DNA of 64,000 nucleotides from Eublepharis macularius. Lineage: Eukaryota > Chordata > Lepidosauria > Squamata > Eublepharidae. This document shows, piece by piece, positions 1 through 64,000 of this stretch. The notes below the pieces were generated by a model. That model had not been told where the DNA came from. It worked only from the letters and a program-made list of their open reading frames with translations, and ran no database searches. The stretch's first letter is position 1. Each line of letters begins with the position of its first letter. The position numbers and the translations under genes were made by a program. The stretch lies in NCBI RefSeq assembly GCF_028583425.1, contig NC_072793.1, forward strand, positions 172,957,681 to 173,021,680, given 5' to 3'.

Positions 1-200
1 TCAGGGGAGAAACCATCTAAATGCCTCTTGTGTGGGAAAACCTTCAGGCATTTATATGGTTTCTCCCTTGTGTGGAAAGAGCTTCAGTCGCAGAGGAATT
101 CTTACATACCATCTAAGAGTTTACAGTATGTATGGAATAATCTTTGTACAGAAAGATTCCCCAGTGTCTGATGACAGAATTCAGACATGGAAGAAATCAT
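1..200 (+). pseudogene. Decayed C2H2 zinc-finger exon, 3' end (unit 0)
   Basis: The first 130 bases hold recognisable finger pieces: a K-C-L-L-C-G-K-T-F half finger, then a C-G-K-S-F-type finger in another frame, then degenerate sequence. No frame stays open as a finger array. Between the two pieces (46-67) lies an inverted copy of the inter-finger linker that pairs with the linker at 5-26. The arrangement matches the unit B array near 20150-20260, so this is the tail of an earlier tandem unit that starts left of the window. It is a host gene relic, not expected to make protein. Confidence 0.8.
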
Positions 201-211
201 AAGATGTGTGA

Positions 212-345
212 TAAGATCCAGAGGAGTTAGCCTTGTTAGTCTGCAGTAGCAAAATAGCAAAGAGTCCAGTAGCACCTTTAAGACTAACCAACTTTATTGT
301 AGCATAAACTTTTGAGAGCAACAGCTCTCTTCATCAGATGCATAA
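212..345 (+). repeat. Dispersed repeat, family A (single copy form)
   Basis: Begins near GATCCAGAGGAGTTAGCC and runs through AGTCCAGTAGCACC to the CTCTTCATCAGATGCA end. Near-identical blocks lie near 7290, 26599 and 39449. I recognise it as a common reptile interspersed repeat but cannot name its class. It lies just past the unit 0 finger relic. Confidence 0.75.
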
Positions 346-349
346 AATG

Positions 350-570
350 TGTGGAGTGTGGAAAGGCAATATAAGTATAATATCCTATTATATAAAAGGT
401 AAGCCGTATTACTGATGACTCACCTCTTATCCTGGTGTGCCTCCCGAGGGCACCGCTGCAGCACGAAGCCCAGGCGAGGAAGCTTGTGCCTCCAGAGAGT
501 GCACAGGTGGCAATGCCCCCCCTTCGCCCGGCCACCCCTCAACCGCCAGTGTGGCTGCTTCCAGAGACCT
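350..570 (-). repeat. Dispersed repeat, family C, minus orientation
   Basis: Read on the minus strand, this ends in a CACCAGGATAAGAGGTGAGT block followed by a TTTTATATAATAGGATATT-like end. The same block and end recur on the plus strand near 33370-33605, 41280-41440 and 43290-43385. Upstream parts of the family carry a short GC-rich minisatellite. Confidence 0.6.
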
Positions 571-702
571 GCCCCTCCTGAACTGCATACATACCCCCCC
601 GGACCAGCCCCCTGACCCATTCACTGTGTGACGTATACACATTGGCCAGCAAAGAGTGTGAGCGGGAGGGGCAAGGACTGCAGTACGTGACTGAGTCAGT
701 CT

Positions 703-790
703 GTTGTAAGAAAATAAAACAAGTCCAGTAGCACCATGAAGACTAACCATATTTATTCCACCATGCACTTCCATCAGTTGGATCACCATC
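703..790 (+). repeat. Partial family A repeat
   Basis: A short diverged match to the AGTCCAGTAGCACC...AGACTAACCA core of family A, without the usual head. Confidence 0.5.
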
Positions 791-2260
791 AACCCTGAAC
801 GTGTAAAGAGGAAATCTGGGAAATCCAATGTGGAAATTTGGAAGGGGGAGGAGGAGTTGAGTCAGAGAAGGGCACCATGTGAGAACGGGGGTGGGAAGCA
901 AGCCTCATCCACTCCACACCAAACAGACAGGAACTCCCTTTGCCAGAATTCCCCTCTTGAAGTGCATTCCTTATCCATCCAAAGAACACTTACCCATCCC
1001 TTTTGCGGAGTTGCGCTTTGACTTCGTTTGCTTCATCTGCAGACGCTGCTTCATAGGTCCCTGGATCTCCAAAACAATAGTTGCTATGGCTGTTTGGCAA
1101 GCAGTTCCACAGGGCGCAGTGGTGCAGCTGCCAGTCAACCCCCGAGGTGACCTGGGAAGGGGCTGTTCTTGCACCCTGGTGCAGAGAAGACCAGCCTTGG
1201 CTTCCCTTCTTTCTCTCTCTCTTTCACATGCACACACTTCAGCACTAGTGGGGTGGGTCACGGTGGAGTTCTGTTAGGGGACAGGGGGAGGTGGTGAAAA
1301 ACTGGCCCAAGGCTACCTGATTTCTGCCCCTGCTCAGCTCTTACTGGAGTGGTGTCCTGCCCTTCCTTGAGTGAGTGGAGTCACCACTTCATTATATGAG
1401 GGACCCATGAGGATTTTGAACAGAGGCGTCTCTGTTACACTGCATCTGCTTTGGCTCTTTCCTTTGCTTACAAGTGCTAAAGGCCCCCTCTGTGTTGCTG
1501 CATCTCTCTGTGCTTTTCCCACCTGCAGGGTGCGCCACTGCACACACTAAGTGGTATATCGAGGGCCTGAGAAAAGGAGGACTGTGACACATGGCCTGAC
1601 TTCTGAGCTAGGAGCATCTTAGCTGGGGCATCCTGAGCTGTACCAGGGCATGTGGGCAAAGCTGTAGCAGTGGAGGATGCTTGAACTTTCTGGTTGGCTG
1701 ACTGCCTGTGGGCTACTCTCTGGGTTTTGCTGGCTTAAATTTATGGAGGGAGGAGGTTTTCCCAAGGTGGGAACCTGCTCATTTCTAAGCCAGCATACTG
1801 GGGACGCAGTCATCTCCTGGCCAAACATTTTGGGTGCCTGCTGGTAGCCACTAGCCGGTGCTGCCCTGGCACACCCCTGGACTCTGCAGGAATAACTCCA
1901 GGATCGTCCCACAGAGCTCCCGAGAACTGTAGGTATAATACTTCTCTGGGTCTCTTAGGTCTTTCACCTCTGGGTCTTCTTAGGTCAAGATCATGCTGTA
2001 AAACCATAACCCTGTTAAAATGCCTTCTCGAACCATTCCATTTGATGCATTTTGTGGAACGAGAGACAATCCTCCTCTATGTGCCACTGTCAACCTCTCT
2101 GATTTTGTTCCGATGAGAGAAGCTGTTGCAACAGAACACATTAGCAAAGGTGGTTGGGTAGATATGTGGGAACTTGGGCCTAACAGACTTCGTCGGAAAT
2201 AACCAGCAACCCAGCAAATAACTTTCGAATTGGACCTGAAAACTAATCAATAGCTTACAG
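791..2260. other. Interval without a recognisable gene
   Basis: Open frames here are short and low in complexity, with no domain I recognise. A 60-codon frame near 2020-2202 has no splice context linking it to the zinc-finger units. No strong repeat is recognised before about 2270. Confidence 0.5.
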
Positions 2261-2269
2261 AGTAACAGA

Positions 2270-2480
2270 AAGAATGGGAGTAATATATGTCCAGTGCCTC
2301 TCATAATAATAAACAAGTCGGGGTCATCTGTACTGGCTATACTTTCTGACTTCAAGAGCAGAGCCATGCGGAGAGCTTTACAGTAGTCTAACCCCATGGC
2401 TGGCTATTGTGGCATAGATCCACGTGGCCAGAACAGCAGGTCAAGATAAAGAGCCATTCTCTCTGCATAAAAGCAGGCTA
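2270..2480 (-). repeat. LINE (CR1/L2-type) fragment
   Basis: The minus strand resembles the reverse-transcriptase end of CR1/L2-type elements, around a GGGTTAGACTACTGTA-like stretch. It is short and has no intact frame. Confidence 0.4.
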
Positions 2481-2904
2481 AAATATACATAATCTGGGAT
2501 GTCATCCCAGTTTTTACTTGCAGGCTTCAAAGACGGGGTCAGCAATGTTCACAGGTGCAAGGGGCGTCTCCTCCCCTCCACAGGCAGATCTTCTCTCGTG
2601 GCAATAGGCAGAGCCTGGTCCTTAGGTGAAGGGTAAGAGGCCACGGTCCCATTCCTTCTTACCTTTGTGCTTATGCCTGTGGCCCAGGGTGGCTTCAAAC
2701 CAAAGATGACTAAGGTGAGAGGCAGGGCTGTCAGCACCAGCCTCCAGTTGAACATACACAAAAGGGCAGGCATGCTGGAGAGGCTGTGGCAGAATCAGGA
2801 GAAAGGAAAAAGAAGAGATGCTGCCATTTTCTGCTGCAGGTTTTTCTGGCGGCAGAAGGCAAGTGGTTCTTCTCTGTGTCCCTAGTATAGAAACAAGGTA
2901 TTAG

Positions 2905-3045
2905 AGATATTGTTGAAGGCTTTCACAGCTGGAGAACGATGGTTGTTGTGGATTTTCCGGGCTGTATTGGTGTGGTCTTGGCATTGTAGTCCCTGACGTT
3001 TCACCAGCAGCTGTGGCTGGCATCTTCCGCAATTCTGCAATTCTT
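2905..3045 (+). repeat. Dispersed repeat, family B (single arm form)
   Basis: Starts with a GAAGGCTTTCACAGC head, then TTTTCCGGGCTGTATTG, and ends near GCTGTGGCTGGCATCTTC. Fold-back versions of the same sequence lie at 27114-27230 and 32083-32361. Only the head and the first arm are present here. Confidence 0.75.
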
Positions 3046-3913
3046 CCCTATACTCATGAACTGCTGTACCTTACAAGTTGGACTCAGTTATACATGTTTG
3101 TACTATATTTGTGAAATTGATTGTTATTTATTGGTTGTACACTAAGAGCACTTTGCACTTTATAAGAGTACAAATAGATAATTTCCATAAGTAGAGTGTA
3201 GAATCTTGTAGTTCTTTTACACCAGTAATTGGTCTGTTTGTGAAATCCATTCGGTAGCAGTTTGGCACACTGGAGCTAATGGGGGAATATGCGCAATTTG
3301 ACCTCTGGCTGGCCCTTGAGCAGCTCCCGACTTCCTTGCTGTACGACTTCCGTGCTACTACAGCTTGAGGAAGTGCTTTCTTGACAGCAAGAAATGTGTA
3401 CCTGCTCTTCTGTGGGGCAAGTGATTGAACTAGTTTGGATTTTGGACTCTGGCTGCTCTCAGGTCTGTGATCTTGACCGTGAAATCCTGTCTTATATTTA
3501 CACCCTTTGCTTCGTTTTGAGGGCCATGTATACTGTGTTTTATCCCGCACCTGGTTTTATCCTGACAACAACCCTATGAGGTGGGTTGGGCTAAAGGCCA
3601 ATGACTGTCTCAAGATCACTGGATGAGCTTTGTGGCTGTTTTGTTACATTTTTATGAAATGGCCTAACAATTCCCCACCCTCCAAAATTAATTGAGGCGA
3701 GAAGGCCTGCAATAAGGAGGCTAAACAAAATCAATGGGGAAGGGAATTCCAGAGTCTAATGTGGGGGGGCTACCAAACACAACAGCACCCTCAAAATATA
3801 CCAGTCTATTAATGTGGGATTTGCCACATGTTTGACGGGCGTGCAAGAAAAAGAGGGCCTGAACTAGCAATTGGCCAAGTGCTGCCCATGGCTAAGAGTG
3901 CCACAGGGTGGGT

Positions 3914-3914
<1 letters not shown>

Positions 3915-3978
<64 letters not shown>
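3915..3978 (+). repeat. (GT)n microsatellite
   Basis: An uninterrupted run of GT dinucleotides of about 64 bases in the 5' flank of unit A; no such run is seen in unit B. A short TA run follows at 4120-4139. Confidence 0.98.
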
Positions 3979-3980
<2 letters not shown>

Positions 3981-4249
3981 CTGAGGGACCTTTGAAAGGA
4001 AAGGCAAAGTCTAGGTTCAAAGGGGAAAAAGGGCAGGGAAGACATTAGGACTTTGATGGGGTGGGGGGAGAACAAAATCTATTTTATAGGGAGACAAAAC
4101 CCCAAGGAATATCAGATTGATATATATATATATATATATTTCTAATTTTCCACCATCCCGTTAAAATAGATACAATGTGGCCTGACCCTAGGACATGGGA
4201 TATATTAATTTAATATCTTAATAATATCTACATAGTTTTGAAGTTAAAG

Positions 4250-5060
4250 GGAATTTCTCTGCATCGGAGGCTCTCTTTTAATTCTGCTGTGTCATCTTTT
4301 CACCGAGGAGATCCTCTCCAAGGGTTAAGACAAGAGAGCTGGCTGTCCTAGAGATATGCATGGGGGTGAGTGGGAGCCATTTCCTCCCCCCCCCCCCGCC
4401 ACAGGAGCCCCTTCTTTGTTTCTCAGGTATCTGCTCTAATGACTGGGTGGGGGGTGAGCTCAGAGGGGTATTGGTGGGCAAGATTGGCAGCCCCGAATCG
4501 GGCGATTCTTTGAGATTTGGTTTTGGAGCCCGGGGAGGGCAGGGTTTGGGGATGGGCCTCAGCAGGGTATGGTGCCATAGAGCCACATTCCAAAGTAGCC
4601 ATTTTCTCCAGGGGGACTGATCTCTTTTGCTTGGAGCTCTGTTGTAATTCTGGGAAATCTCCACGCATCACCGGAGAGTTGGCAACCTTAGGAGAGAGCT
4701 GCAACCCAAGCTCCAAAGCAGATGGAATGGAGGGGCAGAAACAGTCTGGCAAGAGAGTCCCCTCTCCCCCCATCAGTTCACACCTTCCTCCATTCTGTGC
4801 CCCCCCTTCTGCATCAGAAAAAGCTGCTTTGTGCAAAGCTAAAGAAACACCAGAGATCAGCCAAGAAATAAAGACCTGCAGGAGGCACCGATATGAAAAT
4901 CGCCTCCCTGTATTTTTTGGACCAAGGAGGGGTGTGATGAGTTAAGGCTGAGGAGCAGCAAGAGGGGCAGGAAAATGGGGGGAGGGTGGAGACCCACCCC
5001 ACCCCCGTTTCTTTCCAGCCTGGCCCCAGCGGGACTTTCCTTCCTTCCACATTAGTCTCC
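4250..5060 (+). promoter_or_regulatory. Putative 5' flank and promoter of unit A
   Basis: A GC-rich stretch conserved in order with about 16000-16640 (unit B) and partly with 27780-28080 (unit D). Shared blocks include AAGGGTTAA, GGGAGCCATTTCCT and CCAGCCTGGCCCCAGC. It lies upstream of the M-x-P-A-Q leader exon, where a noncoding first exon would be expected. I cannot place the transcription start. A family D repeat sits inside it. Confidence 0.4.
4480..4692 (+). repeat. Dispersed repeat, family D
   Basis: Contains CCATTTTCTCCAGGGGGACT and ends in GAGAGTTGGCAACC. It matches a widespread squamate repeat of about 200 bp. Diverged relatives lie near 18525-18600 (minus), 39360-39440 (minus) and 40680-40940. 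Its presence in unit A and absence from the matching part of unit B dates the insertion after the A/B duplication, or implies loss from B. Confidence 0.6.
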
Positions 5061-5509
5061 CCAATGACACAGGCATGTCCTTTGCTCCTTGGGAAATTGA
5101 GCTTGTGCTAAGCCCACCCCCCCCTTCTCATTTCCCCTTTTCTGATTGGAGAGCTTGGCCTTCTTATTTGGAAGCTGCTTTTCTACTCCACTGGCCATAT
5201 GTGAAGGGGTGGTGTTTCCCTCCGGACCCCCAGAGATGATGAACCAGAGTTTCAGGATCACTTCAGACTCTGTATTACAAAGTGCGGGATGGAAGAAAAG
5301 AGACAAGACCCCCCACCCCCAAACTGGGCATATCTTGAAGACATGAAACTCTGACCCGATTTGTACAAGCAGTGACAGTGGGCAGAAACTTTCTTGTGGT
5401 GCTAGGTTTCTTGTGCAAGGAGAAGGGGAGGGGGACTAATGGATAAGGAAGATGGAAACTTCCCCCATAAAGAATGGCTGGTTAGATACTAATAATATAA
5501 TAATAATAA

Positions 5510-5750
5510 TATTTGATTTATATACCGCCCTTCAGGATGACTTAACTCCCACTTAGAGCGGTTTACAAAGTATGTTGTTATTATTATCTCCTCAACAAAA
5601 CACCCTGTGAGGTGGGTGAGGCTCAGAGAGCTCTGGAATTGCTGTGACTGACCCAAGGTCACCCAGCTGGCTACAAGCAGAGGAGTGGGAAATCAAACTG
5701 GTTTCTCCAGATTAGAGTCCTGCACTCTTAACCACTACACCAAACTGTAC
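5510..5750 (-). repeat. tRNA-derived SINE (Sauria-type), minus strand
   Basis: Read on the minus strand it starts with a tRNA-like head (GTGTAGTGGTTAAGAGTGC), followed by a promoter-B-like segment, CTGGGTGACCTTGGGTCAG, and a tail ending in a TATAAAT-type block. The copy near 58256-58495 is closely related. About 240 bp, nearly full length. Confidence 0.8.
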
Positions 5751-5887
5751 TTCAGAGACTTCCTAGATCAAACCCAGAATGCTGAATTGTGCACTGAAGT
5801 AAATTGAAAGAGAGGGTCACTTCAAGGGGCTGGCACAGAAAACGTAGTGAAAAGGTTTTCCTCCCTTTTCCTTTCTCACCCTCCCAG

Positions 5888-5964
5888 GCAGCAGTAGAAA
5901 GACGCCTCCTCCACCATCTCCTCTGTGTGCTGAAGAGAAAAGAGATGCTATGAAGCCAGCTCAG
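5888..5964 (+). CDS. Unit A leader coding exon (M-K-P-A-Q)
   Basis: The exon follows a pyrimidine-rich acceptor ending CTCCCAG and ends at CAG|GTAAAG. The start codon at 5950 gives M-K-P-A-Q and leaves phase 0. Matching exons lie at 18176 (M-K-P-A-Q), 31450 (M-Q-P-A-Q) and, on the minus strand, 57651 (M-D-P-A-Q). In KRAB zinc-finger genes a short leader exon normally precedes the KRAB-A exon, and here the next acceptor in phase 0 is at 6617. The splice sites look usable, but the finger exon downstream is broken. Confidence 0.75.
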
Positions 5965-6460
5965 GTAAAGGGTGGGGAGTGTCACTGGGGAGACATGCAG
6001 CAGAGGGCAGAAATAGTTCCTTCTCTGTCGCAAAGCTCAGAGGACTGGGCTGTTTTCCCTTGGCTCTGGTCATAGCCTGTCTGGGATTCCATGTGCAGAG
6101 AAGCCCCTACAGGGACAATAAAACAATATTGGTTACCAACCTCAAGGCGGGGCCTAGAGGCAAGCATTCAGAAATTCAGATTCTGTGGGCGATCCGGGAG
6201 ACAATATTAGGCTATGATTTTTCTAGTGATCCAGAATCCAGATGTTGCCCAGCCCAGAACTGCTAACAGCCTGCAGACTTCAGCAGAGTCTCATCAACAC
6301 CTGGCCCTCCTACCAGCCAAATGTCAACATACTCCCATGTGCTCAAATGCTCCTCTCTCTGGAAGGGCCTTCCTCTCAGAGGTTGCACACACTGTTCACA
6401 TCCATGCTGGGATAGAGCAAAGGGAACCCATGCATGTGGCAGGCTGGTAGCCCCTTATGA

Positions 6461-6778
<318 letters not shown>

Positions 6779-7289
6779 TGATGCTGTGAGGTATGACTAG
6801 GACTCCTTCCCCGTAAGGAAATCACTGATGAGGAAAGATGTGGTCGGGCCCTCTGGCTAACCTCTGCTACCCTGTATACAGATTTATCAAGGGTTGCCCC
6901 TACCTAGCAGTTTTTGAACTTAACCTTTTGCATTGAACCTTCCTGGGAAAATCTGGCTTTGAGGTTGTAGGTTCGGCCTGTACCATGATCTGACCATTGT
7001 CTACTCAAGGCAGGGGGATGGAGCTCCAACACTCCGTAGGAGACTGGGTAAAATGGTCCTTGTGGCTCCTACAGCATTCCAGCCTCTGACAAGGCTGTGG
7101 TGAGAGCTTGGAACGTGAAGCTCTCAGAAATTGTTGATGAGGTTCCCCCTCACTGGCTTCTCCTGCCATTGTGGGGGAACCCAATGGAGCATGCTGGAGA
7201 ACTCATTGGAAGTGGTGATAGCAGCAAAGAAATGTTATTTGCTCCCATCAGATCAGCTAGTCCACGACTGCCCTGACTGTTTTAAGTGC

Positions 7290-7425
7290 AGAGGAGTTAG
7301 CCGTGTTAGTCTGTGGTAGCAAAATCAAAAAGAGTCCAGTGGCACCTTTAAGACTAACCAATTTTATTGTAGCACAAGCTTTCGAAAATCAAGTTCTCTT
7401 CGTCAGATGCATGGTACAGAAACTG
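7290..7425 (+). repeat. Family A repeat in unit A intron
   Basis: Closely matches the 212-345 copy, from CAGAGGAGTTAGCCGTG to CTCTTCGTCAGATGCATGG. It lies in the intron between the KRAB-A and finger exons and has no counterpart in unit B. Confidence 0.85.
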
Positions 7426-8692
7426 GTCAAATATAGAAGAGGAGGGGGGAGGAGAGAGAAGATGCAATCCTCCCCCCCCCCCCAAATTGTAACTAGTAGA
7501 AGTGTTGGAAGGTGGTATACAAATTTTGTTTTTATCTGTTTCCAACTACATATTGCACCTGTATAATAGCTGTAGCATTTTGTTCTAGATACATTTATGC
7601 ACTTTTCACATGCTCAGTATTTACTGTCTTTTGCCCTGTTTCTTAATTCTGTTTTGTAATGAAAATATATTTTATTTTGTTTTTATTCTAGCATAGGGCA
7701 AAACAACTGAAAAAGAGATTTCTTTTTGTTCTTTGCCCAGTGATTCTGAAAGGCCTGACCCATAAATATTTCACAGAAGTACAGCCTACCATGTTAAAAT
7801 TCAACATCTTGCAGAGGAAATCCTTGTTTTCCTGGTGTATTTTAAACCCTAACCAGGATTCACCTCTTCCCATTAAAAGCTAATTTAATATTGTCTGGAG
7901 CAGCCCCTGAAGATGCTGATTTAATATCCCAAGAATCATTCAGAAGTGGTATAAGCAGTGTGGTGGGGGGGAGGGGGGAGTGGTACAGAGAAGATATCTT
8001 GGCATACTAGAGGAGAGAGACAGAACAAATGCCAGTCCAGTTGGAGAGGCAAACAGTGGGATGTAGCACAGTCTCTAGGTGAACAGCTGGTCTGTGTGGG
8101 AAGCAGAAGTAGTTCTAACTTCAGGGGCAATACAAGATTGAAAGCTGCCACTCTTTCCACTGGTGGTACATCTTGCAGTGAATTGAAATGGAAATTTCTG
8201 AAGCTGACTTCTCTTTTTGAAAGTAAACTTAACCTTTTTTCCAATTCCTAGTTTCTTCCCATTTATAACTGTACAAAAAAGAGAGGTGCTGGAGCTGAAT
8301 CCATTGTAGGGACTCTTCCACCTTTATTGTACTGGAAGAGTGGAGCTAAGATGAGTGTTATGTCCTCACATTGCAGGGTGACCTTCTGAGGATAAGACAG
8401 GTCACTCCAGGGCTGGAATAGTGGGCTTTGTGGATCAAACACCACAGGCAAAGAATCAGCTCTGCCTTTTGAGCATTATCCCAATCCTGTCTTTGCCCTG
8501 GGAAGAACTACTTGACCCTCAGTATGATATAGGATGTCACAGGACCAGGTTCCTAAGAAAAATGTTTGGAAGTGTGTCCAGACACCAAGCCTTTGAATCC
8601 TTGCACTCTCCCCAGGAGTTAATTTTGTTAGTTTTCTAATGCTCATGCTTCATTCTTTCACAGAGTTCATGCAATGTTTCTTTTTCTTTCAG

Positions 8693-9745
<1,053 letters not shown>

Positions 9746-9841
9746 TGTGGAAAGGCAGCAAATCAAAGTATATTGGATTAGGAATTAGAAAGCAATATAA
9801 TAAAACAGTTTAAGACATGCAACACAATCTAGTAAAACTGA

Positions 9842-10209
9842 CTAAATTAGGGGTCCTCAACATTTTTTGAGCAGACTGAATTCTGACACACAGTGGTGGA
9901 CACAGCAACAATATGGCTGCCACAGAATGGCTGCTACAGGAAATGGAGCCAGCCACAAAATGGATGCTACAGCTTACCTTCGGACACACAGTGAAGATCC
10001 TTGTACTACATAAGCAGTTTATGCCAAAGCAGTGTTGTTAAAAATCTGCACAGCCAATCAGGACTCCAATGTCCAATCAGAAACCATGCTTTGCAAAAGC
10101 CCCATCTGGCCCCACCCACTTTCTAAAACACCTGGCGGGCACCAGAAAACGTGTCAGAGAGCTTAATTGTTCCTACAGGCACCATATTGGCAACGCCTGG
10201 CCTAAATAT
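9842..10209. mobile_element. Non-autonomous hAT-type transposon copy
   Basis: The core is 9850-10201. It begins GGGGTCCTCAAC and ends with a diverged inverted match, TTGGCAACGCCTGGC. Flanking 8-bp sequences CTAAATTA (9842-9849) and CTAAATAT (10202-10209) look like a decayed target duplication. Internal ATGGCTGCCACAGAATGGC and GGCGGGCACCAG blocks recur in a second copy near 43440-44230. There is no transposase frame. Confidence 0.65.
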
Positions 10210-10540
10210 TTTCTGTGATTAAATGCACAACCTGATTCTCTTCATAAAATGCCCTCATAAACAGTTCTGTTTTACACATTCTTTGAAATGTTAAAACTGT
10301 GGGAGCCATCCTGACTTTGTCACGCAGGTCATTCCACCAAGGGGCAGCCACAAAAAAGAATCCTGCTCCAAGCGCCGTTGTCCATCCCATGCATTATCTT
10401 TGCTTAGTTGAGAAAAGCAATTTGAACAGATCATATTGACAGAGGTAGTCCTGTGGATCTGTAGGAACTAGGCCCTGAAAGACTTTGTAGGTAATAGCCA
10501 GCACCTTGAAATGAACCAGAAAAATAAACTCTCCCCAAAG
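10210..10540 (-). repeat. LINE 3' region (CR1/L2-type), minus
   Basis: The minus strand resembles the 3' part of the same LINE group that lies on the plus strand at 10560-11140; the two are arranged tail to tail. There is no intact frame. Confidence 0.45.
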
Positions 10541-10559
10541 GAATGACTCAGATATGTGA

Positions 10560-11140
10560 CATATGTATTCTGTGCCGCAAGCATTTACCTATAAAGCCCT
10601 ATGCGAACAGGGACCAGTGTGACTGCAGGACCGCCTCTCCCTATATGTGCCCCAGAGGACGTTCCAATCAGGTGACAAACAGCTGCTAGTGGTCCCTGGC
10701 CCCAAAGAGGCCCGCTTAGCCTTGACCAGAGCCAGGGCCTTTTCGGTCCTGGCTCCAACCTGGTGGAGCGCTCTGTACAATGAGACCGGGGCTTGGCAGG
10801 ATCCGTTATCCTTCCACCAGGCCTGTAAGACAGAGCTGTTCTGCCAGGTGTACGGTTGAGGCTGAGCTGGGCCTCCCTACTAGAGGCATCCACCATCAAA
10901 CTTTTTAACCAACTGCGCAAGTAGTTATATGGTGGATTACATGGCGGACTGATTAATTGATTACTCCTGCGCTGTTTTCTTGTACCTTTTAAATATTTAT
11001 ATTCCTCTGTTTTATATTGCTGTTTTAAAATTGTAAAATGTAAAATTTCTAGTGTGCTGTTTTATAGAATGTAATCCACCCTGAGCCTGCATGTTCGGAG
11101 AGGGCAGAATAGAAATGGAAAATAAATAAATAAATAGTAA
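10560..11140 (+). repeat. LINE 3' end with AAATA tail
   Basis: Contains the LINE 3' block CTCCAACCTGGTGGAGCGCT and AGAGCTGTTCTGCCAGG, and ends in (AAATA)n at 11120-11137. This block is typical of an abundant reptile CR1/L2-group LINE. The copy is 5'-truncated and its frames are closed. Confidence 0.65.
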
Positions 11141-11819
11141 TCCAGTTGTGGCATTCTGTACTAATTGAAAATCCTGCCTTCAAGGGTAGACCCATGTAGA
11201 CCTATTACAGTAGCCCAGCTTCTTGATTACTGTGGCTTTGACTTTCACTGGGTGTATTGATTCTAATCTGAGCATTCAGGGCCCTTAATATTTTCCCAAA
11301 GAGAATCAAGTGTTATGTTTCAATTACCTTTGCATTTAGTTTCAATTAAATTACTGAGTCGGAGTTCCTTACCATGGCCTATGGGGGCAAAAATGGACCC
11401 AGAGTTACAGGGATTAACTCAGGTTTTGCCTATTCTCTACATTCAATATAGACCAATGAGAGAATTTAAGAATGAACCTTTCTTTACTTAGCATTCAAAA
11501 AGGAAAGTGTAATAATAATGTATATCTGAACTGATTTTCTTCAATTAATCCTAATCCTATTATATCGTATAGGGTAAACTGCCCAGGAGCTGATGTTTTG
11601 CAGTTTTAACTGCTTTGAATTGTTGAAAGTGTTTTCGGTCAATAGAATAGGCAGCAGCATTTTAAGTTGCAACTGTCTTCCTTACGAAGCAACTGATTTG
11701 GGAGAAGCTATAAAAAGCTTTATACCTTGATACAGGATGAAAACATTGTTTATTTTACATGGTGTTAAATGTCTGGAAACAAGCATCTCACACCTATCCT
11801 GCAATCTCTCTTGGTTACT

Positions 11820-12090
11820 GATCAGTTACTGAGTTCAATTCAAGTTTCTAGTTATCACCTATAAAAACCCTCAATGGCCAAGGACTCACAGACCTGCAGT
11901 GTCACCTCTGTCATTATGTTCCCCTGGCTCTTGCTTCACTCATCCAGGCAAAGGCCGGTCAAGGTGCCACCCTGCAAATGGGTAAAATTGGCAGTGCCTG
12001 TTCACCCACATTCTAGGTGGCAGCAGTGGCTCCCTTCTTGTGGAATGTCCTGCCTGAGGATGTCGGGGAAACCCTTGCACACGCATGCCT
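11820..12090 (+). repeat. LINE 3' fragment
   Basis: A diverged relative of the 10560-11140 element (AAGTTTCTAGTTATCACCTA, later TCTTGTGGAATGTCCTGCC). There is no open frame of interest. Confidence 0.5.
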
Positions 12091-12775
12091 GCCATTGGTC
12101 AGTTAGAAATAAGGGCTGTAAATGCAGAAAAGGATGACCATAAAATACAGAAACAGGAAACAAAGACAGTGTTGTAGGATACTATTTATGTTAATCTAAA
12201 AGAAAAATGAATCAAAATGAGTTGTATTATTAAACACGGGGTAAGTAAGTAACACAGTAAGTAAGACAGGGCTTCAGGGGCACGAAGCCTCTGGTTCATT
12301 TCAGTTCCATTGTACTTCAGACCCCCCTTTGGGAAGGTCTCTCAAGCAAAAGCCATCTTATATACTAATAGCCAAGTGCCCCTGATCTGTGGATACTTAA
12401 ATTTGGAGACGGGAGCCATGAACAGACGAGACAGATTTTCCTACATACCTGAAAAATGCCCCAGGTTTGCAGAAAAATCTGAAAAATAAAAAAAATACAT
12501 TTGGGGTAAAAAAATCCCCAAATGATAAAAAGGGCACCTGTAGCTTTAAGAATCAGATTCTTCCACTGGTCACTGCTAGGCAACCATAACAGCTTAGCCG
12601 TGATTCCAGGCTTGATTTCTGTCAAGAAAAGGTAGGGGTGGGAGCAAGTCCCAGCTGTTTTGGCCTTTGAGGGACCAGGGTCCAGCCCCAGAAGCAGCCA
12701 CTGGGCAACTTGATACTTCATTACTTACCCAGGTCTGGCTGCTGGCTACTGTTCCACAGCAGCCTCCTCCTCAAA
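12091..12775. other. Interval without a recognisable gene
   Basis: No domain, exon or repeat is recognised. The longest minus-strand frame here (118 codons) resembles no family I know. Confidence 0.5.
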
Positions 12776-12990
12776 GCAGTGTAGTGTAGTGGTTAGTGTT
12801 TCAGAGCAGGATCTGAGAGACTTGTGTTTGAATCACAACTCTGCTGTGGAAGCTTACTGGGTAACTTTGATCCAGTCACACACTCTGAGCCTAACCTACC
12901 TCTCAGGGTTGTTGTGAGGATCATATGGAGGCAAGAAGAGCTGCTTCATGTCCCCAGTGGAGAGAAAGGCAGTATATAAATGAATTGAAA
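12776..12990 (+). repeat. Sauria SINE, near full length
   Basis: A tRNA-like head with GTAGTGTAGTGGTTAGTG, then CCTAACCTACCTCTCAGG, GTTGTTGTGAGGAT and a TATATAAATGAATTG end. This is the diagnostic order of Sauria SINEs, whose 3' ends resemble BovB LINEs. Confidence 0.9.
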
Positions 12991-13299
12991 AATATAGGTG
13001 AAGATGGAGGGGGCAGATAAAAAGTAAGTTGCTTAGTGGGTTTGAAGAAAAGAACAATGTCGGGAATGGAAAGCATATGGAGGCTGCCAGGAGGCAGGAA
13101 AAAGGAAATAGTAAGGGGAAGGTGATACAGAGACAAGTTAAGTACCCTCTGCAAGTCCTTGTAGGATCCTTACCATGCAACTGGGCGTGGCTCAACTGAC
13201 ACCTTACTAGTGGAGGGGGGGGGGATCCGGCCACACGCCACTTGGTTCCCTCTTTCCTTTCAGACCCCATAAGCAAAATCACAGGAAGGCCTGGAGTTT

Positions 13300-13760
13300 A
13301 TTTATTTTATTATTTTTTTTTTCAATTTTAATACCGCTTCTCTTCAATTAAGACCTCGAAGCAGTTCACAATTACAACAGTTAAAACCAATACAAAAATA
13401 TAATATTCAATAAAATCAGAATAAAACAACAGCCTAATACAAATAATTAAAAGCCACTCTAGTCCCAACTCCAGTTTATAAAACTTTGTGGATAAGATAA
13501 AAAATTGCAAGTAGAGAAAATACACAGCAATTTGCCTCACAAAAGACTATTAGATAGCAAAGGCACGCCGGAATACTTCTGCCTTGCAGAGTTTCCGAAA
13601 TATCAACAGGTCCTGCTGAACATGAGTGCCTTCCGACAGTGCATCCCAAAGGGAGGCCGCCACAATCATAAAGGCCCTCTTCTTGGTGGAAGAAAGTTGT
13701 GCCACTCCAGGGCCAGGAGCCAACATCAAGCCCTGCAAAGACTAACAAAGCAGGCATGGG
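13300..13760 (-). repeat. LINE 3' region (CR1/L2-type), minus
   Basis: On the minus strand, CCTGGAGTGGCACAAC and GGGATGCACTGTCGG are followed by an AT-rich 3' part ending near an ATTAAAATTG stretch at 13325. This is the same LINE group as 10560-11140 in opposite orientation. Confidence 0.6.
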
Positions 13761-14837
13761 GCTTCACGATGCAGGGGCTGCTGAGGGAGTCCCCATCATT
13801 CTGTGCATCTGGTGGGGTGCCTCAGTGTAAGTCTGGGAAAGAAGAGGGCGGTGAACGTGGGTGTCCTTGGAGGCCAGGAACACAAAGGAGAACCCGATGA
13901 GCAGATCTTGCCATGTGGAGCTCAACAGCACCCCTGGAGGGGGTTTCGTCTCCATTGGCTGCCCTGGAACACCATCAGATGTTCAAGCATGTGCTTTGAA
14001 GCAGCATGAATAACAGCAGCCCAACCCAAAGCAGAAAATCCGAAAGTGGCCCCAAGACACTGGGGTAGACCCTGGAGTCTGGGGGTAGAGTGAAGTCCTG
14101 GGCCCTGGACTGATCTCCTCATAGCCCCACTGGCACCCTTCCCTCTGTTCAGAGCCTGTTGCTTCAGGGAGGAATATTCACATACACACAGCCCCCCACA
14201 CACACACACTTGTATCCAGAAGGGCTCCACTCCAGGGTGGCTGAAGCTGACCCACCGAATTCTTGGGCGGGGGGAATGGTCTTCTGTGGGCACCACTGTC
14301 AAGGCTCTGGGCCAGGGTACTGAGGCTGAAGAGCCCCTTCCTCTCCTTCCACAGCAGGTGGCCTACTGGATGCCCAGCAGATGGGCCGTGGTCCGGGCCG
14401 AGGCTGTCTCCCTCAGCATCTCCCTGCTGCAGTTTGCTCTCTTTCTGCCATCTTTTCATGCAAGTAATTCACCCAGGTCTTGCCTACTCTGTCTAGGGGC
14501 AGTTCCTTGGGGTTTGGAGATGGGCTTGGGGAGGAGAAATGAGGGAGAGATTTCAGGCTCCTGTGCATATGGAGAAAGCCCCATGGAGCTCTGTCACTCT
14601 TTGAGTAAACAAGGACAGGATCTGGCTAACTGGCTGGCTGGATCAGGGCCGAAGAATGGGGGGTGTTTAATGTTAAAAGATAAGCCTCACATTCTCCATC
14701 TGGTAAAGAGGAGGCGGCGTTTTGGTAAGAAACGTGGCTGGCTCAGAAGTTTCTTTGGTTACATCTGGCTACGTAGAGATGGGAGAACTTCTGCAATCAG
14801 GTAAGTGGCCGGTGGAGGGCTGTCTGCCGAAATGCAG
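13761..14837. other. Interval before unit B
   Basis: Moderately GC-rich with several chance frames on both strands, the longest 172 codons at 14286-14804. No domain is recognised and no splice-linked exon is seen. Part of it (near 14505-14640) may be a diverged family D repeat. Confidence 0.4.
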
Positions 14838-15999
14838 TTGGTAGCAGTTTGGCATGCTGGGGCTAATAGGGCAATCTGCAGCCTATCTAGCTACAAGACC
14901 TGGCTGGCCTCTGACCTTTCCATCTTTCCCGCTGCTGCTATTGTTTCTTGACAGCAAGGAACGTGTACCAGCTTGTCTGTGTGCATGTGTGTGTATGCAC
15001 ATGCTGCAGGGCAAAGGATTGAACTAGTTTGGATTTTGGACTCTGCCTGCTCTCAGGTTTGTGGTCTTGGCCCTGGCATTCTGTCTTATATTTACACCTT
15101 TTGCTTTGTTTTGACAGCTGCATACACTGTGTTTTACCCCCACCCTGTTTTATCTCGAGGTGGATTGGGCCGAAAGCGAATGCCTGCCCTAAGATTACCA
15201 AACGTACAGCTAAATTTCTTTGAAATGACCGTCCAAACGTTTTCCAGAAATTAATTGACGGCAGAAGGCCTGGAATAAGGGGCTCAACAATATTACTGGG
15301 GAAAGGAGTTTGAGAGTTTACAGGGACCTACTTTGCATGCGTCCCTACCAAACATGTGTCTGACAGAGCAGGCTCCCAACACAGCACCATCAGAATATAT
15401 CAATCCGTTGTGAGATTGCTATGTGGGATTTGCCGCTTCTTTGATGCGTACACACTATGGAGAGGGTCTGGGCACTGCCCTGTTGCTAAGAGTGCCACTG
15501 CATGGGGGGGGGGGGGGTATCCTTAGCTTTTGGCCAGGGCCTTTCAGAGGTGGGGGAGGCAGCAGGAGGTGGGAAGAGACCAGTAATGGAACTGACACTG
15601 GATGTGGGGGCTCGCTCTTCCAGGTGGGTTCCCTGTACCCATTTAAGTTTTAAGCAACAGCCAGTATATACCACTACATTTTAGGAGCCGGTGTAGTTGT
15701 GGGTGAGATGGGGGGAGTAAAATGCTTGTTTTAAAAATTTGCTCCTAAGGATTCCTTTTTGGTAAATGTTGCTGCCATTTGGGATCAGAAGTCTAGAGGG
15801 ATCTTTGAAAGGAAAGACAAAGCCTAGATTTAAACTGGGGTCGGGAGGGGTGGGGGGACCCAAGACTTGGAAAACGTAAAACAAAAGTCTATTTACATGA
15901 AGGGAAACCCCCAGTGATGTATTTTTAATTTCCCACCGTCCTGTTAAAATAGGCCCCACACAGCCTGCCCCGTGGATGCGGGTGACCTTGATTCGTTTG

Positions 16000-16640
16000 A
16001 TGGCTGATTCGTTTGGTGGCACCCGCCGGACGTTTCTCTGCCTCGGAGGCGCCCTTTCCATTCTCTCCCCCGGGTCCCTTTTGCACTGGGGAGAGTCCCC
16101 TCCAAGGGTTAAAGCGACCGAGTCCAAAGTCCTAGACAGGCACATGGGGGGGGGGTTGGGGAGCCATTTCCTGTCCCCCCACGTTTCCCAGGCTGAATCT
16201 GCAATGGCCGGGAGAGATCTGGTGAGCTCAGAGGGGCTGGAGGGGGTTGCAATGAAAGACCTAAATAAGAGGCGGTGTGTGTGTGTGTGGGGGAGGGTTA
16301 ATGGGGAGGGGGCTGCCACCCCTCTGGTGCCTTCCCCCCTGGATCAGAAAGAGACGATTTGTGCCTAGGCAAAGAGCAGCCGGAGAAGAAAGACCCGCAG
16401 GAGGCCCGAAGAGGAAAGGGAATTCCTTACCCCTTTGGATTGGGGGGGGCGCGATGGGATGCAGCAGGAGGGGCAAGAGATTGGGGGGGCAGAGAAAGGA
16501 GACCCCCACACACAAACACACACACTCCCCCGCCGTCCGCCTCTTTCCAGCCTGGCCCCAGCAGGGCTTTCCTTCCTTCCCCATCAGGCTCCCAAGCAAC
16601 GCGGCCATGTCTTTTGTTCTTTAGAAAACTGATGTGGGTA
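16000..16640 (+). promoter_or_regulatory. Putative 5' flank and promoter of unit B
   Basis: A GC-rich segment with CpG sites, aligned with 4250-5060 through AAGGGTTAAAG, GGGAGCCATTTCCTG and CAGCCTGGCCCCAGCAG. It contains (GT)n, (CA)n and G/C runs. The exact transcription start is not visible. Confidence 0.35.
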
Positions 16641-18175
16641 CGTTAAAGTAGCCTCCCCCCCCCTACTCACGCTCCACTCCCTTTCTCTTTTTCCCTTTTC
16701 TGTTTGCAGATCTGGCCCTCTCTAAGCCGTGAGCTGCTTTTCTACTCCTCTGGGTGTGTGGGAAGAGGGAGGGGGTTCTTTCCATGCTCCCAGTGATAGT
16801 GAACCAGAATTTCAGAGTCAGCAATGCCTGGTGATGGAGAGAGAAAGAGAGACAAAGTCCCCATCCGGCACACCTTAAAAACACGAGCCTCTGCCCTGAT
16901 TCATACAAGCAGACATGAGGCAAAAACTTTCTCCTTGTAATGCTAGTTTTCTGTGTGCAAGGATTTTTCCATTATGCAAAAAGAAGCATTTGTAGTTGCC
17001 ACGGGTTTAAGCCTCCCAGCCTTGAGCTAGGAAGCCCAATTCTAGACTCTTAGGGCCTTCTCACCCTCTGACCCATCCTCAATAGCCGAGTCTGCATGGT
17101 CTATTTTCCTGGTTCAGTTCCCATACTGCAGCGTTTTTCCCCTGACCATCTGCACCAGATTTGCCACCATGAGTATTCACTATGCAGTTTTTCTGCAGCT
17201 TTCCTGGGAGCGCTTATACCACGACTTTTAAAATTAAGAAGCCGCCTTGCTGTCTCCTGTTCCCCCATCCATGCACATTCTTTACTCGGTTTTGAGGTGT
17301 TCCTCCGTCTCCCATCCATGCCCACTTCATTGCGATTGGCTACTCTACCCAGTTGCCACTCCCTCTCTCCTCCTTTCCATCTCCCCTCCCCTCCTCTCCT
17401 TCCTCTTTTTAAAAAAAATGTTAAGTCCAGCTCAGGATCGATGAGTCATTGGCTTGAAAGCTGGGAGGGGGAAATTCCCTTTTCATTCCTTTTGAAGAGA
17501 TCGTACTACTGAAATTGACCGAGCTTCATCAATTTCACTTCCTACTTAAGTCAATTTCACCCTATTTCCATCTCCTCTTGTTGCAAGTAGAAAGTTTTTA
17601 AAAAGCTGCCTCCTTGTTGAGGGTGAGCAGCTTGTCATTGTCTGTGCCCCCCTGCCCCCAGTTCTCAACCTGAGAACCAACCAGAATGGAGCTGGCCGAG
17701 TATGACCAAAAAACCCTGCTGGGGCTGCACAGACCAAACATGAGATATGCAATCAGCCACATACAAGCTGATTCCGTACCTTTCGGCTTCAGGGATAGTG
17801 AAGAGTTATGTCTCTGATGCAGAAGGGGCTAATGTGTGGAGGCCAGGGGAGTTGGGCTTTCTCAGAGGGGAGGACAGAGTGGTGTAGCTTCTGGCAGATC
17901 AGGGACTCAGAGCCCAGGAGTGGATTTGCTGTTGTTGGGAGGAAACATGGTCAGAAGGGGAGGGGGAAGGATGGGAAAGGTGAGACCTTTCCCCCATACA
18001 GAATGGTTGCATTGGGGGGGGGAGTGATGATGGACTAAAGACTGGAGCCTTCCTAGATCAAACCCTGGAACTTGAATTGTGCTGTGAAGCTAATTGGGAG
18101 AGAGGTTCACTTTGAGAGACTGTGTGCGCCACACAAAAAGGGTTTTCCCATAATTGTTGTTTCTTGCCCTCTCAG

Positions 18176-18260
18176 GCAGCAGCAGAAAGGCACCCTTGAT
18201 GCCTTCTCTGCCATCTCCTCCATGTGGTAATGGAAAGCAGCCACTATGAAGCCCGCTCAG
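18176..18260 (+). CDS. Unit B leader coding exon (M-K-P-A-Q)
   Basis: Acceptor TTGCCCTCTCAG, start codon at 18246, donor CAG|GTAAGG. Its 5' untranslated part (GCAGCAGCAGAAAGGC) aligns with unit A. Unit B has no KRAB-A exon of its own. The first downstream acceptor of matching phase with KRAB sequence is unit C at 24416, so this leader survives as a possible alternative first exon. Without such splicing it is part of a pseudogene. Confidence 0.6.
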
Positions 18261-18734
18261 GTAAGGGGAGGGAGTCCCTGGGAAGACCTTCAGCAGAGGT
18301 CAGGCATGGTTCCTTCTCTATTTCAAAGCTCAGAGGACTGGTCTCCTTGCCCTTGGTTTTTGTCACAGCCTGTCTTGGATTACAGGTGTAGGGACACCCC
18401 AACATGGACAATAATACAATATTGTTTACCGTCCTCCAGGTAGGACCTGCAGTTTCCCTGGGATCATAGCTAGTCTGCAGAATACAGAGACTTGGGCGCA
18501 TGCTATGGCATCACCTGCTGAGCTCCCTCTTCAAACTCCGCCCTCCCTAGGCACCACTTCCCAAATCTCCAGGAATTCCCCAAGCCGGAATTCACAGTCC
18601 TAGCGGAGAGCTAAATTTTGTGTGATGCAGAAAGTTCCTCAGCCAAACTAAAAAGGTGTATGTGGGAGGAGTGATGCCCTCCTTAGAAGGCCTGGCAGAA
18701 GCCCACTTTGACAACCTGAACATAGCAGTTGAAG

Positions 18735-18930
18735 AGACGCTATACATTTATTGTTCATGTCCATAGAGATCCAAAGCAGCTTGCATCATTTTCCTCTTCC
18801 TTTGTTTTATCCTCACAACAACCCTGTGAGGTAGGTTTACGCGGTGGGGTGTGACTGGCCCAAGGTCACCTAGTGGATTCCGTGGCAGAGTGAGAATTCG
18901 AACCTGGGTCTCCCAGATCCTAGTCTAGCC
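18735..18930 (-). repeat. Sauria-type SINE, minus
   Basis: On the plus strand, TCCTCACAACAACCCTGTGAGG, GGCCCAAGGTCACCTAG and CGAACCTGGGTCTCCCAG are the reverse complement of a tRNA-derived SINE body and head. Confidence 0.8.
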
Positions 18931-20047
18931 ATTTAATAAGGCTGATACGTTCGCTGTAGTGAAAAAGATCTGGAGTTGTACCAAGACATGGTGGGGTAAA
19001 GCAGCAAGGCTGCTGTACCCTGGAAATAGAAAGGCCAGAAAATCCCAAACTGATTATGGGATGAAATAGTTTCCAAGGGGAACCAAATGGCACATCTGTC
19101 ATTTCCAAAGAAACTAGTTGTTAGTGGAGAGGCAAGTAATCAGAAATTCAGATTTCTGTAGGAAATCCCAGACTGGGGATTGGGATATGATTTTTCTTGA
19201 TGATCCCCTCCCCAGAATTGGAATCCAGATGTTGCCCAGCCCAGAAGTGCTCTGGGGGGGGGGATCAAAATGACCAATGACCTCTGTTCAATATTTTTTG
19301 GATGTAACTTGTTTTCGAATGTCATGCAGCAACTCTCTGAAGGTCCCATTTAAAAAAAATTAGGCTCTTTCCTGCTGATCCAAAAATCTGTTGAGGTGGT
19401 ACACGCAAATCAAAAAGGAGGGGGGAAGACAGACGCAGCAGCAGAGAATCCAAGGAGCAGAGGTTGTTCTAACTCCAGATCTGAGCTCTTCCCAACTGCT
19501 TGGCTGCGTATTTATTGGGAAGCTGAATACAAAATGGGCTGTTGGAGAAAGAAAAAGTTTGAGGGTCTGGAATAGCGGTACTGTCCCCATGACTGATGGG
19601 AGAGCCACATTCTCAGTTTTCATGCTCGCACAGAGCTTTGGGCTGCTTTTTTTTCTGGATAAAAGCCACAACATTTGCCCCTCCTCCCTAAACAAGCACG
19701 TGTCCTATGTGCTATATTGTTGAAAATGCACTTCTTTGGGAGAGTAGTATTTCTTGGAGCAACCACCATACATGCCCTACTGAATGCCAGCCTAGATTCC
19801 ACACGCTGCAGACTTCAGTAACTGTCCTAGAGAAGTGCCATTTCTTTTCACTTGCCACAAACTACTGACCCATCAGTACAATGTAGGATGGCACAAAGAA
19901 GTTTTCCAAGAAAGACTTTTGAAAGTGTGTCCAGACACCAAGCCTTTGAATTTTTAAAACTGTCTACAGGATTTAATTTAGTTCATTCCTTAATGTCCGT
20001 GCTCCATTTTTACACAATGTTTATGTCAAGTTTCTCTTTCTTTCAGC

Positions 20048-20735
20048 AGGAGGTATGCTAAACATTCACAGGAGGAGAAAAAATCGAAATGCCTGGGTAT
20101 GGAAAACGTTCAGTGTGGAAACCTTACTTCCCATGAAAGAATGCACCTAGGGGAGAAACTATCTAAGTGCCTCAGGTCTGGAAAAAGCTTCAGGCATTTA
20201 TATGGCTTCTCCTCAGTGTGGAAAGAACTTCAGTCTCCGGGGAATCTTTACTAACCATCAAAGAATTCACACAGGGGAGAAACCATTGGATAGAAAGATT
20301 CCGTACCTTCCCATTAAAGAACTGACATAGGGAAGAAACCATCTAAATGCTTCAGGTGTGTAAAAAGCTTCAAGCATTTATATGGCTTCTCCCCAGTGTG
20401 GAAAGAGCTTCATTTACAGAGGAATCTTTACTGACCATCAAAGAATTCACACAGGAGAGAAACCATTGGACAAAAAGGTTCTGTAAGTTCCCATGGAGAA
20501 ATTCATATAGGAAAGAAACCATATAAATGCCTTGTGTGTGGAAAAAGCTTCAGGCATTTATATGGCTTCTCCCCAGTGTGGAAAGAGCTTCAGTTGCATA
20601 GGTATCTTTACTTACCATCAAAGAATTCACACAGGGAAGAAACCATTGAACAGAAAGATTCCATAACTTCTCATGAAAGAATTTACAAAGGGAAGAAACC
20701 ATAGATTGTCTGGAGTGTGGAAAGGCATTGCACCA
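20048..20735 (+). pseudogene. Unit B zinc-finger exon, wrecked
   Basis: After the acceptor TTTCTTTCAGCAG, the sequence keeps many finger blocks (GTGTGGAAAGAGCTTC, CATCAAAGAATTCACACAGG), but no frame stays open for more than about one finger. From 20151 to about 20700 it is three tandem repeats of 180 bp. Each has a half finger, an inverted linker and a second finger. The same inverted-linker structure is in unit 0 at 1-85, so it arose before those units separated. The absent KRAB exon and broken frames make this a dead copy. Confidence 0.85.
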
Positions 20736-20789
20736 AAGTAATTTGGATTAGCCAATATTATAACACCTCTGATTGATTTATGGTGCAGC

Positions 20790-21385
20790 CTCTTTCAGAC
20801 TATTGAGTGCAGTTCTGGTCACCATATTTCCAAAAGGACAATGGAGATCTGGAAAAAGTAAAGAAGAGAGAAACCAGGGAGATTAAGTGGGTTTGGCACC
20901 TTTCCTATGAGGAAAGGCTAGAGAACGTGGGACTTTCAGTTTCAAAAGGAGGCAAATAATTAAGCATGGGATAGAGAGGAGGAAGAATTTTTTTCTCCCT
21001 CTCCCAAAATACTAGGACTCAAGGACATTTAATGAAGTTGATAAGTAGTAAATTCAGGATGGACAAAAGGAAATGCTTCTTCACTCAAGTGATCAAAATA
21101 TGGAATTTTCTGCCAGAGGATATAGTGATAGGCATAGGCATAAATAGCTTTAAAAGGGGATTAGACAGAGTCATGGTGGAGAGGTCTATTAGTGGCTACT
21201 AGCTGCGACAACTAAAGGGAACCTTCACATTCACAGGGAGTAACATCTGGGTATGAGTGTCAGGAGACAACATTAGTAGAAGGCCTCAGCATCTATACCC
21301 TGTGGTTGGACTTCCAGAGTAACTAGTGGATGTCTGTGTAAGGCAGGATGCTGGACATAGATGGACCAGCAAGGCTCTGTTTCCC
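20790..21385 (+). repeat. CR1/L2-type LINE 3' end
   Basis: Blocks CCTATGAGGAAAGGCTAGAG, TTTTTCTCCCTCTCCC and GGAATTTTCTGCCAGAGGAT lead to TGGACATAGATGGACCAGC, the classic ordered 3' part of this LINE group. It inserted just downstream of the unit B fingers. Diverged, without an open frame. Confidence 0.8.
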
Positions 21386-22975
21386 TGTGCCTTTTCCCTG
21401 CCAGGCGCTTGACAGTTGGACATCTGTACATGTTTGCACTTCTTTTAGGTCCCAAGAGCTGTGAGATGTTCATGAGAATACAAACAAAAACTGTGAAATT
21501 CAGCACACAGAACCGCAGGCCAGAGAATCCAAAAGCACTTGTAGTCCACCCCATGGCTGCTGGGAAAGATGACCTTGATAAAATGGCAGCCTAGCTGTCA
21601 AATCCCAGTAAGTGGTTATGAGATCCCTGGTCATTAATTCTGAGATCTGTGGGGCAAAAGGGACTGGGGTTGGTGGACCCTGCCAGATGTTACGGATGGC
21701 CCCTGTGAGTAGCACGGTCTAAGGCCCCCGAAGTCACCAGGATGGCCAACAAGAATGACACCGAGGTTTTCCTCTTGCCATCCTCTGAGCGGAGATCATC
21801 TACCAGGGCCAAAGATGCATCCTCTTGACCCCCACACCAGTCTGAATGACAGACCAAGAGGGGTGAAGCAGCAGAAACTGGTGAAGGTAGAAGGATTTTC
21901 TCTCTATTTTCCACGTCTTTTCTCTCCAGTTCCAAGTATCTGCAGCATAAAACTAGTCCGAAAGGACCCTACTGCTGTGGTTGTAAGCCGTGTGAATGGC
22001 AACAGTCAGGTAAACCCCTCAGCATCCGCGCTTCCGCCATTGGCTCCTTTTGGAACAGACATTCCCTCTCTTCCTTAGCTGACAGCTGGACAAATGTGCT
22101 TGTAAAACCGGAAGGCCTTTAGCCATAAATCCCAGCCCCCACCCCAGTGGAAAAAGCTTCATTGCTGACCCTTGGGCCCAACTTCAAGGGAGGTTTGCTC
22201 CCAAACCACCTGTTTCTGAATAACGAGGTATTCCCCAGTAAGGTTGCCAGTTGGCTTATGAAAAATACTGAACCCTGGGGAGAGGGGGACCCGTGATATG
22301 CACTTTTGGAAGGATCCAGAAGTGAGATCATTGCACAAGCCTGAGTCTCTCAGCATGTAGCTGGAGGCTGGCGGTGGGGAGCCAGCCTGGCCGACCCAGC
22401 TCTCCCAGGGGCACCCCTCAATGTGGAGCAGAGAGGCAGGGGTGCTGTGGGCCAGACCTATGAGTGGAGCCAGCCTGCCTGTTCTGCAGCGGCGGCGAGT
22501 GCGCCAGCTTCCTGTGTGCCACACTGCTCCCCTTCCTCCCCTTCCCCTCCCTCCCCTCCAGATGTCCGGTACTTTGCGCCCATTTCCCCTGGACAGTCCA
22601 AGAAAATAACCGACTGCCCAGGTGAAAACTGGACAACTCAGCATTGGCAAATTCCTGGGGACTTGGGGGTAGAGCACATGTGCTTCCTCTTTTCAGCACA
22701 TCGTCCCATTTCAAAAAGCATTGAGAGGCAGGACGGTGTCTTTTCCCTGGTAGGTAAAACAGCCACTCAGACAATATAAAGGGTAACTCTGCCTGGTAGA
22801 GGGGCTGAGGGTTTTTACCTCTGGAAGAAGAGAGAGTAACAGTTGTGAGGCCTATCCTTAGTGATTAGGAGCAGACCTGGTACCATTTAGTCCGATTCTT
22901 GGGAAAGGGCAGGCTGGTGTGGGTGGAATTCTGAGAGGATCCAATTTGGTGCCTAGGTAGTGACATCCTGTTTGC
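21386..22975. other. Interval between units B and C
   Basis: No exon with a zinc-finger or KRAB signature. The GC-rich part at 22380-22620 gives overlapping frames on both strands (up to 172 codons) with no recognised domain. Small stretches resemble the family D repeat (TAAGGTTGCCAGTTGG near 22240). Confidence 0.4.
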
Positions 22976-22986
22976 ACCTGCAAGCA

Positions 22987-23032
<46 letters not shown>

Positions 23033-23423
23033 ATACTTTATTGCTTCAGCACAGCCATAGCAAATAACAAGAAAAGTACAATATTATTAATACAAATTAC
23101 TACATAAAATTTAAACCGAAATTGACAAAACTCCATCAAGATCTTTAAATCCATAAAATACATAAAAGCATGTAATATAATATAATACTACTAAAAGGAA
23201 CTTATTGATACCATTAAGTAAAATAAAACTTACTTCCATAGTCTTAACTGTATTTTGTTTACCGATCTTACAAACTTTGCGACTTGCATTGTAATCCATT
23301 TGTCCTTACCTGCCAGCGGCACCACCAATTTATCTTGCTCTGACCTCCCTGGCACCTGTTGCAGAATATTTCTAAGATATTTCTCCTGAATAGTTACAAA
23401 TCTCAGGCAAACCTGCAAGCATT
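22976..23423 (-). mobile_element. 5'-truncated LINE with (TGA)n tail and 13-bp target duplication
   Basis: The direct repeat ACCTGCAAGCATT flanks 22989-23410 on both sides (22976-22988 and 23411-23423). Read on the minus strand, the insertion ends in an AATAAAG-type block and a (TGA)n tail at about 22989-23030, as expected for target-primed reverse transcription. A 62-codon minus-strand frame at its 5' side, ending V-A-K-F-V-R-S-V-N-K, may be the end of the LINE reverse-transcriptase protein; I cannot assign a clade. The intact target duplication suggests a fairly young insertion. Confidence 0.8.
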
Positions 23424-23779
23424 AAGGAGAATTCAAACAACACTCTGAAGCCAGCTTAAATTTGTGTTTCAGCCACAATTCACCTTTGTTGGAGACCTGT
23501 GCTGCTGATCTGTTCTTTAAAACCAACCTGTAAATAAATAAACCTTTGTTATTTACACACAACTCCTGCCTCAGTAATCTCTGTTTTCTTCTTTGCTCAC
23601 GGCAAACGTCACAGCAACAAACTCAGAAAGCTCTTACACTGCCTACCCTAAGAACATCTTGTAACTGGTTTGGGGTGATTTATATATCGAAACAAACCTG
23701 TGCGGGTTGTAGGGCGGCTGGCTGGGGCGGGGAGGAATGTGTGGGGAGGCTGGCCAGAGTATGTGGTGAAATGGCCCGT

Positions 23780-24320
23780 GCAAGCTTCTAAAGTGGAAGC
23801 GGCGGGTGTTTAAGGAATTGGCTCCAAACTTTGATGATAACCAGATCTCTTGGTCTGGAGGTGGCAGGCCTTGATCCTGGGATGTTGTGCCTGCAAAGCA
23901 AAGCAGGTGCTTTACTGTAGAGACACGACCCAAAGTGGCTCCGGAGAGCTTTCACATGGCCTCATCTTACCTCCCCAGCATAGAGGAGTGTTGTATTTCT
24001 GAACAGTCTGATGCGTACAGTATGCCAATATAAACCCCAGCATCTTGCTGAGGAAATTCTGGCATTCCCAGTGTATTTTAAACCATAGCTAGGATTCATC
24101 TCTTATTGTCAGCTTGATTGAATGTTGTCTGGAGCAGCCAGCTGGAAAGCTGATTTAGTATCCCAAGAAACCTGCAGAAGAGGTATAAGCAGGGGAAGAG
24201 CTCCACAGCAGATCCAGGGTGTATGTGGGGGACAGAGCAACTGAGCACAGCCCCTCTGTCTCCAAGGAGGGAGGGGAGGGGAGGACCAAATGTCTCCAGG
24301 GGGCTCTTCTCCCCTCCTCT
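23780..24320 (+). other. Orphan intron segment of a lost unit
   Basis: Aligns with the unit D intron after the KRAB-B exon (34835-35500). Shared blocks are ATGCCTGCAAAGCAAAG, CTTTACTGTAGAGAC, CAGTGTATTTTAAACC and GTCTGGAGCAGCC; the last two also occur in unit A near 7840-7890. Here the segment lies before a KRAB-A exon rather than after one. So a deletion has joined the tail of one unit to the middle of the next near 24320-24360. Confidence 0.6.
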
Positions 24321-24343
24321 TTCTGCTAGTCTTCCAGTATTAA

Positions 24344-25559
<1,216 letters not shown>

Positions 25560-25560
<1 letters not shown>

Positions 25561-26035
25561 AACTTAAAAAAGGATGTGGACAAAATGGAGAGGGTGCAGA
25601 GGAGAGTGACGAGGATAATCAGGGGTCTGGAGACTGAGCCCTATAAGGAAAGGCTGAGGGCCTTGGGAATGTTTAGTTTGGAGGAGACTGAGGGGGGACA
25701 TGATTGCTCTCTTTAAGTATTTGAAAGGCTGTTATTTGGAGGAGGGCAGGGAGCTGTTCCAGTTGGCAGCAGAGGGTAGGAACTGAAGCAATGGGCTTAA
25801 ATTACATGCAGAAAGGTACCGGCTGGATATTAGGAAGAACTTTTTCATGGTCAGAGTAGTTCAAAAGTGGAATCAGCTGCCTAGGGAGGTGGTGAGCTCC
25901 CCTTCACTGATAGTTTTCAAGAAGAGGCTGGATGAATATTTGTCAGAGATGCTTTAGGCTGATCCTACACTGGGCAGGGGGTTGGACTAGATGGTCTGTA
26001 TGGCCCCTTCCAACTCTATGATTCTATGAACTAGT
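25560..26035 (+). mobile_element. CR1 LINE, 3' fragment
   Basis: Contains GGCTGGATATTAGGAAGAAC, GTGGAATCAGCTGCCTAGGG and GGTTGGACTAGATGGTCTG, and ends in the CR1-specific TCTATGATTCTATG repeat. About 475 bp, 5'-truncated, frames closed, inserted in the unit C intron. Confidence 0.9.
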
Positions 26036-26039
26036 TGCC

Positions 26040-26580
26040 CACCTAAACAGACCCAAATATTATGCAGATTTCTGTTCTCAAGAATGTGGGCAAAGTTTAT
26101 CAAGCTGAATAAGTTGTCACTCTTGAAAATGGAAATTTCTTAATGCCTGATAAGTTAGGAAACCATGATGGATACATTTCAGTCTCAGCTTGGCTGGGAG
26201 GAGGCACAGAACTTCCAGTGCCAGGTGGATGATTCTTGACTCCATATTGTACTCCACCCCACCCGTAACTTGCATGTTATGTATTTCTGAGGGAACCTAG
26301 CTTAGAATTTCTGAATGGATGTGCACCCAGAGGGATCCTAATTCTGTTTTTTCCCCTCTGATCACAGCCAATTGCATGCTTTCTGGAGCAGTCAGTTGGG
26401 AAGCTGATTTAATACTAAGGGGTCTTAGCAGGGAGAGGGCTCGGTAGCAGATCCTTCAGTGTTTGGGGGAAGAACAAGGACAGGGAAATTGTGGGTCATG
26501 TTGGAGGGGCAAACCAGCTGGGGCAGCGCCCATTCAGATGAAGCACAGGGGTGTTACCCAAATTGCTCTACACATGGAGG
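26040..26580 (+). other. Unit C region that should hold KRAB-B, exon deleted
   Basis: 26040-26368 aligns with unit D 34130-34478 up to the acceptor of the KRAB-B exon (CCCCTCTGATCACAG here, CCCCTCTGATGCAAAG in D). Immediately after the acceptor, the sequence matches the later intron instead (CTTTCTGGAGCAGTCAG, TTGTGGGTCATGTTGGAGGG). The 93-nt B exon and several hundred bases after it are therefore missing. Confidence 0.6.
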
Positions 26581-26584
26581 CCCT

Positions 26585-26835
26585 CCAACAAGCAGATAGA
26601 TCCAGAGGAGTTAGCTGTGTTAGTCTGTAGTAGCAAAATAGAAAAGAATCCAGTAGTACCTTTAAGACAAACCAACTTTACTGTAGCATAAGTTTTCGAG
26701 AAACACAGCTCTCTTCGTCAGATGTACTGTAGCATAAGCTTTCAAGAACTGTGGTTCTTGAGAGCTTATGCTACAGTAAAGTAGGTTAGTCTTAAAGGTG
26801 CTACTGGACTCTTTACTATTTTGCCCCAACAAGCA
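26585..26835. mobile_element. Fold-back insertion, family A, with 10-bp target duplication
   Basis: CCAACAAGCA flanks the insertion on both sides (26585-26594 and 26826-26835). The 231-bp body starts with a single-copy head containing AGAGGAGTTAGCTGTG. It then runs through one family A arm, a short centre, and the reverse complement of that arm, ending near TTTACTATTTTGCC. The arms are imperfect but clearly complementary. It is built like the family B fold-backs at 27114 and 32083. Confidence 0.8.
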
Positions 26836-27101
26836 AAGGCATCCTCTTGCTGGCAAGGAACAAACATGTGTACAGGGGGGTATTTAAAAACACTAATACT
26901 GTTATTAGTGCAATATTGTTATTGTACTTAATTGATTTCACACTGTCTGTAATTTCATTGATAAGTTGTATTGTTGTTTTTGTTCGTTGATAAAAAAATA
27001 TTATAAAAAACCCCACACTATTTTGAGATTCCTAACCAAGGTTTAGATTCGGCACAGCAGCTGCATGAACAACGAGGGGGGGGGGGCGGGGGGAGAAGCA
27101 C

Positions 27102-27242
27102 AAAACAAAAAGATATATTATAGAAGGCTTTCACAGCCAGAGAACGATGGTTATTGTGGGTTTTCCGGGCTGTATTGCCCAGGTCTTGGTCAAGGCCACG
27201 GCAATACAGCCCGGAAAACCCACAACAACCAAAACAAAAAGA
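27102..27242. mobile_element. Short fold-back insertion, family B, with 12-bp target duplication
   Basis: AAAACAAAAAGA flanks the body on both sides (27102-27113 and 27231-27242). The body (27114-27230) has the head GAAGGCTTTCACAGCC, one arm from GGTTATTGTGGG to GGCTGTATTGCC, a short loop, and the complementary arm ending CCCACAACAACC. Confidence 0.8.
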
Positions 27243-27433
27243 GTTTAATTGAAATAGCACAAAAAAATTAAACAGCTGTTACTAGAATGAGGGAGAGATC
27301 ATAAAACGATAAGCAACACCTCCCCTTTCCCTAACAGCTGCCTGCCTACTAGGGGAATAACAAAGGGGTAGAAATAAAACGCACGAGCCTAATCCTTGGC
27401 AAAGGAGGGGGCGAGGTTCCATGGTGAAGCTGC

Positions 27434-27705
27434 AAAGAAGGTAAAGGTCCTTTGCAAGCAGCGAGTCATTACTGACCCATGGGGGGACGTGGCATCGCGA
27501 CGTTTTCCTGGCAGACCTTTTACAGGGTTGTTCGCCATTACCTTCCCCAGTCATGTAGACTTCACCCCCGGGAAACTGGACACGCGTTTTACCGACTTCG
27601 GAGCCGGCTACCTGAAGCAGCTTCTGCCAGGATCAAACTGAGGTGGTGAGCAAAGCTTGGGCTGCAGTACTGCAGCTGACCACTCTGTGCCACGGGGCGG
27701 TAGAA
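27434..27705 (-). repeat. tRNA-derived SINE, minus, near full length
   Basis: Read on the minus strand it starts GCCCCGTGGCACAGAGTGGT (A-box-like) and has an AGTTTGATCCTGG B-box-like segment. It then continues GTAGCCGGCTCCGAAG, GACTGGGGAAGGTAATGG and ends GCAAAGGACCTTTACC. This order matches a known amniote tRNA-derived SINE; its class name is uncertain. About 270 bp, well preserved. Confidence 0.8.
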
Positions 27706-27719
27706 GGAGATTATTAAGA

Positions 27720-28160
27720 CTTTGAAAGGATGAAGCAAAATCTACTTGCGAGGAGGCGGAGGGATTTTCAGCCTGGTCTTCAGCCATCCCATCAAAACAG
27801 GCACTGTATCACCTGGCCTTCTGCTCCAGGGCATCACCATCATCATTTGCTTTGCGGGGCATTTGTCTGCCCTTTTCCTGAGATGCTCCATTTGCATGCT
27901 TCTGCTCAGCTACCTGAAGCGCCTGATCTGCTCTCTAAGGGTTAAAGAGAGGGAGAGAGAGCAGCAGTCCTAGAGAGGGACCTGGGGTGGAGGGAAGGGG
28001 GGCAGCCATTGCCTGGCCCTGTGCAAAAGAGGCCTCTTTTTCTCCACAGAGGCTGTGCCACTCTGGTGAGCTCAAGGTGGCCTGGCAGGGGAGGCGATGG
28101 GCGGTGGGGGACAACGCCTGAAGCAAAGCGGGGAGGCAGGAGCTGGGCGAGGCAGGGAGG
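27720..28160 (+). promoter_or_regulatory. Putative 5' flank and promoter of unit D
   Basis: Shares AAGGGTTAAAG, GTCCTAGAGA and GCAGCCATT blocks with the flanks of units A and B in the same order, and is GC-rich. It lies 3.3 kb upstream of the unit D leader exon. The start site cannot be fixed. Confidence 0.35.
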
Positions 28161-28199
28161 AGGAAGAGGTGCCCCCCCCCCGATCCCGCCCTGCCCCTA

Positions 28200-28510
28200 T
28201 GAATGACAGGATTGCCCATTGGAAATAATGGGAGAGGCTTGAATGCCCATTGGAAATAATGGGAACCTGGAATGCCCATTGACTTGCATGGGCTCCATTG
28301 AAACACATTAGAGCAAAAAAAAGAGGTGCAATGAAAACGTGGAATGGATTTTGAAGGAAAGTGTCTGGGCCCAGATAGACTGTTCTGGGACCGGATTGAC
28401 AGGCCCCATGCTGGAATGACGGCCTGTGGGTGTGACAGAAGGGCTCTGGGACTGGATTGACAGGCCCCGGAGGGCAATGACTGCCCCTAGGTGTGACAGA
28501 AGGGCTGGAA
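28200..28510 (+). repeat. Short tandem repeats (two kinds)
   Basis: 28205-28290 has about three copies of a 25-bp unit around GAATGCCCATTGGAAATAAT. 28380-28505 has two copies of a unit of about 65 bp containing GGATTGACAGGCCCC and GTGTGACAGAAGGGCT. Confidence 0.75.
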
Positions 28511-28919
28511 GACCCCTAAAAAGAGCCGAAAGGGCGGGAAGGGGTTTTCTGAGGAAGCCTCGTTAGTGAGGCGGCGCCCCTTTCTCCTTGGCAAATGGGA
28601 GGCGTGTTCGACCTTCTCCACTGTGGTGATTTGCCCCGAGTTGAATACTTGGCCCTCCTTTTCCCTGCTTCCCCGTAGCATTAGGGGGCATTTGGGCACC
28701 TCCTCGCGTTTTCCAGGAGCTCCTTTCCAGTGTCTTTCAGGCCTATTTTAGCGGCCAAGTTGACTTTTGCAAGCCAGCCTGGGTGGCGGCCAGTTCGGAT
28801 TCTCCTGGTCCTCCCAGACGCAGCCGGTTTTCCCTCCCCTGCCCTGGGAAGGTTTGTGTGGAGGGCCTTTTGGGGGGTTTTTGAGCAACAGTTGAGAATT
28901 GGTGTATTGTTACAACCCA

Positions 28920-31040
28920 GCCTCTACCAGGTTATACTGTTATGATATTCAATTGCTGATTTTACAGACCAATTAAAAAAGTCCCAGTTGCACATCTGTT
29001 TGGGGGGGCACCGTTGGGAGTCTGGGGCAGGGGAAAGCAGGGAAACCTGCCCTGTGGGAGCCCCATTGCCCCTGAACGGTATCTGCGTGGCAACAGCCAT
29101 GGCGGAATCCCACACGTGGCGGAAGACATCTTAGAGGATTCCCCCATCCACATGTCTCCTTCATTCAGGGCAGAGACTTGAGGTGGTGGAGTGGACGGCG
29201 TAAATTTGGGCACTTTTCTCCTGGTTTTCCCATGCCTAGATTCAAGGCAGCTTCCACCGAGACCCATTTGCCCTCCGTTCTTACCTTTCTGCCACAGAAA
29301 ACCCTCTTGGCCAGAACAAGAAGAGAGGGCAGAACATTTCCCCCTGCAGTGCTGGATTTCTTTGTGCAGGGAGATTCTCGTTCCTAGCTGCCATCTCCCA
29401 CCTGCCGTCTCTTACCTAAGGAGTGGAAAGGGGGGATTTCCAAGGAAAAAAACTCTGCCTCAATATCAACGCTGTGTTCCTTTCCTCCTGGGAAATGGAA
29501 ACAGATGTGTGGGAACAGATGTGTTAGACCTTTTCCATGCAGGCGATTTGCCCTCAGTTAGAGGGATTTGTGAAGCCGTCTATTTTTCCTGCTCCTCCCC
29601 AGCCTCATAGAGCATTTGGGCACCTTCCATAACCCCCCCTCTTTTCTCTGGTCTTTCCCAAACCTGCTTTGCTCCCCCTTCAGATTCCCCTGTTCCCAAA
29701 CCAAAGCGCAGCCCTTTTTCATTCCCCTGGCCTGGGGAGGGAGGCGCAGTCTCGGTTTTGGTTTTGGAGTCAGCAGTTGCATGATCACAGCGTGTCTATC
29801 AGTTTGCAGAGCCGGTCTCCGCTGGAGTAGGCCAGCTAGGCTTAGGAAGGCAGAGCGGCAGGGCCTGGAGCTGGGAGCACAGGGCCTGCACGTAGGGATC
29901 CAGTTGATCCAGCAAGGCAGCCTTCTCAAGCCTCAGCCTCAATAGGCCGGGTGTCAGCCAGGCTCAACTGCGTGTGCTGGCAGGAGCTGGCGCTCGTAAG
30001 ACCTTGCCGGGCTCTGGCTAGGAGAGGCATCACCACCCTCGCCCTCTGCTCTGGATTGACAGGGAGGTCGCATGCAGCCCGTCTAGCACTTTGCCTCTTT
30101 TGTGCCTCTCTGCAGCATGGGCCTTCTGCCACTGCTGTTCCTCCTTAGTGGCAAAGGGTCCTGTGAGCTGTGGGCCTGGTTACATCGCCTGTTTGGCAGC
30201 GGCCTAGAGGTTATTTGAGGGGGTGGGGTGGAAGGGCTCACTTGCAGGCTGTGTCAGGTAGCATCTGGGGCTGGTGGGCAGCTGCCTCTGCAGGGTCAGG
30301 GCCTCCTGGTTCCTTGATCTGGGCTCCTGGACACTCTTGAGTCAGAGTAAACAGGAGGGTCACGGCGACACCCATCATATTAAATCGGTGATCTTATAAC
30401 CAACTAAAATTCATGTGTTTGGGAAGCGGGGGGGGGGGTCCATGCTGGGAATCTGGAGCAGGGGAAATGCAAGGGAACTTGCGGTGTGAAAGCCCCGTTG
30501 CTCCTGGACTGTACCTGCAGGGCAGCCGCAATGGGGGAGTCACTCTAGCCTGTTCCCATGTGGAAAATCGCTTAGACTCTTCTGCCCATAAACTCTCTTT
30601 CTGTTTTCATTCCAAGTAAGTCCCCTGTAGTTTGAGGGCTGTTTTTCTGCTCTACTGGGAATGTGTGAAGGGGTGTTTTCTCTCCAAGCCTCTATGGATT
30701 AGGAACCACAGCTGCAGAATCACGTGGGGCTCAGCAGGGACACAGGGAGTCTCAGACCTGGTCCACATATCCAAGAGGAAGGATTGGCAGAGACCTGAGC
30801 CTATGGAGAGGATGGCACTCATTTAGGCACTTTGCTCCCGTTTTCCCCATGCAATTCAGAGGAGTTTAACCTGAAACTGTGGATAGAGGGACATGGTTGA
30901 AATCTGTTGAAATCTCCCTGCCACAGCAGAGCATCATGGCCGGGACAGGCAGAGAAGAGAGAACTTTTTCACTGAAGGGCTAGCTTTCTCTGTGCAGGGA
31001 GATTCTCATTTCTAGCTGGCATCTCACATCTGTCACATCA
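28920..31040 (+). repeat. Local duplication in unit D 5' region
   Basis: 28930-29400 and 30380-31035 are diverged copies in the same orientation. Shared blocks include GAATCTGGAGCAGGGGAAA beside GAGTCTGGGGCAGGGGAAA, and CTTTGTGCAGGGAGATTCTC beside CTCTGTGCAGGGAGATTCTC. A block near 30632 (CTGTTTTTCTGCTCTACTGG) matches units A (near 5166) and B (near 16735). Frames here are short and unrecognised. Confidence 0.65.
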
Positions 31041-31449
31041 AGTCAGGCAGTCTTCCCATCACCTCATGGCTCTGCCGCCTCATTCCCAGCACATTTGTCT
31101 CGGTGTGTGGGGTGGGCTGGAGGGTCTTGGCTTCCCTCTGCCAGGAGGCTTCAGGCAGGCTTAGGGACTCATAGCCCTGGAGTAGATTTGAAGAGATCCG
31201 GAGGAGGCCTGGCAAGAAGGAGAGGGGGGTGAGTGAATAAGGAAGGGGGAAATCTCCCCCTCCCATAGACTGGGTGGCCGAGGGGGGAGAGAGGTGGGTC
31301 CAAAGACCCTGCAGGCCTCCTAGATCAAAGGCCACATGCAAGATATCGTGAACTGTGCCCAGGAGCAAATCCAGAGAGGGAAGGGACTGGCACAGAAAAG
31401 GTGTGTATTAAAAAATGTTTCCCACCCTCTTTCTTTTTCTCTCTCCAAG

Positions 31450-31535
31450 TCTGCAGCGAAAAGACAGCATTGATGCCTCTGTCACCATCTCCTGTGTGTG
31501 ATGAGAGGAAAAGAGCCACAATGCAGCCAGCTCAG
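31450..31535 (+). CDS. Unit D leader coding exon (M-Q-P-A-Q)
   Basis: Acceptor CTCTCTCCAAG, start codon at 31521, donor CAG|GTACAG. It encodes M-Q-P-A-Q and leaves phase 0 for the KRAB-A exon at 33165. The untranslated part (GCGAAAAGACAGCATTGATG) aligns with the unit A and B leaders. The donor +4/+5 bases (CA) are weaker than in the other units. I chose this start because all four units share it and it is the only ATG in frame with KRAB. Confidence 0.85.
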
Positions 31536-32069
31536 GTACAGGGCAGCCGGAGGGGTGGTGGGTCACTGGGGAGCTTTGCAGGGGATGGCAGGGCTGTTTC
31601 CTTCTCCACTCAGAGCACTGGGTCGCTTGTCCTTGGCTGGCACTGCCAGATGTCGAGGCTGCCCCCTGGGGAGGAGGGAAAATGCTCACCCCCTGCCTAG
31701 GAGAAGCCCAAGGAGGGACTATGAAATGAGACGGGGCCATGGATTTCCCAGGAAAAGGGATTTGTTCCTTTAACGTATAGACCTCTCTCCCCTCTTCCCC
31801 ACAAGGCCACTAGCTGCTTGTGACTGAGGACAGACCCCTGGCCCCAAAATGCCCCCAGGAAGGGCTGGGAGGGTGAGCCCCATGTCCCTGTGAAGAAGGA
31901 TCTGACTTGCCCCCAATTTAGGGATCTGCACTTAACTCAGCTTTCGGATAGTTAAAGCCTCATCCGCTGCGCTCAGCTGCAGAATCCCCCACGAGGTCTG
32001 TTGAAGGCAAAGTCTCTGGAGGAGACTCATCTGTGGCTGCACGATCTTTGGCCAGCAGAACAAAGGGAG

Positions 32070-32374
32070 AACTTCTTGGGTTGGTTGTTGTGGGTTTTCC
32101 GGGCTGTATTGCCGTGGTCTTGGCATTGTAGTTCCTGACGTTTTGCCAGCAGCTGTGGCTGGCATCTTCAGAGGTGTAGCACCAAAAGACAGAGATCAGA
32201 GTGACACTGAGAGATCTCTGTCTTTTGGTGCTACACCTCTGAAGATGCCAGCCACAGCTGCTGGTGAAACGTCAGGAACTACAATGCCAAGACCACGGCA
32301 ATACAGCCCGGAAAACCCACAACAACCATTGTTCTCTGGCCATGAAAGCCTTCGACAATACAACTTCTTGGGTT
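32070..32374. mobile_element. Long fold-back insertion, family B, with 13-bp target duplication
   Basis: AACTTCTTGGGTT is present at 32070-32082 and 32362-32374. The body (32083-32361) has two nearly perfect complementary arms of about 120 bp, from GGTTGTTGTGGGTTTTCC to a centre near 32200-32215 and back to GGAAAACCCACAACAACC. It then has a single-copy end of 24 bp ending CCTTCGACAATAC, the reverse complement of the head in the 2905 and 27114 copies. It lies in the intron between unit D leader and KRAB-A. Confidence 0.85.
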
Positions 32375-33090
32375 AATGATCTTTTTTATGAGGCAAGGAC
32401 TTAATCAAGGACTGGTGCAAATTAACCCTACAAGTACTGAAAAAGTGCATACGATAAAAATCCGATCTAGTCCTAACATCTCTCAAACTTAGCAAAATAC
32501 ATAAACGTTTCAATTCTCTAAAATTAAGGCAAATCAGGTTGTCGGCTAATTGCCATAATGCTGTGTAAGGTAAGAAGCTCAGCTCACCCAACAGAAGGCC
32601 TGCCCTGACGGAAAGCTGCTAGCAGGAAGCCTGGTTAGACCTCTGCACACTTTTTATCGCAATGGTGGCAGAAACAGAAAGAAATAAAACCTTTCTAACT
32701 TGAAAAGAGGTGATTATCCATGGCATAAAAACATGGATCCTCCAAAAGATTATGCAAATGAGTAGCAGATGGACTAGAGTAAGTCTTAATAAAGTCATAA
32801 GGCCATATTGATATTTGTTATAAGGCCATATTGGCAACTAATCAGTGAAAATTCTACTATCTCTTCTGCCCCACCAACAAATTGCCAAACAGAGGCGGCC
32901 ATGAACTTTGGGGACTTTTCCTGACCAGCAGTTGAACTTTACAAAGGTTTTGAAACTACTTGAGATTACAAAGATTAACATGCATACATCTCACGAAAAT
33001 CGTGATTTTCGATATCCCGACAGGCTCCTCCCCTCTCTTTGTGCTGCCCTTCCAACGTTCATTCACTGTCTGTGTCTTTGGCATCCACGC
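32375..33090. other. Unit D intron 1, remainder
   Basis: AT-rich, with no exon seen. 32390-32830 looks like a LINE 3' untranslated part on the minus strand, but I cannot name it. Confidence 0.35.
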
Positions 33091-33164
33091 ACACACACAA
33101 ACACACCCCGCGAGTGACCAGGTTTCCAGTGGTGTAAAGAAATGCTTCTTTGTCCTTTTTCCAG

Positions 33165-33291
33165 GTTCCAGTGTCCTTTGAAGCGGTGGCTGTGCGTTTC
33201 ACCCGGGGGGAATGGACCCTGCTGCACCCATCCCAGAGAGCTCTCTACAAGGAAGTCATGCTGGAGAATTTTTGGAACGTGGCCTCCCTGG
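33165..33291 (+). CDS. Unit D KRAB-A box exon
   Basis: A 127-nt exon between TTTTTCCAG and TGG|GTGAGG. It encodes [26 protein letters not shown] and N-V-A-S-L, leaving phase 1. M-L-E, needed in the family for TRIM28 contact, is present; the first E of E-E-W is G. It joins in phase to the KRAB-B exon at 34479. This is the most standard KRAB in the window, so the gene is probably a TRIM28-dependent repressor acting on chromatin. Confidence 0.92.
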
Positions 33292-33369
33292 GTGAGGATC
33301 CCTTTTCTCCTTTTCCATACTGTATTCCTGCTCCTCCTCAAACCTAAGATTATTGTCAACTTGTATTAG

Positions 33370-33605
33370 GCTGCAGTGGAGGCAGGTATTGCCACCTGCT
33401 CTGTGCCTTATTCCCACTGAGTGAAGGAGGGCATTCCCTCCTGCTCTGCGCCTGATCCCGGCCTGGGCTTTCTACCACGGCAGGCTCTCTGGAAGCATGA
33501 GCTCCCTCGCCTGGGCTTCTTGCTGCAGTAGTGCCCTCTGGAGGCGCACCAGGATAAGAGGTAAGTCGACTGGAATATGGCTTGCCTTTTATATAATTGT
33601 ATCCT
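33370..33605 (+). repeat. Family C repeat with internal GC-rich units
   Basis: GGTATTGCCACCTGCTCTG and CCTGATCCCGGCCTGGG units, then GTGCCCTCTGGAGGCGCACC and a TGCCTTTTATATAATTG end. Same order as at 41061-41440 and 43185-43385. Confidence 0.7.
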
Positions 33606-34478
33606 GAGTACATTGCAGGACCACTCTCTGCCTGAGATTTTAAAACCTGCATGTGGACCAAAGCCACCAACCTCTCTGCGTCTGGATTGCTCTTAATTAC
33701 TCCACAGAAAGATGGAAGGCGAGGTTTTGCCCACTCCGGGTCTCCCTCCGTCACAGCCTTCTCTTTCAGGGAGACAGGGCAGCTCTTGATCAAGGGCTGA
33801 CAAGTGATGCCAGTGGCCCAGTTCCCTAACCTGGCTAGTCTTTGTCCCCCTTTGAAAAGAGGGAGAATTCTCAGCCAAATTAGCTGTCCAACAGAAAATA
33901 AAAATGGGCTCAGAGTAATGTGTCCTTGTTCCAAATTGTGTTAAAAACAAGGATCGAGCAGAGTTGAATCAGAGCAGTCTCTATGGCCCCAATTTCGGGC
34001 GCTCTGCCTGTCCCGTTCTGGCCCCTCTCTTTTGTAAGCAGAAGTCAGTGAATGTTCTCCTCCTATCCCATCCATGTTTAGACTGTTCAGACAGGAGGGT
34101 TTGCGAAAGCAGTTCCAGCACAGCCAGTGTGGCTCTTGAGTTGGCCTGAAATATTAGGCTGATATCTGTTCTCAAGAATGCAGGCCAAGTTCATCAAGCT
34201 GCAGAAGTCTGTCACTGTCCAGAAAAGAAATGTCTTAAGACCTAGAGAGGCTCAGAAAGGATGGCTGCCACATTTCAATCTCCACTTGGCAGGGAGCAGG
34301 CACAGAATCCCAGGGCCAAGCGGTTGATTCTTGATCCGTTCCTGCACTCCATCCCACCCTTTCCCTTGTCTCTTCTGTATCTCTGGAGGGACAGATTCAA
34401 CCAGGCTTGGAATTTCTGGATTTATGTGATGCATCCTGAAGAGCTACAATTTTGTGGTCTTTCCCCTCTGATGCAAAG

Positions 34479-34571
34479 GACCTCCGGTTGCCAAACCTGA
34501 CCTCGTCTCCTGGCTGGAAGAGGAGGAAGAGCTGTTTCTCCTGACCTCTGATGAAGAGGAGGGATTATCAG
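34479..34571 (+). CDS. Unit D KRAB-B box exon
   Basis: A 93-nt exon after TCTGATGCAAAG, with donor TCAG|GTAGCT, in and out phase 1. It encodes P-P-V-A-K-P-D-L-V-S-W-L-E followed by an acidic run E-E-E-E-L and L-L-T-S-D-E-E-E-G. The P-x-L-x-x-x-L-E pattern is the KRAB-B signature, which strengthens repression in the family. It is the only KRAB-B exon I found in the window. Confidence 0.9.
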
Positions 34572-35124
34572 GTAGCTGCTTAGATCTGTTGTGTCACTGA
34601 GTTGCCACTTCTGTCCAAGGGGTGGTGGATTTCTGGGGCCTTGTTTATCCTCAGAGTTTGAACTGTTCCTCAAAAGAGCTTGCACGAGTTGTGAATGCTG
34701 AAATGGTGCCTGTGTTTCTGGAACATATATCCCCTGCCAAGTTGAGCTAAGTCTGGTCTACTCTGAGAGGCAGAGGCTTTCAATTCCCCATCCCTATTTC
34801 TCCTAAGATTCCTTGAACTGGCTGTGCCAGGCCAAGATGCTGGGACGTTATGCCTGCAAAGCAAAGTGTGAGCTTTACTGCAGAGACGTGGCCCAAAGCA
34901 ACTGCAGGCAGCTCTCATCTGAACGCGGGTTCTCTCTTTCCCTGACCACGTCAGATCAGGGCAGTGCTGTGTTTCTGGTCAACGTAAAATTGAGCATCTT
35001 GCAGCGGAAATCCTGGTTTCCCCCACGTCTTTCAAACCCTAGCCAGGATTCGTGTCCTCCAAGTCACACCTGATTTCATGTTCTCTGAGGCAGCCGGTCA
35101 AAAGAATTGGGCTTAATAGCAATA

Positions 35125-35345
35125 ACCGTGTGCTTATATACCTTCCTTCTGAACAATTAGTGCTACTCTCTAGAGCAATGAACAAAGCCAGCGTTATTAT
35201 TACCTCTGCAATACAGCTTGGGAGCGGGGACTGAGAGGAGCAGCTTGTCCAAGGTCACCTACGGGGTTCATGGCATTAGTGGGAGTCGAACTAGCAGAGT
35301 GCTGATTCACAACCCTGCTACTTAACCACTATGCTACAGTAGATT
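35125..35345 (-). repeat. Sauria-type SINE, minus, diverged
   Basis: On the plus strand, TTGTCCAAGGTCACC, GGAGTCGAAC and CTACTTAACCACTATGCTACA are the reverse complement of a SINE body and tRNA-like head. It lies in the last intron of unit D. Confidence 0.7.
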
Positions 35346-36418
35346 AGTCTTGACTGAGCGGGGTGGGGGGTGGGGGTCCCAGGCAGCTGTCCCAGTGTTA
35401 ATGGGGGAGGGAACAGGGAGAGGGCGATGGTGCGTCATGTTGGAGGGGCTGCTGGACTGGCCAAGAGCCACCTTGCATGAAGCCCCAACTCCCGGTGAAC
35501 TGCTGCTATTTGTGGAGGGCATGAATGCTGATCCCTTCAGAGGTGATACTCAATTAACAATTACTGCCCTTTCTGCTTCTGAATCTCCCGGAGCTGAGTT
35601 GATGAATTTATATGTGGACATGCCAGTTCCCTGAAGGATTGCTAAATGTATCAGTGCTTAATTGATTACTCCTCAGTCTTGGTCTGGGGGTTTCGTCGCG
35701 GAAGGAGGATATCAGAATGTGCTAAAAGGGGTGACTCAAGGAGACCTGTCTTACCAAGGCTCCACCCAGCGCTGGGAAGATAGTAAATCGACTCATGCCA
35801 AGTCACTCTGCTTTTGCATTTGGCATTCCATTCATGCCTGAATTTCCTGGGCGAGACTCAGCAATGCTGCTGAGTTTTCTAATGTTTTCAAGTATATTCA
35901 TTGTCTCTTGAGTTACTTGCCAAAGGTGTGCACACATTGCCCACAGACCTAGATGCCAGGTGGCTTCTTATGATATGGACTAAAGCTTTCCAGATACTCC
36001 TGGAGAACTTGAGCTAGGTACTTTCAGCAGACGAGAGCTGGAGTGGGGGCTTAGTTCTATACAATGTATGACTGTTCTTGCCCTTTTTGTCCCCACAAGC
36101 TCCCCCAAACCACTCTTCCCCGTAAATTTACCAAGCTAGGAAAAGAGAAACTTAAAACCACTTGATCGCTTTGAGACAAAGGTATCCATTGTATATTCGC
36201 TCTAGGGCTCTGTTCCTACAAATGGCTATTCTGCTAACTGACTCAGCTTGGAGTTTAGAATTGAGAAAGTGAGGGGGAGAACTGGCTGAGGGTTGTGAGA
36301 ACTTTACCCTTAACATTTACAGAGTGCAAATGCAGCCATTACAATGCCAAGCAGGACTCTCTTCATCAGATCCTTGTAGAAAGTGTCATATCCTCACATG
36401 AGGTTTCTCTTTTTTCAG

Positions 36419-37974
36419 AAGGAGGCATATGGGAATCATCAAATGAAAGGAAACAACATCCAGTGCTGGAGGAAGAGGATCCGTACGCAGTTGAGAAAGA
36501 GGCGGTCAAATATAGTGGTGCCCTGAGGAAGGAGGAGGGAGAACGTCCATACAAACGGAGGAATAAAGCTGGTCTCTTACTGAGGAGTAACTCTCTGCTG
36601 CAAGAAGGATATGAAGGACAGAATAGGGATGCGCGTCCTGCAAAAGGCAGAAAGTTTCCTAAAAACTCAGATATTAATATTCAAGGGAAAACCTGTAACA
36701 GAAAACAAATGTCTAAGTCTCTAAAGTGTGAGATGATGTTTGGGCAGAAAAATAGGCTAATGTGCCATCAAAGAATTCACCCTGGGGAGAAGCCGCATAA
36801 ATACATGGAGAGTGGAAAAAACGTTAGATTGAGACATAACCTTACTTTCCATGAGAGAATTCACACCGGAGTGAAACCATATAAATGCCTGGAGTGCGGA
36901 GAGAGCTTCAGTTACAGTAGCATCCTTACTGTCCATCAAAGAATTCATACAGGGGAAAAACGGTATACATGCCTGGAGTGTGGAAAAAGCTTCAGTCGCA
37001 ATGGAACCCTTACTGTCCATCAGAAAACTCACACAGGGGAGAAACCATATAAATGCCTGGAGTGCGGAAAGAGCTTCAGTTACAGTAGCATCCTTACTGT
37101 CCATCAAAGAATTCATACAGGGGAAAAACCGTATAAATGCCTGGAGTGTGGGAAAAGCTTCAGCTACAGTGGAAACCTTACTCTCCACCGGAAAAGTCAC
37201 ACAGGGGAGAAACCATATAAATGCCTGGAGTGTGGAAAAAGCTTCAAAAACAGTGGTAGCCTTATTCTCCATCACAGAATTCACACAGGGGAGAAACCGT
37301 ATAAATGCCTGGAGTGTGGAAAAAGCTTCAGTTGCTGTGGAAACCTTACTGTCCATCACAGAATTCACACAGGGGAGAAACCATATAAATGCCTGGAATG
37401 TGGAAAAAGCTTCAAGGAACGTGGGAAACTTACTGTCCATCAAAAAATTCACACAGGGGAAAAACCACATGGATGCTTAGAATGTGGAAAAAGTTTTAAG
37501 AGAAATAGTCACCTTATTATCCATCAAAGACTTCACACAGGGGAGAAACCATATAAATGCCTGGAGTGTGGAAAAAGCTTCACGGAGAGTGGAAGCTTGA
37601 AATCCCACCAAAGAATTCACACAGGGGAAAAAAAATATAAATGCCAGGAGTGTGGAAACAGCTTCAGGCAGAGTTCACACCTTACATCTCATCAAAAGAT
37701 TCACACTGGTGAGAAAAAATATAACTGCCTGGAGTGTGGAAAAAGCTTTAGACTGAGAAGTAACCTTACTTCCCATGAAAGAATTCACACAGACGAGAAA
37801 CCATATAAATGCCAGGAGTGTGGGAAAAGCTTTAAATTGAGACAAACCCTTGCTGTGCATGTAAGAATTCACACAGGTGAGAAACCATATAAATGCCTGG
37901 AGTGTGGAAGAAGCTTTGGTCGGAGAGACGTCCTTGCTTCCCATCAAAGAATTCACTTAAGGCAGAAACCATAG
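36419..37974 (+). CDS. Unit D C2H2 zinc-finger exon (13 good fingers)
   Basis: Acceptor TCTCTTTTTTCAG at 36418; the exon joins in phase 1. With the upstream exons the product is 596 codons. About 110 residues of charged linker ([10 protein letters not shown]) come first. Two degenerate fingers follow, near 36725 and 36800, lacking one and both cysteines. Then come 13 complete C2H2 fingers with H-T-G-E-K-P-Y-K-C linkers. Helix residues -1,2,3,6 in order are YSIV, RGTV, YSIV, YGNL, NGSL, CGNV, EGKV, RSHI, EGSS, QSHS, LSNS, LQTV, RDVS. Fingers 1 and 3 are identical. The TAG stop sits where the linker Y codon is expected, and a relic finger follows. Fingers bind DNA through these helices, so the protein should be a nuclear sequence-specific repressor. 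I do not recognise a named orthologue. Confidence 0.95.
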
Positions 37975-38060
37975 AAATGCTTCGAGTGTGGATTGGGCTT
38001 TAAATTGGCTTGCAAAATTACAAGGTACTGCAATTAAACAGTATATTAATACGGTCCATG
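37975..38060 (+). pseudogene. Relic finger beyond the unit D stop
   Basis: After the stop, the same frame continues as K-C-F-E-C-G-L-G-F-K-L-A, a recognisable finger start that then decays. An ATTAAA at 38033-38038 is the nearest poly(A)-signal-like hexamer. Confidence 0.7.
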
Positions 38061-39445
38061 TTTTAGAAGAATTACATACAACTTTTCAGAGATTAGAATC
38101 CAAACCTTGTCAGTATTCCAGGCACAACTTGAATACACTGGCACAGATCTGCTATACCTCTAGTTTCAATGGTTAACTCTCAGTGGATATTCTGTGGAGG
38201 AGAGAAACCATGTCTGTCACACACTGTAACTCCTGGATTGCGCAGTGAGCATCTTTTAGGCCTTAGCTTCATGGGCAACACCCACTAGGCTTCAGCAGCA
38301 ACTCCGTTCTCCCTGTAGGATGCAAATCAATTCATCCCAGTTTCAGTAGCAAGCAGGAACCCTCAGAACCCCTGAGAGACATATATGCAACAGTAGATAT
38401 AGTATGATGATAGCCGAGAAAGAACATTACGTTTAATTAATACATAGTTTTGATATGCATGATTATTAGTTTCATTCTCTGTACCAGACGCAAGAAAGCC
38501 CCTTTGTTTCTATTCCTCTAGCCTTACATTTCTGCCCGAGCCAGCTGTAAAACTGAAAGTGCATTCTAGAGACATAAGATCCACTTTTAATTATCCATTC
38601 TGCCTTTCTGCCTAGTCTCTGCAAAGTCTCAAGAGATTAGATACGTTCAAATCCTGAGAACAGAGTATTAGCTTGGGCTGAAACTGTCTTCAGTGTCTCC
38701 TTGGGAAAGACGAATAGCCAAGCTTGTGTTACATATCGGGGTACTTGCTCATGCTGATGGTAACAAATCAAGACCTTTGGTTCAAGAATGTTAGGGGGAT
38801 CACCTTCTCCTTGGAACTATATCACGATATTGGACAGATTATCAATGGTCTCTTGTATGAACAGACAAACTACCAGCCCTGGGAATGGCACACAGCTGTA
38901 AGATAGTTACTTTATTGATACCACAGAGAAGGAATGTTTGTTCTTTGATATAATAGACAATTGCTAAAAGTGTTGATTGAGAAGATGGACAACCCTCTAA
39001 TTGTAATGAACCAATTGACCAATGCCAGGTCATATGTATATGCAACCGGCTTGACCAGTTATTTGTTGAATATCATTTCTGCTAATGAACCCGAGTTGAT
39101 AAAAGTTCATGTAATGCCTTTGGAAACCAGAAGAGCCACTAGGCTCTACCTATTCTCTTCTGTTTATTCAAATAAACCAGTTCGTTTACCCTCCTCACAA
39201 GACTCTTAATGGCTGATTCTTTTCTGGCTTGGAAGCAGTTCAGGACATGTGTTTGCGTGTAACACCCCAAAGGGAACCAAGCAGAAATAGGCCTTCAAGA
39301 ACTTAGGAGCCTGAACAATGCACTCAAAATGGGTACATACATGTGCTGGCCTAGACAGTTGCCACCTTCCAGTGGGGTCTGGAGTTCTCCGCAAATTACA
39401 CTTGAGGTCCAGATAATAGAGACCAGTTCCCCTAGAGAAAATGGT
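38061..39445. other. Interval downstream of unit D
   Basis: AT-rich, with only short frames. An AATAAA-like site at 39171-39176 could serve unit D or an inserted element. The stretch from about 38215 to 39265 has loose LTR-like features but no target duplication, so no element is called. Confidence 0.3.
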
Positions 39446-39448
39446 CAT

Positions 39449-39557
39449 AGATCCAGAGGAGTTAGCTGTGTTAGTCTGTAGTAGCAAAATAGTAAAGAGT
39501 CCAGTAGCACCTTTAAAACTAACTAACCTTACTGTAGCATAAGCTTTCGAGAACCCT
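39449..39557 (+). repeat. Family A repeat
   Basis: From GATCCAGAGGAGTTAGCTG to TAGCATAAGCTTTCGAGAACC; close to the head and first arm of the 26599 copy. Confidence 0.85.
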
Positions 39558-39759
39558 ATTATAACGGCTATCTTCACGGAGTAAGAAAAGAACCTCGGAA
39601 AAGAAGGAAGATGGCGTGCAATCCCAGTCGGACATGGGTATCCCCACAAAATGGTGTCTCTGAATCCTGAACTGAGAGGATGTGTGATGTTTTAATGTTC
39701 TTACGTTTGCCACCTTGGTGACTAACCAGGGGGATTGGCAGCATGAACACATTTTAAAT

Positions 39760-40680
39760 AAAATAAATCATTCTGAAGAAGGAATGAACTTTATAATCTG
39801 TCCTCAAATTTTAGGAGAATTGTTTTTCTTAATGCAGTGGTCAGAATTATAAAACTGGGAGAAGTGATCTTGCATGTATAGAAAAATGGCCTTGACCACA
39901 ATGTGCCTGGTCCTGATTGGAGGTGTCTTTAGGCTATGTGGGAATGTCTGAAAGGATTTTGGCCACCTCTCTTGTTAGTCAGATGCAGTCTATTGAAGTT
40001 GATGAGGAGGTGAGCAGCCAATCCCAGCAAGGAAAGCGTGTTAGGGATACAGCCAGGAAAACAAGAGGACCAGTTGCTTTCCCTTGTTTGATTTGATTTA
40101 TTCAGTTTCTAGCCACCCTCCCCACAAGCAGGCTCAGGATGGGTTACATCATCATAACTACATACAAATAGAACATCTTACTACATAATTTCCTTAACGG
40201 GTTTCAGATGACTCACTCCAATTCCCAGAGTGCAGGTGCGTCCCTAATGGGGATAAGGGGGAGTCTCCTGGCTGCACTCTATGCCAGGTCCGACCCGGCG
40301 CCAATGAGGCCGGAACAGCCACTTGTGGCACTAGGCGCAGGAGGCTTCCTGGTTCTGCTCCACCCCCACCCTGGTCAGCGGCTGCACCCAGAGCCGAAGA
40401 AGGATGCCGTCTCAGTGGCTCTGGGTAGACGTGCTGCAGCATTCTCCCACGTGGAGGGAGCCGCCAGCTCAAGGGACTGAAGGTGCGTCGAAAAAAGCGC
40501 CCCAAGGCAGCCCTTGACCTCAGAGAAGGCGGGCATGGGAGAAGCCACCGCCACCACTGTGTCCTAATGGCCAGCTGGCCAAGCAGGCATGCAGGTGCCC
40601 GACTCACTCTGCTGCCTCTGGGGGATTTGGTGGGGGGGAGCATGGAGAGTCTACTCCATGGACTCTCTGTCAGCTAGAAA
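39760..40680. other. Interval without a recognisable gene
   Basis: AT-rich to 40190, with an L2-like LINE edge near 40085-40180. It is then strongly GC-rich to 40640, with overlapping frames on both strands (149 codons minus, 90 codons plus). The coding look of both strands is a product of GC content; no domain is recognised. Confidence 0.4.
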
Positions 40681-40940
40681 CCAGTTGTAACAAGGAGCTC
40701 TCCAGACACCACCTTGAAGTTGGGAAGTAGGGTTGCCAGCTGCAAGTGTGCAAATTCTGGGGGACCTGGGGGGGGGGTGGAGACTGGAGAGGGTGGCCAT
40801 GGAGTCCACTCTACAAAGCAGCCCTCTGCTCCAGGGGGAGGGATCTCTTGTCAGCTGGAGACCAGTTGTAACTTCAGATCTCCATCCACCACCTTGAAGT
40901 TGGGATGTAAGGTGGCCAGCTCCAGGTGGGGAAATTCTGG
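40681..40940 (+). repeat. Family D repeats, two diverged copies
   Basis: CCAGTTGTAAC...CCACCTTGAAGTTGGGA appears twice (40681-40735 and 40860-40912), and the full body between them starts GGGTTGCCAGCTGC. Confidence 0.6.
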
Positions 40941-40984
40941 GCTCTAGAAAGGGGAGAGCAGGCAGGGAGGGATTCCCTCCTCCA

Positions 40985-41440
40985 TCACTGGTCCTGGCCG
41001 GTGAATGAAAGGGATGGACATTGCCACCTTCTCCACACCTGATCTCAGCAATGTGAAGGGGTGGTTGGCTTTGCTACCTGCTGCACGCCAGATACAGGGC
41101 AGGTAAAGGGGAGGGCAAGCATTGCCACCTGCTCCACTCCTGATCCCTGCTGGGTGGAAATGGGCATTGCCTTCTGCTCTGTACCTGATTACAGCTGGGT
41201 GAAATGGAGGCAGGCATTGCCACCTGCTCTGCTCCTAATATCAGCTGGATTAAGGTGGGGGTGGGCATTGCCACCTGCTATGCTCCTGTTCCTGGCTTGG
41301 GTTTCCCACCACGGCATATTTTCTGGAGCGATATGGTGAGTTGCCTGGGCTTTCCTCTACAGCAGTGCCCTCTGGTGGTGCACCAGGGTATAAAGCGAGT
41401 CGTCTGAAACATGCTTACTCAATTATACAGTAAGGTGCTT
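40985..41440 (+). repeat. Family C repeat with minisatellite
   Basis: About five imperfect units of 40-50 bp around GGGCATTGCCACCTGCTC(T)G. These are followed by GTGCCCTCTGGTGGTGCACC and an AATTATACAGTAAGG end. Unit number differs from the other copies. Confidence 0.75.
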
Positions 41441-42700
41441 ATTGTTGAAGAAGATCAACTGCAAAGTTAAAATTTTCAAATGTTGACTATAAAATGCTGA
41501 GTATATGTAATGCGATGGAGAGAAGAAATAGTCTGTAGTCATGTTATGCTTTTTAAAATCTAACTGTTGCTTGTTTTGTTTATACTATTTTATGCACTGT
41601 TTATTCTCTTGTTTATAGTTCTTATGTTAATTTGTGCATGGTTTATTATTACTGTTCACTGACTATTTTTCTTTTAAATAAAAAAAATGTGAAGAGAGGT
41701 CAAAGATGGGGTGTACTGGCTGGGGCCAACATGTGTAAAAGAAACTTTGAATTACTACTTTTAAATCTGGCAATAATGAACAAATAGTTTTTACATATTT
41801 TAAGAATATATTCAAGAATAAATAATATGTATGGTGCTTCAAGTTATAAGACAATTAGTCAAAAATGTGCACCCTTATTAAGTGGGACAGCTAGCTGTAG
41901 TTGGAAGGTGATTTAAAAACCTATAAAGTTGGGAAACTGAATTGATTGGGAGCTTCATTCTAGAAGGGGTGCCTTCCTTGTGACCTTTTAATCTTTGGGT
42001 CAGATATTTTGATGGACTCATGTCATTGCTGTCCTTTAATTTTCTATGTAGCGTTAATGGACGACATTATTTTCTTTTGAGTTAGACGCTTATAATTATG
42101 TTGAAATGAAAAGATAACGGACCAAACAGATTGCTGAGGAGTACCTCTTGCTAGGAATTAGATGATATGATACAGGAAAGAAAATAGACACATAGGGTTT
42201 CTTAGGTGCACACTTACATCTCCCCAAGTGTTTGCCACTGGACAAGGAGACATTGGTCACATGTTAAAACTGTTTTGTCATACCATATGCACATTTTGCC
42301 AATTTTGTCCATAGTAACTACTGTAGTAACTACTATAGTAACTACTATAGTTTACCAGTCTCCAGCCTCAGTTGCAATCTCTCTGCTAGCATTTTGCACA
42401 AACACGCCCTGTTCATGACAGAACCTTCCTTCTCATGAACCCACCAAATATAACATGAAAACATTTTTGCACAGTGACTTTAATCCTGTACTTAAACGTC
42501 ATACTTGTTCTGCTTTCTCTCTCTTTTCCACATACACGCCAGGGGCTGTCATTCCACTCTGGTGGTAGTCATCCCAGGCTCAGAGCAGGTATCGCACAAT
42601 CTCCTGCATTTTCATGGCATCTTTTCTGTACTTCAATGTCTTTCAGTAGAGTCTTTGGCATTCCTAGCTCCCATTATATCCAACTAGCAACAAAACCCAT
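41441..42700. other. AT-rich interval without a recognisable gene
   Basis: No exon or named repeat is recognised. A short palindromic tandem of AGTAACTACTATAGT lies at 42313-42352. Confidence 0.4.
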
Positions 42701-42719
42701 TGTGGGGAAAAAATACAAT

Positions 42720-42890
42720 GGGCTCTAGGAAGGTGAGAGCAGGCAGGCGGGCATTGCTGCCTGTTCCACTCTTGATCCCCGTCTGGGGAAGAGGGGGCAT
42801 TGCTGCCTGCTCCGCTCCTGATCTCGGCCGAGTGAAGTGGGGAGAAATTGCCACCTGCTCTGCTCCTCTTCTAGTACCTGGAAAAAGAAA
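42720..42890 (+). repeat. Family C minisatellite part
   Basis: Three units of about 45 bp around CATTGCTGCCTGCTCCGCTCC; the usual 3' end of the family is absent here. Confidence 0.65.
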
Positions 42891-43184
42891 AAACTGTTAT
42901 TGGAATAATAAGCAAGAAAAATTGTAATTGCTGTATAGCCATTGACCTTCTTACCTGGAGTGGGTCCCGGAGTCTCTCTGTGTGAGGCTCATGCCAGAGG
43001 ATGTTTTGCTCTTGATGTATCACGGTCATTAGAAGCTATTGCTGTATAAATTTGAGCACAAGTATGTATGAATTTGTCTTGTTATTGGATTATTGTATTT
43101 GTGCTTCATTAAAAGAGAGTGTTGCTCTTTAATTATTGACTGTGTGTAATTGAGTAATTCCCGGACGGTTTTCCGCTCTTTGGT

Positions 43185-43385
43185 TTGTAGTTCTGCTCCT
43201 GATCCCAGCTGGGTGAAGGAGGGGGATGGGCATTGCCACTTGCTCCCCTCCTGATCCTGGCCTGGGCTTTCCTCTGTGGCAGTGCCCTCTGGAGGTGCAC
43301 CAGGGTAGGAAGTGAGTTGTCAGAAACACACTTTGCCTTTTATACAATAGGATATTATAACACACCGGTTCAGGATGGTGCTTTA
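43185..43385 (+). repeat. Family C repeat, 3' part
   Basis: Minisatellite units near 43195-43265, then GTGCCCTCTGGAGGTGCACC and the end TGCCTTTTATACAATAGGAT. Confidence 0.75.
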
Positions 43386-43439
43386 ATAAAGGCAACAAGA
43401 AAGGCAACAAGTTTATGAACTATCCCATTGTGTATACTG

Positions 43440-44230
43440 GAGACTCCAAAAATGTTTAGGCTGTGGGCACATTTGGAGCTCTGATATGGTGTGGTGAACG
43501 CAGCAACAAAATGGCTGCCATAGGAGGCAAAATAGGGTTCTCAGGAGCCTGCCAGTGGTGGGCAAATTTGCAGGCATTTAGTCTCTCATCTGTCGATTGC
43601 CCAGCAATCGGTGAGAGGGGGCAAGCTCCCAAAGCTTGCCCCCCACTGGTAGGCACCTCAGGAGCATGAGCACGCTCCCTACTGGCACGGTGTTGTCAGG
43701 CCACCCCCCAGGCACATTTCCATGCTTATTTTAGGGCTGATTTAGGCTCCAAACCAGCTGAATTGCCTCTGCACAGAGCACAGGAGCGGTTGTGCAGCTG
43801 GCACGATGACATCACTTGCGTGATGTCACCACACAGCCAGCATGGTGATGTCACTTATGGAAGTGACATCATCACATCAATGCCAGAGTGTTGACTGGTT
43901 TGAACTAGAAAGGCAGCAGGTAAACACCAGATCCCAAACCTCCTGGCAAAAGAATAGAGGTACATGGCAACGCTAAGGCAGAGCCAGCTACAAAATGGCT
44001 GCTCCAGCTTACCTTCAGTCACACAGTGAAGATCTGTGCTGTGGAAGCAGCTTCTGCCAAAGTCATGTTTTAAAAAATTTGCACAGCTGATCAAATCTCC
44101 AGTAGTCAATCAGAAGCCATGCTTGGCAAAAGCCACACCTGGCCATGCACAGTTTCTAAAAACACTTGGCGGGCACCAGGAAAAGTGTGGGCAGGCTCAG
44201 TGGTGACCACATTGGAGACCTCTGGTGTAT
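43440..44230. mobile_element. Second hAT-type copy, enlarged
   Basis: Matches the 9850-10201 element at both sides (ACAAAATGGCTGCC, CAGCTTACCTTCAGTCACACAG, TTGGCGGGCACCAGG). It carries about 380 bp of extra sequence in the middle (43540-43920), which includes two short hairpins with TGACATCA sites. The ends are too diverged to find a target duplication. Confidence 0.55.
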
Positions 44231-44369
44231 ATTACGATTGCTTCATGCCTTATCCTGCTTCCACTGCCCTTTTCACTAGGACTCACAAGTGTAAGTTAAT
44301 ACAATCAACAGCCAGGCCATTCAGCAAACAATACAGTAACGGTATGAATTGGTAGAAATTTGAGAACAA

Positions 44370-44450
44370 GCATAGATCTCTCTCTCTCTCTCTCTCTCTC
44401 CCTCTCCACATACACACACACATAAACATATGCATACACACACACACCAT
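44370..44450 (+). repeat. (CT)n and (CA)n microsatellites
   Basis: A CT run at about 44374-44405, then interrupted CACA repeats to 44447. Confidence 0.9.
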
Positions 44451-44559
44451 GGAAATTCCCAATAGGAGGACATTTCTATACCAACAGATAATGCCCAGTA
44501 GTATAGTCTACATCCCTAGTCCTTTTACTGAGACATCTGTCAGAGCCATTTCTTACAGC

Positions 44560-44850
44560 CTGTAGCCTGAGTGAAAAAGCCTGCCTGAAAAATTCAGTTT
44601 TGCATAGTTCACAGAAAGCCAGGAGAGTGGAAACTTTCCTGATGGCCATTCCTAAAGGTGGGGGCCACTACAGAGAAGGCATGTGTACAGGCAGCTGTTA
44701 CTTTTGCCCATTTGGAGGGTGGTGTCTGCAGAAGGCCCTGTTCAGATGAGCAAAGCTGCCGTGGCAGAGCAAAGGGGGAGGCGGCCCTGCAGGTACGATG
44801 GACCGAGGCCATGAAGGGCCTTGTATGTGGTAGCCCAAACCTTGAAACGA
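44560..44850 (-). repeat. LINE 3' region (CR1/L2-type), minus
   Basis: On the minus strand, GCCCTTCATGGCCTCGG, GCTTTGCTCATCTGAACAGG and AACTTGCCCATTTGG-like blocks; the plus-strand relative is at 63045-63290. Confidence 0.6.
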
Positions 44851-46885
44851 ACTGACAGTTCACTTTTCTTCTTGCAGACTTGAGGTGTATTAAAGAATTA
44901 TTAGACAATGCAATGACCTTTTGGTACAGAAGTTCCTATTGGTGCACTCTGTGGTGGTAAAGATATGGAAATGATAAACTAATATGTGACCATTTGCTCC
45001 TGTTTAATCGTATGCCAGCACCTGGTATGGCTAATCCCACTAAAGATCCTCTTAAAAGTTCCAGAACTGCAAGCTGTATGAGATTTCTAACATATGCACG
45101 AGAATCTAGTGTGAGACTGAAATCTAGTGTGCAAATATATGGGGCAATCCAAGGTAAATCGGAGCAGCACGGATTCTGTAACCAATGCTTTGGGGGTGGT
45201 AATAAAGTACCATTTCAGAGCATGGTGGGCTAGCCATCAATTGGGGTGAACGTGTTGGATGACTGGAAGAGAACTTCCCCCCTTGTGATCTCATTCCAGT
45301 TGGTTGCTGTGTCTACTGCCCACCACTGAGTGTAAACAAAGGCAGCAGACCAAAGGAACTGTTTAGGCTCAGGTAGGTTGGCAAAAAGCAAGATTCAAGA
45401 CCCGAAAGACCAACAAGATTTCCAGGGTATGTCCTTTCAGAATCAAAGTTCCTGTTATTGGAAGTAAATAGTAATGGCGATATCTAAGCCCTTATATCCA
45501 AGTCTACTATCTAGTCTCGAGATCAGTTGTAATTCTCAGAGATATCCCTTGGCAGTTTTCAAACTACCATCAAATATCAAGCACAGAAAGAGCAAGCACA
45601 CCTCTAGTATATTTAATATATTTTTAAAGATTTTATTGCATAGTATTTAGTGCTCTGGTAAGGTGGTAATTCTCTAAATAAATAACTGATGGGTCAGAGG
45701 GGAATTATCCCAGTCAGAAGGTGGAAGGGGGTATGGCAAAGAAAGGAAACAAGGTGAAAAGGTACAGTGCAAAATGTAATCTGCTTGATTAGAGCAGGGA
45801 AGACATGTTTCGTTGCAAAAATTGGAAATGTTTATTAGAACACGGAGCAAGCAAAATTTTAGGGTAAAATGGACACAAAAAGGGGAGAGTACAAAACAGT
45901 TTGAGACCTTAGAAAACATCTGGAAATACGACTACAATTTCTCTCTCCTCTCTGAGCTAAAGGAAAACTGTAAGAGGCCTGCAAAACCTCCTGGGTTGTC
46001 TCAAGTCATAGGTACTTATGATCCCACACACCAGAGAAACAAGAAAGAATTAAGAACTTTTTACATGCTGTTTGGAAAGTAATGTCAGTCTAAGATTGGG
46101 TATACAATTTATAGGCTAACAAAGATATTTATAGCATAGTCCTAAACACAGCTGCCGCCTTCTAAGATCCACTGACTTCCACTCGGGATTGCATAACTTA
46201 ATTAGCTTCTCCCACGAATTATCACTTTATAGGATTGCATCAGCAAGGCTTAATTATGCAAAACACTTGCCGGTCCAAAGAAATTCTGACTACAGAAGAA
46301 CGGGGAAAAGAAACATCTCATTACAGTGTTTCAGCTCAATGGACATTCTACAAGACCCAAGGAAAACAGACAAATACCACTGTTTTAATAAGAACTGGCA
46401 ATCTTTGATTATTTGCTAAAAACACTGAGATCATGTATACTTTTTTTTTTTTTACAATCTGATGGCACATGGAGTCTGAATTTTTTTATGACGAAAGCAA
46501 GAAAGCTCCAACGCCTTCTCTTCTGTTTTGCGTTTAAGCAGATTGAGTCCGACGGCTCTAATCAACTACGTATGGAGCCTTATTCTGGGGCCATATTGAT
46601 AAATGGAGATAATCCACTCCTTTCCCTCGCTTCAAAATGAATCCTGCAAACCCAAAAAGTTATTTCCTCAAACCCTCTCTCTCTGGCTTGTCGTCTTTCT
46701 CATAACTTGCACCATTTCTTATTCTTCCCCTTTACTTCACAGTCTCTTCCCATTTGTTTCTGGGGCTGCATTATCTACAAAACCACCCCTTTTAACCAAA
46801 CCCTTTCTTCTTCAACTTGTACTTCACGTTCTTCCCTTCTCTGACAGTCTTTTCCTTCATGAGTTATGACACCAGATTCTCCAAC
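44851..46885. other. Interval without a recognisable gene
   Basis: AT-rich with short frames only. The minus strand near 45690-45830 is similar to the plus strand near 53215-53345, so an unnamed repeat is present in both. A T-run lies at 46441-46453. Confidence 0.4.
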
Positions 46886-46889
46886 GCTG

Positions 46890-47040
46890 AGCTGCTGTAG
46901 CATAGTAGTTAAGTGGCTGGGCTCTGAGCCAGCATTCTGCTGGTTCAACTATCACTACTGCCATGAACTCTGCAGATGGCCTTGGGTAAGCTACTCTTCT
47001 CAGACCCAGCTATATTGAGGGGATAACAACACCACTGGCT
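46890..47040 (+). repeat. Sauria SINE fragment
   Basis: A tRNA-like head, GCTGTAGCATAGTAGTTAAGTG, and a GGCCTTGGGTAAGCTACTC body; the 3' part is missing. Confidence 0.7.
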
Positions 47041-47122
47041 TTGTGTGGCACTAATCTGTCCAGAAGAGCACAAGGTTGTTATTACTACTACAACAACTAC
47101 TACTATTCAGGTTTCTTTTTCT

Positions 47123-47395
47123 CTCTCGCCCAGGGCTTTTTTTCTGGGAAAAGAGGTGGTGGAACTCAGTGGGTTGCCCTCGGAGAAAATGGTCACATGG
47201 CTGGTGGCCCCACCCCAATCTCCAGACAGAGGGGAGTTTAGATTGCCCTCCGTGCCACTCGGTGGTGCAGAGGGCAATCCAAACTCCCCTCTGTCTCGCA
47301 ATCGGGGGCAGGGCCTCCAGCCATGTGACCATTTTCAAGAGGTTCCGGAACTCCATTCCACCGCATTCCTGCTGGAAAAAAGCCCTGCTCTCGCC
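47123..47395. mobile_element. hAT-type MITE with perfect 8-bp target duplication
   Basis: CTCTCGCC flanks the element on both sides (47123-47130 and 47388-47395). The 257-bp body starts CAGGGCTTTTTTTC and ends GAAAAAAGCCCTG. Both the 8-bp duplication and the CAGGG ends are hAT hallmarks. Inside, 47223-47300 forms a second hairpin around GACAGAGGGGAGTTTAGATT. There is no coding capacity, so it would have moved with a transposase supplied in trans. Intact ends and duplication suggest recent activity. Confidence 0.92.
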
Positions 47396-47910
47396 ATTCC
47401 TTAGTTCCAGATGACTTGGAATAACTGTGCCATGTAATTGTATTCTCTGTTTTGCTTTCAAAACAAGAGGCAGATTTCAAAGGATGGACACATGGAGTAT
47501 TCCAATGGAGACTTGCTCAAAGATACTTTGGGATCATCCCAGAAGCCAGGAAGGGAACGTTAGGAGTTTATTCTACACAGTGGAAGCAAACGAAGGTAGA
47601 TTCTGGAGAAAGACCTAATATTAAAGACCAAAGCAAGGAGATAATTCTGCACATAACATTCCAAAGACAGGAGTGAAAAAAGAGGTCTGGATCAATAAGA
47701 ATAAAAAAAGCCCCCCACACACAAAAAAAGTTCAGTGGGGAAAAACAATGTATTCAACTTGACAATCTCTAAGCATTTCTCCTACGCTTCGTCCCAGGTG
47801 CCCAAGTGGTGGTGACATCTGGAAAAAACATATAAATATAAAATATCTCAAGAATAATAAAATGTCTAAAACACACATCTCTTAAACTATAGGACTGTGT
47901 CATAAGATGT
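47396..47910. other. Interval without a recognisable gene
   Basis: No repeat or exon is recognised. Confidence 0.4.
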
Positions 47911-47913
47911 ACT

Positions 47914-48286
47914 CAGGGCCAGCTCCAGCATCGCCGGCACCTGAGGCAGCTTAATAGCTGCCTCTGTGTGTGCATATGTGTACCAGGCTGTGTGATGACA
48001 TCACTGCATGTGACATCAACACGCGGGGCTGGTGCACGTACAGGGGGCCTTCCAACCCTCCCGTTCAGTTGCTCTGTGCGCCAGGCACAGCTGGCCACCA
48101 GCTGCACCTGTCCCGCAAAGCAACTGCGGGAGGCTGCCCGCTCAGCTGACAGCACACACTCCAGGCCAACGGTGGTGGCGGCAGCTCCCTGGCACACGCC
48201 CCTGCCCTCGGGCTGGTGCCCCTCCGGTGGTATAGTGCCCTGAAACAGTTGCCAGGCTGGCTTCAATGGGCAGGCCAGCCCTGGAC
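47914..48286. mobile_element. Candidate hAT-type copy
   Basis: Starts CAGGGCCAGCTCCAGC and ends GGCAGGCCAGCCCTG, imperfect inverted ends. It is GC-rich inside with TGACATCA hairpin sites as in the 43440 element. No clear target duplication was found. Confidence 0.45.
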
Positions 48287-48539
48287 AGATGCATTGGTAG
48301 GGACAGGGACTATAGGCTGCTCTGCTGGGTACTGTCTGGTGATGTACACATGCACCTGCTAGGAAGCTTTCCATGTAGCTAAACATGCCATGTAAATTAG
48401 TTATGCTTTGTTTCAGAAATACTTCATTTCTGTGCTTGACTTTATGCTTTTTAAAAATATTCTACTTCTTTTTTTTAATATCCCTATTGTATCTCTCCCT
48501 GACTGTTCTGTTGTTCTTTATTGTATAATTTATTATTTT

Positions 48540-49030
48540 ATTATTCAACTGAATTTATGGCCTGCTGTTCCTGAGAGCGGTTTCAGAGCAGATAGCTGCA
48601 AGGAGCATAAAGTAAAACATGGTAAAATAATAACAAAGAGCATAGATAAAAACACGGTAGCTTAAAATAGAATAAAATCAACAATACAGTTAATTAAAAC
48701 CATCTGTTAAAACAGCAGTGCATACATTGCAGCACAACCTGTTAGATGTGAACAGAACCCGTGGGGTAGAGCAGCCAACTACCAGGTGAACAGCAGAGCC
48801 ACGGGGTTACCTTAAGCCTGGCAGAACATCTCTATCTTACAGGCCTGGCAGAAAGATCGCAAACCCTGCTGGTCTCAGCTTTCCAGACAGGGAATTCCAC
48901 CAGGTCGAGGCAAGGCAAGCCTCTCTGTACTTTGCTCAGCGAATGTCCTAGCTGTTGAGTATATTGTATTTTCACTTCCACTGTGTAATCCGCCTTGGAT
49001 TTCAGTGCAAAAGGCATACTATAAATTATT
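48540..49030 (-). repeat. LINE 3' region (CR1/L2-type), minus
   Basis: On the minus strand, CCTGGTGGAATTCCCTGTC and TCTGCCAGGCCTGTAAGATA are typical 3' blocks, followed by an AT-rich tail. Confidence 0.6.
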
Positions 49031-50560
49031 AAAAAAATGTTTTGAGATGAGATAGAAAACAGATTTTTAAGAAGTTTCGGTTTGCTACCGCTCACATGAG
49101 ATAAAAACCATGTCCAGCTCACGTTGTTTTTTTAACCTCAGGTGTGCCAAGAACTTTCTGGCAATGCTATTCGACAGATTAGCTATATCCCACATCTTAA
49201 CCCAGGTGTATGTGAGACTAGCCTGTACCTTTAGTTTAAGAACATGTGTGCATTTTATAATATGCTGCCGCAGACCCTTGTCTGGAACAAAACACTGGTT
49301 GAATAAAAGGAAAGCAAGTTTGACAACGGCTTCAATTTCATATTTGCAAGGCATCTGCTCCTATTTTTATAGTACATCTTTCAGACTAATCTTATCATCT
49401 CGTTCATAACAATGATACTTGTATTCTCATGTATTCCATGAGAAAGGTTTACTTAAACTTGGAGAGAAACCCATCTCAGGCCATTGGAATGGACAAATAT
49501 TGGTACCACTTTTTTGTTCAAAATGAACCTGTGAAGAAACTGACATTGGTTTATTCAACATATACCATTTTCTAGCTTTTAGGATGTCAAGATATTAACT
49601 ACAGTTCTTACATTACTCAGCAACGTCTAAAAAAATTGTTTTAAATTATGTGTGCTGTAATTGGTACTTGTGTCTATCATTCTTTTCTTTTCCTGATTTC
49701 TTATCATGTACTATATGTCATAGCAAACAGTGAGATAACTGAGCCTTAAATAACAATTCACTTAGTTCAGTGAGCCGGTGTATAAACATAGCATTGTATA
49801 TACAGATATATTCTAACATCACCACACTGCTGTATCCCAAGATAATCAATGCTTTGTGGTATCTTACCAACCCTTTCTTTCAGCATTATTATATACCTCA
49901 CAGTTTCCTATATTCAATCTCTTAACAAAGCCACGTCCTTCAAATATAATTCAAGATTTCCTCCTGTTTGGTTTTATTCCAGTATATAATAAAAGGATAC
50001 TGTGCCTTTCTAAATTTGTCTGGTAAAGTTCTATTTCCATCCCAGTATTTCTCATAAGCCAATACCTTTCCATGAGCATCATGAACCAGATTTTGCCAAT
50101 CCACCCATAGTTCAAGTGTCATGACCACGTGCTTATCATTCTTGAGATTTATTTATATATTTTTACGGATCTCCTCCACCTTATCCTGACAAAGCATAGC
50201 TGCAGGGATTGTCAAGCAGAATGAATTATTTCCCCACCAGCACAACCAATTATACTTGTTTTCACATTCTAAACGGAGTGTGTTTCTGAGAAAAAAGATA
50301 AATAGGGCAACTGGTTTTTGGATTTTCATTGATTTCAGTGACAGCAGAAACCTCTTATTTTAGTCTTTAGACATGGTGTTTCACCCTTATGGCTGGCTTA
50401 CAAATAATAAAAAACCCTGATGCCAGATATATCACAAAGGCTTCACAGCACAGATGGAGTATGTTACAGATTCTCTACTAGTGGGTTCCCTAGTATTTTA
50501 ATAAGGGCTGAGTGCTGACTGATTCATGCAACAGATGTATTATGAAAACATCCATCACAA
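49031..50560. other. AT-rich interval downstream of unit E
   Basis: No host exon is seen. The minus-strand frame at 49940-50128 (62 codons, with Y-E-K-Y-W and P-F-I-I-Y-W-N) resembles the end of a LINE protein, but I cannot place it with confidence. Confidence 0.35.
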
Positions 50561-50567
50561 CAAGTAT

Positions 50568-50573
50568 TTTATT
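50568..50573 (-). terminator. Poly(A) signal AATAAA overlapping the unit E stop codon
   Basis: On the minus strand the last codons read CAA TAA followed by AA, so AATAAA contains the stop. A GT-rich stretch (TTGTTGTGATGG) follows within 15-25 bases, as expected for a downstream cleavage element. If used, the 3' untranslated part would be a few tens of bases at most. Confidence 0.6.
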
Positions 50574-52457
50574 GCGTCTCCTCTGCATGCATTCTGCGGT
50601 GGGCAGTAAAATGGGAGCTCCACATGAAACTCTTTCCACACTTCAGGCATTTATATGGTTTCTCTCCTGTATGGAATCTCTGATGTGATGAAAGGTCTGT
50701 GCTCCTTCCAAAGCTCTTTCCACACTCCAGGCATTTAAAGGGTCTTTCTCCAGTGTGGATTCTTTGATGCCTAGTAAGAACTTTGCTCCACCTGAAGCGC
50801 TTTCCACATTCCAAGCATTTAAAAGGTTTCTCCCCTGTGTGGATCCTTTCATGAGAATTAAGGCGTGTACTATTGCTGAAGCTTTTCCCGCACTGAATGC
50901 ATTTGTATGGCTTGTCCCCTGAGTGGATTCTCTGATGTAAATTGAGGTTTGAGTTCTGACTGAAGCTCATTCCACACTCCAAGCATTTAAATGGTTTCTC
51001 CCCAGTGTGCATTCTTCGATGTGAAGTCAGGCTGGAGCTCACACTGAAGCTCTTCCCACACTCTAGACATTTATAGGGTTTCTCCCCTGTGTGGATCCTC
51101 TTATGTCTAATAAAGCTTGGGCTCTGACTAAAGCTCATTCCACATTCCAAGCATTTAAATGGTTTCTCTGGCTTGTGAATTCTTTCATGTGAACTAAGGT
51201 ACGTTCTGTGGCTGAAGCTCTCGCCACATTCCAGGCATTTGTATGGCTTGTCCCCAGAGTGGCTTCTCTGATGCGAAGTAAGGACTGAGCTGTGACTAAA
51301 GCTCTTCCCACACTCTTGGCATTTATATGGCTTGTCCCCAGAGTGATTTCTCTGATGAGAAGTGAGAGCTGAACTGTGACTGAAGCTCATTCCACATTCT
51401 TGACATTTGTATGGTTTCTCCCCTGTATGCACTCTCTGATGTGAAGTAAGATGTTCACTCCGACTAAAACATTTTCCACACTCCAGGCATTTATATGGTT
51501 TTTCACCTGTGTGTATCCGTTGGTGTGAACGAAGGCTTGCATTATCACGGCAGCTTGTCCCACACTCCAAGCATTTATATGGTTTCTCTCCTGTGTGGAT
51601 TCTTTGATGTCTGCTAAGAGTTGCACTGTAAGCAAAGCTCTTCCCACACTCAAGACATTTATATGGTTTCTCCCCTGTGTGAGTTCTCTGATGTGAATGA
51701 AGATTTGTACTATCACTGAAGCTTTTTCCACATTCCAGGCATTTATATGGTTTCTCTCCTGTGTGGATTCTTTGATGTCTACTGAGGCTTGTGCTATCAC
51801 TGAAGCCTTTTCCACACTCTTGGCATTTATATGGTTTCTCTCCTGTATGGATTCTTTGATGTGTAGTAAGACTTGCACTGTAAGGAAAACTCTTTCCACA
51901 CACTAAGCAGTGAAAAGGTTTCTCACCTGTGTGGATTCTTTGATGGGAACTAAGGCTGGTGCTATCACTGAAGCTCTTTCCACACTCCAGGCATTTATAG
52001 GGTTTCTCCCCTCTGTGAATTCTTTGATGTGTAGAAAGAGTTGTGCTCCGGCTGAAGCTCTTTCCACACTCCAAGCATTTATAGGGTTTCTCTCCTGTGT
52101 GGATTCTTTGATGCAAAGTGAGGCTTCGGCTGTCACTGAAGCTTTTTCCACATTCCAAGCATTTATATGGTTTCTCTGCAGTGTGGATTTTGAAATGCAT
52201 ATTAAGGTTTGATTTAGAACTGAATGTCTTCCCACACACCAGGCACTCAATTCTTGTTTCTTTGCAATTGTCCTGTCGGACTGATATCCGATCTGCCTGG
52301 GCATCATTATCGCAGTCAACAATATCCCAATTTTGGGCCTGGCTTTTCTCCTGGTCCCTTAATTCCTCTGGATTCCCAGGTTCTCCTCCTTCCATCTTGA
52401 TCACTTCCAATGAAGCCTCAGGCAGTGCTCCGCAGTCTTCACTGTCTTGTCTGTCAG
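50569..52457 (-). CDS. Unit E C2H2 zinc-finger exon (20 fingers)
   Basis: The minus-strand acceptor CTGTTTATTGTAG lies just above 52457, and the exon joins in phase 1 to 54783. The full product is 675 codons. About 65 residues of acidic linker ([13 protein letters not shown]) come first, then 20 complete C2H2 fingers up to the stop at 50569. Helix residues -1,2,3,6 in order are SSNM, DRSL, RTTT, DTSS, YAST, DTSR, DTNS, YATR, DASS, REHS, HSAS, HSVS, HTYS, QPSR, VSSS, QSNL, NTRS, WKVR, RTDS, WSHA. Finger 9 has C for the core F; fingers 14 and 20 have F for the core L. Three linkers read H-S-G-D-K-P. It should be a nuclear DNA-binding protein. No named orthologue is recognised. Confidence 0.95.
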
Positions 52458-52639
52458 CTACAATAAACAGAGGAAAAACATGATTAAGAATGCTATTGGA
52501 AGAGGAAATGGAGCCTCTGATCAAACTGAGCTAACTCTTGTGGAATGTGGCTCCATTCTCTCTGTTTCGTTTCCTACCTTTTCATAGGACAGAGACAGCT
52601 TTGAAAGTTGTAGAGAATAACCTTCATCTGCACAGACAA

Positions 52640-53460
52640 AATTAGATTCCAGTAGCACCTTAGAAACCAATAAAATTTCCTAGATATAAACTTTCATGAG
52701 TCAAAGTAATAAAGGCGATGGGATTGCAAAATATCACATTACCTGGTTGCTGTACATGTTATCTTGCTCTGTTTATGTGTAATCCTGCTCCCACGGTTTT
52801 GTTTTTTATACTTAAGTAATACTATTTGCTGCATTCTGCAACATATCATTTCTAACAATTTATGCTGTGTTTCAGATTTCTGTAATCCTAGCATTATTCC
52901 ATTGCTTATTTACTACTTATTTATTTAATTTTATTGACTACACTGACTTGCACTGTGCAATCCGCCTTGACTCTCAGTGAGACAGGCAAACAATATATAA
53001 ATAAATATGGGTTACTTGCTGGTTTATGCACTGTGCTCATCAACCACTTCCATTTACTTTCATCCAACAACTGAGACTGAACCAGGACATTCTGCTACTG
53101 GCTTTAAAGTGGCTGTCCTGAAACAGAGAAACTTTAAGGGCAGATTACAATGTAAGATTGAGGAATTTGTTCATAAATTTAGGATAATGGACACCCAGAG
53201 CGGGATACAGACATGGGATTCTTCCCTTTCTGCATTTCCTCCCTGCTCTGATCAAGCTGATTATATTTTGTATTGTACTTTTGCATCCTGGCTCACTTCA
53301 TTGTAACATCCCTCCCAAGTTCTGATTGGGATATAAGTGCTCAGGGATCTCCATTTCTGCTTGTATCTGATGAAGGGAGTTTGATTCTCGAACGCTTATA
53401 ACCTGCAAAATCTTGTTATTCTTTAAGGCACTACTGGATTTGAATCTTGAATTTGAGTGT
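52640..53460. other. Unit E intron 2, repeat-bearing
   Basis: Diverged family A-like pieces lie at 52640-52700 (plus) and 53365-53450 (minus). An L2-like 3' end (AATCCGCCTTGACTCTCAG then AAATAAATA) is at 52960-53008. No KRAB-B exon was found between 52457 and 54783. Confidence 0.45.
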
Positions 53461-53799
53461 GTCAGCATTTGTGATGTAGTGATGGCCACAAGCATGGATA
53501 GCTTTGAAATCCCAGCAGCCTCCTGTGTCTGTGTGCCAGTGGGTGAGGTGGGAGTAGATTGAACCAGCCGTTGCCACACAACGTGCCTTCTTCCAGGCCC
53601 AGCTCAAGATGCTGAATTAACATGATGCTGGAGTGGATTCTACCCCTCATCCTACCACACCACTGAAAAAAGTTTATTGATTTGATTGATTGATTTATAC
53701 CCCACCTTTCCTTTTGGCTCAAGTGTGAAACCTTCTTCCAATCTAAGGAGGCTTCCTCCAATGTAAGTGTGAGGAGGCAACTTCAGGGGAAGGTCTTGA

Positions 53800-53905
53800 C
53801 CCCTATGCGCTATTGTTGACCCTCTAGAGTAACTGATGGGTCACTGTGTGAGACCCAATGCTGGGCTAGATAGACCACTGGGTTGATCCAGCAACAAAAC
53901 AATCC
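53800..53905 (+). repeat. CR1/L2-type LINE extreme 3' end
   Basis: CAATGCTGGGCTAGATAGAC and TTGATCCAGCA match the end of the 20790-21385 element. Confidence 0.6.
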
Positions 53906-54782
53906 CTTAACACTACTTCTGCTGCTCTCTTGAAGTAGAAAACCTTCCATTCCAGCTATTGGGTCAAGCTCCAGGGCAAAACCGCACCGGCGTTGGTGAA
54001 TGATCTATCTTCCAGAGAAACTGGGCTATTAACAGCTTGACCAAGAACCCCAGTGGGGCAAGGAATGCCAGAAAGGAAACTCAAAACCCTTCCACTGCAA
54101 GGCCTGGCCCTGTGCTCTCCCACAGAGCCACTGCCCCTCCCCATAGATTCGTCAGCTGGAAAACTGAACTGAGGAGAATGCTGACGTGTTCCACTCAGCG
54201 GTTCAATTTTTTTCCTAGTGGTCTCCTAGTAGGCTGGTTTTTGCTTTTTTGGTGGTGGCACTGACACTCCAACACAAGTTACCAGTATAAGTATAATCCT
54301 TATCTTTCCTCCACAGTTTATATAAGGCGGTTTTATTCAGAACAGCATTTAGCTGAGGTTTTAACACTGGTGGTTCAGTTTGGAAGGAAAGTAACGTTGG
54401 TAGGGTTTTTTAAAAAAAATATCATTCGTGAATGGTTGATATGACACCATTTTTGAATTTCAGGTTCAGATTTCTGTGTAAGGTTTGTTCTTATTGTTGA
54501 CCTCCTCAAGTGGGAAGACCTTTAATAAGTCAATTATTGCAGAGCAGTTATAGCAACGGTCATCAACTATGACTTGAAACATGAGAAGCGACTGACTTTG
54601 CAAGCTTCATGCTTTCCAAATAATATGTCTTACACAAAGTCAAACCAGGGTCCAATCGGCGAGATGGAGGCACTGCAGGCCAGTACGGGGCACCGGCTCA
54701 CATTAGAACCCCAACGCTAATCATCAACACCAGCAATTAAAACCCTCTGACAAATTTTGATCAGGAGCAAGTGGATCCTTAC

Positions 54783-54906
54783 CAAGAGAGGACGTGTTCC
54801 CAGCGTTTCCCACTGCATTCCTGCAAAGAGTGTTTCGGCTAAAATCTGGCAGAACCGGCCGTCTGTTGGCAAAATGCTCAGCTGCCTCTTCAAAGATCGC
54901 CAGCCT
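54783..54906 (-). CDS. Unit E strongly diverged KRAB-A-like exon
   Basis: A 124-nt exon on the minus strand, from acceptor TTAATTCCCTAG to donor TTG|GTAAGG. It enters phase 0 from the M-D-P-A-Q leader and leaves phase 1 into the finger exon. The 41 residues align with KRAB-A from its start (A-I-F-E-E-A-A-E-H-F beside [10 protein letters not shown]) to its end (N-T-S-S-L beside N-V-A-S-L). But the E-E-W core is R-R-P, and M-L-E-N-F is replaced by G-N-A-G. One codon is missing compared with the usual 127 nt. TRIM28 binding is therefore unlikely. The frame is open throughout and both splice sites look good. It could be a decayed but still spliced domain, or one with a new role. Confidence 0.7.
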
Positions 54907-55197
54907 CTAGGGAATTAAAAACCCACATTATTTCTCATCACAAATAATTGCACTCTCAACACACAGACTCCTGCTCGCTACCTGAAAAGCAAAAAAAAAA
55001 AGGGGGGGGTTAACAATATTTTCTGGCGATTCGGTTTCGTTTTCTCGGCCATGTCGGACGCTCCTCTCTGCACGTCTGAGAGAGGAAGCGTCCGAGCAGC
55101 CTGACCGGGCCCCAGATACTGTGAAGGAACTTGTCAAACATTTAAAGCGGTAGCTTATAAAATAAATCTCAAAGAATATTGCATTAATCACAAAAAT

Positions 55198-56206
55198 GAC
55201 TGTTTCCTAGGCACCTTCTGAGAACTGAATCTTGGGAGAGCAGAAAAAGACCGTATGGAGACTGTGGTAATCCTGATTCTCAGACATCTGTATCATGAAT
55301 GTTTCCCGCCTTTTTAAAAAAAAAAAGAAAAAGAAAAATTGTGCCCATTCTGAGTTTACAGCTATTGAGTATCTGTAGAGTCCCCCATCCAGGGAAAGAA
55401 ACTTTTCAAAAATGGGATCCTAGGCCCAAAAACCTGTGATGGTGCAGAGAATAATATTCTTGCTGAGGAAAAGTTTCTTCCTTCAATCCTGAGGCAATTA
55501 GGGACCTGCTTATAGCGTTCAGACTGTGGCAGAGAAGCCACGGACAATATTCAGGCTGCGAAGGGGCCTGCAATAAGTTGGCAGGCAGACATTCAGTGGA
55601 GAGAGCTCAGTCTCTCCACTCAGCTGGGTGCTCTTGGAGACCAACGTACATTTATTTAAGGAATTTTTAACCTGCCTTTCACTCAGCGTGGCTCAAGGCA
55701 GGATATAATGTCACCTAGAGGTCAGGAAAGATCCTGCACTCCTTTCCACAAGCTAGGCAAGACTGAATTACCCAAGAGGGCTTTCTATTGCTGCAACATA
55801 AGAAATAGCTCAAAGAAATACCTTGGAAAGGGACACGGACTGGAGACTAGGCAACTGAGTACTGTCTGCTGATGTAGATAATGCTCCTGCTGGGCAGTTC
55901 AACATTGCCAAAGGTCATAGAGTTAGAAGGGGTCTTACAGACCGTCTAGTCCAACCCCCTGCCCAATGCAGAAACAGGATAAAGCATCCATAACACATAT
56001 TCATCCAACCACTCCTTGAAGGCTGCCCACCACATCCCTAGGGAGCTGATTCCACTGTCATGTCCGTGGCTTCTCTGCCACAGACTGAATGCTATAAGCA
56101 GGTCCCTCAGGATACAGATGTCTGAGAATCAGGATTACCACAGTCTCCACACGGTCTTTTTCTGCTCTCCCAAGATTCAGTTCTCAGAAGGTGCCTAGGA
56201 AACAGT
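55198..56206. repeat. Inverted duplication in unit E intron 1
   Basis: 55198-55294 is the reverse complement of 56112-56206 (GACTGTTTCCTAGGCACCTT against its complement), at over 90% identity by eye. 55500-55548 is the reverse complement of 56062-56108 (GTGGCAGAGAAGCCACGGAC). The left arm has about 200 bp extra between the two parts. A CR1 piece lies between or next to the arms. Confidence 0.85.
55910..56065 (-). mobile_element. CR1 LINE 3' fragment, minus
   Basis: On the plus strand, TCATAGAGTTAGAAGGGGTC and CGTCTAGTCCAACCCCCTGC are the reverse complement of the CR1 3' end, running to GGGAGCTGATTCCACTG. Confidence 0.85.
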
Positions 56207-56706
56207 CGGGATAGAACTGTAATCAACTAAACTAAATTAAACTGGTATAAAGGGAGAGCAAGAAAAAGCTCTATCCATTTCTTCCACCTCCATCTCTAAT
56301 TTAACAAAGCTCTGTAAGCCTCTAGGCTCTATATAAAATCCTGCCCAGCTGGCCACCTTCAACCTGTGATAGGGCTTTGCATGCCTGCACTTTCTCTCTG
56401 AAGTCAAGCAACTGATCTGTAGGCGCTACTGGGCCCTGTGGGTGAATTAGGAAGGGAGAGAAGGTAGCAGTGAGTTACAGGACTCTAAGAGATGCCATTA
56501 AGAAAGAACTGAGAAACAAGGGGTCCTGGCCTGTTTCTCCAGCCAGTGCAGTCACATACACCCCACCCAATGTCACTTTGACAAGGACATTCTGGATTTC
56601 ATGAAGTATTAAGGGGAAAAAACAACGTTCAAATAATAGGCAGTCTATCGTCTATATAGCTAACCAATTGATTGACAGCTCTTGATTATTGGTTATGCCA
56701 GAAGAC

Positions 56707-57115
56707 TGTCATGTTCTGCCAGGAGATTCTCTTAGACTAGGCTAGAGGAGTTAAAGGTCTTTATTAAGAGATTTCCACCAGTAGAGGACAGTACAAAGCA
56801 ATTACGAGGAATACCAGGGCAAGGGCCAGTGGGCTAGTTATACCCTCCTCTCTCCTCCCCCTTTTTCGAGCAGAAGTCTGTAAGACTTGGTCATGTTCTC
56901 TCACAGCAAAGCTGGAAGGGGGAAGAGAGGCAAGCGCACCAAAGCCCCAAGGTCATTCAGCTGGCTCCCAGGTGCCTCAAGCTCCACCCACCCCCACACC
57001 TATAGATAAGACAGCTGAGTGCAGGATAGCAATAGCAGAGAAAATAGCAAGAGAACAGCAGAACGACAAACTATCTATTCCCCCGATCCCTCAGCGTAAA
57101 AGACATCACTGACAT
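56707..57115 (-). mobile_element. Candidate solo LTR (fossil)
   Basis: Read on the minus strand, about 410 bp begins TGTCAGTGATG and ends AGAACATGACA. In the expected order it holds a TATA-like GGGTATAACT, then an AATAAAG poly(A) site about 120 bp later. No internal retroviral sequence adjoins it and no target duplication is clear, so the family and exact ends are uncertain. It looks moderately old. Confidence 0.4.
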
Positions 57116-57462
57116 AGGAAAGAGACCATCCCAGAGGAGTAAGCTGTGCTCATTTTTTTGCAGCGAAGTGAGTGAGTCAGAGCTTACTTCATTAGGTGCA
57201 TAGGCGTGTACATTCATTAGGGAGATACATTTCCAGTAAAAGTGCCATAAAGTAGAAGTAGAAAGGGAGGAAGATGTTACAAAGAGAGGCTATGTTTTAA
57301 AGGATCCAGGTAAAACAGCAACTAGTAAATAAAGTACAAAAAGTAAATAAAGAACAAAACACATTTCAAAGGATTCAAGCATACCTGAGAAGCTTCAAGT
57401 AATTAACAGTTTCTGTTGCCTATAACTTGAAGCATAAATATGTCTTCCCACAGATGTATACG

Positions 57463-57545
57463 CCGTGCATCTGATGAAGTGAGCTCTGAATCATGAATGC
57501 TAATGCCAGAATAAATGTTGCTTGTCTTCAAGGTGCCCCAAGGCT
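57463..57545 (-). repeat. Old family A-related repeat, minus
   Basis: CATCTGATGAAGTGAGCTCT at its plus-strand start and TCTTCAAGGTGCCCCAAGGC at its end match the reverse complement of family A, with many substitutions. Confidence 0.55.
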
Positions 57546-57650
57546 TCTGTTTTGTTTCAAAGGCAAGGGAGAGGCTCCTTTGGCTCCGGTAAACAAGGAG
57601 GAGAAACTCGAGGTGTCCCGGGTACACCTCCCTGATGATTCACCCCTTAC

Positions 57651-57733
57651 CTGAGCAGGATCCATAGTAGCCCTTTCCACTCCGCCCCAAAGACGAACGA
57701 ATCTGGATGGGGAATCCAGCGCTCTTCCAGGGC
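57651..57733 (-). CDS. Unit E leader coding exon (M-D-P-A-Q)
   Basis: On the minus strand: acceptor TTGTTTTCCTTGCCAG, start codon at 57665, and donor CAG|GTAAGG beyond 57651. It encodes M-D-P-A-Q in phase 0, the same leader type as units A, B and D. The 68-nt untranslated part does not obviously align with theirs. The start is supported by the leader pattern and by continuous phase across all three exons of unit E. Confidence 0.85.
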
Positions 57734-58255
57734 CTGGCAAGGAAAACAAAGGAAACGGGAAGATTTTAAAACTCCACAGACATTTAGCACTTCTTTGCAG
57801 AATCTGCATTTGTCTTCCAGGTTGGATCAAGGAGCAGGGCCTGAGCTAGAACTCCCCCCCCCCCAATGGGATGAGCCAAACGGGTCTTGGTTTATTTTCT
57901 CCCACTCTTCACTTTTCCCATTTTGCTCAAATGTCTAGACAGACCTTCCCTTCTCTGCCTTCACGCTCTCTCGCTCTTTCTATCCCTCCCTCCCCCCTTT
58001 CTTTCCCAGATGTCGGCAACCTTTTTAAAGAGAGCCAGCATGGTATAGGAGTTAGAGTGCAAGAGTAGGATTTGAGAGATCCAGGTTTGAATCCTCATAA
58101 TGGCTGCCCTTGGGCCAGTCACATACTCTTGACCTAACCTACCACACAGGGTTGTTGCGAGAATAAAATTAAGGACAGGAGTACAGTATAAGCTGCTTTG
58201 GGCCACCACTAGAGAGAAAGAGGGGATATAAATGAAGTAATAATAAATAATAAAC

Positions 58256-58495
58256 GTTCAATTTATATACCACCCTTCAGGATGACTTAACACCCATTCA
58301 GAGTGGTTTTAAAAAGTATGTTATTATTATCCCCACAACAACAATCACCCTATCAGGTGGGTGGGGCTGAGAGAGCTCAGAGAAGCTGTGACTGACTCAA
58401 AGTCACCCAAGGTTGGCTTCAAGTGGAGGAGTGGGGAATCAAACCCCATTCTCCAGATTAGAGTCCTGCACTCTTAACCGCTACAACAAACTGGC
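58256..58495 (-). repeat. tRNA-derived SINE (Sauria-type), minus
   Basis: Near-identical in order to 5510-5750: TTTATATACCACCCTTCAGG, then CAAAGTCACCC, then CACTCTTAACCGCTACAACA at the tRNA-like head. Confidence 0.85.
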
Positions 58496-59360
58496 TACAA
58501 AAGAAGTAAATAAATAAAAAAAAAATCAAAGAGCCAAACCACCTCCAAATTCAGAGCAAGAGATCAACAGAGAGCCAGTAGAAGAAAGCCCATTTGACTA
58601 AGTGGAAATAATATTTATTTGGATTATTTCTATGCCACCTCTTCATATAGCCTGCTTGAGGCAGCTTACAAAATAAAATATAATATCACCACCGAACCCC
58701 TAAAGTCACAACCACTGAAAATAAATCAGAAACCCAGCATTAATTTAAAATCCCCAGTAAGACCACAAAAGGAGCTTAAAGCATGTAGTAAGTACCTTTA
58801 AAAATTTACAAATATAACGTGACAGATAATTGAAGTGTTAATTAATTACCCATAAACACTTCCACACCCCAACCACGGATTGCTGCAAGTCCTTTATTAT
58901 TATTATTATTATTAGGAAGTGGCCAACGATCTAGATGGATAATTGATCTCTATATAGCTAGCTTTTATAAGCCAGCTAGCATGGTGTAGAGATCGGATAT
59001 CAGGCTAGGATTTGGGAAGCCAAGGTTCAGATCTTCACTGTGTCACGGAAGGTGGCTGGCTGACCCTGAGCCAGCCACATTCTTTCAGCCTAACCTACCT
59101 CACAGGTCTGCTGTTGTTGTCAGGATAAAATGGAGTAGTGGAGAAGAGAATAAGTTACTTTGGTTTCACATCAGGAGGAAGGCAGGGCATAAATGAATCA
59201 ATTAAAAAGATAAATTACCTCCAAGAGATCGACAGAAAGCCAGAACAAGAAAGACCATTTGCTTAACTGGAAATATTATTTATTTATCTGGATTACTTCT
59301 GTGCCATATTTCCTTACATCCTGCTTGAGACACCTTATGAAGGAAAGCAGAATAACACTA

Positions 59361-59888
59361 TGTCACACCCCAGGACACTTGCACCAGGTGGGAGGGGGTG
59401 GGAGAGAAGGGCTGGGACATGGTCATTGTTCTTAGCAAGCCAGCTGCCCTGTAACGGGGCAGAATGAGGCAACTTGGAGACTAGTAAGGGCAGGGCTGGA
59501 ACAGACAGGAACAAAGACTTACTGGAGGACAAAGGTCTCCTTGGGAGAAATGACCTACTGAGGAGTAGCCATAGGGCAGGAGCAACTTGGAGAGTCCAGG
59601 AGAAGGCGGATAAAAAAACACCAAGCCGAAGGAGATCAGCGTGGAAGCACCTGGCTGGAACCAGAGAAGGGGAGTGGCCTGGTGTCTGTACAGTGGGCAG
59701 GGAAACAGGACTTTGTGGCCCAGAGGCCACAGCTACCACTGGGCCCGTCTGCGTGGCCTAACTACAGCTGGTTGTAAAAGAGAAGGAGGCTAAGGAGCTA
59801 CCAAGACCTCAGCTGGGGAAGCAGGCCTAAGAACCTGAGTGAAAGCAGGTGGGGGTATTAAAGGAAAAAACCAGCCCCAGATGCAGGA
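59361..59888. mobile_element. Unidentified insertion in the right duplicate
   Basis: Absent from the left copy, so an insertion by comparison. It begins TGTCACACCCCAGG and runs to about CCCCAGATGCAGG. It is purine-rich on the plus strand, with a TATTAAAGGAAAAA stretch near the end. The TG and CA limits hint at LTR kinship, but no target duplication is visible and no family is named. Confidence 0.4.
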
Positions 59889-60693
59889 TGACTGTTAATT
59901 TTGGAAACTGCCGATCAGAAATCCAGCATTAATTTTAAAAATCTGGCAAGATTGTTAAAAGAGCCTAAAATAGACAACTTGAATATGACAGATAATTAAA
60001 AATGTTAATTGACAAGCAATACAATTTTCTGCAGCCCACTGGTTGGTTGTTCAGAGTCCTTTATTAGGAAGTGACACACAAGAGATGTCCCTCTGTACAC
60101 AGGAGCACCATGTACAATTGTTTCAAAGCACTGGCATAGATCTGTACATGGCTTGCGCTTGAATTGCTGGCAATGTTCACCTCTACGTACCTTTCTGTAA
60201 AGCATCTCTAAGATGGCCTTTTGTCCCATAGAAATCTTTGCCTGCATCCCACCTCTATACCCGAATACGTTCATTTCCTAGCCATATTTGGTTCCATACT
60301 GAGCCACATTTGTATTTAGAGCCATAGGGGGGCAAACTCCTGCTCTGTTCTCCCTTCTGCAAAGCCCTCCCTCGGCCACCAGAGATTCCTCACTTTTCTG
60401 GCTACATTTTAATTCTCAAATCAAACCCTTTTAAGTCCTTTTGTAGAACAACAGAATTCACAGCAAGAAAGTGGAGGTGGGGCATCAATTACACACTGCA
60501 TTGTGCCACCAGCAACTTTCCCCAAAAGTTTTCTATTCTATTAAAATAAAGTTTGGGAGAGATTAAGTGTTAGAAGACAGATGCCTGCTGGGGATCATAC
60601 GAAAAAGAGTCCACAAAGTTCAGGAATCAGAAGATAAGGTCTGCGAAAAGCGTAAACAGAAAAGATGGTTAGAAATATTGGAGATTCTGGAGA

Positions 60694-61105
60694 GCCAATG
60701 TGGTGTAGCAGTTAGTGTTGGACGGGTAGCTAGGAAACCCAGATTCAAATCCCCTCTCTAAGAGCCAAGCTACAAGTGACGCCTTACACGGGTTGGACAC
60801 TTGTCAGTTTCCCTCAAGTTTTGATGGTTTTACAGCTTGGCTCTCCATTGCAGCTGCAAGACCAGGATGCCTACATTTCCCATCAAAACTTGAGGAAAGC
60901 TGACAAGTGTCCAACCTGTGTAAGACGTCACTTGTAGCTTGGCTCTAACACAGAAGCTTGCGGGGCCTGGGGCCAGACTCACACACACTCAGCTTGACCT
61001 ACCTTACAGGATTGTTGTGAAGATAAAATGGAGGCGAGGAGAATTATGGAGGCCGCTTTAGGTCATCACCAGGAAGAAAAACAGCATATAAATTAAGTAA
61101 AAAGA
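60694..61105 (+). repeat. Sauria SINE interrupted by a MITE
   Basis: The head GAGCCAATGTGGTGTAGCAG runs to 60760. The body then resumes with AACACAGAAGCTTG at 60948 and continues through CTACCTTACAGGATTGTTGT to AGCATATAAATTAAG. Confidence 0.85.
60756..60947. mobile_element. Palindromic MITE inside a Sauria SINE
   Basis: Starts AGAGCCAAGCTACAAGTGAC (60761) and ends in the complementary GTCACTTGTAGCTTGGCTCT (to 60946). The arms extend to about 75 bp (TTGGACACTTGTCAG; CTCAAGTTTTGATGG). CTCTA on both sides (60756-60760, 60943-60947) may be the target duplication, though a plain TA is also possible because the end overlaps it. No coding capacity; superfamily not fixed. Confidence 0.8.
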
Positions 61106-61199
61106 AATATTTCTTTAAAAAATGCTTAGAAAGCAATAGAAAAAAAGTAAAGTGCAACCTCTACCAAGGTTGCTAGAAAGAAGGAAATTCTACAAGAGA

Positions 61200-62640
61200 T
61201 CTGAAGTGTCCCTGATTTGTTTGGAGGTGGATGGATCTTGCATTTTAAGGGAATTTAAAGGGAATTTTTGTTTCTAGGAAAATATTTTCTCTCCCCCTCC
61301 ACAAGTCATCTCTGTCTTGTCAGGGAACAGCTACATAGTTAGATGGTCCTACCAAGGGGTTTCAGAATAGCCCAAAAAGCTTCCAGGCCAGCTAAAGAGC
61401 CACGGTTCCGGTTTCTATTTCAACTATTCTCTCTCTACACGCAGCACATGAACCACTGAGGTTCTGGGCAGGAAAGCAACTCTCCTTCGAGCTACCTCTG
61501 CAAAGAATAGCTGAACTCTACAGGAGAAGGCAAGGGATTGGGACCCCACCCAACGCAGAAAGTTACCCCCACTCCAGCTTGGGTTTTTGGGAGGGGGGGC
61601 TCTTAGAGCTTAAGAGGTTTTAGCCCCCTTTCCGAAAATAGTTTCAGGTGCATAGCTGTGCTGGTAGAACAGCAGGATTGGAGTCCAGTGACACCTGAGA
61701 GGCCAGCAAGAGCTTCAGGGCATACACTTTAGAGAGACAGCGCTCCTTTCTTCCGCCCCCTTCCTTGCAACCGCCCTCCGACCTTCTGGCTAAGAAACGC
61801 AGGCTCAGAGATCTCTACTCCTACTTGTACTGAAGACTCTGAACAGCTCGTCCCCTGGAAATCTTGCTAGTCTCTTAAGATGCCAGTGGATTCGAATCCC
61901 TTTTCCGAAAAGAAAATGCAAAAAGGTCCCTTTTGCAATCTCCACACACACACGCACCCCCCAAACTGGGACAAGCACCGAGAAGCTCGTAGGGGAGAAT
62001 TTGCAGGGGCAGCAACGCACCCCCCCCTTTAGTGCTATTCAAAGGAGCAGCCAGCTCTCTCTCCTCCCCCCACCCCCAACATGCCTCTCACCTCCCAAAT
62101 GTTGCAATTTGATTCCCCCCCTTCTTTTCCTGCTCCCCTTCTCTACAAGGCAGACCCACAGACCCCAATTTCCAAGTCCCCAAATGGGCGGAAGAGGAGG
62201 GAGGGGGCCTGTGGAGAGAGAGAGAAAGGCAAGAGATGCCCTGGCAGCCGCTCCCTTCCGGTTCCCAATTGGAGGGGGGATCCACCATATGCGTGGCACA
62301 AGCACGCGTGCAGCGAAGGAGAGCCGAATCTCCGTGGGGTGCTTGGCCACGTTCGACTGAATACTTGAAGTGTCTCTCTAGCCACATGAAGTCCCCAACC
62401 CTTCGGGCCATTGATCATTTTTAAGGGGCAAAGCTGCAGAATCCTGCACTGATAGGAGCGCTGCGCGTGAAAGGATCGCCTGTCTCTCGGCTCACTCCCG
62501 TCTTCCCAACCAAACCTACACATACAAAAGGAATCTTGAGTCTCTTCACTGTCGGCTTCCTCTGAATTCAGTCCTGGCTGGAGAAATTCAAGCATCTTGC
62601 CAGGATCTTTGTTTATTCGCTTCATTGCTATCCCGCCTTT
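61200..62640 (-). promoter_or_regulatory. GC-rich stretch upstream of unit E, possible promoter
   Basis: 61730-62620 is rich in G and C with scattered CpG and ATTGG/CCAAT sites (near 62267). It lies 4-5 kb upstream of the unit E leader exon on the minus strand. Overlapping frames on both strands (up to 160 codons) show no domain and look compositional. A diverged family A piece is at 61645-61740. No transcription start can be shown. Confidence 0.25.
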
Positions 62641-63044
62641 CTCCTTGAGGATTCGAGGCGGATTACAGAATTACCAAACAATGCAATGAAACTAGCGCAA
62701 TGCGTTCAATAAAGAACAAACGCTTTGGGAGGGGAGGAACTGCCTAAAATTTGATCACAGACATTAACAGTGAAATTCTAAGCAGAGTTACTCCAGTCTA
62801 CAACTGGATTCCTTTTGTAAAAAATACTCTCCTGTCCTGAATATTTTTGCACATTCTGCAGAACGATTGACAGGGCCCTACTGGCCATCTGGATTCACAC
62901 CATGGTAACCTCAGACTAAACTTTTGTAAGTCTCCCCTCAAAGGCAGCTCAGAGCCTCTAGCTAGTGCGAAACACCACTGCTGGGTTATTATCAGGAGCT
63001 AGGATGAATATTAATTCCATTGTGCTGTTACTCCACTGGCTACC

Positions 63045-63290
63045 AAGCTCAATTCAAGATCTGGCCCATCGCCTGCAAAGGCCTTCATAGCCTTGGCCCC
63101 TCACATCTGCAGGGCCGCCTCTTCCCCTCGGCTTCGCCACAGCAGCTTTGCGTATCTGAACAGGACCTTGTGCTGATACCACTTTGCCAATGGGCAAAAT
63201 CAACAGCTGCCCACTCCCAACATTCTCTGTCGTGCCCTCTCCTCTCAGCGCCCCTCCCATTGCTTCTCCTCAGGGCTTGTTTGAGTCTAT
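63045..63290 (+). repeat. LINE 3' region (CR1/L2-type)
   Basis: CAATTCAAGATCTGGCCCATC, CAGCAGCTTTGCGTATCTG and CCACTTTGCCAATGGGC are the plus-strand counterpart of 44560-44850. Confidence 0.6.
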
Positions 63291-63604
63291 CCCATTTTTT
63301 TTCCTGAAATGGCACACAAAGCCAAAAATCTGTCTTTCTCTTGCTAACAACCAAAAGTGTTTATTTTGTGGCCATGGCTTTACCTCCATTATTCTTTGCC
63401 ACTTTCTTTGTATGTAATATTTTGCTTCTGAGCCCTGTATTTCTGTCAAAAATGTTCTCTAACTGTTTTAAATTGCTCTGTTTTGTGTGGAAAAGAGGGA
63501 TCAAGAACTGCTCAGCAAGGGGGACTAAAAGGAAATACTAAGGAGAAGGTCTGTTATGGCAACTGTAGATTATAAAATATGGCTGCTGTGGTATGAACAC
63601 GGCT

Positions 63605-63960
63605 CATTTTGAGGGGGAATGCACAGGAATGCAGTTCCAGTAGTTCTCCAAAAGGTCTCATGTCAGGTGGCCCCGCCCACCTGATTTTTGGCCATTTGGG
63701 GCCTGTTTCACTCAATTTGGGCCCAAAATGGCCAGGATCAGGCCCAAAACAGCCAGGATTGGTCCTGAAACGGCCAAGATTGGGCCTCTGACAAGTAGTG
63801 GATCACCCTCCCACTCAGCAATAGCCCGATCCTAAACATTTTGAGCTCCTTTTTGGCTATTTTCAGCCCCCTTTTGCCATTTTGGGCCCAATTTTGGCTC
63901 TGAATGGCCAGGGTTTGGTCCAAAACAGCCAGGATAGAGGATGTCAGAGAGTGGGGCATA
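63605..63960 (+). repeat. hAT-MITE-related copy with short tandem units
   Basis: GGAATGCAGTTCCAGTAGTT and CATGTCAGGTGGCCCCGCCC are related to the 47131 MITE. 63700-63800 then holds about three units of 23-27 bp around GGCCCAAAA(T/C)(G/A)GCCAGGAT. Confidence 0.55.
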
Positions 63961-64000
63961 TGTAAATCAGTTATGCTAATGACACTTCTGGTGCTGGCAA

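Follow-up and report, generated by a model that had tools for sequence, protein, structure and literature searches.

The DNA analyzed here is a window of 64,000 nucleotides (C4:172957681-173021680) within the 2.24-Gb genome of Eublepharis macularius. Its minus strand harbors a zinc-finger gene, here called W, in which the position of a KRAB-A domain is occupied by an open exon of strongly altered sequence. This raises the question of why such an exon is still in frame and flanked by splice sites, and of what the gene product might do with it. Loss of KRAB by degeneration has been called a recurrent theme in mammalian C2H2 genes (PMC2443715), and degenerate, isolated KRAB sequences with stop codons have been described (PMC2865497). 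W and its paralogue P, described below, were unreported in the open-licence literature that was searched.

Architecture and descent of the KRAB-A-derived exon

The order of leader, KRAB-A and finger exon is recognizable in W, and all predicted splice sites and phases are present (Table 1). The exon is preceded by AG at 54908-54907 and followed by GT at 54782-54781 (donor GTAAGG), and its translation is RLAIFEEAAEHFANRRPVLPDFSRNTLCRNAVGNAGNTSSL with one extra base. The joined frame comprises 675 amino acids with a single terminal stop and 20 C2H2 fingers, in agreement with the original prediction of a frame open through exon and fingers. Among the loci compared, the leader pattern was matched only in the window.

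Table 1. Features of gene W, in window coordinates
Feature	Position	Strand	Remarks
Leader exon	57651..57733	-	putative 5' boundary, following ttgccAG (57735-57734)
Coding part of leader, ATGGATCCTGCTCAG (MDPAQ)	57651..57665	-	phase 0 at donor, then GT
KRAB-A-derived exon	54783..54906	-	124 nt, open; phase 0 in, phase 1 out
Linker, start of finger exon	52246..52457	-	in-frame ATG ahead of finger 1
Finger array, 20 C2H2 fingers and stop codon	50569..52245	-	open frame; compared with P by dN/dS

An nhmmer model built from 14 distinct intact KRAB-A exons of the same genome scored the W exon at 34.3 bits (E 2.3e-9). Forty dinucleotide-shuffled windows reached at most 9.5 bits, so chance similarity was rejected, and intact rows scored 114.1-167.9 bits, which marks the W exon as strongly diverged. 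Judged by this similarity, the exon is a true KRAB-A relative by descent; the spliceable but diverged KRAB-lineage exon that had been predicted was thus recovered. At the protein level, Pfam KRAB (PF01352) did not match the W exon, read in its correct frame, at a threshold as lax as E <= 10, whereas the P exon reached 17.0 bits, under the cut-off of 20.4, and the intact domain of locus L030 67.5 bits. A genome search with the W exon DNA returned the exon itself as its sole match. The KRAB search of the genome scored 150 of 837 candidates, and those listed lie almost all on C4, at about 161-187 Mb. The window contains four KRAB-A matches, of which three are on the plus strand. On its minus strand, nothing above noise was seen that could serve W as a second, intact KRAB-A exon. 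About 120 bases upstream of the W exon lies a dispersed repeat (55080-55024, minus strand), the first 50-70 bases of which match at least 39 other places on several contigs.

The intact KRAB-A exons of the cluster (31 rows, two places duplicated, hence 29 distinct places) all measure 127 nt by model boundaries, the length that had been expected of them. One of them, at L006, has an acceptor reading CG instead of AG. Further observations concern the plus strand of the window. Intact KRAB-A exons are located at 24416-24542 and 33165-33291, and a single finger array (36886-37974) follows downstream in the window; one of the two may be an orphan or alternative KRAB exon. At 8696-9577, eight fingers are spread over two frames, one of which contains a stop, with an intact KRAB-A ahead at 6617; this array is probably a decaying gene.

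Paralogue P and the residues required for silencing

Elsewhere in the genome, the linker DNA of W matches a single place, on the same strand at C4:173055277-173055491 (locus L029). The gene found there, P, was thus located through linker similarity and not via its KRAB exon. P possesses a leader reading MQPAQ, a KRAB-like exon of 124 nt and 15 fingers in an open joined frame of 544 amino acids. Its leader region is identical to that of W at 88 of 123 bases, with ATG and donor retained as ATGCAACCTGCTCAG followed by GT. The exon is open and diverged, scores 74.3 bits on the nucleotide KRAB-A model and ends in REVKLEDYGNMASL-like C-terminal letters. The claim that the exon is kept usable is supported by P, as frame and splice sites are retained in this diverged paralogue as well. 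An open array of 26 fingers (L033, 184-2293, plus strand) stands behind the intact KRAB-A of L009; it lies on the other strand, in the interval separating W from P.

P is also the place closest to W by its fingers, with 87% identity over query residues 1-282 of 283, compared with 76% for the next-best match (137 of 4030 candidates scored). A twin with the fingers of W and an intact KRAB was not apparent among the same 137 scored candidates. In fingers 1-9, W and P have 30 of 36 base-contacting residues in common; past these the arrays differ in finger number and content. The two KRAB-like exons share 11 residues, none of which is new relative to intact exons. Eight nucleotide positions are derived in both, with the identical base in four; this is close to chance and leaves undecided whether the decay of W and P has a shared ancestry.

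Twelve KRAB residues needed for silencing have been listed (PMC9753469). They were placed on the exons via alignment to chain 7z36_D, with tolerated substitutions being the analyst's choice. Among the 29 distinct intact exons, 25 harbor all twelve and four harbor 11, whereas W keeps only three (three to four across 29 gap placements) and P five. W contains Arg in place of Glu17, Pro in place of Trp18, Glu in place of Ile11 and Pro in place of Leu21, and the same study reports that no replacement of Glu17 is tolerated. The predicted loss of most residues for TRIM28-dependent silencing therefore holds, and canonical TRIM28 binding by W appears very unlikely from its residues. Compared with a standard TRIM28-recruiting KRAB zinc-finger protein, W shows the exon order and selection on the fingers, but neither a Pfam KRAB match nor the set of twelve residues.

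Selection on the fingers and retention of the exon

The fingers of W and P are strongly conserved. By the NG86 method, dN/dS is 0.08 at a dS of 0.89 for fingers 1-10 and 0.10 for all aligned fingers, while the linker gives 0.47, with nearly equal values before the ATG of W (first 20 codons, 0.48) and in the rest (0.46). Neutral evolution of the whole gene is thus not observed. For the KRAB exon the corresponding values are 0.76 between W and P, 1.22 between W and the intact exon of L001 and 0.49 between P and L001. The first 13 exon codons alone give 0.37 (W-P) and 0.34 (W-L001), which counts against a neutral reading but is based on only 8-9 synonymous sites.

A codon branch model was calculated with 16 of 32 sequences (13 of the 29 intact exons, L030, W and P). 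It yielded an omega of 0.27 for the background, 1.15 for W and 0.82 for P. The W value is indistinguishable from 1 (2dlnL 0.08) but differs from the background (7.83), and the same applies to P (0.16 and 4.18). Substitution in both exons fits neutrality, and purifying selection of background strength is rejected for both. In the omega profile of W, 0.3 is excluded (2dlnL 7.52) and both 0.5 (3.1) and 4 (1.36) are allowed; for P, 2dlnL is 3.83 at 0.3 and 4.62 at 2.5. Power is therefore limited, with values down to about 0.5 for W and about 0.3 for P near or inside the 95% range. When W and P were constrained as sisters, omega was 2.47 for W (2dlnL 2.54 against 1) and 1.00 for P, in a run in which the root fell elsewhere and the W-P stem was not separated. 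Restriction to 19 unambiguous codons left no power for W (2dlnL 0.01 and 0.03) and gave 2.26 for P against the background.

The alignment of the exon itself also has to be considered. Relative to the consensus, W aligns in frame as well as with free gaps when the gap cost is at either of its two higher settings, and nearly as well at 3.5; for P the free-gap alignment is better by 0.6 to 5.7 units at all four gap costs. Since frame-shifting alignments are as good for W or better for P, it is uncertain which codons are homologous in the central part of the exon, and the reading of substitution as about neutral leans in part on this region. P may have passed through compensated frameshifts, which would support a period without constraint on its residues.

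The exon frame has nevertheless been kept, and loss of the exon would be costly for the reading frame. As the start codon is in the leader and the exon is entered in phase 0 and left in phase 1, skipping shifts the frame, and translation would terminate 23 codons (W) or 24 codons (P) later. The exon would thus be a coding bridge between leader and fingers that the gene cannot do without. The stops, frameshifts and lost splice sites that characterize pseudogenes are absent from the joined frames of W and P. Neutral decay was simulated from intact exons with the branch-model lengths and indel/substitution ratios of 0.03-0.15. Frame, openness and AG/GT were all kept in 0.5-0.9% of the runs for W, a figure biased by the choice of W for its open frame, and in 1.2-2.0% for P, which is the fairer figure because P was not selected for its exon. 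Joint retention amounts to 6e-5 to 1.8e-4 on the assumption that both are independent. When indels were left out of the simulations, complete retention was more frequent, at about 3% (d 0.6) and 6% (d 0.45) of the runs, which weakens the argument.

The linker search that started from P led to L030, L031 and two more distant places, of which the first two were analyzed. L031 provides a natural control. Its KRAB-A (4950-4805, minus strand) scores 86.0 bits and is nearer to the consensus than that of P or W, yet it is broken, since it is not in frame and a TGA occupies the EEW position; its array has ten fingers of canonical pattern, then a stop. L030 contains a SCAN exon (6130-6705, minus strand; Pfam 128.6 bits) and the intact KRAB-A mentioned above (5266-5141, minus strand), and is a putative SCAN-KRAB gene of the same cluster.

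Possible functions of the exon and comparison with known systems

The data are explained best, and with moderate confidence, if W and P form a pair of KRAB zinc-finger lineage in which recruitment of TRIM28 has been lost and the exon is held as an in-frame bridge. W is likely to belong to a well-known gene family and to have been disarmed. Selection maintains the finger arrays of both genes, as shown by dN/dS, and, in a reading that fits the data, appears to preserve the splicing and frame of the exon but to let its residues drift. The product is expected to be a DNA-binding protein without a TRIM28 effector of its own that acts by occupying sites. One consequence might be that W and P act as decoys, with the fingers selected, the silencing domain discarded and the exon only a translational bridge, so that sites are shielded from TRIM28 silencing by their relatives. 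This is a speculative and rather improbable extension; if it is true, W and P hold or shield sites that are often transposon-derived.

The most serious competitor, though an unlikely one, is that the exon is a dead relic and that the fingers are produced from a different start site, either the linker ATG of W or a promoter or ATG in the second intron, the open frame being due to luck and recency. The neutral-like residues would be expected in this case, as would the hints at compensated frameshifts in the free-gap alignment of P. W carries an in-frame ATG before finger 1, and the finger frame of P is open upstream of its acceptor and runs through ATGs, so that finger-only isoforms are possible. 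However, two diverged copies retain the leader start codon, the donor and acceptor sites and an open, in-frame exon, and such retention is rare in the neutral simulations. The first ATG of the spliced finger exon of P does not occur before finger 4, and the linker ahead of the ATG of W is constrained to the same degree as the part behind it. A refutation of the original prediction had been named in advance, namely a neutrally evolving exon with stops while the fingers stay conserved; neutral-like substitution with conserved fingers was indeed found, but stops were not.

Two other readings, both with a role for the exon in protein binding, are less probable still. The original prediction considered that another partner might be bound, and human variant KRAB domains with TRIM28-free interactomes do exist (PMC6745500, PMC10547255). 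The omega of W in the sister-constrained run would leave room for positive selection, but it is indistinguishable from 1. Human variant KRAB domains, by comparison, are reported to have median dn/ds values below 0.3 if old and below 1 if younger (PMC6745500), whereas background-strength purifying selection is rejected here and W and P have no novel residue in common. A rebuilt interaction surface is hence improbable, and this part of the prediction was not upheld. Residual, weak recruitment of TRIM28 must be judged highly improbable. It could be modelled on PEG3, where exon 7, with only a C-terminal KRAB-A-like motif of nine residues, is reported to co-precipitate KAP1 (PMC5127583), and the C-terminal letters of P are REVKLEDYGNMASL-like; the four replacements in W, above all that of Glu17, stand against it.

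If the coding-bridge explanation is correct, the phase of an exon alone can preserve it after its protein sequence has ceased to matter, and Pfam-based annotation would overlook such KRAB-lineage genes. In this pair, conservation of the fingers, architecture of the exons and sequence of the effector come apart, although they are normally coupled. Conserved fingers without an effector allow the roles of zinc-finger proteins without TRIM28 to be tested.

Several known systems resemble W in part. Its intact KRAB-A neighbours are alike in exon position, phases and splice sites, but differ by their length of 127 nt, 11-12 of 12 silencing residues and the background omega of 0.27. Variant-KRAB proteins (vKZFPs, PMC6745500) share a KRAB-A far from the consensus in front of conserved fingers, with TRIM28 binding lost or expected to be lost. 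Their variant domains are reported to be under purifying selection, whereas the exon residues of W and P fit neutrality; W thus shows the strong divergence of this class but, within the limited power, not the selection on the variant KRAB. Exon 7 of PEG3 (PMC5127583) is likewise internal and small; it derives from KRAB-A, is hard to recognize as such and belongs to a KRAB cluster gene. Its motif is conserved among mammals and a reported KAP1 binder, whereas W and P show no conserved novelty. A further parallel is described for dog LOC488318 (PMC2443715), where an exon at the KRAB position is present in the gene structure and its protein sequence is unrecognizable. That exon is reported to share more than 82% nucleotide similarity with its orthologues, whereas the W exon has only 56-60% nucleotide identity to the intact consensus and yet is open and in frame.
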